Shown here: positions 1 to 37,748 of the stretch, in pieces | Position numbering within the stretch: position 1 is the stretch's first letter | Layout: each line of letters opens with the position of its first letter | NCBI RefSeq assembly: GCF_000787855.1 | Contig: NZ_BBPQ01000006.1 | Span: 58,076 to 95,823, forward strand | Reading direction: 5' to 3' | DNA length: 37,748 nt | From: Streptacidiphilus anmyonensis | Lineage (GTDB): Bacteria; Actinomycetota; Actinomycetes; Streptomycetales; Streptomycetaceae | Position numbers and translations under genes: made by a program | Notes under the pieces: generated by a model | Seen by the model: the letters and a program-made list of their open reading frames with translations, nothing else | The model's database searches: none | What the model was told of the DNA's origin: nothing

Positions 1-8
1 CGGTGCAT
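1..8 (-). CDS. Possible start of a gene running off the left edge (bioD expected)
   Basis: The bioA stop codon (TGA, minus strand, 10-8) overlaps an ATG (8-6) as TGATG. Only two further codons are in the window, so the product cannot be identified. In streptomycetes bioB-bioA is commonly followed by bioD (dethiobiotin synthetase), and bioD is otherwise absent here. That is inference from gene order. Confidence 0.3.
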
Positions 9-1324
9 CAGCCCGCGGCCGCCGCCGCGCGGACGCCCGCGCACAGGGTGGCGAGGTCGGCGTCCGAGGTGACGTACGGGGGCATGGTGTAGACGAGGTC
101 GCGGAACGGCCGCAGCCACACGCCCTCACGCGCGGCGGCGGCCGTCGCCGCGCGCATGTCGACGTCGTGGTCCAGCTGCACCACGCCGATCGCGCCGAGC
201 ACCCGCACGTCCCGCACGCCGGGGAGTTCGCGTGCCGGGGCCAGGCCGGCGTCCAGTCCCGCGCCGATCCGCTTGACCTCCTGCTGCCAGTCCTGGCCCA
301 GCAGCAGGTCGATCGAGGCGTTGGCGACCGCCGTGGCCAGCGGGTTGCCCATGAACGTCGGACCGTGCGCCAGCACGGGGACCTCGCCGCGGCTGATGCC
401 CTCCGCGACGCGCGTCGTGCACAGTGCGGCGGCGAGCGTCAGGTAACCGCCCGTCAGGGCCTTGCCGACGCACATGACGTCGGGCGCGACGCCCGCGTGG
501 TCCGCGGCGAAGAGCGCGCCCGTGCGGCCGAAGCCGGTGGCGATCTCGTCGAAGACCAGCAGCACGTCGTGCGCGTCGCACAGCTCCCGCAGCACCCGCA
601 GGTACGCGGGGGAGTGGAAGCGCATGCCGCCCGCGCCCTGGACCACCGGCTCGACGATCACCGCCGCCGCCTCCGCCGCGTGGCGGGCCAGCAGCTCCTC
701 CAGGTGCGCGACGTACGCGGGTTCGACGGGAGCGTCGAAGCCGTCCGGCGGCGCGTCGGCGAAGATCTGACGCGGCAGCACCCCGGTCCACAGCTGGTGC
801 ATCCCGCCCTCGGGGTCGCACACGGACATGGGGTGGAAGGTGTCGCCGTGGTAGCCGCCGCGCCAGGTCAGCAGCCGGTGCTTCTCCGGGCGGCCCTGCG
901 AACGCCAGTACTGGAGGCACATCTTGGCCGCGACCTCGACCGAGACCGAGCCGGAGTCCGCCAGGAACACGTGCTGGAGCGGCTCCGGCGTCAGCTCGAC
1001 CAGCTTGGCCGCCAACCGGACGGCGGGCTCGTGGGTGAGCCCGCCGAACATCACGTGGCTCATCCGTCCGAGCTGGTCGCGTACCGCCTCGTCGAGGACG
1101 GGGTGCCCGTAGCCGTGGATCGCGGACCACCACGAGGACATGCCGTCGATCAGCTCGTCCCGCCCCTGCACGGGGCGGGCCAGCCGCAGCCGGACACCGC
1201 TGGCGGAGGCGACGGGGTAGGGCTCGGCCGCGCCCGGCATGGCCCCGTAGGGGTGCCAGACGTGGGCGCGGTCGAGCTCCAGCAGCCGGTCGACGTCCAT
1301 GACCTCGAAAGGCTCAGTGCTCAC
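8..1324 (-). CDS. bioA: Adenosylmethionine-8-amino-7-oxononanoate aminotransferase BioA
   Basis: PLP-dependent aminotransferase that moves an amino group from S-adenosylmethionine to 8-amino-7-oxononanoate (KAPA), giving 7,8-diaminopelargonate, the third step of biotin ring assembly in the cytoplasm. The 438-residue length is normal for the family. BioA-type signatures are visible: HVWHPYG near residue 21, [15 protein letters not shown] at about 61-75, [12 protein letters not shown], the PLP-binding [11 protein letters not shown], and CVGKALTGG, which carries the Schiff-base lysine. Start is GTG at 1324, overlapping the bioB stop as GTGA, so translation is probably coupled to bioB. No promoter of its own is seen. 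Confidence 0.96.
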
Positions 1325-2385
1325 GCGTTCGGCGGCAGGTCGGTGCCCGCACCGCGACGGCGCACGGCGACGTCGGCGTGCTCGCGGTCACGCGGCAGCG
1401 TGGCCTCGTCGGAGCCCTCCACCACGAAGCCCGCGTCGGCGATCATCTCCAGGTCGGCCTGGCCGGCCTGGCCCTCGCTGGTGAGGTAGTCGCCCAGGAA
1501 GATCGAGTTGGCGATGTGCAGCGCCAGCGGCTGGAGCGTGCGCAGGTGCACCTCGCGGCCGCCCGCGATGCGGACCTCCATGTCCGGGAAGCAGAACCGG
1601 ACCATGGCCAGGATGCGCAGGCAGCGCTGCGGGGTGAGGTTCCACTCCTTCGCCAGCGGCGTGCCCTCGAACGGGATCAGGAAGTTGACCGGCACCGAGT
1701 CCGAGTCCAGCTCGCGCAGCGCGAACACGACGTCGACCAGGTCCTTGTCGCTCTCGCCCATGCCGGCGATCAGACCGGAGCAGGCGGACAGGCCCGCTCC
1801 CTGCGCCTTCTGCACCGTGTCGACGCGGTCGGCGAAGTCGTGCGTGGAGCAGATGTCCTCGTACGTGCCCTCGGAGGTGTTCAGGTTGTGGTTGTACGCG
1901 TGGACGCCCGCGTCGCGCAGGCGCTCGGCCTGGCCGTCGGACAGGAGGCCGAGGCAGGCGCAGATCTCGACCTGCTCGTTCTCCTCCTTGATCGCCGCGA
2001 TGGTGTCGGCGACCCGGTCCACGTCCTTGTCCGTCGGACCGCGCCCGCTCGCCACGAGGCAGACCCGCTTGGCGCCACCGGCGACGCCGGCCTTGGCGGC
2101 GGCCGCGGCCTGGTCCGGCTTGAGCCAGGTGTACTTCAGGATCTCGGCCTTGGAGCCGAGCCGCTGGGAGCAGTACGAACAGTCCTCAGGGCAGAGGCCG
2201 CTCTTCAGGTTGACCAGGTAGTTGAGCTTGACGCGGCGGCCGAAGAACGCCCGGCGCACCCGGCCGGCGGCGGCGACGACGTCGAGCAGCTCGTCGTCCG
2301 TCGTGGCGAGGACGGCGAGCGCCTCCTCACGAGTGGGCATTTCGCGGTCGAGCGCCTTGGAGACGAGTGTGTCGAGCAGGTCCAT
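1321..2385 (-). CDS. bioB: Biotin synthase BioB
   Basis: Radical-SAM enzyme that inserts sulfur into dethiobiotin, the last step of biotin synthesis. The 354 residues carry the radical-SAM cluster motif CPEDCSYC (Cys 65, 69, 72). The residues expected to hold the auxiliary [2Fe-2S] cluster lie in [27 protein letters not shown] and the late Arg in RIAGGRE. The frame stays open upstream to 2691, but the start is placed at ATG 2385 because the family N-terminus begins with [12 protein letters not shown] and an AGGCAGGA ribosome site lies 8 bases before it. It is first gene of a bioB-bioA unit. No recognised biotin operator was found upstream. Confidence 0.96.
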
Positions 2386-2579
2386 GGCAGCGATCCTGCC
2401 TTGCCCCGATCGAGCGCCGCCATAGGGGAACCGCATAGAACATCTCACACAGTGCTGGGTGTGTTGTCCTGGATCACCCGCTTCCGACGACAATCGTCCC
2501 CGGCGAAAGCCTGTCGAATCGCTGTGTCGAGGGCTCTGGCCAGCGCAGACCCGGCTCGTTCGGACGGGCGTTTGGGCCC

Positions 2580-2585
2580 TACACT
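2580..2585 (+). promoter_or_regulatory. -10 box TACACT for the secreted protein gene
   Basis: TACACT ends 8 bases before ATG 2594, leaving room for only a base or two of untranslated leader. No convincing -35 at 17-18 bp. Confidence 0.45.
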
Positions 2586-2593
2586 CAGTCAGC

Positions 2594-3325
2594 ATGACGA
2601 CCAGCGGAGAGCCGGCTCCGGACCATCGGCCCCGCCGTACGCGCGCGCTCGCGCTGATAGGCGCGCTCGCGGTGGCCGCCGCTGTGACCACCTGGGCGGA
2701 GGTCCACTACACGGGTGGCGGCACGGGACCCGGCGGCGGCACCGGCGGCAGCGTCTCCCAGGACAGCCTCTCCTCCCCGCAGGGCGGCGACAGTGCGGCC
2801 TCGGCCGCGCCGTCGACGGTGCCGGAGTCCACCGAGATCCTCCCCGCCACGCTCGAGGTCCCCGCCGGCATCGACAACCCCACCGCCTTCCAGGCCACCC
2901 GCTACGCCCTCGGCACCTCGTCGAACTGCGCGGACGTGCTGGCCTCGAACGCCCCGGTCGGCGTCACCGCGTCCTGCCAGGGCTATGTCGCCGCCACGTA
3001 TGTGAGCTCCGACCGCACCGTGATCGCCTCGGTCACCGTCCTCGGCTACCCGGACGCCGCGACCGCGCGCCGCGCGCAACCGCTCTTCGGCGCCGCGAAC
3101 GCGGCCGGCATGGTCGCGACCTTCCGCCAGCCGACCCAGGAACTCCCGGGCGTCACCCAGGCCATCGCCACCGAGCAGCAGCGGGTCGAGCAGATCGGCC
3201 GCTTCGTCACCGTCGTGCAGACCGCGGCGGTCAACGGCGCGAACCAGACCTCCGCCGCCACCCTGGCCGCGACGCAGTACGCGCTGTCGGCGGATGTCGG
3301 GGACGCGGCGATCTGGGTCGAGTGA
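2594..3325 (+). CDS. Membrane-anchored or secreted protein of unknown function
   Basis: A 243-residue protein with a basic N-terminus (DHRPRRTR), one hydrophobic segment at about residues 16-36 (signal anchor or signal peptide), then a Gly/Ser-rich linker and an extracytoplasmic domain of about 170 residues. Two cysteines (SSNCADV and TASCQGY) could form a disulfide. The frame is open from 2459, but ATG 2594 gives a normal signal sequence and lies 8 bases after TACACT (2580-2585), a good -10, so the mRNA would be nearly leaderless. It is divergent from bioB. I recognise no family. The next gene starts 28 bases downstream on the same strand. Confidence 0.8.
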
Positions 3326-3353
3326 GACCGTGGTCGAGCGGGAGGTGGATGCG

Positions 3354-3794
3354 ATGAGCGAGCCGTCGTGGACTGCGCCGGAAGGCGAGGACGCGCCACG
3401 TACCGCGTCCGAGGCCGCGCCGGTGACCGGACCCGGGCGCGCGCCCACGCCGTGGCCTGCGCCCGTGGACGTACGGGAGCCCGTGCCGGGGCTCGCGTCA
3501 GAGGGCGGGGCCGAGCCGCGAACCGCGCCCGAGGGCGCTCCGGTGACCGGATCCGGGCCCGCGCCCGTGCTCGATCCCGTGGACACGCCGAAGCTCGCGT
3601 CTGAGGGCGGGGTCGAGAGCTACTGTCCGGTGCCGGTGGCCGGTGTCGGCCCCGTGAAGGCGGAGCCCGGCGAGCCGGTGGCGGCCTGCGTGCTGTGCGA
3701 CGAGCCGACGGAGTACGCCGCTGACACCCCGGGTGCGCCGATGTGCCCGCGCTGCGAATGGCAGCAGGCCCAGCGCGGCGCCTGCTCGGGCTGA
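3354..3794 (+). CDS. Small protein with duplicated Pro/Ala-rich linker and C-terminal zinc ribbon
   Basis: A 146-residue protein of unknown function. Residues 1-100 are low-complexity (Pro, Ala, Gly, Glu), made of two related units that each contain an APVTG(P/S)G segment and end in LASEGG. The C-terminus has two CxxC knuckles, CVLC and CPRC, about 20 residues apart: a likely zinc ribbon. ATG 3354 is chosen over the open upstream frame because GGAGGT lies 7 bases before it. It follows the secreted-protein gene by 28 bases, so the two probably share a transcript. The ribbon could bind protein or nucleic acid; nothing in the sequence decides which. Confidence 0.75.
   Translation: MSEPSWTAPEGEDAPRTASEAAPVTGPGRAPTPWPAPVDVREPVPGLASEGGAEPRTAPEGAPVTGSGPAPVLDPVDTPKLASEGGVESYCPVPVAGVGPVKAEPGEPVAACVLCDEPTEYAADTPGAPMCPRCEWQQAQRGACSG
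3402..3620 (+). repeat. Two tandem ~120-bp units inside the zinc-ribbon gene
   Basis: Unit one begins at 3402 and unit two at 3522, an offset of 120 bp (40 codons, so in frame). Both share a core that includes CGGTGACCGGA and end near CTCGCGTC(A/T)GAGGGCGGGG. The second unit is shorter by deletion in its middle. They explain the repeated linker of the protein. Confidence 0.7.
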
Positions 3795-3826
3795 GCGCGT
3801 CCGGTCGGCCGCGCTGCGTGGGGGGC

Positions 3827-4729
3827 TCAGAGCGGGCCGAGCTTCGGTTCCAGGACCGCGGCCCAGTAGGCCGCCCAGTTCGGCTGGCTGCCGTCCGCGT
3901 CCGTGAAGCCGTAGCGCGGGGCCAACTCCCAGGTGGCGAGGGCCTGGCCGGACAGCTTGAGGATGTCCGGGTCGGAGGCGAGGGCCACGACCGCCCGCCC
4001 GAGGTAGGCGGGGCTCTCGGACGCCGTGAAGTCGGCGTCCACGGCCGCGCCCTCGCGCCAGTTGGCCTCCGTCACGCCGCAGACCTCCAGGACCGCCTCC
4101 GAGCGCAGGAACCCCGGCGTCAACGCCACCGCCGCCACGCCGTGTTCGCGCAGCTCGGCCGCCTGGGCGACGGCCAGCCGGATGACGGCGGCCTTGGCCT
4201 GGTCGTAGAAGAAGGAGCCCCGGTACCGCGCGGTGTTCCCGTCGGTGACCTCGACGACCAGGCCCCGTCCGCGTGCGACCAGGAGCGGCAGCGCGTGGTG
4301 ACTGGTGATCACATGCGTGTCCACGGCCCGCCGGACGAGCCGGAAGCCCTGTTCGAGATCCTGCTCCCACAGCGGGCGGTCCCACTCAGTGAGCGGGTCT
4401 CCGCCCCAGACGCAGTTGACGAGGACGTCGAGCCGACCGGACTGTTCCGCCTCGATCCGGGCGACGAGCTCCCGCACCTGCGCGGGCTCGCTGTGGTCGA
4501 CGCGGACGGGGATGCCGGTGCCGCCCGCCGCGGTGACGGCCTCGGCCGTCTCCTCGATGGTCTCCGGCCGGTCCAGGTCCGAGCGCCCGGAGGCGCGGCT
4601 GCTGCGCCCGGTGACGTAGACCGTCGCTCCGGCCGCGCCCAGCTCCACGGCGATGCCGCGTCCGCCGCCTCGGGTTCCCCCGGCGACGAGGGCGACCTGT
4701 CCTTCGAGCGGCGCTCCAGCGGTTCCCAT
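3827..4729 (-). CDS. Short-chain dehydrogenase/reductase (SDR)
   Basis: NAD(P)-dependent oxidoreductase of 300 residues. The Rossmann glycine motif is GGTRGGGRG (residues 17-25), followed by a TGRSS segment suggesting NADP. NCVWGG (105-110) replaces the usual NNAG, Thr162 sits where the catalytic Ser/Thr is expected, and Tyr175-x3-Lys179 (YDQAK) is the catalytic pair. This non-classical pattern resembles DHRS1-like SDRs. The substrate is unknown. GGAGGT lies 8 bases before ATG 4729. The gene is divergent from bioF across an AT-rich stretch with a palindrome, but nothing shows a role in biotin synthesis. Confidence 0.88.
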   Translation of the reverse strand: MGTAGAPLEGQVALVAGGTRGGGRGIAVELGAAGATVYVTGRSSRASGRSDLDRPETIEETAEAVTAAGGTGIPVRVDHSEPAQVRELVARIEAEQSGRLDVLVNCVWGGDPLTEWDRPLWEQDLEQGFRLVRRAVDTHVITSHHALPLLVARGRGLVVEVTDGNTARYRGSFFYDQAKAAVIRLAVAQAAELREHGVAAVALTPGFLRSEAVLEVCGVTEANWREGAAVDADFTASESPAYLGRAVVALASDPDILKLSGQALATWELAPRYGFTDADGSQPNWAAYWAAVLEPKLGPL

Positions 4730-4742
4730 GGGATGCGACCTC

Positions 4743-4754
4743 CATTTGTAAATG
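4743..4754. promoter_or_regulatory. AT-rich palindrome upstream of the SDR gene
   Basis: CATTT-GT-AAATG is a perfect 5-bp inverted repeat lying 14 bp upstream of the SDR start, next to the ribosome site, inside a locally AT-rich stretch (about 4741-4772) that is unusual for this genome. It is a plausible operator over the SDR promoter. A TTGAAT hexamer on the minus strand upstream may be the -35. No regulator gene is adjacent. Confidence 0.4.
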
Positions 4755-4824
4755 GCTGTTCATTAATTCAACCACGCCGACCCCGGCACGCACGGGCGCG
4801 TGAGCGATGTCGCACCGTGGTGAG

Positions 4825-4854
4825 TTGTCCCGCCCGGGGCCGAGCTGACAGGGT
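4825..4854 (+). promoter_or_regulatory. Leaderless promoter of bioF
   Basis: TTGTCC (4825-4830) and CAGGGT (4849-4854) are separated by 18 bp, and the -10 ends six bases before ATG 4861. No ribosome-binding site is present, so bioF is probably read from a leaderless mRNA. Confidence 0.5.
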
Positions 4855-4860
4855 CGGCGC

Positions 4861-6027
4861 ATGACCATCGCCACCGCGGACCCGTTCGCCTGGATCGACA
4901 GCGCCGCCGAGCAGCGCCGCAGCGCCGGGCTGGTGCGGACGCTGCGTCCCCGTCCCGCCGTCGGCGACGTGCTGGACCTCGCGAGCAACGACTACCTCGG
5001 CCTGACCCACGACCCCCGTGTCACCGGGGCGGCGGCCGACGCGGCGCTGCGCTGGGGCGGCGGGTCCACCGGCTCGCGTCTGGTCACCGGGACCACCGAG
5101 CTGCACGTGGAACTGGAGAACGAGCTCGCCGAGTTCTGCGGGGCAGAGGCCGCGCTCGTCTTCTCCTCCGGCTACACCGCGAACCTCGCCGCGCTGACCG
5201 CGCTGACCGGCCCCGGCGCGCTCATCGTCTCCGACGCGCTCAACCACGCCTCGCTGATCGACGGTTGCCGCCTCTCCCGGGCCCGCATCGCGCGGGCCGC
5301 CCACCGGCAGCCGGACGCGTTCCGCGCCGAGTTGGCCTCGCGCGGCGAGGAGCGGGCGATCGCCGTCAGCGACACCGTCTTCTCCGTCGACGGCGACGCT
5401 GCGCCGCTGGGCGAGCTCGCGGCGGTCTGCCGCGACCACGGCGCGGCGCTGGTCGTGGACGACGCCCACGGCCTCGGTGTGCTCGGCCCCGGCGGGGCGG
5501 GCGCGACGGCCGCGGCCGGGCTCGCGGGCGCGCCCGACGTGGTGACGACGGTGACCCTCTCCAAGTCGCTCGCCTCGCAGGGCGGCGCGGTTCTCGGCCC
5601 GCGCCGGGTCATCGAGCACCTGGTGCAGTCGGCGCGCACCTTCATCTTCGACACCGGCCTCGCCCCGGCGGCGGCGGGCGCCGCGCTCGGCGCATTGCGT
5701 GTGCTGCGCGCGGAACCGGCTCGCGCACAGCGCGCCCGGGAGGTCGCCCACGCGCTCTCGACCGCGCTGCGGGCGGAGGGCCTCAAGGCGAGCGTCCCGG
5801 ACGCGGCCGTGGTCGGCGTCCGCGCGCCCTCCCCGGAGACGGCGCTGGCCTGGGCGACGGAGCTGCGCACCCGCGGCCTCGGCGTCGGCTGCTTCCGCCC
5901 GCCGTCGGTCCCCGACCGCTTCTCCCGCCTCCGTCTTACCGCCCGCGCGGACCTGACGGACACCCAGATCGCCTGGGCCGTCCGCCTCATCGCCGAGACC
6001 GCCCCCGAAGGGGCGCACGCGCTGTAG
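4861..6027 (+). CDS. bioF: 8-amino-7-oxononanoate synthase BioF
   Basis: PLP enzyme of the alpha-oxoamine synthase family that condenses pimeloyl thioester with L-alanine to give 8-amino-7-oxononanoate, the substrate of BioA. Length 388 residues is typical. Visible motifs: ASNDYLGL (41-48), GSTGSRLVTG (68-77), the cofactor-stacking region SDALNHASLIDG (124-135), VDDAHGLGVLG (199-209), and TLSKS with the PLP lysine K235. It is separated from bioBA by three genes and faces the other way, so it is a separate unit completing the same pathway. No Shine-Dalgarno is seen before the ATG. Confidence 0.95.
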   Translation: MTIATADPFAWIDSAAEQRRSAGLVRTLRPRPAVGDVLDLASNDYLGLTHDPRVTGAAADAALRWGGGSTGSRLVTGTTELHVELENELAEFCGAEAALVFSSGYTANLAALTALTGPGALIVSDALNHASLIDGCRLSRARIARAAHRQPDAFRAELASRGEERAIAVSDTVFSVDGDAAPLGELAAVCRDHGAALVVDDAHGLGVLGPGGAGATAAAGLAGAPDVVTTVTLSKSLASQGGAVLGPRRVIEHLVQSARTFIFDTGLAPAAAGAALGALRVLRAEPARAQRAREVAHALSTALRAEGLKASVPDAAVVGVRAPSPETALAWATELRTRGLGVGCFRPPSVPDRFSRLRLTARADLTDTQIAWAVRLIAETAPEGAHAL

Positions 6028-6051
6028 GCCAAGCCCGCCGGGGCGGGGGCC
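6027..6051. terminator. Hairpin between bioF and the TetR gene
   Basis: CCCGCC (6034-6039) pairs with GGCGGG (6042-6047), with outer GGCC pairs, in the 42-base gap between the convergent bioF and TetR genes. The loop is very tight and there is no T-run. Confidence 0.4.
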
Positions 6052-6069
6052 GACGGGCCTTCCGGCGCG

Positions 6070-6645
6070 TCAGCGCGTCAGCTCCGTCAGGTGGCGGTCG
6101 ACGACCGCCCGCATCAGGGCGGGCGTCGCGCGGTCGGGGCGCATGACCGCGTGGAGGACCAGGCCGTCGATGAGGGCGTAGAGGCGTTCGACCTCCGCCT
6201 CCCGGCCCGGGTGGTCCGGCAGGAGCGCGTCGGTGAGCTGCCCGCACACGGATTCCAGCGCGTCGTAGCTCGCGTCGCGCAGCGCGCGCAGCGCGGGGTC
6301 GACCTGGGCGCGGGTGGTGAACGCCAGCCAGACCTCCGCCTCGGCGCGGCGTTCCGCGTCGAGCGGGAGCAGTTCCTCGATCACTCGGCGGACGGCCGTC
6401 GCCGTGTCGGGGTCGGGTTCGACCGCTTCGACCCGCGCCCGGACGCGGTCGAGGACGAGCTGCATGGCGAAGGCGAGGACCTCCGCCTGGGTGGCGAAGT
6501 AGTGGCGCAGGGAGCCGGGGGAGAGGCCGGCCTCGGCGGCGACGGTGCGGACGGAGACGCCGTCGAGGCCGCTGCGGCGGACGACGCGCCAGACGGCCGC
6601 CGCCACCGACGCGCGGCGTTCCTCGGGATCCACGATCTTGGGCAC
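6070..6645 (-). CDS. TetR-family regulator (BetI-like)
   Basis: A 191-residue one-component repressor. The N-terminal helix-turn-helix spans about residues 10-55, with VRTVAAEAGLSPGSLRHYF as the DNA-reading part; this form with SLRHYF is typical of the BetI-like branch. The C-terminal two-thirds is the helical ligand-binding and dimer domain. The start is GTG 6645: minus-strand TACAAA ends six bases before it and there is no ribosome site, so the transcript is probably leaderless. The gene is divergent from a small membrane-protein gene, and two identical operator-like elements lie between them, so it most likely represses both. The ligand cannot be told. Confidence 0.9.
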   Translation of the reverse strand: MPKIVDPEERRASVAAAVWRVVRRSGLDGVSVRTVAAEAGLSPGSLRHYFATQAEVLAFAMQLVLDRVRARVEAVEPDPDTATAVRRVIEELLPLDAERRAEAEVWLAFTTRAQVDPALRALRDASYDALESVCGQLTDALLPDHPGREAEVERLYALIDGLVLHAVMRPDRATPALMRAVVDRHLTELTR

Positions 6646-6651
6646 GCACTT

Positions 6652-6657
6652 TTTGTA
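6652..6657 (-). promoter_or_regulatory. -10 box of the TetR gene
   Basis: Minus-strand TACAAA, six bases before GTG 6645 and directly next to operator 6658-6670, which would therefore occupy the -10/-35 spacer. Confidence 0.45.
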
Positions 6658-6670
6658 GCACAGTCGTACC
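6658..6670. promoter_or_regulatory. TetR operator, copy 1
   Basis: GCACAGTCGTACC, the exact reverse complement of the element at 6700-6712. Each copy is itself an imperfect palindrome (GGTAC-GACT-GTGCC in the other orientation), as expected for a TetR dimer site. The centres are 42 bp apart, close to four DNA turns. Confidence 0.7.
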
Positions 6671-6681
6671 GGAAACCGTGT

Positions 6682-6687
6682 TAGCGT
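6682..6687 (+). promoter_or_regulatory. -10 box TAGCGT for the small membrane-protein gene
   Basis: TAGCGT lies between the two operators. Transcription would begin near 6694, just ahead of operator copy 2, so a bound repressor would block it. Confidence 0.4.
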
Positions 6688-6699
6688 GGGGAGTGATTT

Positions 6700-6712
6700 G
6701 GTACGACTGTGC
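6700..6712. promoter_or_regulatory. TetR operator, copy 2
   Basis: GGTACGACTGTGC, the 13-bp perfect inverse of 6658-6670. It sits just downstream of the predicted start of transcription of the rightward gene. Confidence 0.7.
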
Positions 6713-6745
6713 CAGAAAAACCTCGGAAGGGGCGGAGGCCGGACC

Positions 6746-7303
6746 GTGCTCTACCTGCTGATCGCGGGGTGCGAGATCGCCTTCTGGGTGGTGCTCTGCG
6801 CCGCGCTGCTCGTCCGCTACCCGCTGCGGCGGCCCCGCGCCGGCGCCCTGCTGCTGTTCGCCCTTCCGGTGATCGACTTCGCGCTGTTCGTGGCCGCGCT
6901 CGTCGACCTCGCCCGCGGGGCGGCGCCGACCCAGGCGCACGCGCTCGCCGCGGTGTACGTCGGCGCGTCCCTCACCTTCGGCACCGCCATGGTGCGCTGG
7001 GCGGACGTCCGCTTCGCGGCCCGGTTCGGCACGCCGGAGGAGGCCGAGGCCGCCGCCGGCCACCGCCCGCCCAAGCGTGGGCCCGCGCACGCCGCGCACG
7101 AGCGACGGATGTGGCTGCGCCACCTGCTCGCCTGGAGCATCGGCGCGCTCCTGGTGGCCCTGGACGTGGCCGTCATCGGCGACGTCCAGCGCGCGCGGCC
7201 GCTGCTGAACTGGATGGGCGGCTGGGGCGTGATCCTCGCGATCGACTTCGTCTGGTCGTTCAGCTACACCCTGTTCCCGCGCCGGGCGCGCGCAGGGGAG
7301 TGA
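6746..7303 (+). CDS. Small integral membrane protein, YmcC-like
   Basis: A 185-residue protein with about five hydrophobic segments (near residues 3-22, 30-52, 60-82, 125-145 and 155-175) and a loop containing TFGTAMVRWADVRFA, which recalls YmcC-type membrane proteins; that assignment is from memory of the pattern. GTG 6746 is preferred over the GTG at 6686 because GGAGG lies 7 bases before it and the shorter form starts directly with a membrane segment. The divergent TetR gene and paired operators indicate it is the main target of that repressor. Role unknown; a stress or efflux-linked role is only a guess. Confidence 0.75.
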   Translation: MLYLLIAGCEIAFWVVLCAALLVRYPLRRPRAGALLLFALPVIDFALFVAALVDLARGAAPTQAHALAAVYVGASLTFGTAMVRWADVRFAARFGTPEEAEAAAGHRPPKRGPAHAAHERRMWLRHLLAWSIGALLVALDVAVIGDVQRARPLLNWMGGWGVILAIDFVWSFSYTLFPRRARAGE

Positions 7304-7425
7304 TGATCTCGTCGACCAGCCATCGCGCCGCGCCGGGCGTCGACCGGGCCACGATGGTGGCCCTGGCCGACGCCCTGGGGCGTAGGGCTGGTCGAACGCC
7401 GAGGCAGGCCGGAGGCGCCGTCTGA
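7303..7425 (+). CDS. Very small reading frame coupled to the membrane-protein gene
   Basis: A 40-codon frame whose ATG overlaps the preceding stop as TGATG. The first 26 codons have the high third-position G/C of real genes here, then the bias breaks down (CGT, AGG, GCT, GGT, CGA). It ends 8 bases before the convergent NlpC/P60 stop. It could be a short coupled peptide or the decayed start of a lost gene. Confidence 0.25.
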   Translation: MISSTSHRAAPGVDRATMVALADALGRRAGRTPRQAGGAV

Positions 7426-7432
7426 GCCCGGC

Positions 7433-8074
7433 TCAGCTCACCCGGCCGAACCAGACCGAGCGGGTCCAGATCCGCTCCAGCCTGACGTAGCTGCCGGGGC
7501 GCGGCGCGTGCCAGACCTCCCAGTGGCCGGCGTAGATGCCGACGTGGTAGACGTCCGAGCCGTAGTGGAAGAAGACCAGGTCGCCCGGACGCAACTGCGA
7601 GTAGGAGATGTGCCGGACGCGGTTGTACTGCGCCTGCGCGGTCCGCGGCAGGGGGCGGCCGACGCGGCGGAACGCGTAGTACGTCAGGCCCGAGCAGTCG
7701 AACGCGTTGGGGCCGGTCGCGCCCCAGCGGTAGGGGTCGCCGTGCTTGGACTGGGCGACGTTCAGGGCCCGCTGCCCTATCGTCAGGGCGCCGGCGTGGG
7801 CGTCGGGCGCGGTCGCGACCGTGCCGCCGAGGAGGACGCCGGTGGTGGCGAGGGTGGTGATCCCGGCCTTCAGCCGCCGGGTGTGCCCGACGTGCCCGGT
7901 CTGCTGGGTCTGCCGGGTCTGCTTGGTCCGATCGGCGCTCGGGTGCCTGCCGGTGTTCACACCGTGGCCCTCGGGGCGGCACGCGTGCCGGCCCCGGCTC
8001 TGCCCGTTGCGGTGCTTCTGGTTCTGGATCTGGTTCAGGGCAGGGTGATGCGCGGAATCATTGGACGCGGACAT
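7433..8074 (-). CDS. Secreted NlpC/P60 cell-wall hydrolase
   Basis: Peptidoglycan endopeptidase expected to cut stem peptides outside the cell. The 213 residues have a long polar N-terminus rich in His, Gln and Arg (1-66), a signal-like hydrophobic stretch at about 67-94 ending PDAHA, then a single NlpC/P60 domain. The catalytic triad is visible: Cys127 in FDCSGL, His177 in YHVGIY, and His189 as third residue. It lacks LysM or SH3 binding modules. The leader from 8227 to 8088 is a c-di-AMP riboswitch, so expression should fall when c-di-AMP is high, linking wall remodelling to germination or osmotic state. GGAAGGG lies 6 bases before ATG 8074. Confidence 0.9.
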   Translation of the reverse strand: MSASNDSAHHPALNQIQNQKHRNGQSRGRHACRPEGHGVNTGRHPSADRTKQTRQTQQTGHVGHTRRLKAGITTLATTGVLLGGTVATAPDAHAGALTIGQRALNVAQSKHGDPYRWGATGPNAFDCSGLTYYAFRRVGRPLPRTAQAQYNRVRHISYSQLRPGDLVFFHYGSDVYHVGIYAGHWEVWHAPRPGSYVRLERIWTRSVWFGRVS

Positions 8075-8087
8075 GCGAAGCCCTTCC

Positions 8088-8227
8088 GGAACCGCCTACG
8101 AAAGTCGTCCCTGTCGGGTTCGGGCTCCAGAAGCTGCCCGGCCGTGCGCCGCATTCCTGCGTACGGCTTCACCCCAAGGCCCGGCGTTTCCCCGACGCCG
8201 TGCCGTCCTGCCTGGGTCTCCCGTTCC
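8088..8227 (-). ncRNA. c-di-AMP riboswitch (ydaO/yuaA class)
   Basis: The leader of the NlpC/P60 gene holds the conserved blocks of this class in the right order on the minus strand: ACGGGAGACCCA, CCTTGGGGTGAAGCC, CGGCCGGGCAGC, CGAACCCGACAG and CGTAGGCG. The ends pair as GGAAC (8227-8223) with GTTCC (8092-8088), forming P1. The ribosome site follows directly. In Streptomyces this class is known ahead of resuscitation-promoting factor and NlpC/P60 genes, where ligand binding turns the gene off. Confidence 0.85.
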
Positions 8228-8271
8228 CGCCTGTCAGGTGTGTGTGAGCACCTGGCGTCCGACCGGTGGCG

Positions 8272-8277
8272 AGACTA
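8272..8277 (-). promoter_or_regulatory. -10 box of the riboswitch transcript
   Basis: Minus-strand TAGTCT, about 45 bases upstream of the aptamer. A hairpin CAGGTG/CACCTG (8235-8240 with 8249-8254) lies between the expected start and the aptamer. A perfect 12-bp palindrome, GTCCGGCCGGAC (8281-8292), sits where the -10/-35 spacer would be. Confidence 0.4.
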
Positions 8278-8606
8278 GGCGTCCGGCCGGACCGCCCCGC
8301 CACGGTGGCGAGGACTTTGTTCGTTCGGCGGACAGTATTGGCATGTTTTTATGGCCGCTTCACGTTCCGCCGGACCATTGTGATTCTTGTCACGCCTGGT
8401 TTGTGGCGCAATTCTTGCTGCGTTCGGATCAACCCTGATCCTTATCCGAAAATCCATTTCTTTCGTCGGGAATACGGAATGACCTGCGCGAATGCGCTAA
8501 TCGGAGGAACGCATTCACCCGGACGGTCCACGCCGGTCGGCGACCGCCGACCGGCTGGATCCGAATCCCCTTCCGCCCGGCGCGACACGCCGCCTAGATT
8601 GGGCGG
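8278..8606. other. Intergenic region between two divergent genes
   Basis: About 330 bases between the riboswitch promoter and the methyltransferase-Nudix gene, with an AT-richer centre (8320-8480). It contains inverted repeats TTCGGAT/ATCCGAA (8423-8429 with 8444-8450) and GAATGCG/CGCATTC (8490-8496 with 8510-8516). I see no convincing gene; a short frame from ATG 8479 is discussed under rejected items. Confidence 0.5.
8571..8600 (+). promoter_or_regulatory. Leaderless promoter of the methyltransferase-Nudix gene
   Basis: TTCCGC (8571-8576) and TAGATT (8595-8600) with an 18-bp spacer. TAGATT ends six bases before GTG 8607 and there is no ribosome site. Confidence 0.5.
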
Positions 8607-9995
8607 GTGACCGATGATCAGACGCCGGCAGGACCTGCCGGAGGGACGGGCGGCGCCCCGCTGCCGCAGGGGGTCGGCCGCACCGCGCTCGGCGTCGCAC
8701 TGGCCCGCGCCGTCGAGAGCGCCCGCCCGGACCGGCTCTTCGACGACCCCTACGCCTCCGTCTTCCTGCGCGCCGCGGTGGCCGCGGAGAACGGCCCCCG
8801 GGCGCCCCGCGGCGAGCGCACCGAGGCGTGGGCCGCGATGGCGGCCCACCTCGTGCTGCGCACCGCCTACTTCGACGACTACCTGCTCGACGCGGTCGGC
8901 CCGGACGGCGGCTGCACCCAGGTGGTCCTGCTCGCCGCCGGACTGGACGCGCGCGCGTTCCGCCTCGACTGGCCCGAGGGGGTGCGGCTGTTCGAGCTGG
9001 ACCTGCCGGAGATGGTCGACTTCAAGGAGCGCGTCCTCGCCGAGGCGGACGCCCGCCCGCGCGTCGAGCGGCACGTGCTGACGGCGGATCTGCGCGAGGA
9101 CTGGGCGGGACCGCTGCGCGCCGTCGGCTTCGACCCCGGGCAGCCCACCGCCTGGCTCGTCGAGGGCCTGCTGATCTACCTGGAGGCCGCCGACGCGGCG
9201 GCGCTGCTGGACCGGATCGGCGAGCTCTCCGCCCCGGGCAGCCGCCTCGCGCTGGTCCGCGACGGCGCCCTGCGCCGCACCCGGGAGCTGGCCCGGCGCG
9301 ACCCGGTCATGGCGCCCGCGACGCGGCTGTGGCGCGGCGGTCTGGGCCGCAACCACGCGCAGTGGCTGCGCGGCCGCGGCTGGCTGGTCCACGAGATCGG
9401 GGAGCGGCAGCTCCGTGACCGCTACGGCGCCGAACGGGTGACCGAGGGTCACGGGTTCCTGCTCGCGGTGCGCCCCTCGCCCGCGGAGTCCGCGGAGCGG
9501 CCGCGCCGCGAGGCGGCCCGGTTGCTGGTCCTGGATCCCGACGGCTCGGTCTTCCTCCAACTGCACCACGACGCCGAGGTCGGTCCGCACTGGGTGCTGC
9601 CCGGCGGCGGCCTGGAGCCGGGCGAGGCCCCGCTCGCCGGCGCGGTGCGCGAGACGGTCGAGGAGACCGGCTGGACGGACGTGGTCACCGGCCCGGAGCT
9701 GTGGCGCTGGGAGCACGACTACCACCACGCGGACGTGGGCCTGGTTCGCCAGCACGAGGTGATCTTCCTGGCCTCCGCGCCGCGCCGCGATCCGATCGGG
9801 GACCTCACGGCCTCCTTCGCGGCCGACGGCATCCTCAGCTGCCGCTGGTTCACCCCGAAGGAGCTCTCCGAGGTGACGGAGGTGCTGTGGCCGCCGACGC
9901 TGGTCCCCCTCCTCGAGGACCTGCGCCGCGACGGCCCCCCGGCCGAGCCGATCGACCTCGGCTACGTCCCGAACCGGCAGTCGGGGACGGATTAG
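8607..9995 (+). CDS. Fusion of a class I SAM methyltransferase and a Nudix hydrolase
   Basis: A 462-residue two-domain protein. Residues 1-290 match the SAM-dependent methyltransferase family related to leucine carboxyl methyltransferases (TIGR00027-like): RPDRLFDDPYA (40-50), SAM motif I VVLLAAGLDAR (106-116), the acidic FELDLPEMV, and WLVEGLLIYL (183-192). Residues 300-450 are a Nudix domain with a complete box at 334-356 (G-x5-E-x7-RE-x2-EE-x-G-W), preceded by HWVLPGG. Both catalytic cores look intact. The two halves are in one frame with no internal stop or restart. The substrate of either domain is unknown; the fusion suggests that a nucleotide-linked compound or damaged metabolite is handled. 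Confidence 0.88.
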   Translation: MTDDQTPAGPAGGTGGAPLPQGVGRTALGVALARAVESARPDRLFDDPYASVFLRAAVAAENGPRAPRGERTEAWAAMAAHLVLRTAYFDDYLLDAVGPDGGCTQVVLLAAGLDARAFRLDWPEGVRLFELDLPEMVDFKERVLAEADARPRVERHVLTADLREDWAGPLRAVGFDPGQPTAWLVEGLLIYLEAADAAALLDRIGELSAPGSRLALVRDGALRRTRELARRDPVMAPATRLWRGGLGRNHAQWLRGRGWLVHEIGERQLRDRYGAERVTEGHGFLLAVRPSPAESAERPRREAARLLVLDPDGSVFLQLHHDAEVGPHWVLPGGGLEPGEAPLAGAVRETVEETGWTDVVTGPELWRWEHDYHHADVGLVRQHEVIFLASAPRRDPIGDLTASFAADGILSCRWFTPKELSEVTEVLWPPTLVPLLEDLRRDGPPAEPIDLGYVPNRQSGTD

Positions 9996-10085
9996 CCGGC
10001 GGTCGGCGAACGCGCCGATGTTGTCCGGCGGCGTCGGCCGGATGCGTCGGCCGAATGCGTGGCGCCCAGCGCCCGGCGCACAGGG

Positions 10086-10118
10086 CAACGGCTCCGCCAC
10101 GAGGTGGCGGAGCCGTTG
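10086..10118. terminator. Strong bidirectional terminator
   Basis: A perfect 15-bp stem (10086-10100 with 10104-10118) with a GAG loop, between the convergent methyltransferase-Nudix and exporter genes. No T-run, as is common in this group. Confidence 0.85.
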
Positions 10119-10139
10119 CGGCGAGGGGGCGCCGGCGTC

Positions 10140-11597
10140 TCAGTGGGCCTGCTCGGTGCGGGGCATGCGGGGCAGGGAGAAGGTGGTCAGGCCGACCAGG
10201 GCGAGGATCGCGACGACGGAGGCGAGGGTCCAGCCCGCGGCGGTGACGGAGCCGTGCCGCGGGGCCCAGGACAGGAACGCCGTGCCGAGTGCCGCGACGC
10301 CGACCGAACCGCCCAGCTCCTGGAGGGCGTTGAGGACGCCCGCCGCAGAGCCGGAGTGCTCGGCGGCGACGCCGGCCAGGGCGATGTCGAACATCGGACC
10401 CATCATCAGGCCCATGCCGACGCCGGTGACGACCAGCGCGGGCACCAGGTCCCAGGTGGTGACGGGGAGACCCCAGTGCGCGAGGCTCGCCCACAGGGCG
10501 AGCGTGCCGAGGGCCATGATGACGGCCCCGCTGTGGATGACCCGGCGTCCGTACCGCGCGCCGAGGACCGCGCCGGCGGCCACCGCGCCGACGACGATGC
10601 CGAGCGACATGGGGATGAAGGTCAGGCCCGCGTGCAGCGCGGTCCAGTGCGCCCCGAGCTGGAGCGTCAGCGTGAGGGCGAGGATCAGGCCGGTGATCGC
10701 GGCGTTGAACAGCGCGACGACGATGATGGCGAAGCGGAACGCGCCGCCGCGGAAGAGGACCGGTTCGACCAACGGCGCGCGGCCCGCCGCGGCCTGACGG
10801 CGCTGCAGCAGGGCGAAGCCGGCGAAGATCGGCAGGGAGAGCGCCATGGAGACGAAGGTCCAGCTGGGCCAGCCGAGTTCGCGTCCCTGGATGAGGGGGT
10901 AGACGAGCAGCACCATCGCGACGGTCAGCACCGCGACGCCGGGCAGGTCGAGGCGGCGGGCGCCGGCCGTGCCGCGGTCGGCGGGGATCGCGCGCAGGCC
11001 GAGCAGCACGGTGGCGAGGCCGACGGGCAGGTTGATCAGGAAGATCATGCGCCAGCCGGTGCCCCACAGGTCGGAGCCGACCAGCAGGCCCCCGAGGGTG
11101 GGCCCGGCGACGGAGGAGAGGCCGAGGACGGGGCCGAAGGCGCCGAACGCCTTGCCCACCTCCTCGGCGGGGAAGACGGCGCGGATGATGCCGAGCCCCT
11201 GCGGGATGACGAGCGCGGCGAACGCGCCCTGGCAGGCACGGGCGCCGATGAGCATCCCGGCGCCGGTGGCGGCCGCGCAGAGCGCGGAGCAGACGGTGAA
11301 GCCGACCGTGCCGAGCAGGAACATCCGCTTGCGGCCGACCAGGTCGCCCAGCCGGGCGCCGGTGATCAGCAGCATCGCGAAGGAGAGCGTGTAGGCGGCG
11401 CTGACCCACTGGATCTGGCTGGTGCCGCCGCCGAGCGCGTTGCGGATGGTCGGCGCGGCGACGTTGATGATCGTGGTGTCGAGCAGGTCCATGATCTCCG
11501 CCAGCAGGATCGCGGCCAGGGCGATCCTGCGCAGCGGATGAGCCACGACGGCGGGCGGCGGGTCCGCGCGGACCGAGTCGGGCGTGGCGGTGGACAT
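10140..11597 (-). CDS. DHA2-family MFS drug exporter (EmrB/QacA type)
   Basis: A 485-residue proton-coupled exporter with about 14 membrane segments, the length and layout of the DHA2 family. The N-terminal part has LLDTTIINVAAPTI, the family's first-helix pattern, and a loop-2 motif A, GDLVGRKRMFLLG; motif C-like glycines follow in the fifth segment (LGLSSVAGPTLGGLL). GAGGAG lies 5 bases before ATG 11597. The divergent TetR gene and three shared operators between them indicate repressor-controlled efflux of a toxic compound. The substrate cannot be told from sequence; hydrophobic drugs or a self-made metabolite are the usual options. Confidence 0.93.
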   Translation of the reverse strand: MSTATPDSVRADPPPAVVAHPLRRIALAAILLAEIMDLLDTTIINVAAPTIRNALGGGTSQIQWVSAAYTLSFAMLLITGARLGDLVGRKRMFLLGTVGFTVCSALCAAATGAGMLIGARACQGAFAALVIPQGLGIIRAVFPAEEVGKAFGAFGPVLGLSSVAGPTLGGLLVGSDLWGTGWRMIFLINLPVGLATVLLGLRAIPADRGTAGARRLDLPGVAVLTVAMVLLVYPLIQGRELGWPSWTFVSMALSLPIFAGFALLQRRQAAAGRAPLVEPVLFRGGAFRFAIIVVALFNAAITGLILALTLTLQLGAHWTALHAGLTFIPMSLGIVVGAVAAGAVLGARYGRRVIHSGAVIMALGTLALWASLAHWGLPVTTWDLVPALVVTGVGMGLMMGPMFDIALAGVAAEHSGSAAGVLNALQELGGSVGVAALGTAFLSWAPRHGSVTAAGWTLASVVAILALVGLTTFSLPRMPRTEQAH

Positions 11598-11637
11598 GGG
11601 AGCTCCTCGAGGAGTCGGCGGCGGTCGTGAGCAGTGA

Positions 11638-11690
11638 GCGAACAGCGTTCGTTGCTACGAACACCGTTCTACTAGCGAACGCCGTTCGTG
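11638..11690. promoter_or_regulatory. Three evenly spaced operators between exporter and regulator
   Basis: Three copies of CGAAC-N3-GTTC(G/T): 11639-11651 (spacer AGC), 11658-11670 (ACC, last base T) and 11676-11688 (GCC). Centres at 11645, 11664 and 11682 are 19 and 18 bp apart. The third ends 7 bp before the regulator's -10 box. This is the expected set of binding sites for the TetR protein encoded at 11708, covering both promoters. Confidence 0.8.
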
Positions 11691-11695
11691 TCAAC

Positions 11696-11701
11696 TAGGC
11701 T
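11696..11701 (+). promoter_or_regulatory. Leaderless -10 box of the TetR gene
   Basis: TAGGCT ends six bases before ATG 11708, with no ribosome site in between. Confidence 0.55.
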
Positions 11702-11707
11702 GTTCCC

Positions 11708-12433
11708 ATGACGACTGCGTCCACCCCCACCTGGCCCGGCGCTTTCGGTGCTGAGCCCCGCCGCAAGAGGCGGGCGCTCAGCCGCGAACTGATCGTCGAG
11801 ACCGCGCTCAAGATCGTCGACACCGAGGGCCTGGACGCGCTGAACATGCGCCGGGTCGCGCAGGAGCTCGGCACCGGCGCGGCCTCGCTCTACGCGCACG
11901 TCGCCAACAAGGACGAACTGCTCGCCCTGCTCCTCGACCGCGTCTACGGGGACCTCGGCCACCCCGAGCCGGACCCGGACCGCTGGCGCGAACAGGCCAA
12001 GGAGTTCCTGAGGCAGCAGCGGGACAACCTGGTCTCCCACGGCGACCTGGCCCGCGCGGCGATGATCCAGAACATCCCCACCTCGCCGGGCGGGCTCGAC
12101 GCCGCCGAGACGATGCTGGCCCTGCTGCGCGCAGGCGGCCTGCCGGAGCAGGTCTGCGCCTACGCCGTCGACGTGATCAGCCTCTACGTCGTCGCGACGG
12201 CCCTGGAGGAGAGTTCGCGCAAGAAGCCGGGCGGGCAGACGGACGAGCGGCAGGTCGAGGCCTACATCGGCGGGGTCCGCTCCTTCTTCTCGTCGCTGCC
12301 GGCCGAGCGCTACCCGCTGATCGTGGCCATGGCCGGCGCGCTCACCCGCAACGTCGGGGACGAGCGTTTCGAGTTCGGCCTCGACCTGCTCTTCGACGGT
12401 CTGGTCGCCCAGGCTGGCCGCACCTTCGACTGA
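11708..12433 (+). CDS. TetR-family regulator of the divergent exporter
   Basis: A 241-residue repressor. The DNA-binding domain, at about residues 25-75, includes IVETALKIVDTEGLDAL and the recognition part MRRVAQELGTGAASLYAHV; SLYAHV and the length place it with the TetR-class proteins carrying a C-terminal tetracycline-repressor-like domain. The C-terminal part (80-235) is the ligand pocket and dimer interface. It is divergent from the DHA2 exporter with three palindromic sites in the 110-base gap, so it very likely represses both and is released by the exported compound. Confidence 0.92.
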   Translation: MTTASTPTWPGAFGAEPRRKRRALSRELIVETALKIVDTEGLDALNMRRVAQELGTGAASLYAHVANKDELLALLLDRVYGDLGHPEPDPDRWREQAKEFLRQQRDNLVSHGDLARAAMIQNIPTSPGGLDAAETMLALLRAGGLPEQVCAYAVDVISLYVVATALEESSRKKPGGQTDERQVEAYIGGVRSFFSSLPAERYPLIVAMAGALTRNVGDERFEFGLDLLFDGLVAQAGRTFD

Positions 12434-12489
12434 GGCGCATCCTGGTCTGAGCGGGCCGACACGTCACAGTGGCCCCGGGAGGATCGGAC

Positions 12490-12714
12490 ATGAACGTCTA
12501 CGGAATGCGCGCGGAACTCGGGGACGAGGGCGGCGTCAAGATGTGGCACATGACCAAGGACGGCGCGTTGACCGCCCTGTGCAACCGCGACCTCGACCCC
12601 GCCGCGCCGGTCGACCACGACTCGGCGTGGGCGCACACCAAGCAGCCGCTCTGTCACACCTGCGGCGCGCTCTACCTGCGCCAGGTGCCCTACGAGAGCA
12701 TGATCAGCGGCTAG
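12490..12714 (+). CDS. Small conserved-looking Cys/His protein
   Basis: A 74-residue protein. It has one early cysteine (TALCNRDL) and a C-terminal CHTCGALYLR, together with His residues (KMWHMTKD), which could make one zinc site. The pattern of a TLC-like element followed by a C-terminal CxxC is seen in small actinomycete proteins of unknown function. ATG 12490 is chosen because GGGAGG lies 7 bases before it; the frame opens at 12469. It lies 56 bases after the TetR gene, possibly on the same transcript, and converges on ctaG. Confidence 0.7.
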   Translation: MNVYGMRAELGDEGGVKMWHMTKDGALTALCNRDLDPAAPVDHDSAWAHTKQPLCHTCGALYLRQVPYESMISG

Positions 12715-12738
12715 CGCCGCTTCACGGCCGGCGCCGCT

Positions 12739-13704
12739 TCAGCCCGCCTGACGCTGGCCGAGGCGGGCCAGGTACGCGTTGTAGGCCTCCAGCTCCTGGT
12801 CGCCGTTGCGGTCCGCCACGCGGTCCTTGCGCCGGGAGAGCCGCTCCTCGGACTTGGCCCACTGGAAGGTGAGCGCGATCAGCACCACGGCCGTCGGGAT
12901 CTCGCTGAACGCCCAGGCGAGCCCGCCGGCCAGGTGCTGGTCGGTGAGCGGGTTCACATGGAGCGAGGCCGGCGGGTGCGCGAAGGTGTTCACCATCAGG
13001 CCCGAGGCCATCATCACCGCGACGCCGAAGAAGGCGTGGAACGGCATGCCGACGAACAGCTCCAGGATGCGCAGCACGTAGCCGGGGCGGTGCGGGCCCG
13101 GGTCCACTCCCATGATCGGCCAGAAGAAGGCCAGGCCGACGGCGAGGAAGTGCACCATCATCGCGAAGTGGCCCCACTGCGACTTCATCAGGAAGTCGAA
13201 GAGCGGGGTGAAGTAGAGCCCGTAGAGGCTGGCGATGAAGAGCGGGATCGTGAACGCCGGGTGCGAGATCACCTTGACGTAGCGCGAGTGCAGCAGGGCC
13301 ACCAGCAGCTCGCGCGGCCCGCGCTTGCCCCGCCCGGCCGGGCGCAGGGCGCGCAGCGCGAGCGTGATCGGCGCGCCGAGCAGCAGCAGGATCGGCGTCA
13401 GCATGGACAGCACCATGTGCTGCATCATGTGCGCGCTGAGCATCACCATGCCGTACTGGCCGAGGCCGGTGCAGGTGACCATCACCATCGTGACGAGGCC
13501 GAGCAGCCAGGCGACCAGGCGGCCGATCGGCCACTTGTCACCGCGCCGCCACAGCCGGACGCAGGCGCCGACGTAGCCGACCAGCAGCACGCTCGCGAAC
13601 GCCAGGAACGCCCAGTCCGCCGACGGGTGGAACGCCAGCGCCCGCCCGAAGGTGAAGGGCGCGAGCTCGTGGTCCATACCCGGCATGCCCGGCATGCTGC
13701 CCAT
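12739..13704 (-). CDS. ctaG: Cytochrome c oxidase assembly factor CtaG
   Basis: Integral membrane protein of the caa3-type CtaG family, thought to help deliver copper to cytochrome c oxidase. The 321 residues have about seven hydrophobic segments. The N-terminus is Met/His-rich (MPGMPGMDHE) and helices carry clustered Met and His (SAHMMQHMVLSMLTP; WGHFAMMVHFLAVG; GMPFHAFFGVAVMMASG), consistent with copper handling. The last 35 residues are charged and cytoplasmic. Start is ATG 13704; ATG 13695 would remove three residues. Minus-strand TACCCT (13751-13756) may be the -10. No oxidase subunit gene is nearby; the copper link to the oxidase at 24309 is distant. Confidence 0.9.
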   Translation of the reverse strand: MGSMPGMPGMDHELAPFTFGRALAFHPSADWAFLAFASVLLVGYVGACVRLWRRGDKWPIGRLVAWLLGLVTMVMVTCTGLGQYGMVMLSAHMMQHMVLSMLTPILLLLGAPITLALRALRPAGRGKRGPRELLVALLHSRYVKVISHPAFTIPLFIASLYGLYFTPLFDFLMKSQWGHFAMMVHFLAVGLAFFWPIMGVDPGPHRPGYVLRILELFVGMPFHAFFGVAVMMASGLMVNTFAHPPASLHVNPLTDQHLAGGLAWAFSEIPTAVVLIALTFQWAKSEERLSRRKDRVADRNGDQELEAYNAYLARLGQRQAG

Positions 13705-13820
13705 CGGCGGTCCCTGCTTCCCTCGTGGTGGTGCGCACAGCTACCGCACCAGGGTAGAACCGTCCGGAATGTCCTCCGTCACCGGGTGCCTCGGCGCGCC
13801 CCGGCCTGCCGCCGCGTACC

Positions 13821-14816
<996 letters not shown>

Positions 14817-14822
14817 ACGGCC

Positions 14823-14828
14823 ACGCTA
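14823..14828 (-). promoter_or_regulatory. Leaderless -10 box of the D-lactate dehydrogenase gene
   Basis: Minus-strand TAGCGT, six bases before ATG 14816; no ribosome site. Confidence 0.5.
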
Positions 14829-14873
14829 ATCGGACATTCCGCCCGATGCTCGGCACGTTCGCGGGCTCCTGGC

Positions 14874-15899
14874 TCAGATGACCGTTTCTGCTTCGGCGTA
14901 GCGCTCCGCCGGGACGGTCTTCAGGTCGGCGACCGCGTCGGCCAGCGGGACCAGGTTGATCGCGGTGCCCTGGAGTGCCGTCAGATGCCCGAACGCGCCC
15001 TTGTGCACGGCCTCGACCGCGTGCCAGCCGAAGCGGGTGGCCAGGATCCGGTCGTACGCGGTCGGCGTGCCGCCGCGCTGGACGTGGCCGAGGATGACCG
15101 GGCGGGCCTCCTTGCCGAGACGCCGCTCGAGCTCGCCGGAGAGCCGGGTGGCCACGCCCGCGAAGCGCTCGTGGCCGTAGATGTCGATGCTGCCGCGCTC
15201 CCACTCCATGGTGCCGGCCTCCGGCTTGGCGCCCTCGGCGACCACCACGATGGCGAACTTCTTGCCGCGTTCGAAGCGCTCGCCGACGACCGCGGTCAGC
15301 TTGTCGATGTCGAACGGCCGCTCCGGGACGACGATCGCGTGCGCGCCGGCGGCCATGCCCGCGTTCAGGGCGATCCAGCCGGTGTGGCGGCCCATCAGCT
15401 CGACCACCATGACGCGCTGGTGCGACTCGGCGGTGGTCTTCAGGCGGTCCAGCGCCTCCGTGGCCACCGAGACCGCCGTGTCGAAGCCGAAGGTGACGTC
15501 CGTGCAGGCGATGTCGTTGTCGATGGTCTTCGGCACGCCGACGACGGGCAGGCCCGCGTCGGAGAGCATCCGGGCGGCCTTGAGCGTGCCCTCGCCGCCG
15601 ATCGGGATGATGCCGTCCAGGCCCAGCCGCTCGCACATGGCGAGCGCGGCGGGGACGCCGTCACGCAGCTTGCTCGGCTGCACCCGGGTCGAGCCGAGGA
15701 TCGTCCCGCCCTGGGCGAGGATGCCGGAGACGGAGTCCAGCGTCAGCTCGCGGTAGTCCTCTTCGAGCAGACCGCGCCAGCCGTCCACGAAACCGATGAT
15801 CTCGTCGCCGTGGTCGACCACACCGCGGTGGACCACGGACCGGATCACGGCGTTCAAACCTGGGCAGTCCCCACCACTGGTCAGCACACCAATACGCAT
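14874..15899 (-). CDS. pfkA: 6-phosphofructokinase, ATP type
   Basis: Phosphorylates fructose 6-phosphate to the 1,6-bisphosphate in glycolysis. The 341-residue protein starts with MRIGVLTSGGDCPGLNAVIR. The nucleotide site reads IGGEGT (100-105) with Gly104, the residue linked to ATP rather than pyrophosphate use; Glu103 in place of Asp is common in actinobacterial (group III) enzymes. The catalytic PKTIDND (123-129, Asp127) and the substrate motif MGRHTGW (169-175) are intact. GGGAG lies 10 bases before ATG 15899, and minus-strand TAGGGT (15954-15949) is a likely -10. Streptomycetes carry several pfk genes; this one lies next to murT-gatD as expected. Confidence 0.95.
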   Translation of the reverse strand: MRIGVLTSGGDCPGLNAVIRSVVHRGVVDHGDEIIGFVDGWRGLLEEDYRELTLDSVSGILAQGGTILGSTRVQPSKLRDGVPAALAMCERLGLDGIIPIGGEGTLKAARMLSDAGLPVVGVPKTIDNDIACTDVTFGFDTAVSVATEALDRLKTTAESHQRVMVVELMGRHTGWIALNAGMAAGAHAIVVPERPFDIDKLTAVVGERFERGKKFAIVVVAEGAKPEAGTMEWERGSIDIYGHERFAGVATRLSGELERRLGKEARPVILGHVQRGGTPTAYDRILATRFGWHAVEAVHKGAFGHLTALQGTAINLVPLADAVADLKTVPAERYAEAETVI

Positions 15900-15948
15900 C
15901 GTTCAACTACTCCCGAGCAGAGCGCGGTGACCGGAATCGGACAAAACA

Positions 15949-15954
15949 ACCCTA
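15949..15954 (-). promoter_or_regulatory. -10 box of pfkA
   Basis: Minus-strand TAGGGT about 50 bases upstream of ATG 15899, in a short AT-richer stretch. The rest of the gap up to gatD (15960-16139) shows nothing I can assign. Confidence 0.35.
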
Positions 15955-16139
15955 TCGCGATGATACCGAGCGTCGGCTTCCGGTCAGGCCGGCCCGGTCG
16001 CCAGGGCGGCGCCGTCGGCGCCCTGCGGGGGGAGTGTGAGGGTGGGCGCTGGAGGCTCGGCAGGGGTGTGCGTGAGTCTTCAGCGGTGTTCGGTTGTCTC
16101 GCTTCTGCCCGCTGCCCTGAGTCGTCCGCTGCCCGCGGC

Positions 16140-16868
16140 TCAGGAGGCGGTCTGGGCCGCCGCGATGCGCTCCGCGCGCAGCGCGTCGTACCAGGTGTTG
16201 TCCGCCGGCGGCAGCGCGCTGACGTCGAGGGCCAGCTTGATCAGCAGGTCCGCGACCAGCGGGTTGCGCGCCATGACAGGCCCGTGCAGGTAGGTGCCGA
16301 ACACGGTGTCCCGCCAGGCGCCCTCGGTGCCCTCGCCGGTGCCGTTGCCGCCGCCGACCGTGACCTGCGCCAGCGGCGAGACGCCCTGCCCCAGGTGGGT
16401 GACGCCCTGGTGGTTCTCGAAGCCCGTCAGTGTCGGCAGGCCCAGACGCGGGTCGGGCTCGGCGACGATGTCGCCGACGTTGCGCTTGCCCTCGCCGCGC
16501 GTCGACCAGACGTCGAGCAGGCCGAGGCCCGCGGTCCGCTCGCCGCGGTCGTCGATGAACTCGTGGCCGAGGATCTGGTAGCCGGCGCAGACCGCGAAGA
16601 CGATCGCGCCGTTCTCCACGGCTCGGCCAAGGCCCGGGTCCTGCCGCAGCCGCTCACCGGCGAGCCGCTGCGGACGGTCCTCGCCGCCGCCGATCAGGTA
16701 GATGTCGCCGCTGGTCGGCACCGGCTGGTCGGAGCGCACGTCGACGCGCTCGACCTGCAGCCCGCGCTGCCGGGCCCGGCGCTCGACGACGAGCACGTTG
16801 CCGCGGTCGCCGTACGTGGACAGCAGGTCCGGGTAGATCCAGATCAGCCGCAGGGCACTGTCAGTCAT
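16140..16868 (-). CDS. gatD: Lipid II isoglutaminyl synthase, glutaminase subunit GatD
   Basis: Type 1 glutamine amidotransferase subunit that releases ammonia from glutamine for MurT, which amidates the D-Glu of the lipid II stem peptide. The 242 residues belong to the CobB/CobQ-like group: the oxyanion segment IGGGEDRPQ (59-67), nucleophile Cys94 in AVCAGYQILG and catalytic His195 in YLHGPV. It lacks the large dethiobiotin-synthetase-like domain of true cobyric acid synthase, and its position 36 bases after murT identifies it as GatD. Confidence 0.94.
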   Translation of the reverse strand: MTDSALRLIWIYPDLLSTYGDRGNVLVVERRARQRGLQVERVDVRSDQPVPTSGDIYLIGGGEDRPQRLAGERLRQDPGLGRAVENGAIVFAVCAGYQILGHEFIDDRGERTAGLGLLDVWSTRGEGKRNVGDIVAEPDPRLGLPTLTGFENHQGVTHLGQGVSPLAQVTVGGGNGTGEGTEGAWRDTVFGTYLHGPVMARNPLVADLLIKLALDVSALPPADNTWYDALRAERIAAAQTAS

Positions 16869-16904
16869 GACGGGGAGTCCTCTTCCTCAAGTCCCGGGCC
16901 GGCG

Positions 16905-18167
16905 TCAGTTGGGGGTCGCCACGTCGCGGCGCAGCTGCTGGAAGGCCGTGTAGTTGGCGATCGCCTCGATCCGGCCCTGCGGCGCCATCGCCACGGCCTG
17001 CTGGATCGAGTCGATCACCTGGAACTGCACGCCCGCGACCTCGAGCCGCACCGCGAGGTCCAGCTTGCGCTGGCCCATCACGAAGACGGGGTGGCCGACC
17101 AGACGCTCGTAGTCGACGTCCCACAGCCAGGAGGTGTCGGTGCCGTCGGCGGAGAGCGCGTTGACCGAGAGGACCACCGGCGCCGGCGCCGGGTCGATCA
17201 GGCTGAACGTCTCCAGCCAGCCGGCCGGGTTCTTCGCCAGCAGCAGCCGCACCTCACGACCGTTCACCAGCACCGACTCGTAGCGGCCGGCGACGGCCTG
17301 CACCGACTCCATGCGCTGGAGCGCGATCTGCGGGTGCACGCCGAAGACGGAGACGACGGCGGCGGTGCTCGTCGCGTTGGACAGGTTGGCCCGGCCCGGC
17401 AGCTGGAGCCGGATCGGCCACGGGTTGCCCTGCGGGTCCACCACGAACTCGCCCTGGAGCGCCCAGTGCGGCTGCGGACGGCGGAAGCCGCAGCTCGGGC
17501 AGAACCACTCTTCGTCCGGGCGCTGCATGACGCCGCCGCAGCTCGGGCAGGACCAGGCGTCCTCCTTGTAGGCCTGGCCGGCCGCGACCCAGATGACCTT
17601 CTTGCAGGACGACGCCGCCCAGGTGACCAGCGGGTCGTCCGCGTTGGCGATGATGACGGCCTCGGTCCCGGCCAGACCCTCGCGCCACTTCTCGGCCAGC
17701 ATGCGCGTCTCGGAGGAGCGGTCCAGCTGGTCGCGGGAGAGGTTGAGCAGGGCGATCGCCTTCGGGTTGGTGTCCCGGGCGACCATGTTCAGGTACTTCT
17801 CGTCGACCTCGATCACGCCGAAGCGCGCCTCGCCGCTGTCGGCGAGCGCGGAGGTGATGCCGGCCGGCATGTTCGCGCCGAGCGCGTTGGAGACCACGGG
17901 GCCGGCGGCCTTGAGGGCCTCGGCGATCAGACGGGTCGTCGTGGTCTTGCCGTTGGTGGCCGAGACCAGCACGACGTCCAGGCCCTCGGAGACGCGACGC
18001 AGCAGGTCCGGGTCGAGCTTGAGGGCGACCCGGCCGCCGATCACCGATCCGCTGCCGCGGCCGGCTGCGCGCGACACGGCGGCGGCGGCCTTGCCGGCCG
18101 TGACGGCGAGCTTGGCACGGGCGTTCAGCGAGGCCGAGGGCGCGGCCGGATCGGGATGCGCTGACAT
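16905..18167 (-). CDS. murT: Lipid II isoglutaminyl synthase, ligase subunit MurT
   Basis: Mur-ligase-like subunit that, with GatD, converts D-Glu to D-isoGln in lipid II, needed for normal cross-linking and for lowering negative charge. In 420 residues: P-loop SATNGKTTTT (69-78), acidic VIEVDEKYL (118-126), the central domain with NLSRDQLDR (142-150), then a four-Cys zinc ribbon inserted at 207-226 (CPSC and CPSC), the mark that separates MurT from MurC-F. The C-terminus is a DUF1727-type domain. AGGAGG lies 10 bases before ATG 18167. It forms a two-gene unit with gatD and is divergent from def. Confidence 0.95.
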   Translation of the reverse strand: MSAHPDPAAPSASLNARAKLAVTAGKAAAAVSRAAGRGSGSVIGGRVALKLDPDLLRRVSEGLDVVLVSATNGKTTTTRLIAEALKAAGPVVSNALGANMPAGITSALADSGEARFGVIEVDEKYLNMVARDTNPKAIALLNLSRDQLDRSSETRMLAEKWREGLAGTEAVIIANADDPLVTWAASSCKKVIWVAAGQAYKEDAWSCPSCGGVMQRPDEEWFCPSCGFRRPQPHWALQGEFVVDPQGNPWPIRLQLPGRANLSNATSTAAVVSVFGVHPQIALQRMESVQAVAGRYESVLVNGREVRLLLAKNPAGWLETFSLIDPAPAPVVLSVNALSADGTDTSWLWDVDYERLVGHPVFVMGQRKLDLAVRLEVAGVQFQVIDSIQQAVAMAPQGRIEAIANYTAFQQLRRDVATPN

Positions 18168-18367
18168 CGGTTGCTTTCCTCCTGCGGGACGGCCTGCGGG
18201 GCGTGTGTGCCCCCGGCTGTCCGTAGCCTACCGGCACGATCGGTTCCGGCGTCGGCGGCGTCCACGACCCGGGCTGCGGCGAGCGGGCCGGCGGCGGCGG
18301 GACGGCGGCGGGACGGCCGTGGGGCGGCGCCGGGACGGCCGTGGGGCGGCGGCCCGTCAGGGGCACA

Positions 18368-18373
18368 TAGAGT
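18368..18373 (+). promoter_or_regulatory. Leaderless -10 box of def
   Basis: TAGAGT ends six bases before ATG 18380. CCTCCC between them is not a ribosome site in this orientation. Confidence 0.5.
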
Positions 18374-18379
18374 CCTCCC

Positions 18380-18964
18380 ATGCTCTCCCGCATTCCCGGC
18401 AGCGCCGGCACCGTCCATCCCGTCACCGCCTGGGCTTCGCCGGTGCTGCGCACCCCCTGCGCGCCGGTCGAGAGCTTCGACGAGGAGCTGGTCTCCCTGG
18501 TGGAGTCCATGTTCGCGACGATGTACGCGGCCGACGGGGTGGGGCTGGCGGCCAATCAGATCGGTGTCGGCCTGCGCGTCTTCGTCTACGACTGCCCCGA
18601 CGACGAGGACGTGCGCCATCTGGGCCACATCGTCAACCCGGTCCTGGTCGAGGCGGACGGGGTCGTGATCGCGGGCGAGGAGGGCTGTCTCTCCCTGCCG
18701 GGCCTGCGCGCGCAGACCCCCCGCTACGACCGGGCGGTGGTGCGCGGCCAGGACCTCACCGGCGCGCCCGTCGAGATCGAGGGCACCGGCTTCTTCGCCC
18801 GCTGCCTCCAGCACGAGGTCGCGCACCTCGACGGAGGCGTCTTCCTCGACGAGCTGAGCGGCTGGCGCAGGGCGCGGGCGCTGCGCCCCATGCGGCGCGC
18901 CGACTGGTACGTGCCCGCCGGTGAGGCCGGCGGCGACGCGGCGGTCGGCGGGGGCCGCGCATGA
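18380..18964 (+). CDS. def: Peptide deformylase
   Basis: Metalloenzyme that removes the formyl group from the N-terminal Met of nascent chains at the ribosome. All three motifs are intact: GVGLAANQ (53-60), EGCLSLP (101-107, metal ligand Cys103) and HEVAH (145-149, two His ligands and catalytic Glu). At 194 residues it is normal length, with a short Gly/Ala-rich tail. Streptomycetes usually carry several def copies. The stop overlaps the next start as ATGA (18961-18964), coupling it to a GNAT acetyltransferase, which suggests the partner may also act on proteins or N-termini. Confidence 0.95.
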   Translation: MLSRIPGSAGTVHPVTAWASPVLRTPCAPVESFDEELVSLVESMFATMYAADGVGLAANQIGVGLRVFVYDCPDDEDVRHLGHIVNPVLVEADGVVIAGEEGCLSLPGLRAQTPRYDRAVVRGQDLTGAPVEIEGTGFFARCLQHEVAHLDGGVFLDELSGWRRARALRPMRRADWYVPAGEAGGDAAVGGGRA

Positions 18965-19809
18965 CGGACCAGTGGTGCGCGCAGCCGGAGCGCTGGTCGG
19001 TGCAGGACGACGACGGCGTCGTCGTCGCCGACTTCGTGCAGGTGCGCGGGCTGCTGCGCGGCCACGACTTCTGGTGGGCGGCGGATCTGCGCCCCGCGCC
19101 GGAGGCGGACCCGGCCCACGCGGCGGCGGTCGTCCGGCGTCGCCTGCCCGGCTGGATGGCCGAGCTGCGGGTCACCGGACCGCAGGACGCGTTCGCCCGC
19201 CTGCTGCTGGACGCCTCGTTGAGCCGGGGCCGCTACGCGCACCACTACGTCTGGGACTTCGGCGCGCTGGCCCCCGATCCGGCCTGGTCCGAGCCGGCGC
19301 TGCCGCCCGATCTCGCGCTCGTCCCGCCGCAGGAGGTGAGCCCGCGGCGGCTCTTCCGGGTCCACCGCCGCGCGTATCCGGGCACCCACCCGGACCACCC
19401 CGCCGGGGACTTCGAGCGCCTCGCCCAGCTGATCGGCGGCAGCCTCTTCGGCGGCCTGCTGGGCGGCAGCGCGGTCGCCCTGCGCGGGCGGCGCCCGGTC
19501 GCGGGCATCATGGTCGGCCAGGAGAACGGCGACTCGTCCCTGGCGGCCGCGGTCCTGCCCCGGGCGGGTCACTCCGTCGCGGACCTCGCCCTCACCGGGC
19601 CCGCGGTCGTCGACCTCTTCCGCGACCCGGAGGACTCCCACCACGGCCTCGGCGGCCTCCTCCTCCGCCGCGCCCTCGCGCTCACCGCGAAGGAGGGCGC
19701 CCCCTCCCTCTCCCTCACCGTCACCGAGGGCAACCCCGCCCGCCACCTCTACACCCGCACGGGCTTCACCCACTCCCACAGCACGGTCGCCCTCCGCCTC
19801 CCGCAGTAA
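18961..19809 (+). CDS. GNAT-family N-acetyltransferase coupled to def
   Basis: A 282-residue protein whose C-terminal half carries the acetyl-CoA fold: motif A-like DSHHGLGGLLLRRAL near residues 223-237 and the closing LTVTEGNPARHLYTRTGF at about 251-268. The N-terminal 110 residues look like a separate domain of unknown role. It overlaps def by four bases (ATGA), so it needs translation of def. Acceptor unknown. A role at protein N-termini next to deformylase is possible from context alone; a small-molecule acetyltransferase is equally allowed. Confidence 0.85.
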   Translation: MTDQWCAQPERWSVQDDDGVVVADFVQVRGLLRGHDFWWAADLRPAPEADPAHAAAVVRRRLPGWMAELRVTGPQDAFARLLLDASLSRGRYAHHYVWDFGALAPDPAWSEPALPPDLALVPPQEVSPRRLFRVHRRAYPGTHPDHPAGDFERLAQLIGGSLFGGLLGGSAVALRGRRPVAGIMVGQENGDSSLAAAVLPRAGHSVADLALTGPAVVDLFRDPEDSHHGLGGLLLRRALALTAKEGAPSLSLTVTEGNPARHLYTRTGFTHSHSTVALRLPQ

Positions 19810-19840
19810 CCCGTCCGTACGAGCTACCCCGACCGGCGGG

Positions 19841-19944
19841 GCGTCCTTGCCGCGGTTGCGGCTCCCCTGCCCGTCGGCACGTGCCCTGGCGGGCGCAGTC
19901 GGGGGTCGGGCGGTCTTGGGGGAGTCGGGATCGGCGTGGTCGAC
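19841..19944. repeat. Direct repeat, copy 1 (104 bp)
   Basis: Begins GCGTCCTTGCCGCGGTTGCG and ends GTGGTCGAC. It matches 20013-20116 over its full length with 11 mismatches and no gaps (about 89% identity). This copy has a perfect 10-bp palindrome, GGCACGTGCC. Confidence 0.9.
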
Positions 19945-20012
19945 TCGCGCGGCAGCAGGGCATGAGGCGGGTGTCGCCAGGTGCTCGGCAGAAGCGGTGC
20001 GGCCGTCGGTGG

Positions 20013-20116
20013 GCGTCCTTGCCGCGGTTGCGGCTCGCCTGATCGTCGGCACTTGCCCTGCCGGGCGCAGTCGCGGGTCGGGCGGCCTCGGGAGAGTCGG
20101 CATCGGGGTGGTCGAC
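20013..20116. repeat. Direct repeat, copy 2 (104 bp)
   Basis: Ungapped partner of 19841-19944, offset 172 bp. The palindrome of copy 1 is broken here to GGCACTTGCC. Confidence 0.9.
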
Positions 20117-20212
20117 GGCGCGGCGGCTCGCGGCGCCCGGGGGGCCGTGCGCTGACGCGGGGTCCGGAGCGCCTGCCGGCGGGCGCTGGCCGGGCGGTGC
20201 GTCAGTCGGAGC

Positions 20213-20893
20213 TCAGTTCGCCGTGGCGCCCGGGCGTGGGTCGCGGGTTTCCTCGCGGCCGTGGACGCCGTTGTGGTTGTTCGTCGCGGAGGGGTTGTCC
20301 GCGGCGGCGGCCAGGCGGCCCCAGAGGAGGTCGGCGAGGGTCTGGACCATGCGGTCGCGGGGGAGGCCCGGCTGTTCGAGCCACCAGTCGCCGGAGGCGA
20401 GGACCATGCCGGTGATCGCCTGGCCCCAGGCCGCCGCCAGCAGCTCGCGGTCCGGGCCGAGGTCGATCTGGCCGGCGATCGCCGCGCTCAGCTCGGAGGC
20501 GATGGCCTGGAGGGTGGGGGCGAGCGGGCCGGCCGGGGAGAGGCCGTCGGCGGCGGGGTCGGGGTGGGCGAGGAAGCGGTAGACCTGGGGCGCGGACTCG
20601 ATCACGGCGAGGTAGGTGTCGAGGACGTTCTCCACCAGCTCGCGCCGCTCCAGCGGAGCGGCCAGCGCCTCGCGGATGCGGTCCAGCAGGGCGGTGCTGT
20701 GCCGTTCCGCCAGCGCCTGGTAGAGGCCCGTCTTGTCCTTGAAGTGCCGGTAGAGGATCGGCTTGGTGATGCCCGCCTCCGCCGCGATGGCGTTCATGCT
20801 CGCGCGCGGACCTTCCCGCCGGACCACCCGGTCCGCGGCGTCCAGCAACACCTCGCGCCGGTCGGCGCGGTCGGCGTGGTCGGGGCTCGCCAT
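20213..20893 (-). CDS. TetR-family regulator next to an acyl-CoA dehydrogenase
   Basis: A 226-residue repressor with an N-terminal helix-turn-helix domain (about 10-58) that includes VLLDAADRVVRREG and MNAIAAEAGITKPILYRHF, and a ligand domain with TYLAVIESAPQVYRFL. The start is placed at ATG 20893, since the longer frame (to 21001) runs across the promoter region and its operator. It is divergent from the acyl-CoA dehydrogenase gene with a perfect palindrome between them, the common layout for regulators of fatty-acid or steroid breakdown that respond to an acyl-CoA. Ligand not determined. Confidence 0.9.
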   Translation of the reverse strand: MASPDHADRADRREVLLDAADRVVRREGPRASMNAIAAEAGITKPILYRHFKDKTGLYQALAERHSTALLDRIREALAAPLERRELVENVLDTYLAVIESAPQVYRFLAHPDPAADGLSPAGPLAPTLQAIASELSAAIAGQIDLGPDRELLAAAWGQAITGMVLASGDWWLEQPGLPRDRMVQTLADLLWGRLAAAADNPSATNNHNGVHGREETRDPRPGATAN

Positions 20894-20897
20894 TGCC

Positions 20898-20926
20898 TTG
20901 ACATCCTTACTGCCTGGTAACAAACT
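20898..20926 (+). promoter_or_regulatory. Promoter of the acyl-CoA dehydrogenase gene
   Basis: Consensus TTGACA (20898-20903), a 17-bp spacer, then CAAACT (20921-20926). Transcription would start near 20933, directly before the palindrome at 20936. Confidence 0.5.
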
Positions 20927-20935
20927 GTGGAGCGC

Positions 20936-20950
20936 GTTACCGACGGTAAC
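20936..20950. promoter_or_regulatory. Operator palindrome GTTACCGACGGTAAC
   Basis: A perfect 7-bp inverted repeat around one base, in the gap between the divergent TetR and acyl-CoA dehydrogenase genes. An extra half site GGTAAC lies at 20916-20921. Probable binding site of the adjacent TetR protein. Confidence 0.75.
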
Positions 20951-21003
20951 ACCTGGCGGAAGTAAATCCAGTCCGCGCGTCGCGCCCGGGGAGACACACA
21001 CCT

Positions 21004-22245
21004 ATGACCGGCTTCAACCTCGCTCTCAACGACGACCAGATCGCGGTCCGCGACTGGCTGCACGGATTCGCGCGAGACGTGATCCGCCCCGCCGCCGCCG
21101 AGTGGGACGAGCGCGAGGAGACCCCCTGGCCGATCATCCAGGAGGCCGCCAAGGTCGGCATCTACTCGCTCGACTTCTTCGCCCAGCAGCAGTTCGACCC
21201 GACCGGTCTGGGCATCCCGATCGCGATGGAGGAGCTGTTCTGGGGTGACGCGGGCATCGCGCTCGCCATCGTCGGCAGCGCGCTCGCCGCGGCGGGCGTC
21301 GTCACCAACGGTACGCCCGAGCAGGTCGGAACCTGGGCGCCGGAGATGTTCGGCACCCCGGACGACCCCAAGCTCGCCGCCTTCTGCTCCTCCGAGCCGG
21401 ACGCCGGCTCCGACGTCGCCGCGATGCGCACCCGCGCCGTCTACGACGAGGCGAAGGACGAGTGGGTCATCAACGGCACCAAGACCTGGGCCACCAACGG
21501 CGGCATCGCCCACGTCCACGTGGTCGTCGCCTCCGTCGACCCGGCGCTCGGCGCGCGCGGCCAGGCCTCGTTCATCATCCCGCCGGGCACGCCGGGCCTG
21601 AGCCAGGGCCAGAAGTTCAAGAAGCACGGCATCCGCGCCTCGCACACCGCCGAGGTCGTCCTCGACAACGTGCGCGTCCCGAACTCCTGCCTGCTCGGCG
21701 GCAAGGACAAGCTCGACGAGCGGATGGCCAAGGCCCGCGAGCGGGCCGCGGCCGTCGCCCGCGGCGAGAAGGTCGAGCAGGTCAAGAACGCCGCCATGGC
21801 GACCTTCGAGGCGTCCCGCCCGGCCGTCGGCGCGCAGGCGGTGGGCCTGGCCCGCGCCGCGTACGAGGAGTCGCTGGAGTACGCGAAGACCCGCGAGCAG
21901 TTCGGCCGGCCGATCATCGACAACCAGGGCATCGCCTTCACCCTCGCCGACATGCGCACCCGCATCGACGCCGCCCGCATGCTGGTCTGGCGCGCCTCCT
22001 GGATGGCCGCCACCGGGCAGCCCTTCACGGCGGCCGAGGGCTCCATGTCCAAGCTCTACGCGGGCGAGACGGCCAAGTGGGTGACCGCCCACGCCATCCA
22101 GATCTTCGGCGGCAACGGCTTCACCCGCGAGTACCCGGTCGAGCGGATGCACCGCGACGCCGCGATCTACACGATCTTCGAGGGCACCAGCGAGATCCAG
22201 CGCCTCGTCATCGCCCGCACCCTCTCCGGCCTGCCGATCCGCTGA
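21004..22245 (+). CDS. Acyl-CoA dehydrogenase
   Basis: FAD-dependent enzyme that makes the alpha,beta-double bond in an acyl-CoA, first step of beta-oxidation or a related breakdown route. The 413 residues show the full fold: helical N-domain (1-120), a beta domain with AFCSSEPDAGSD, KTWATNG and the KKHGIRASHTAEV segment, and a C-domain with QFGRPIIDNQGIAFTLADM and QIFGGNGFTREYPVERMHRD. FEGTSEIQ (392-399) contains the likely catalytic Glu. GGGGAG lies about 10 bases before ATG 21004. The palindrome upstream implies control by the divergent TetR regulator. Acyl chain preference cannot be read off. Confidence 0.94.
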   Translation: MTGFNLALNDDQIAVRDWLHGFARDVIRPAAAEWDEREETPWPIIQEAAKVGIYSLDFFAQQQFDPTGLGIPIAMEELFWGDAGIALAIVGSALAAAGVVTNGTPEQVGTWAPEMFGTPDDPKLAAFCSSEPDAGSDVAAMRTRAVYDEAKDEWVINGTKTWATNGGIAHVHVVVASVDPALGARGQASFIIPPGTPGLSQGQKFKKHGIRASHTAEVVLDNVRVPNSCLLGGKDKLDERMAKARERAAAVARGEKVEQVKNAAMATFEASRPAVGAQAVGLARAAYEESLEYAKTREQFGRPIIDNQGIAFTLADMRTRIDAARMLVWRASWMAATGQPFTAAEGSMSKLYAGETAKWVTAHAIQIFGGNGFTREYPVERMHRDAAIYTIFEGTSEIQRLVIARTLSGLPIR

Positions 22246-22258
22246 CGCCCGGTCGACC

Positions 22259-22320
22259 AGGCGGTCGGACCTCAGGCGGGCGGACCTCAGGCGGTCGGAC
22301 CGTCGGCCGGGCGGACCTTC
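22259..22320. repeat. Short tandem repeat, about 15-bp unit
   Basis: Units beginning AGGCGG(T/G)CGGACC at 22259, 22274 and 22289, followed by a degenerate fourth, directly after the acyl-CoA dehydrogenase gene. Confidence 0.7.
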
Positions 22321-22353
22321 AGGCGGGCGGTGTCCCGCGCGCCTGAAGGTCCG
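22312..22353. terminator. Bidirectional terminator between acyl-CoA dehydrogenase and ArsR genes
   Basis: A perfect 14-bp stem, 22312-22325 with 22340-22353, and a 14-base loop. It includes the end of the ArsR gene (stop 22321-22319). Confidence 0.75.
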
Positions 22354-22663
22354 TGAGCACCAGGTCGAGCAGCCCCGGGAAGCGCGCGTCGAACTCCGAC
22401 CGCCGCAGGCGGTTGAGACGCCTCGGGCCCGCGTCGCGCTGTTCGAGGAGGCCGGCCTCCCGCAGGATCGCGAAGTGGCGGCTCAGTGTCGCCTTGGTGA
22501 CCGGGACGTCGAAGCTGCCGCAGGCCCGCTCCCAGTCGCCGGATCCGGCCAGGGTGCGCACGAGAGTCCGGCGGACGGGGTCGGCGAGGGCCAGCAGCGC
22601 GGTCTCCAGGCTCACCTGGTCCAGTTCCGCGTGCACCGGCGCGGCCCGGTGGCTCGACGTCAT
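22319..22663 (-). CDS. ArsR-family winged-helix regulator
   Basis: A 114-residue DNA-binding protein. The winged helix covers about 20-90: ALLALADPVRRTLVRTLA, then the recognition helix in VTKATLSRHFAILREAGL, and a wing with EQRDAGPRRLNRLRR. No Cys-based metal site of the ArsR/SmtB type is present (a single Cys in ERACGSFD), so it probably senses something other than a metal or acts with a partner. It lies 91 bases after the MFS exporter gene on the same strand and may control it. GGAG lies 8 bases before ATG 22663. Confidence 0.85.
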   Translation of the reverse strand: MTSSHRAAPVHAELDQVSLETALLALADPVRRTLVRTLAGSGDWERACGSFDVPVTKATLSRHFAILREAGLLEQRDAGPRRLNRLRRSEFDARFPGLLDLVLTDLQARGTPPA

Positions 22664-22690
22664 GGCGCTTGCTCCGTCCGTCGGCGTCGA

Positions 22691-22714
22691 AGTGTTCGTC
22701 GTCGTGCTGACACT
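22691..22714. promoter_or_regulatory. Possible ArsR operator
   Basis: AGTGT (22691-22695) and ACACT (22710-22714) form a spaced inverted repeat 28-51 bp upstream of the ArsR start. Arms are short, so support is weak. Confidence 0.3.
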
Positions 22715-22754
22715 CTAGTGCGGCGCGCGCCGAGCTCCTCGCGCTGCTCGCCCG

Positions 22755-24098
22755 CTACGCGGTGCTCGCCGGGGAGGCGCCCGGCAGGGTGCGGGAGCCG
22801 GGGGCCCGGCTCGGCGGCGGCTCGGGACGGGCGGCCGGCTCGGCGTCCAGCTCGCGCCACTCCGGCCGCAGACCCGTGAGCGTGGTCACGGCGCAGTAGA
22901 GCAGCCCGGCCGTCGCCGCGACCGGAGCGAGGGCCACGGCCCCGAGCGCGGCGCCCGCGATCAGGCCGCCGAGCGGGACCCCCGCCCAGGAGACCGCGTC
23001 CGCGACGGAGATGACGCGGCCGACCAGATCGCGCGGGATCCGCTCGTACACCGCGGCCGCCAGGATCGGGTTGAGGAAGCCCGCCGCGAAGCCCGAGACC
23101 GCGCTGACCGCCAGCACCACGCCCAGCGGCGCGCCGAACGCGAGCACGAGGAAGCGCGGCGCGCCCGCCACGACGAAGCCGGCCAGGAAGGTGACGCGGC
23201 GCGGCAACCGCTCGCCGAGCCACGCGGCGACCAGCCCGGCCGCCGCCGAGGCCGCGCTCATCACCGAGAAGACCGCGCCGACCGCGCCCACCCCGAGCCC
23301 GTGCCGGTGCACCCAGACGGGGATCAGCACCGCCGACCACGCGGCGTCCAGGAAGTTGGTGGCCACGGTCAGCCCGACCGCCGTCGCCAGCAGGCGGTTG
23401 CCGCGCAGGAAGGCGAAGCCCTTGCCGAGCCGCTCCCAGTAGCCCGCGTCCTCGTCGGCCGCCTCCTGCGCCCGGCGCTCCGGCGCGGCCAGGGCGGTGG
23501 CCGCGGCGCTCAGCAGGAAGGTGAGGGCGTTGAACACCAGCGCCGTCGCCGCGCCGAATCCGGCGACGGCCGCCGCGCCGAGGGCCGGGCCGGCGGTGAT
23601 GGCCAGCCGCTCGGCCGCGCCGGACAGGCCGGTGACCCGCTCCAGCGGAACCCGGGCGTCGTCGGCGGCGTCCGGCGTCATCGCCACCTTGGCCGCGTCG
23701 CCCGGCCCGCGCACCGAGCCGATGACGGCGACGAGCACCAGCAGCAGCCAGATCGGCAGCGCCCCGGCCGCGTGCGCGATCGGCACCGCCAGCACGGCTG
23801 TCGCGCTGACCAGGTCGCCGAGCAGGCTGATCCGGCGCGGCCCGATCCGGTCGATGGCCGGACCGGCCGCCGCCTTGGCCAGCACGTAGGGGCCGAGTTC
23901 GCAGAACGCGGTCAGGCCCGTCAGCGCGGTGCTGCCGGTGGTGGTCAGCACCAGCCACGGCAGCGCGACGGCGGAGACGCGGGTGCCGGTCAGTGACAGC
24001 GCCTGGGTCAGCAGCAGACCGACAAGCCCGCGATAGCGCGTCGGCCTGGCGCTCCACTTCGGGCGGATTTGGGCGGGGGAGGGGGTCTGGTCTGCCAC
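22755..24098 (-). CDS. MFS exporter (DHA3/EntS-like)
   Basis: A 447-residue major facilitator protein with 12 predicted membrane segments and a long cytoplasmic C-terminal tail rich in Pro, Glu and Ala (about 410-447). The N-terminal region ALSLTGTRVSAVALPWLVL and the loop-2 DRIGPRRISLLGDL resemble the EntS-like DHA3 group that includes macrolide and siderophore exporters. Start GTG 24098 is six bases after minus-strand TAGGCT (24110-24105) without a ribosome site, so it is probably leaderless. Its ArsR-type neighbour downstream could be its regulator. Substrate unknown. Confidence 0.88.
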   Translation of the reverse strand: MADQTPSPAQIRPKWSARPTRYRGLVGLLLTQALSLTGTRVSAVALPWLVLTTTGSTALTGLTAFCELGPYVLAKAAAGPAIDRIGPRRISLLGDLVSATAVLAVPIAHAAGALPIWLLLVLVAVIGSVRGPGDAAKVAMTPDAADDARVPLERVTGLSGAAERLAITAGPALGAAAVAGFGAATALVFNALTFLLSAAATALAAPERRAQEAADEDAGYWERLGKGFAFLRGNRLLATAVGLTVATNFLDAAWSAVLIPVWVHRHGLGVGAVGAVFSVMSAASAAAGLVAAWLGERLPRRVTFLAGFVVAGAPRFLVLAFGAPLGVVLAVSAVSGFAAGFLNPILAAAVYERIPRDLVGRVISVADAVSWAGVPLGGLIAGAALGAVALAPVAATAGLLYCAVTTLTGLRPEWRELDAEPAARPEPPPSRAPGSRTLPGASPASTA

Positions 24099-24104
24099 GA
24101 AGTC

Positions 24105-24110
24105 AGCCTA
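24105..24110 (-). promoter_or_regulatory. Leaderless -10 box of the MFS gene
   Basis: Minus-strand TAGGCT, six bases before GTG 24098; the same hexamer and spacing as the TetR promoter at 11696. Confidence 0.5.
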
Positions 24111-24308
24111 GAAGGCGAACCCGCCCCTGAAGAGGGGTCGGTGACAGCGCATCCACCGCATGAGGGAGTGGGCCGTCGGGTCGCTGACGACGTGAGATAC
24201 GTCTCGGGGTTGGCTGAGTCTTGCCTGTGAAGCCCCCAGTCGCCATGCTTCCTCTCAGTTTCATCTGAATCGGGGGGTCCTGTTCGGCCTGCCCGGATTC
24301 CTATCTCC

Positions 24309-25994
24309 ATGGGGGGCTTGATGGGCAGACAGTCGAGCGGCGTCGCGGCGCCGCAGGAACGACGACCACGTGGGTCGAGGCGTCTCGCCTGGGCGCTGAC
24401 CGCGGCGGCGGTCCTGGCCGGGGCGGTCTTCGGAGGGCAGGCGCTGGCGTCCTCCGCGCCGAAGCCGCCGTCGACGGCGCAGCAGGAGAAGGGCATGGTC
24501 GCGGGCCGTCCCTTCCAGGACCCGGCGGACGCCGACACCTCGGCCGCCCAGCGGATCACGATCACCCTCGACGCGCACCGCACGCGCTTCGACCTCGCCG
24601 GTCGCAAGGTCTGGGGGCAGTCCTACAACGGCAGCTTCGTCGCCCCGACGATTCGGGTCGCGCCCGGCTCCGCTGTGACCATCCGGCTGGTCAACCACCT
24701 GACGGTCGCCACCAACCTGCACTTCCACGGCCTGCATGTGGCGCCGACCGGCGTCTCGGACGACCCCTTCCTGTGCGTGGCGCCCGGCAAGTCGCTGACC
24801 TACCGTCTGGCGATCCCCAAGGACCACCCGCAGGGCACCTTCTGGTACCACAGTCACGCGATGGGCACGACGTGCCCGAAGCCGGGCCAGATGGTCGCGG
24901 ACGACATGGACGACGACATGTCCGGCCCGATGAGCGGCATGAGCGGCATGGGTGGGACGACCGGTACGGGCGGGACGAGTGCGTCGCCCGCCGCGTTCAT
25001 GCCGGGCGACGTGGAGAACCAGATCTCGGCCGGTCTGTCCGGCGCGCTGATCGTCGGCGACGACCGCACCCTGCTGCCGCAGAAGCTGCGTCACATCACC
25101 GCGCACACGCTCGTGTTCAAGGACGCCCAGATCGACGCGGGCGGCTCGATCGTGCAGAACACCGGCAGCTCCTCGATCGACTCCGGCGCGCCGACCGTGC
25201 GCCTGGTCAACGGCCAGCTGCGCCCGGTGCTGTCGATGCGGCCGAACGAGACCCAGCTGTGGCGCCTCACCAACGCGGGCGCCGACATCTTCTACCGGCT
25301 CCAGCTGGACGGCTACAGGTTCACCGTCGTCGGCGAGGACGGCACCCCCGTCGCCAAGGTGCGCACCGCCTCCTCGCTGCTGCTGCCGCCGGGCAAGCGC
25401 TACGACGTGCTGGTGACGGCCGGTCCCCGGCCGGGCGGCGCGTGGCTGCGGACCCTCGCCTACTCCAACGGCCCGCAGGGCGACAGCTACCCGGACACCC
25501 AGCTGCTCCGCCTGGACGTGCACGGAGCCCGTGCCACGCGGCTGCCGGGCGTCTCCGGCCGCGTCCCGACCGCCGCGCCCGACCTGGCCGGCGCGAAGAT
25601 CGCCCAGAAGCGGAAGCTCGTCCTCTCCGAGAGCGCGGACGGCGACAGCTTCTACATCAACGGCAAGCAGTTCATGATGAGCGACGGTTCCGCCTTCGCC
25701 ACCCCGGCCAAGCTGGGCACGGTGGAGGAGTGGACCATCTACAACACCTCCGGTGAGATCCACCCCTTCCACCTGCACACCTCGGACTTCCAGGTGATGT
25801 CGGTCAACGGCGTGCCGCAGCCCTACACGAACCGGCAGGACATCATCCCGGTGCCGTACGAGCAGAACGGCAAGCCGGGCGAGGTGGTCATCCGGATCGC
25901 GTTCGACGACTTCCCGGGCCGCTACATGTTCCACTGCCACATAGCCGCGCACGAGGACAACGGGATGATGAGCTTCATCGACGTCGTCCGCTGA
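24309..25994 (+). CDS. Secreted multicopper oxidase
   Basis: A three-domain copper oxidase of 561 residues, probably exported by the Tat route (SRRLAWAL at about 23-30, then a hydrophobic run ending LASSA near residue 50). All copper motifs are present: HFHG (138-141), WYHSH (179-183), HPFHLH (485-490) and HCHIAAHEDNGM (542-553), giving the type 1 centre (Met553 axial) and the trinuclear cluster. A Met/Asp-rich insert (200-214) follows the second motif, a feature of copper-handling CueO-like enzymes. ATG 24321 is an alternative start, four bases after GGGGGG. Likely roles are cuprous ion or phenol oxidation; no copper-responsive operator was recognised upstream. Confidence 0.92.
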   Translation: MGGLMGRQSSGVAAPQERRPRGSRRLAWALTAAAVLAGAVFGGQALASSAPKPPSTAQQEKGMVAGRPFQDPADADTSAAQRITITLDAHRTRFDLAGRKVWGQSYNGSFVAPTIRVAPGSAVTIRLVNHLTVATNLHFHGLHVAPTGVSDDPFLCVAPGKSLTYRLAIPKDHPQGTFWYHSHAMGTTCPKPGQMVADDMDDDMSGPMSGMSGMGGTTGTGGTSASPAAFMPGDVENQISAGLSGALIVGDDRTLLPQKLRHITAHTLVFKDAQIDAGGSIVQNTGSSSIDSGAPTVRLVNGQLRPVLSMRPNETQLWRLTNAGADIFYRLQLDGYRFTVVGEDGTPVAKVRTASSLLLPPGKRYDVLVTAGPRPGGAWLRTLAYSNGPQGDSYPDTQLLRLDVHGARATRLPGVSGRVPTAAPDLAGAKIAQKRKLVLSESADGDSFYINGKQFMMSDGSAFATPAKLGTVEEWTIYNTSGEIHPFHLHTSDFQVMSVNGVPQPYTNRQDIIPVPYEQNGKPGEVVIRIAFDDFPGRYMFHCHIAAHEDNGMMSFIDVVR

Positions 25995-26001
25995 CCTCGC
26001 G

Positions 26002-26028
26002 GGCAGGGCCCGGCCCCCGGGCCCTGCC
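26002..26028. terminator. Terminator after the multicopper oxidase
   Basis: A perfect 11-bp stem (26002-26012 with 26018-26028) and 5-base loop, starting 8 bases after the stop codon. Confidence 0.8.
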
Positions 26029-26068
26029 AAGCGGATCCAGCCAAGCGGGACCAGCCGAGCGGATCTAC
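26027..26068. repeat. Three tandem 14-bp units
   Basis: CCAAGCGGATCCAG (26027), CCAAGCGGGACCAG (26041) and CCGAGCGGATCTAC (26055). The last runs into TACCGT (26066-26071), a possible -10 for the small gene at 26119. Confidence 0.75.
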
Positions 26069-26118
26069 CGTGGTGGGGGAACGATCCGAGACACCTCGCA
26101 GCCACCCGGGAGGACCCC

Positions 26119-26352
26119 ATGCCCGGTTCCACCACCATCGGCCGCACCGAGCGGCTGGTCATGCTGAGCCACCACGACGCAGAGCGCCTCGCCGAGACGA
26201 TGGAGCGCCTGTCGACCATGCTCGCCGCCGACGACGCGGACCGGATGACCGACCCGCAGGTCGCCAAGCTGTGCGGCGGCGACGCCTCGATGCGCGGCGA
26301 CTACGCGCACTGGGCCGCCGAGGTCGGCGCGTTCATCCGCGGCCACCTGTAG
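26119..26352 (+). CDS. Small hypothetical protein
   Basis: A 77-residue soluble, mostly helical-looking protein, rich in Ala, Asp, Met and Arg, with one Cys (AKLCGGD) and a C-terminal YAHWAAEVGAFIRGHL. I do not recognise a family. It is supported by GGAGG 5 bases before ATG 26119, sustained third-position G/C bias, its own likely -10 (26066-26071) and a hairpin after the stop. It is in tandem between the multicopper oxidase and the MetRS leader but each appears to have its own terminator. Confidence 0.6.
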   Translation: MPGSTTIGRTERLVMLSHHDAERLAETMERLSTMLAADDADRMTDPQVAKLCGGDASMRGDYAHWAAEVGAFIRGHL

Positions 26353-26373
26353 GAAGAGGCCACCTCCCCGCCA

Positions 26374-26405
26374 GAGGCTGCCCCCAGGAAGAACGGCGCA
26401 GCCTC
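26374..26405. terminator. Hairpin after the small hypothetical gene
   Basis: GAGGCTGC (26374-26381) pairs with GCAGCCTC (26398-26405) across a 16-base loop, 22 bases after the stop. Confidence 0.5.
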
Positions 26406-26458
26406 GGGGACCGCTCGAACCCGGCGAAACCGCAGGGCCCGCAGGCCGCGGGCTCTGC

Positions 26459-26464
26459 TAATCT
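26459..26464 (+). promoter_or_regulatory. Leaderless -10 box of the metG leader transcript
   Basis: TAATCT ends six bases before the leader-peptide ATG at 26471. GCCCGC/GCGGGC around 26437-26453 forms an inverted repeat where the -35 would be; no clear -35 hexamer. Confidence 0.55.
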
Positions 26465-26470
26465 GCGTCC

Positions 26471-26521
26471 ATGATCTCCGCGCCGACCCGTCGAATGATG
26501 CGCCCCTACCGGGGCTGCTGA
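26471..26521 (+). CDS. Leader peptide with Met-Met codons for the MetRS attenuator
   Basis: A 16-codon frame, MISAPTRRMMRPYRGC, ending in TGA at 26519-26521. Codons 9 and 10 (26495-26500) are both ATG, which is a striking density of a rare amino acid just before the first RNA helix at 26502. The start lies six bases behind TAATCT with no ribosome site, so it is read from a leaderless mRNA, as the attenuator model needs a ribosome to start at once. The peptide itself probably has no function beyond its translation: ribosome position at the Met pair decides which downstream helix forms. It ends 98 bases before metG. Confidence 0.75.
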   Translation: MISAPTRRMMRPYRGC

Positions 26522-26566
26522 ACGACGCACGCGCGCGTCCGAGAAGGCCCCGTCCCAGGGGCCTTT
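26501..26566 (+). promoter_or_regulatory. Transcription attenuator of metG (three exclusive helices)
   Basis: Four strands can form three competing helices. 1:2 pairs GCCCC (26502-26506) with GGGGC (26511-26515). 2:3 pairs CGGGGC (26510-26515) with GCCCCG (26547-26552) and is closed inside by a hairpin GACGC/GCGTC (26524-26528 with 26535-26539). 3:4 pairs AAGGCCCC (26544-26551) with GGGGCCTT (26558-26565), a terminator followed by TCGC. A ribosome held at Met codons 26495-26500 would cover strand 1 and free strand 2 to make the antiterminator; a ribosome at the stop codon would cover strand 2 and allow termination. Confidence 0.75.
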
Positions 26567-26619
26567 CGCATGACCGCGAGCCGCAGGCCCCTCCCGCACC
26601 GACGCAGGAGAAGAGCCCG

Positions 26620-28131
26620 ATGAGCTACTACGTCACCACCACCATCCCGTACGTCAACGCCCGCCCGCACCTGGGCTTCGCCCTGGAGCTGGTCCAGGCG
26701 GACGTGCTCGCCCGGCACCGCCGGTCGCGCGGCGTCGCGGTGCGGTTCCTCAGCGGAACGGACGAGAACTCGCTCAAGAACGTGCTCGCGGCCGAGGCCG
26801 AGGGCGTCGCCGTCCAGGACCTCGTCGACCGCAACGCCGCCGCCTTCGCCGAGCTCGCGAAACCGCTCGCGCTCTCCTTCGACGACTTCATCCGCACCAG
26901 CCGCGACCCGCGCCACCGCGCGGGCGTGGCCCACCTCTGGGCGCGCTGCGCCGAGGCCGGCGACTTCTACCGCCAGGCCTACACGGGCCTGTACTGCGTG
27001 GGCTGCGAGGCGTTCTACGGCAGGGACGAGCTCGTCGACGGCCGCTGTCCCGACCACGGGACCGAGCCGCAGGAGGTCAGCGAGGAGAACTGGTTCTTCC
27101 GTCTGTCGCGCTACCAGGAGCAGCTCCGGGAGCTGATCACCAGCGGTGCGCTGCGCGTCGAACCCGTCTCGCGGCGCAACGAGGTGCTGGCGCTCATCGA
27201 CTCCGGCCTGCGGGACTTCTCCGTCTCCCGCAGCCGCGCCCGCGCCCGGGGCTGGGGCATCCCGGTGCCGGGCGACGAGGACCAGGTCGTCTACGTGTGG
27301 TGGGACGCGCTCGGCAACTACGTCACCAGCCTCGGCCTCGGCGGCGAAGGCGACGCCCCGGCGGAGGACTTCCAGCGCTGGTGGGCGGGCGACGGCGAGC
27401 GCGTCCACCTGGTCGGCAAGGGCGTGCTCCGCTTCCACGCCGTCTACTGGCCCGCGATGCTGCTGTCCGCGGGCCTGCCGCTGCCGACGCGGGTGCTCGT
27501 GCACGACTACCTGACGGTGTCCGGCCGGAAGATCAGCAAGTCCGCGGGCGACGTGGTGGACCCCGCCGAGCTGGTCGCCCGCTACGGTACGGACGCGGTG
27601 CGGTGGTGGCTGCTGCGGGAGGTCCCGCGCGTGGGCGACGCGGACTTCACCGAGGAACGGCTGGTCGCCCGCGCGGACGCGGACCTCGCCGACGGCTTCG
27701 GCAACCTGGTCCACCGGGTGGTCACCATGGTCCACCGCTACCGGAACGGCGTCGTCCCGGAAGCCGCGGTGGAGACCACCGCCACCGCCGAGCTCCGCGC
27801 GGTCTGCGCCCGCGCGGCAGGCCGGGTGGACGCGGCCCTCGACGCCTTCGACTACCGGGCGGCGGCTGCGGCGGTCTGGACCCTGGTGGAGGAGGCCAAC
27901 CGCTGCATCGACCGCACCCGCCCGTGGGAACTGGCCAAGTCCGAACGCGGCGGCGCCCGCTCGGCCGCTCTGGACGCCGCGCTGGCCGCCCTGGTCTCCG
28001 CCTGCCGCCAGGTCGGCGAGGAACTGCGCCCGTTCCTCCCGGACGCGGCCGAACGCATCGTCGAGCGGTGCACGCCGGTGGGCGGCGTACTGCCGACGTC
28101 CACCCCGCTCTTCGCCAAGCTGGGGGAGTGA
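26620..28131 (+). CDS. metG: Methionyl-tRNA synthetase
   Basis: Class I synthetase that charges tRNA-Met. The 503-residue protein has the ATP motif HLGF (17-20) in place of HIGH, and KISKS (304-308) in place of KMSKS, both normal variants. A single zinc knuckle is CVGC (126-129) plus CPDH (143-146), so one ligand is His. WWDALGNY (227-234) follows the connective region, and the anticodon-binding helical domain fills 340-500 with RPWELAK. It has no C-terminal tRNA-binding extension. AGGAG lies 9 bases before ATG 26620. A Met leader peptide and attenuator sit directly upstream, so expression should rise when charged tRNA-Met is low. It may be a second, reserve MetRS; no other copy is in view. 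Confidence 0.94.
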   Translation: MSYYVTTTIPYVNARPHLGFALELVQADVLARHRRSRGVAVRFLSGTDENSLKNVLAAEAEGVAVQDLVDRNAAAFAELAKPLALSFDDFIRTSRDPRHRAGVAHLWARCAEAGDFYRQAYTGLYCVGCEAFYGRDELVDGRCPDHGTEPQEVSEENWFFRLSRYQEQLRELITSGALRVEPVSRRNEVLALIDSGLRDFSVSRSRARARGWGIPVPGDEDQVVYVWWDALGNYVTSLGLGGEGDAPAEDFQRWWAGDGERVHLVGKGVLRFHAVYWPAMLLSAGLPLPTRVLVHDYLTVSGRKISKSAGDVVDPAELVARYGTDAVRWWLLREVPRVGDADFTEERLVARADADLADGFGNLVHRVVTMVHRYRNGVVPEAAVETTATAELRAVCARAAGRVDAALDAFDYRAAAAAVWTLVEEANRCIDRTRPWELAKSERGGARSAALDAALAALVSACRQVGEELRPFLPDAAERIVERCTPVGGVLPTSTPLFAKLGE

Positions 28132-28139
28132 GCGCGCAC

Positions 28140-28178
28140 GTCGGCCCCCGAGTACCGGACGCGTGCGCGGGGGCCGAC
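28140..28178. terminator. Bidirectional terminator after metG
   Basis: GTCGGCCCCCG (28140-28150) pairs perfectly with CGGGGGCCGAC (28168-28178), loop 17 bases, between the convergent metG and secreted-protein genes. Confidence 0.8.
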
Positions 28179-28189
28179 TACCTGTTCCG

Positions 28190-28726
28190 CTAGAAGGCCC
28201 CCGAGATCAGGACCGGTCGGTTCGGGTCGGCGTAGTCGATCCGGCACCGCAGGTTGCCGCTCGAGGTGCAGGTGGCGTCCGCGACACCGGCGGTGACGGT
28301 CGCCGCGATCTTCACCTGCCCGGCGCCGCCGGAGGACGCGTAGACCACCTCGGACGGTCCGTCGATCGGCACGGTGGCGATGACGTTCGGGAACAGCCGC
28401 TCCGGGTAGTCGCCGCTGCCCTGCTGGGAGACCCGGGTGAGCCCGGGGTAGGGGACGCTCGAGTCCGTCACGATCCGCACGATCCCCGCGTTCACCCCGG
28501 GCAGCCCCACACCCGGGAGACCGGCGGTCGGGTCCCCGTCGAACGACCCGACGTTGTTGTCGCCGCCGGCGTTGAAGACGTCACCCCCGGCGAACTGGTT
28601 GCCGTCGCCGAAGACCACGAGCGGGCCGTCCCGGTGTTGGGCGGCGGCGACGGCGGTGCCGGGCAGCACGGCCACGGCGGCTGCGGCGACGAGGACGGCG
28701 GCAAGACTCTTCACACTGCGGATCAC
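28190..28726 (-). CDS. Secreted Gly/Asn-rich protein of unknown function
   Basis: A 178-residue protein with a clear signal peptide (about 1-28, ending GTAVAA) and a mature part with a Gly/Asn/Asp-rich segment (GDGNQFAGGDVFNAGGDNN) followed by a likely beta-rich region. Two cysteines near the end (ATCTSSGNLRC) could form a disulfide. GTG 28726 is preferred to the upstream GTG at 28804, since GGAAGG precedes it and the signal peptide then starts at residue 1. A TTGACG hexamer lies upstream on the same strand. I recognise no family; the Gly/Asn-rich part recalls surface or chaplin-like proteins but the chaplin repeat is not present. Confidence 0.75.
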   Translation of the reverse strand: MIRSVKSLAAVLVAAAAVAVLPGTAVAAAQHRDGPLVVFGDGNQFAGGDVFNAGGDNNVGSFDGDPTAGLPGVGLPGVNAGIVRIVTDSSVPYPGLTRVSQQGSGDYPERLFPNVIATVPIDGPSEVVYASSGGAGQVKIAATVTAGVADATCTSSGNLRCRIDYADPNRPVLISGAF

Positions 28727-28841
28727 GGTCCACCTTCCGATTGCGGGATGTCGCCCACGACCGTAGGAAGCCGTCAACCCGGGGCGAGGGACCGTCGCAC
28801 TCACGGGTGGTGTCGCTACGCCGATCGCTCGTGCGGGGATG

Positions 28842-30905
28842 TCAGGACGCCAGCGCGTCCTGAAGGCCCGTCACGGCCTCGGTCAGGATGGAGGCGTCGA
28901 AGATGATCTCTGGCGGGGTGCCGTCCTCGGACTCCGACCAGCGGCTGAAGGCGTCCCGCACCGGGGTGATGTCGACCGGCGCTCCCACGCGCACGGCCTG
29001 GGCCGCGTGGGCGAGTTGCTCGCGGACGACCGCCGCGAAGGCGGCCGCGCCGGGGGACTCGCCCTCGGCGGCGGGGACGTGGGCCTCGATCAGCATCGTG
29101 GTCCGGCCGATGGCGGAGACTGCCGCGCGGGCGTCGGCGAGTTGGGAGGGGCGCAGGCCCCGCTCGCGGACGGGTTCCGCCTCGGCGGATGCCTCCGTCG
29201 CGGTGAGCGCGGCCCGCGCCTGGCGGTGGTCGAGCAGGGCGTCGCGCAGGGCGCGCCGGTTCCGGGGGGAGGGATCGCCGAAGGCGTCGAGGCCGGCGGC
29301 GGCATAGCGGCCCGCCGCGTCGATGTAGTCGGCGAGGCGGTCCGGCAGCCGCACCGTCTGCCAGGTCGGCCAGACCGCGTACGCGGCGAAGGCGAGGAGC
29401 CCGCCGAGCAGCGTCATGCCGACGCGTTCCTCGGCGGTGTACCGGACGACCAGCCCGTCCATCGACAGCAGGAAGACGACGTAGACGGAGACCAGCGCGC
29501 TCAGCGCCATGTAGCCGGCGCGCATGCTCAGGTACGCGCAGCCGACCGCGACGACGGCCAGCAGACCGCAGACCCATGGCGCCGGCTTCGCCAGCACCAT
29601 GACGACCGAGGCGAGTCCGACGCCGACGACCGTGCCCGCGAGCCGGGCGACGCCGCGGGTGTAGGTCTGGGAGAACTCAGGGCGCATGATCATCATGACC
29701 GTCATCGCCGCCCAGTAGCCGTGCCCGAACGGCAGTAGCAGGCCGAGGCCCTCCGCGAGGGTGACCACCACGGCGACCCGCACCGCGTGCCGCATGACGG
29801 GCGAGCGCTGCGTCCAGTGCCGCTTCACCGCGGCCACGGTCAGCGGCAGCAGGGCGCGCACGCCGGGGCGGCGCAGGTAGCGCGGCTGGTCGTCGTCGAC
29901 GGGGGAGTCGAGCGCGTCGGTGACCTCGGCCAGCAGGCCGATCAGGCGCAGCGCGGTGTGCCGGGCGATGCCGTGGAGCACGGGCCCGCCGTCGGGGATG
30001 GCCAACGCGCGGTAGGCGCGCTCGGGGACCTGCGCGCCCTCCCCGCTGCGGATCGAACGTGCCGCGGCGTCCAGGATCTCGGCGGCGGCTCCGAGCAGTT
30101 CGCGCGCCCGGTCGCGCTCGCGGCCCTCCTCGGCCGCGCCCACGCGCGGATCGGCGAGCGCGGCCAGCGCCGGACGCAGCCGCTCGACCAGCGAGCGGAC
30201 CCCGGCCAGTTCGGAAGGCCGGCTGCGCGCCTGACCGGGCGTCACCATCGCGGCCTCGCGTGCGGCCATCAGCGGATCGGGGTCGAACAGCGCGAACGGG
30301 TCGTGCCGCAGCCGCCGTGCGTAGTCGGCCATCGACGCGCACGCCTCGGCCAGGGCCTCGCGGTGCGCGCCCCACCGGTCCACCGGCCACAGCACGACCA
30401 GCAGGGCCTGGATGACTCCGCCCGCCGCGATCACGCCCGCGTGCTGCGCCGCCTCCGGCACGCTCGCGGGCAGCGTGACGGCGACGATCATGACGGTGAC
30501 GGCCATCGACGCCAGGATGCCGGCCGTCTGTCCCGCGACCCAGGCCATTCCGGCCGCGAACGCCCACACCGCGAGCACCGTGAGGAACAGCGGGTGCCAC
30601 GGCGAGACGACATAGCCGACGAAGGTGCTCACCGACAGCGCCAGCGCGGTCGCCAGCGCCAGCCACGGACGCGGCCGGTAGCTGCGCTGGAAGGTGGCCA
30701 TCCCGGCGAGCTGCGCCCCGAGCGCGGCGGACGTCGCCATCGCCGGCCCGCCGAGCGCGAGCGCGCCGAAGAGCGCGATCGCGACGCCGAGGGCGCCGCG
30801 CAGCGCGGCCAGTGGCTGGTTGGTGGCCCGCTCCACCGTCAGCCCGGACCGGGTGGCGGTCTTAAGCGAGCGGTACCAGGCCGAGCCGGAAGCGGAGGAT
30901 GCCAT
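28842..30905 (-). CDS. FUSC-family membrane protein (aromatic acid exporter type)
   Basis: A 687-residue inner-membrane protein with two membrane blocks, each of about five to six segments (about 32-165 and 370-510), separated and followed by soluble helical regions. This is the layout of the YccS/FUSC family (fusaric acid resistance, aromatic acid efflux). HWTQRSPVMRHAVRVAV before the second block and GYWAAMTVMMIMRPEFSQTYTRGVARLAGT within it are typical of the FUSC core. Minus-strand TAAGCT (30919-30914) ends eight bases before ATG 30905. Substrate not known, though genes for 4-hydroxybenzoate breakdown lie a few kilobases away. Confidence 0.9.
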   Translation of the reverse strand: MASSASGSAWYRSLKTATRSGLTVERATNQPLAALRGALGVAIALFGALALGGPAMATSAALGAQLAGMATFQRSYRPRPWLALATALALSVSTFVGYVVSPWHPLFLTVLAVWAFAAGMAWVAGQTAGILASMAVTVMIVAVTLPASVPEAAQHAGVIAAGGVIQALLVVLWPVDRWGAHREALAEACASMADYARRLRHDPFALFDPDPLMAAREAAMVTPGQARSRPSELAGVRSLVERLRPALAALADPRVGAAEEGRERDRARELLGAAAEILDAAARSIRSGEGAQVPERAYRALAIPDGGPVLHGIARHTALRLIGLLAEVTDALDSPVDDDQPRYLRRPGVRALLPLTVAAVKRHWTQRSPVMRHAVRVAVVVTLAEGLGLLLPFGHGYWAAMTVMMIMRPEFSQTYTRGVARLAGTVVGVGLASVVMVLAKPAPWVCGLLAVVAVGCAYLSMRAGYMALSALVSVYVVFLLSMDGLVVRYTAEERVGMTLLGGLLAFAAYAVWPTWQTVRLPDRLADYIDAAGRYAAAGLDAFGDPSPRNRRALRDALLDHRQARAALTATEASAEAEPVRERGLRPSQLADARAAVSAIGRTTMLIEAHVPAAEGESPGAAAFAAVVREQLAHAAQAVRVGAPVDITPVRDAFSRWSESEDGTPPEIIFDASILTEAVTGLQDALAS

Positions 30906-30913
30906 CGCCGGTC

Positions 30914-30919
30914 AGCTTA
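30914..30919 (-). promoter_or_regulatory. -10 box of the FUSC gene
   Basis: Minus-strand TAAGCT, eight bases before ATG 30905; nearly leaderless. Confidence 0.4.
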
Positions 30920-30963
30920 GTTGAACCGGCCCTGGTTGCTTCGGCTGCGGCCCGCGCCGCCGG

Positions 30964-32262
30964 TTACCCGCAGAGGTTCACGTGGCGCACGGTCAGCACG
31001 GCGTTCGCCGCGTCGATCAGCCGGGCACGCGAGAGGCTGCCGTCGTTGACCGCGGCCACGACCGCGTTCGCCGACTGCGCGGTGAGGCCGGGGGTGTCCG
31101 GCTCCTCGCTGAACATCACCATGTCCGCTCCGGCGCGCAGCGCCTGGACCGTCGCCTGGGGGACGGAGTAGCCCGCGGCGGAGATCGCCTTGGCGTCGAG
31201 CGCGTCGGTGACGACCAGGCCGTGGAAGCCGAGCTTCCCCTTCAGCTCGTCGTTGATGATCGTGGGCGAGAGGGAGGACGGAGTCGACGTCACGCCGGGG
31301 ACGGTGTCGTTGGAGATCATGACCGCCGGCGCCCCGGCCGCGATCGCCGCCTGGAACGGCGCCAGGGCGGACTGCTGCAGGCTGGACCACGGGAGGGTGT
31401 GGGCGGGGCCGAGGTCGGAGTTGTAGCTCGAGCCGCCGATGCCGGGGAAGTGCTTGACGACGGGGATCACGCCGCCGGCCGTCATGCCCTTCAGGTACGC
31501 CACGCCGTCGCGGCCCACCACGGACGGGTCGCCGCTGAAGGCGCGCCACCCGTCCGGGTTCTGCGCGCTGGGCGCGGCGTTCGTGCCGTCGACGTCGACG
31601 ACCGGGGCGAGGTCCATGTTCACGCCCGCCGCGGCCATCTTCTGCGCGACGGAGGTCGTGGCCTGCTGGATCTGCGCCGGGCTCCAGTTCCCGCCCATGT
31701 ACGCGGGCCACGGCAGCGAACCGACCAGGTTCGCCATCCGCTGGATGCCGCCGCCCTCCTCGTCCGTCATCACCAGCAGGCCGAGGTTGCCGGGCACGTG
31801 CGACTTGAGCGCGCTGATCTGGCTGCCGAGGTTCGCCGGCGCGGAGCTGCCGAACAGCACGATGCCGCCGGCGCCCGCGGCGACCTCCGAGGTGGCGGCG
31901 GAGACGTTGTTCTCGTCCACGGGGACGGCGATCGTCGTCATCGCGAGCCGCTGGTTGGACCAGGTCGCCAGCTTGGAGGTGTTGGAGCAGGTCGGCGCTG
32001 CCGCGTCCTGCGAGCCCGCCGGGGCGCTGCTGCGCTTGGACGGCTGCTGCGCGGGCGCGGTGCTCGCGCTCGGGCTGCCGGTGCCTGCGCTCTTCGCGCT
32101 CGGGCTGGCGGCGCCCGTGCTCGCGCTGGGCGCGGCAGCGGGGCCGGAGGCGGACGAGGTGGCGCTCTGGGCGGGCCCGCCGCAGGCGGCGAGCGGCACC
32201 ACGGTGACGGCGGCGAGCGCGGCCACGCCCAGCGCGGCGGAGCGGGTGCGGCGGTCGGTCAT
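30964..32262 (-). CDS. GH3 family lipoprotein (beta-N-acetylhexosaminidase-like) with altered active-site loop
   Basis: A 432-residue lipoprotein: signal peptide with lipobox LAAC (Cys27), a Ser/Ala/Pro linker (28-90) and one GH3 N-terminal barrel. LLVMTDEEGGGIQRM (162-176), NMDLAPVVDVD (215-225), KHFPG (270-274) and Asp353 in VVTDALDAK, the expected nucleophile, match NagZ-like enzymes. But the loop after KHFPG reads IGGSSYNSD, without the Asp-His pair used by NagZ as acid/base. Cys92 and Cys431 could form a disulfide. It may recycle wall sugars or cleave other glycosides outside the cell. GGAAG lies 8 bases before ATG 32262. Confidence 0.88.
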   Translation of the reverse strand: MTDRRTRSAALGVAALAAVTVVPLAACGGPAQSATSSASGPAAAPSASTGAASPSAKSAGTGSPSASTAPAQQPSKRSSAPAGSQDAAAPTCSNTSKLATWSNQRLAMTTIAVPVDENNVSAATSEVAAGAGGIVLFGSSAPANLGSQISALKSHVPGNLGLLVMTDEEGGGIQRMANLVGSLPWPAYMGGNWSPAQIQQATTSVAQKMAAAGVNMDLAPVVDVDGTNAAPSAQNPDGWRAFSGDPSVVGRDGVAYLKGMTAGGVIPVVKHFPGIGGSSYNSDLGPAHTLPWSSLQQSALAPFQAAIAAGAPAVMISNDTVPGVTSTPSSLSPTIINDELKGKLGFHGLVVTDALDAKAISAAGYSVPQATVQALRAGADMVMFSEEPDTPGLTAQSANAVVAAVNDGSLSRARLIDAANAVLTVRHVNLCG

Positions 32263-32370
32263 GGTGAGGGCTTCCGGTCAGGGGGCAGAGTCGTTTGCTC
32301 GTTCCACTGTCCGGGTTGGGGACGATTTATCCAAGGAAGGGAGAGAAGGGTCACTCCAAGGTGATTCCTT

Positions 32371-32436
32371 TGGATCAGTCCGGGATCAGCCCTGAATCAG
32401 CCCTTGATCAGCCCTTGATCGGCCCTGGATCAGCCC
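32371..32436. repeat. Six tandem copies of an 11-bp unit
   Basis: Exactly in register: TGGATCAGTCC, GGGATCAGCCC, TGAATCAGCCC, TTGATCAGCCC, TTGATCGGCCC and TGGATCAGCCC. The last copy holds the stop codon of the histidine phosphatase gene (32432-32430). The array lies 109 bp upstream of the GH3 lipoprotein start. The period is close to one DNA turn. Confidence 0.95.
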
Positions 32437-33029
32437 CTCGGCTGCTCGTTCCAGGACGCGATGACCGGGCGGCCGTGTTCCGTGCTCAGGCGGCTGATCG
32501 TGCCCGTGGCCAGCTGGAACAGCGCACCGTCCGAGGGCGGCAGACCGAGTCGGCGCGCCGCCAGGACGCGCAGGAAGTGCGCGTGCGCCACCAGCACGAC
32601 GTCGCCGCCGCGGCCGTTCTCCAGCGCCGCCTCGGCCTTGGCGATCACCCGGTCGGCGCGCAGGCCCACCTCCTCCGGCGTCTCCCCCGGGTGCTCCGGC
32701 GGGCCAGGGGCGACACCGTCCGTCCACAGGTTCCAGTCCGGGCGGGTGCGGTGGATCTCGCGCGTGGTCACGCCCTCGTACGCGCCGTAGTCCCACTCCA
32801 CCAGATCCGGGTCGACCACGGCGTTCAGCCCGGCCAGCTTCGCGGTGTCCTGCGCCCGCTGCCTCGGGCTGACCAGCGCGAGGCAGATCTTGTGCTCGGC
32901 CAGCAGCGGCGCGAGCGCGCGGGCCTGCGCCTCGCCGTTCGCGGTGAGCGGGATGTCGCTCCAACTGGTGTGCTGGCCCGACAGCGTCCAATCGGTCTCG
33001 CCGTGCCGCACCAGGATCAGGTCACTCAT
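32430..33029 (-). CDS. Histidine phosphatase family protein (phosphoglycerate mutase-like)
   Basis: A 199-residue enzyme with phospho-His mechanism. RHGET (8-12) carries the nucleophile His9, Arg56 follows in SPRQR, Glu85 is the likely proton donor (EWDYGAYEG) and His149 in VAHAH completes the site. Length and lack of the mutase-specific insert suggest a broad phosphatase, not a glycolytic mutase; the substrate is unknown. Minus-strand TAGCGT (33041-33036) ends six bases before ATG 33029 and no ribosome site is seen, so it is probably leaderless. Divergent from the PARG gene. Its stop codon lies within an 11-bp repeat array. Confidence 0.92.
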   Translation of the reverse strand: MSDLILVRHGETDWTLSGQHTSWSDIPLTANGEAQARALAPLLAEHKICLALVSPRQRAQDTAKLAGLNAVVDPDLVEWDYGAYEGVTTREIHRTRPDWNLWTDGVAPGPPEHPGETPEEVGLRADRVIAKAEAALENGRGGDVVLVAHAHFLRVLAARRLGLPPSDGALFQLATGTISRLSTEHGRPVIASWNEQPRG

Positions 33030-33035
33030 GCCGCC

Positions 33036-33041
33036 ACGCTA
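33036..33041 (-). promoter_or_regulatory. Leaderless -10 box of the histidine phosphatase gene
   Basis: Minus-strand TAGCGT, six bases before ATG 33029. Confidence 0.5.
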
Positions 33042-33108
33042 CCCGTCGGTGCGCGCCCCCGCCCGGACGCCTGCGCGAATTCGGTCGCCCCGAACTGGGC
33101 GTCTGTCC

Positions 33109-33114
33109 TACCGT
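33109..33114 (+). promoter_or_regulatory. -10 box of the PARG-like gene
   Basis: TACCGT ends eight bases before ATG 33123; no ribosome site, so a near-leaderless mRNA. Confidence 0.4.
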
Positions 33115-33122
33115 GCCGGGAC

Positions 33123-33944
33123 ATGAGCAGTCGACTGCGCGCTATGGCCGCGCGGAACCAGGCCATCGCCGAGACCGGGCACTACGTGGCCGACGACGGC
33201 ACAGAGGTCGCGATCGGCGCGGCCCTGGCCGCCGCCGTCGCCGGCACGCGCTGCTACGGCCCCGACGAGCGGCTCTTCGCGCCGACGGGTGGCGGGGACC
33301 GCGCCACGGTGATCGAGGTGACGGGGGAGGGCAGCCTGACCGCGGCCCGTCGACTCGCGGCCGACGGCCCGGTCGCCGTGCTGAACTTCGCCTCCGCGCG
33401 CAACGCGGGCGGCGGCTACCTGGGCGGCGCCCGCGCGCAGGAGGAGGACCTGTGCCGCAACGCACTCCTCTATCCCTGCCTGCTGCGGGCCCCGGAGTAC
33501 TACGAGGCCCACCGCGCGTCCGACGACCTCCTCTACAGCGACCGCGTCATCTGGTCCCCGTCGGTGCCCGTGCACCGCGGTGAGCGGGGCGAGCTCTCGG
33601 CCGAGCCGTTCCCGGCGTCCTTCCTCACCAGCCCGGCCCCGAACGCCGGCGCGCTGCTGCGCCGCGACCCGGACGCGGGCCCGCGGATCCGCGCCGCGCT
33701 GCTCCGCCGCTCCGGCCGGGTGCTGGGCGTGGCGGCGCAGCAGGGCGCGCGGCAACTGGTGCTGGGGGCCTGGGGGTGCGGCGTCTTCCGCAACGACCCG
33801 CACGACGTCGCCTCGGCCTTCCGCTCCTGGCTCGCCCCGGGCGGGCCGTACCACGGAGTCTTCGACCGGGTGGTCTTCGCGGTCTGGGACCGCAACGACC
33901 CGTCGGCGAACCGCAGCGCCTTCGCGGCGACCTTCGCGGCGTAG
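33123..33944 (+). CDS. Bacterial-type poly(ADP-ribose) glycohydrolase (TIGR02452/DUF2263)
   Basis: A 273-residue macrodomain enzyme expected to release ADP-ribose from ADP-ribosylated targets. The PARG signature is complete: GGG (96-98), seven residues, then QEE (106-108), in NAGGGYLGGARAQEEDL, with the second Glu as catalytic acid. VAVLNFASARNAGGG before it and VLGAWGCGVFRNDP near the C-terminus form the ADP-ribose pocket of the family. The frame is open far upstream (to 32295), but ATG 33123 gives the family N-terminus and lies behind TACCGT. No ADP-ribosyltransferase gene is in the window. Targets could be proteins or DNA. Confidence 0.9.
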   Translation: MSSRLRAMAARNQAIAETGHYVADDGTEVAIGAALAAAVAGTRCYGPDERLFAPTGGGDRATVIEVTGEGSLTAARRLAADGPVAVLNFASARNAGGGYLGGARAQEEDLCRNALLYPCLLRAPEYYEAHRASDDLLYSDRVIWSPSVPVHRGERGELSAEPFPASFLTSPAPNAGALLRRDPDAGPRIRAALLRRSGRVLGVAAQQGARQLVLGAWGCGVFRNDPHDVASAFRSWLAPGGPYHGVFDRVVFAVWDRNDPSANRSAFAATFAA

Positions 33945-33954
33945 CCGCGTCGCC

Positions 33955-33977
33955 CCTGAGCGGAGCGCCCGGCCGCG
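33955..33977. repeat. 23-bp direct repeat, copy 1
   Basis: Identical to 34086-34108 (begins CCTGAGCGGAGCG), offset 131 bp, just after the PARG stop. Copy 2 forms one arm of the terminator at 34094; copy 1 lacks the matching arm. Confidence 0.8.
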
Positions 33978-34056
33978 GCGTGGTGGCCTGCCGCGAGCCG
34001 GCGCTGAAGACGGGGCCGGCCGCCCTCGCCGAGTGGGGCGGCGCGGCGGCGCGGCA

Positions 34057-34074
34057 CGCGGGGGCACCCCCGCG
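34057..34074. terminator. GC hairpin in the PARG-PhzF gap
   Basis: CGCGGGGG pairs with CCCCCGCG around CA. It may help end transcription of the PARG gene. Confidence 0.45.
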
Positions 34075-34085
34075 AGGCCCGCGCT

Positions 34086-34108
34086 CCTGAGCGGAGCGCC
34101 CGGCCGCG
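34086..34108. repeat. 23-bp direct repeat, copy 2
   Basis: Identical partner of 33955-33977; overlaps the palindrome at 34094-34121. Confidence 0.8.
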
Positions 34109-34121
34109 CGGCCGGGCGCTC
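34094..34121. terminator. 28-base perfect palindrome, bidirectional terminator
   Basis: 12-bp arms (34094-34105 with 34110-34121) around GCGC, between the convergent PARG and PhzF-like genes. Confidence 0.75.
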
Positions 34122-34231
34122 GCGTCCGAGGAAGCCGTGCCGTCGGCCGGTTCCATCGCTCTCGGCTCACACAAGGGATCCCCCGGCGAGGCTGGCTGCG
34201 CGTGTCGCCCGCCGGCTGCCAAAGCCGTGCC

Positions 34232-34909
34232 TCACCTCAGGTGCCGGACCTCCACCGGGACGACGCGACCGCCGACGTCCACCGTGTCGTCCGGGCCCGG
34301 GCGGGTGAGGATCTGCGAGCCCACGCCCTGCCGGATGTCCAGCGCCCGGCTCAGCTCCGCGGTCAGCACGACCGCGGCCGCGCCCGTCGCCTCGTCCTCC
34401 TCGATGCCGTCGCCGCGGCCGGGGAAGCCGCGGGTGCGGACCGCGCCCGACGTCTCGTCGGCCCAGGCCCAGGCGTAGAGCCAACCCGTCCCCAGCGGCG
34501 GCACCGTCAGTGCGTCCACCTCGGCGACGCTGCCGTACTGCCGCGTCCTGCGACCTGACGCCCACTGCGCGCGGCCGCGGATCCAGTGGAACTCGCCGTC
34601 CTGCCACGCCGGGACGTGCCCCGCCTCCGGCCGCAGCGCCTCGACCGTGAGGCCCTCCCGGCGCAGCAGCCAGGACGTGCCGACGAGGGGGTGCCCGGCG
34701 AACAGCAGGCGGGCGCTCGGGGTGTAGATGTCGACCCGGCCGCTTGCCGCGTCGTCGACGAAGACGGTCTCGGAGAAGCCCAGCTCCCGCGCCAGTTCCT
34801 GGCGCTCCTCCCGCTCGGCGTACGCCGAGCCGTCCAGGACCACCCCCAGCGCGTTGCCCGCCGTGCCACCAGGGCCGCAGAAGACGCGCAGCACATGAAG
34901 ATCACTCAT
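34232..34909 (-). CDS. PhzF-family isomerase-like protein
   Basis: A 225-residue protein of the PhzF/diaminopimelate-epimerase fold. The catalytic Glu47 lies in GFSETVF, and the second half has the EATGAAAVVL segment that lines the pocket. PhzF proper isomerises dihydro-3-hydroxyanthranilate in phenazine synthesis, but most family members have unknown roles, and this one is shorter than the typical 270-300 residues. ATG 34909 starts the usual N-terminal strand; ATG 34921 would add four residues. It begins 29 bases after pobA, so it is probably part of the same leftward transcript, which hints at a link to aromatic breakdown. Confidence 0.85.
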   Translation of the reverse strand: MSDLHVLRVFCGPGGTAGNALGVVLDGSAYAEREERQELARELGFSETVFVDDAASGRVDIYTPSARLLFAGHPLVGTSWLLRREGLTVEALRPEAGHVPAWQDGEFHWIRGRAQWASGRRTRQYGSVAEVDALTVPPLGTGWLYAWAWADETSGAVRTRGFPGRGDGIEEDEATGAAAVVLTAELSRALDIRQGVGSQILTRPGPDDTVDVGGRVVPVEVRHLR

Positions 34910-34938
34910 GGCCCCATCCAAGCAGCCTCAGCCCGGCC

Positions 34939-36138
34939 TCAGCCGATGTCGAGGCCCGCGTAGTTCTCCGCCAGCTCGGCGGCCGCGTGCCGCGAGGAGG
35001 CGATCCGGTCCAGCTGGGAGAGCTGGAGCCGGGTGCGGAACGCGGACTGCTCGGGGTCGGTGTGCAGCGTCGTGGTCATGAACCACGAGAAGTGCTCGGC
35101 CCGCCACACGCGGCGCAGACAGGTGTCGGAGTAGGCGTCGAGCAGGTCCGTCGACCCGCTCGCGCGCAGAGCGGCGAAGGCGCGGGCCAGGACGACCACG
35201 TCGGCCGCCGCGAGGTTCAGGCCCTTCGCGCCGGTCGGTGGCACGATGTGGGCGGCGTCCCCGGCGAGCAGGATCCGGCCGAAGCGCATCGGTTCGGTGA
35301 CATGGCTGCGCATCGGCAGCACGGCCTTCGAGGTGATCGGCCCGCGCTTCAACGACCAGCCGCCGTCGAGCGCGAGGCGGGCGTCGAGCTCGTCCCAGAT
35401 CCGCCCGTCCGGCCAGTCCGCAGGGTCCTCGCCGTTCGGCACCTGGAGGTAGAGGCGGCTGACGGTCGGCGAGCGCATGCTGAGCAGCGCGAAGCCGCGC
35501 GGCGAGTGGGCGTAGACGAGCTCCTCGCTGGACGGCGCGACGTCCGCGAGGACGCCGAGCCAGGAGTAGGGGTAGACGCGCTCGTAACTGCGCAGCTCCT
35601 GCTGGGGTATCGCCCGTCGCACCACGCCGTGGAAGCCGTCGCAGCCGACGACGTAGTCGCAGGCGAGCGTCCGCTCACGCCCCAGATGGCGGTAGTGGAC
35701 GACGGGTCGGTCGGTGTCGGCGCCGCTGACCCGGCTGACTTCCGCCTCGAACGCGAGCGGCGCGCCGTCGGCGAGCTGGAGCGCGATCAGATCCTTGACC
35801 ACCTCGGTCTGGGCGTAGACCCAGACCCGGCGGCCACCGGTCAGCGCGGGGAAGTCGATCCGGTGCGCGCGGCCGTCCCAGCGCAGCTCCACACCGTCGT
35901 GAACCAGGCTCTCCCGGTCCAGGCGGTCGGCCGCGCCGCAGGACCGCAGCGCGTCGACGGTGCCCTGCTCCAGGATCCCGGCGCGCTGGCGCTGCTCGAC
36001 GTAGGCGCGGTCGCGGCTCTCGAGCACCACGCAGTCGACGCCGGCCCGGTGCAGCAGCCGCGCCAGGAGCAGGCCGGCCGGGCCGGCACCGACGATGCCG
36101 ACGGTGGTGCGCTCCGGCAGGGTGGCGGTGTCGGTCAT
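34939..36138 (-). CDS. pobA: 4-hydroxybenzoate 3-monooxygenase PobA
   Basis: FAD and NAD(P)H-dependent hydroxylase that turns 4-hydroxybenzoate into protocatechuate, feeding the beta-ketoadipate pathway. The 399 residues have the FAD motif GAGPAG (17-22), the group signature RAGILEQG (52-59), the second nucleotide motif DYVVGCDGFHG and FAD-binding GDAAHIVPPTGAKGLN. These match PobA closely and not general phenol hydroxylases. The start overlaps the stop of the pcaDC fusion as ATGA (36138-36135), so the two are translationally coupled; the order suggests one operon for 4-hydroxybenzoate and protocatechuate use. Confidence 0.95.
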   Translation of the reverse strand: MTDTATLPERTTVGIVGAGPAGLLLARLLHRAGVDCVVLESRDRAYVEQRQRAGILEQGTVDALRSCGAADRLDRESLVHDGVELRWDGRAHRIDFPALTGGRRVWVYAQTEVVKDLIALQLADGAPLAFEAEVSRVSGADTDRPVVHYRHLGRERTLACDYVVGCDGFHGVVRRAIPQQELRSYERVYPYSWLGVLADVAPSSEELVYAHSPRGFALLSMRSPTVSRLYLQVPNGEDPADWPDGRIWDELDARLALDGGWSLKRGPITSKAVLPMRSHVTEPMRFGRILLAGDAAHIVPPTGAKGLNLAAADVVVLARAFAALRASGSTDLLDAYSDTCLRRVWRAEHFSWFMTTTLHTDPEQSAFRTRLQLSQLDRIASSRHAAAELAENYAGLDIG

Positions 36139-37439
36139 CGGGCGGGCCCCGCTTCCTCGGTGTCGGCGGTGGTGTCGGTGGCGTCTTCCCGGAGCACCCG
36201 GTTCGCGACGGCGAACGCGGAGTTGGCGGCGGGGACGCCGCAGTAGACGGCGGACTGGAGCAGCACCTCGCCGATCTCCTCGACCGACAGCCCGTTGCGC
36301 AGCGCTGCGCGCACGTGCATGGCGAGTTCCTCGTGGTGGCCCCGGGCGACCAGCGCGGTGAGCGTGATGCAGGAGCGGGTGCGCCGGTCCAGGCCGGGCC
36401 TGGTCCAGATCTCGCCCCAGGCGTAACGGGTGATCAGCTCCTGGAAGGGCGCGGTGAAGGCGGTGGTGGCCGCGACGGCGCGGTCGACGTGCGCGTCGCC
36501 CAGCACCTCCCGGCGCGTTGTCATACCCCGGGTGTAGACCTGGTTCCGGGTGGGGGACGCGGGGTCCCCCCGATGGTCGGACAGGAGGTCGTCGAGAGCG
36601 GCCAGCACGCGGTCGGGCCGCTCGGCCGGGGCCAGGTGGGCGGCCCTGGGCAGCTCGACCAGGGTGGAGTCGGCGATGCCGTCCGCGAGTTCGCGGGCGT
36701 CGGCCGGAGGCGTGGCGGGGTCCTCGCGCCCGGCGAGGACGAGCGTGGGCGCGGTGATCCGCTTCAGCGCCGGCCGCAGGTCGAACGCGGCCAGGGCGTC
36801 GCAGCAGGCGGCGTAGCCGGTCGGGTCTGCGGCGCGCAGGTCCGCGAGGAGGGCACGGGCGGTCGGGGAGCCGGCGAACGCAGGGGTGAACCAGCGTGCG
36901 GTGGAGGCGTCCAGCAGCCCTGACAGACCGTGGGCGCGCACCGCGGCGGCGCGGTCGTGCCAGCCCTGCGGTTCGCCGAAGCGCGCGGACGAGCAGATCA
37001 GAGCGAGCGAGGTGACGCGCTCGGGGTGGTGGGCGGCGAGATGGGCGCCCACGGCGCCGCCGAGCGAGACGCCCGCGTAGGCGAACCGTTCGAGTCCCAG
37101 GCGGTCGGCCAGGTCGAGGACGAGCCCGGCCAGCTCGCCGACGGTGGTGGCCGTCGGGCCTGCGGCAGCGCCAGCGGTCGTGCTTGCCGCCGTGCTCGCG
37201 GTCGTGCCCGCAGCGCGCAGCGACGGGAGCACGGTGGCGGCGGTGCCGCCGTGGCCGGGGAGGTCATAGCGCACCACGCGGTGCGTGCGGGCCAGCGTGG
37301 GGACGAGCCCGTCCCACAGGGCGAGGGAGGTCCCGAGCGAGGGCCCGAGCAGCAGCGGCGGAGCGTCGGCGCGGCCGTCGATGCGATGGTGCAGGGCGGG
37401 CGGGAGCGGCGGGTGCGGCGGGTGCGGCGGCAGGGTCAC
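36135..37439 (-). CDS. pcaL: Fused 3-oxoadipate enol-lactonase / 4-carboxymuconolactone decarboxylase (PcaDC, PcaL)
   Basis: A 434-residue bifunctional enzyme for two successive steps of protocatechuate breakdown. Residues 15-290 are an alpha/beta-hydrolase lactonase with Ser125 (GVSLGG), Asp240 (GREDPATP) and His268 (RAAHLAP). Residues 305-420 are the decarboxylase (MTTRREVLGDAHVDRA; RGHHEELAMHVRAALRNG; EVLLQSAVYCGVPAAN). This fusion is known from actinobacteria. An Ala/Thr-rich insert (about 67-97) after RYDLPGHGG is not usual for the lactonase. GTG 37439 overlaps the stop of the upstream frame as GTGA. An in-frame open stretch continues upstream without any start codon and is judged non-coding in that frame. 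Confidence 0.93.
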   Translation of the reverse strand: MTLPPHPPHPPLPPALHHRIDGRADAPPLLLGPSLGTSLALWDGLVPTLARTHRVVRYDLPGHGGTAATVLPSLRAAGTTASTAASTTAGAAAGPTATTVGELAGLVLDLADRLGLERFAYAGVSLGGAVGAHLAAHHPERVTSLALICSSARFGEPQGWHDRAAAVRAHGLSGLLDASTARWFTPAFAGSPTARALLADLRAADPTGYAACCDALAAFDLRPALKRITAPTLVLAGREDPATPPADARELADGIADSTLVELPRAAHLAPAERPDRVLAALDDLLSDHRGDPASPTRNQVYTRGMTTRREVLGDAHVDRAVAATTAFTAPFQELITRYAWGEIWTRPGLDRRTRSCITLTALVARGHHEELAMHVRAALRNGLSVEEIGEVLLQSAVYCGVPAANSAFAVANRVLREDATDTTADTEEAGPAR

Positions 37440-37748
37440 GGGCTGGGGTCCTGGTGCGGGCGCGCGGGGCGCGGCTGGTCGGCGGGGGGCTGGTCGGGTC
37501 GCCTCCGGTCGAGGCTGGGCCGGTCGTGGCCGGGCGGGCCGGGGTTCGGCTGGCTCGCGCGCGGCTGGTCGTGGCCGGGCTGGTCGGTGCTCGGTTGGCT
37601 CGCGCGCGGTTGGCTCGGGTGTGGCCGGTTGGGACGGGGTTCGTCGGGGCTGGGCTGGTCGTGGCCGGGCGGGCCGGGGTTCGGCTGGCTCGCGCGCGGC
37701 TCGTCGGGGTGTGGCCGGTTGGGACGGGGCTCGTCGGGGTGGGGCTGG
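37436..37748 (-). CDS. 3' end of an upstream gene with a repetitive Pro-rich tail (pcaB expected), cut by the window edge
   Basis: On the minus strand one frame runs from the right edge to a TGA at 37438-37436 that overlaps the pcaDC GTG as GTGA. It encodes about 103 residues rich in Pro, Asp, Gln, Arg, Asn and His, with repeats such as QPNPGPPGHD and DEPRPNRPHP. Third codon positions are almost all G or C, and the stop-start overlap matches the rest of the operon, so it is probably real coding sequence. In streptomycetes pcaB (3-carboxymuconate cycloisomerase) often precedes pcaL, but no catalytic region is in view and such a tail is not part of the core enzyme. Confidence 0.6.
   Translation of the reverse strand, partial: QPHPDEPRPNRPHPDEPRASQPNPGPPGHDQPSPDEPRPNRPHPSQPRASQPSTDQPGHDQPRASQPNPGPPGHDRPSLDRRRPDQPPADQPRPARPHQDPSP
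37522..37566. repeat. 45-bp direct repeat, copy 1
   Basis: Identical to 37657-37701, offset 135 bp (45 codons, in frame). A second pair containing GTGTGGCCGGTTGGGACGGG lies near 37619 and 37709, offset 90 bp. All lie in the Pro-rich tail. Confidence 0.9.
37657..37701. repeat. 45-bp direct repeat, copy 2
   Basis: Exact copy of 37522-37566. Confidence 0.9.

Follow-up and report, generated by a model that had tools for sequence, protein, structure and literature searches.

The metG2 gene of Streptacidiphilus anmyonensis, which codes for an auxiliary methionyl-tRNA synthetase (MetRS), is very probably controlled by a ribosome-mediated transcription attenuator specific for Met-tRNA. We analysed a window of 37,748 nts (the whole stretch of DNA under study: assembly GCF_000787855.1, contig NZ_BBPQ01000006.1, positions 58,076–95,823 of the forward strand). 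Upstream of metG2 it carries a short frame with Met codons positioned next to the first of four strands. The complementarity of these strands is conserved among relatives, including relatives in which the sequence itself has changed.

The leader and the gene behind it

The elements of the leader and the gene are as follows.

26459–26464, forward strand: -10-like box TAATCT of the putative leader promoter, from the sequence (TAnnnT 6–7 bases before the start at 81 of 85 loci)
26471–26521, forward strand: leaderless leader-peptide frame MISAPTRRMMRPYRGC with its stop codon, from the sequence (such a frame in 85 of 86 loci)
26495–26500, forward strand: tandem Met codons ATGATG, presumed regulatory (ATGATG in 75 of 85 leaders, a single ATG at the same place in 10)
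26502–26506, forward strand: strand 1, GCCCC, pairing with strand 2 (alignment and predicted fold)
26510–26515, forward strand: strand 2, CGGGGC, pairing with strand 1 or 3 (alignments and predicted fold)
26524–26528 and 26535–26539, forward strand: inner hairpin GACGC/GCGTC between strands 2 and 3 (predicted fold)
26544–26551, forward strand: strand 3, AAGGCCCC, with GCCCCG at 26547–26552 used for 2:3 (alignments and predicted fold)
26558–26565, forward strand: strand 4, GGGGCCTT, with a short T run (TTT) to 26566; helix 3:4 is terminator-like
26591–26610, forward strand: possible hairpin over the Shine-Dalgarno sequence, CTCC at 26591–26594 with GGAG at 26607–26610 (predicted fold)
26606–26610, forward strand: Shine-Dalgarno sequence AGGAG of metG2, from the sequence
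26620–28131, forward strand: metG2, auxiliary methionyl-tRNA synthetase of 503 residues (TIGR00398, PF09334 and relatives in the PDB)

The leader frame comprises 16 sense codons and a TGA ending at 26521, and its ATG follows TAATCT by six bases. Strand 3 is predicted to form an antiterminator with strand 2 and a terminator with strand 4. Energies calculated with ViennaRNA were -10.5 kcal/mol for 1:2, -22.6 kcal/mol for 2:3 with the inner hairpin and -17.3 kcal/mol for 3:4; the last is a strong hairpin, followed in the window by a T run of only TTT. Relative to the first base of the second ATG, strand 1 begins 4 bases and the GGGG in strand 2 begins 13 bases downstream. A preliminary description, made from the letters of the window, had already placed these leader elements, and on re-reading the sequence we found its coordinates correct to the base.

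The same description had taken the downstream gene for the metG gene. It is indeed a MetRS gene: its product scored 425.9 bits with TIGR00398 (cut-off 336.35) and also matched PF09334, so that, as in a classical attenuator, the gene belongs to the metabolism of the amino acid encoded in the leader. It is, however, the auxiliary metG2. A second, housekeeping metG with 42% identity to metG2 is present in the same genome; its start looks leaderless (GATACCATTGCGGCATG) and it shows no attenuator. By eye, the Met leader was absent in 7 of 7 regions upstream of the housekeeping metG. Among the matches listed, the closest named relatives of metG2 came from Streptacidiphilus species (91–93%). In the larger of two trees, which held no rhizobial proteins, the metG2 clade (including the Saccharomonospora locus L088) was separated from housekeeping MetRS with support of 100/99, while the placement of L088 differed between the two trees.

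We further observed that the HIGH motif reads HxGF in 40 of the 50 metG2 proteins of the tree and HLGH in 10, and that HxGF also occurs in four of four rhizobial proteins. KMSKS is replaced by KISKS in 40 of the 50 (in 7 the pattern found no match). HLGH and KMSKS are the motifs of the housekeeping MetRS in the genome of the window. Just 5′ of the leader lies a 77-residue frame (26119–26352) without Pfam match, whose apparent end was also found before metG2 in close relatives. An inverted repeat at 26432–26458 (GCAGGGCCCGC ... GCGGGCTCTGC) adjoins the -10 box of the leader and is kept in 4 of the 6 relatives shown, in one of which a change makes the repeat perfect; it could be the terminator of the upstream gene or an operator. 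The tandem-Met leader together with metG2 was also seen on plasmids of Streptomyces sp. NBC_01558 (L155) and Embleya sp. NBC_00896 (L156). These are large linear replicons, and gene and switch may thus move together.

Conservation of the leader and its helices in actinobacteria

A metG2 orthologue, with at least 62% identity over most of the gene, was present in 15 of 100 genomes, including 7 of the 14 that belong to the same genus; in another genome a 71% match was limited to residues 47–209. All 15 orthologues carried the tandem-ATG leader, preceded in 14 cases by a TAnnnT box. Among the best 80 loci of a scan of named genomes, the in-frame tandem-ATG leader was found at 69, and 10 of the other 11 had just one Met codon, at the corresponding place and in the corresponding frame. 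Adding six further loci, and leaving out nine whole-genome loci (L002–L005, L008–L010, L013 and L014), the leader was present at 85 of 86 metG2 loci from many actinobacterial families, with tandem ATG in 75 and a single in-frame ATG in 10; these loci are related and not independent. The sole case of a metG2 without leader among the 86 was L088, which is outside the counts of frame, stop and pairs given below. Alignment of the orthologous upstream regions, which the preliminary description had put forward as a check, thus showed conservation of all three features: short frame, Met codon(s) and alternative pairings.

Of the 85 leaders, 81 have an ATG or GTG preceded at 6 or 7 bases by a TAnnnT box. 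This start, chosen without regard to frame, shares the reading frame of the Met codon(s) in all 81, which are related sequences. The distance from start to Met codon takes 7 values between 15 and 36 bases, all multiples of three. The remaining four leaders have no box at that distance, yet are also in frame. These sequences point to a short leader frame with cognate codons, as expected of a classical attenuator. Residues 5′ of the Met codons are variable, and those 3′ follow the register of strand 1 (MRP, MPR, MAP, MSR). At least one Met is kept whatever that register; some leaders of family f21 read ACC ATG and so retain a single Met. Variable residues on the 5′ side and strand-following residues on the 3′ side speak for Met decoding and against nascent-chain arrest. 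The first base of the leader stop lies 24 bases from that of the first Met codon in 51 of 85 leaders, as in the window, just behind strand 2. The distance is 12 bases in 17 (as MMPR-stop, in the 1:2 loop) and different in another 17. A ribosome at either of the two common stop positions should cover strand 2.

We then examined the helices in an alignment of 67 of the 83 extracted cores. Together, 1:2 and 3:4 were paired in 90.3% of cells. Percent paired, cells changed on both sides and the covariation score each exceeded all 500 shuffles. Five pairs showed double changes, a number reached by 39 of 500 shuffles, and the number of types was reached by 121 of 500. With partners slid by +3 the covariation score was 0.103 against 0.082, with just 46.5% of cells paired. 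The 2:3 helix was paired in 96.3% of cells, or 87.5% with the inner hairpin included, which is variable in relatives (69.3% of cells paired). None of its pairs showed a double change in the 67 sequences, only percent paired exceeded all shuffles, and a slide of -1 gave more double-changed cells in this analysis (16 against 9). Covariation is modest since the core strands are nearly invariant within actinobacteria; strands 2 and 3 hardly vary because each has two partners. Alignments and predicted fold agree on three helices, 1:2, 2:3 and 3:4, that would be mutually exclusive.

A covariance model of the leader gave 59.5 bits at the window locus, itself one of the training sequences, and 20.3 bits at the next place in the same genome. 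At E ≤ 0.001, 89 of 394 genomes of the class matched the model, many of them weakly. At the 29 loci examined besides that of the window (L116–L144), a metG2 relative was detected by blastp in 17, in L141 over 24 residues only; L130 showed one on reading the sequence and the remaining 11 had none. All 11 matches of at least 31.4 bits in the 394 genomes precede metG2; the training set had included at least two of these 11, the window and L116. When 296 genomes sampled from the phylum were searched, the eight new loci examined (L157–L164) had no metG2 relative by tblastn; the best of them scored 31.1 bits, which is the noise level.

Known RNA classes were also considered for the window. A T-box riboswitch was rejected, since nothing in the window matched an Rfam model at gathering scores. 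A SAM riboswitch was likewise rejected, with no match to an Rfam SAM family in the window or, at E up to 10, in 26440–26640. This last search returned two matches in all, both weak and neither a T-box.

Relatives in rhizobia and phages

MetRS genes 48–56% identical to metG2 were found on rhizobial plasmids. In 7 of 9 such records (L153, L154 and L165–L169) the gene is preceded by a short frame with three consecutive Met codons (MMM), for example MNRSLANATMMMPRS followed by a stop; the leader of L169 is that of L154, which leaves 6 distinct leaders. In L153 the strands read CCGCGC, GCGTGGCGG, ACCGCC and GGCGGT, rather than CCCC and GGGG, and again permit 1:2, 2:3 and 3:4. The rhizobial leaders also have a hairpin between strands 2 and 3. 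A run of 5–6 T follows strand 4 in 5 of the 7 records and is missing in L166 and L168. The lowest-energy fold of the complete stretch of L167 differs from the four-strand design. In the other two records, plasmids of Rhizobium sp. T1473 (L170) and T1470 (L171), the match to metG2 runs from residue 88 on and the three-Met leader is absent; the start of the gene appears to be lost.

Four of the six rhizobial proteins were included in a tree (L166 and L167 were left out), where they grouped with the metG2 clade at 99% bootstrap, separately from the leaderless MetRS relatives. For four MetRS genes 52–54% identical to metG2 (L016–L019), on a branch outside the metG2 clade, no leader was seen. Three of these (L017, L018 and L019; 52% identity) begin immediately where an upstream frame containing CxxC motifs ends, and therefore look operonic. 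MetRS-like genes occurred in 16 phage records; the five phage enzymes among the matches listed (Listeria, Microcystis and human gut phages) were 37.5–41.3% identical to metG2. A relative of the rhizobial type was sought in viral contigs and none was found.

Changed strand letters with unchanged logic are, on comparison of the sequences, the strongest evidence for the mechanism. The Met-codon attenuator originally suggested for the window thus gains support both from the leader at 85 of 86 loci and from the same logic in other letters in distant relatives.

Proposed mechanism, alternatives and known systems

The frame, the position of its codons and the four strands, complementary and conserved even where letters have changed, are observed in the sequences; from this arrangement we infer translation of the leader, stalling, termination, the response and the benefit to the cell. 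Transcription would start at or beside the leader ATG, as suggested by the fixed spacing of 6–7 bases to the -10 box. With ample Met-tRNA, a ribosome would pass both Met codons, reach the stop and cover strand 2; strands 3 and 4 would then pair and RNA polymerase would terminate. When elongator Met-tRNA is short, either because Met is lacking or because the housekeeping MetRS is inhibited, the ribosome would stall with an ATG in the A site. It would cover strand 1 and end before or at the edge of strand 2, so that 2:3 could pair before strand 4 is made and metG2 would be transcribed. A ribosome reaches about 12 bases beyond the first base of the codon in its A site. With the first ATG in that site, strand 2 is therefore clear of the ribosome; with the second it is only just clear, the edge of the ribosome then coinciding with the beginning of strand 2. 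The geometry previously proposed, a stalled ribosome masking strand 1 and leaving strand 2 accessible, holds with this narrow clearance at the second ATG.

Several points weigh against the scheme, among them the short T run of the window, the modest covariation, the narrow clearance at the second ATG and L088 with its metG2 lacking the leader. In addition, until strand 4 is made, 2:3 (-22.6 kcal/mol) is more stable than 1:2 (-10.5 kcal/mol), so the off state needs kinetics or a stop-bound ribosome. Moreover, initiation on the leader needs fMet-tRNA, made from the same amino acid, and deep starvation should thus silence the sensor. The response should accordingly be non-monotonic: on at moderate shortage, off at extreme shortage.

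The switch might instead be mainly translational, leader translation gating the ribosome-binding site of metG2 through the Shine-Dalgarno hairpin, with 3:4 as only one component of the rearrangement. A CGGAGCCCC-like element is predicted in many relatives to pair with the Shine-Dalgarno region (GGAGGTTCCG), and this hairpin recurs with sequence changed on both sides. Among 63 representatives, own partners gave stronger pairing than swapped ones in 48 (-14.85 against -13.30 kcal/mol; 0 of 20000 permutations as good), and in a set of 60 own partners paired at -15.81 against -11.49 for shuffled ones. A GGAGCCC or GGCCC-like element occurred in 49 of 85 tails, compared with a mean of 18.2 in 200 shuffles; the tail alignment comprised 45 of 60 tail references. 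Against this reading, folded tails were hardly more stable than shuffles (mean z -0.36, 85 tails) and the hairpin of the window itself is weak (tail fold z +1.26). Freeing strand 4 did not significantly expose the Shine-Dalgarno sequence in the predicted ensemble: exposure rose from 0.234 to 0.271 at 60 loci (p 0.16), and a shuffled strand 4 gave 0.270. The 4:5 swap test (p 0.034) was no clearer than the 4:6 control (p 0.043). Swap and exposure tests thus gave no support to a five-strand model with the Shine-Dalgarno hairpin opened by a free strand 4, and comparative support is limited to the hairpin itself. We consider a mainly translational switch unlikely.

Nascent-chain arrest, or sensing of a ribosome-targeting antibiotic with the Met codons incidental, has precedents. 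In E. coli, a regulatory uORF responds to several classes of antibiotic (PMC12121999), and S. lincolnensis is described as having a ribosome-mediated antibiotic signal (PMC8546547). However, only the Met codon(s), the frame and the closeness to strand 1 are kept in the leaders while other residues vary, and the controlled gene encodes MetRS, which makes this explanation quite improbable. Less probable still is a small frame serving reinitiation or coupling, with hairpins acting as a constitutive terminator and a linker: bacteria, actinobacteria among them, have been proposed to use reinitiation at leader genes (PMC4833913), but this reading leaves unexplained, in two phyla, both the in-frame Met codons abutting strand 1 and a strand 2 complementary to strands 1 and 3, and the window has a gap of 98 bases between the stop of the leader and the start of metG2.

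Returning to the Met-tRNA attenuator, its retention with one clade of auxiliary MetRS in two phyla raises the possibility, which we hold only tentatively, that these enzymes are inducible stand-ins for a poisoned or starved housekeeping MetRS. Streptococcus pneumoniae reportedly has two distinct MetRS genes with different inhibitor sensitivity (a finding attributed to Gentry, 2003), which fits this idea for metG2. If it were true, natural MetRS inhibitors in soil, so far unknown, would be implied, and the leader would offer a handle for finding them. With the attenuator, an entire clade of second MetRS genes would be marked as probably inducible, and actinobacteria and rhizobia would have a natural candidate sensor of Met-tRNA charging. 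Methionine and MetRS would join the attenuators controlling synthetase genes. It also raises the question of how an attenuator works if initiation on its own leader depends on the amino acid sensed.

The closest parallel is in S. coelicolor, where an auxiliary, antibiotic-resistant TrpRS gene (indolmycin) is reported to be under ribosome-mediated attenuation. Like metG2, it combines an actinomycete auxiliary synthetase, a leader with cognate codons and attenuation; it differs in using Trp instead of Met. Candidate classical attenuators of leuS and trpS in Streptomyces similarly place a cognate-codon leader peptide, an antiterminator and a terminator before a synthetase gene, for other amino acids, and the same survey reports no conserved RNA structure before methionine operons (PMC1262725). 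A Met-specific T-box riboswitch is predicted for metS of Bacillus cereus (PMC3771891). It also senses tRNA-Met charging and controls MetRS or Met genes, but it binds uncharged tRNA directly, whereas metG2 has a putatively translated leader without match to a T-box model.

The preliminary description knew of no Met-type attenuator before a metG gene in this group. The kind as such has precedents. In S. lividans TK24 a Met-containing, leaderless peptide, metL, has been proposed as leader of metNIQ, hence likewise before a methionine gene set. It differs from the metG2 leader by its 29 residues (MSTTSDRTPATEATTTPGARCMCRRMCAF), non-adjacent Met codons, lack of a typical terminator and a transporter instead of MetRS as target (PMC8079986). 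For MetRS itself, our search of open-licence PMC papers found no report of a MetRS attenuator, and the accessible text of a review of duplicated synthetases does not contain the terms MetRS or methionyl (PMC9437257). The metG2 leader gains weight from how deeply it is conserved, from its recoded counterpart in a second phylum and from a hint of an inducible spare MetRS.
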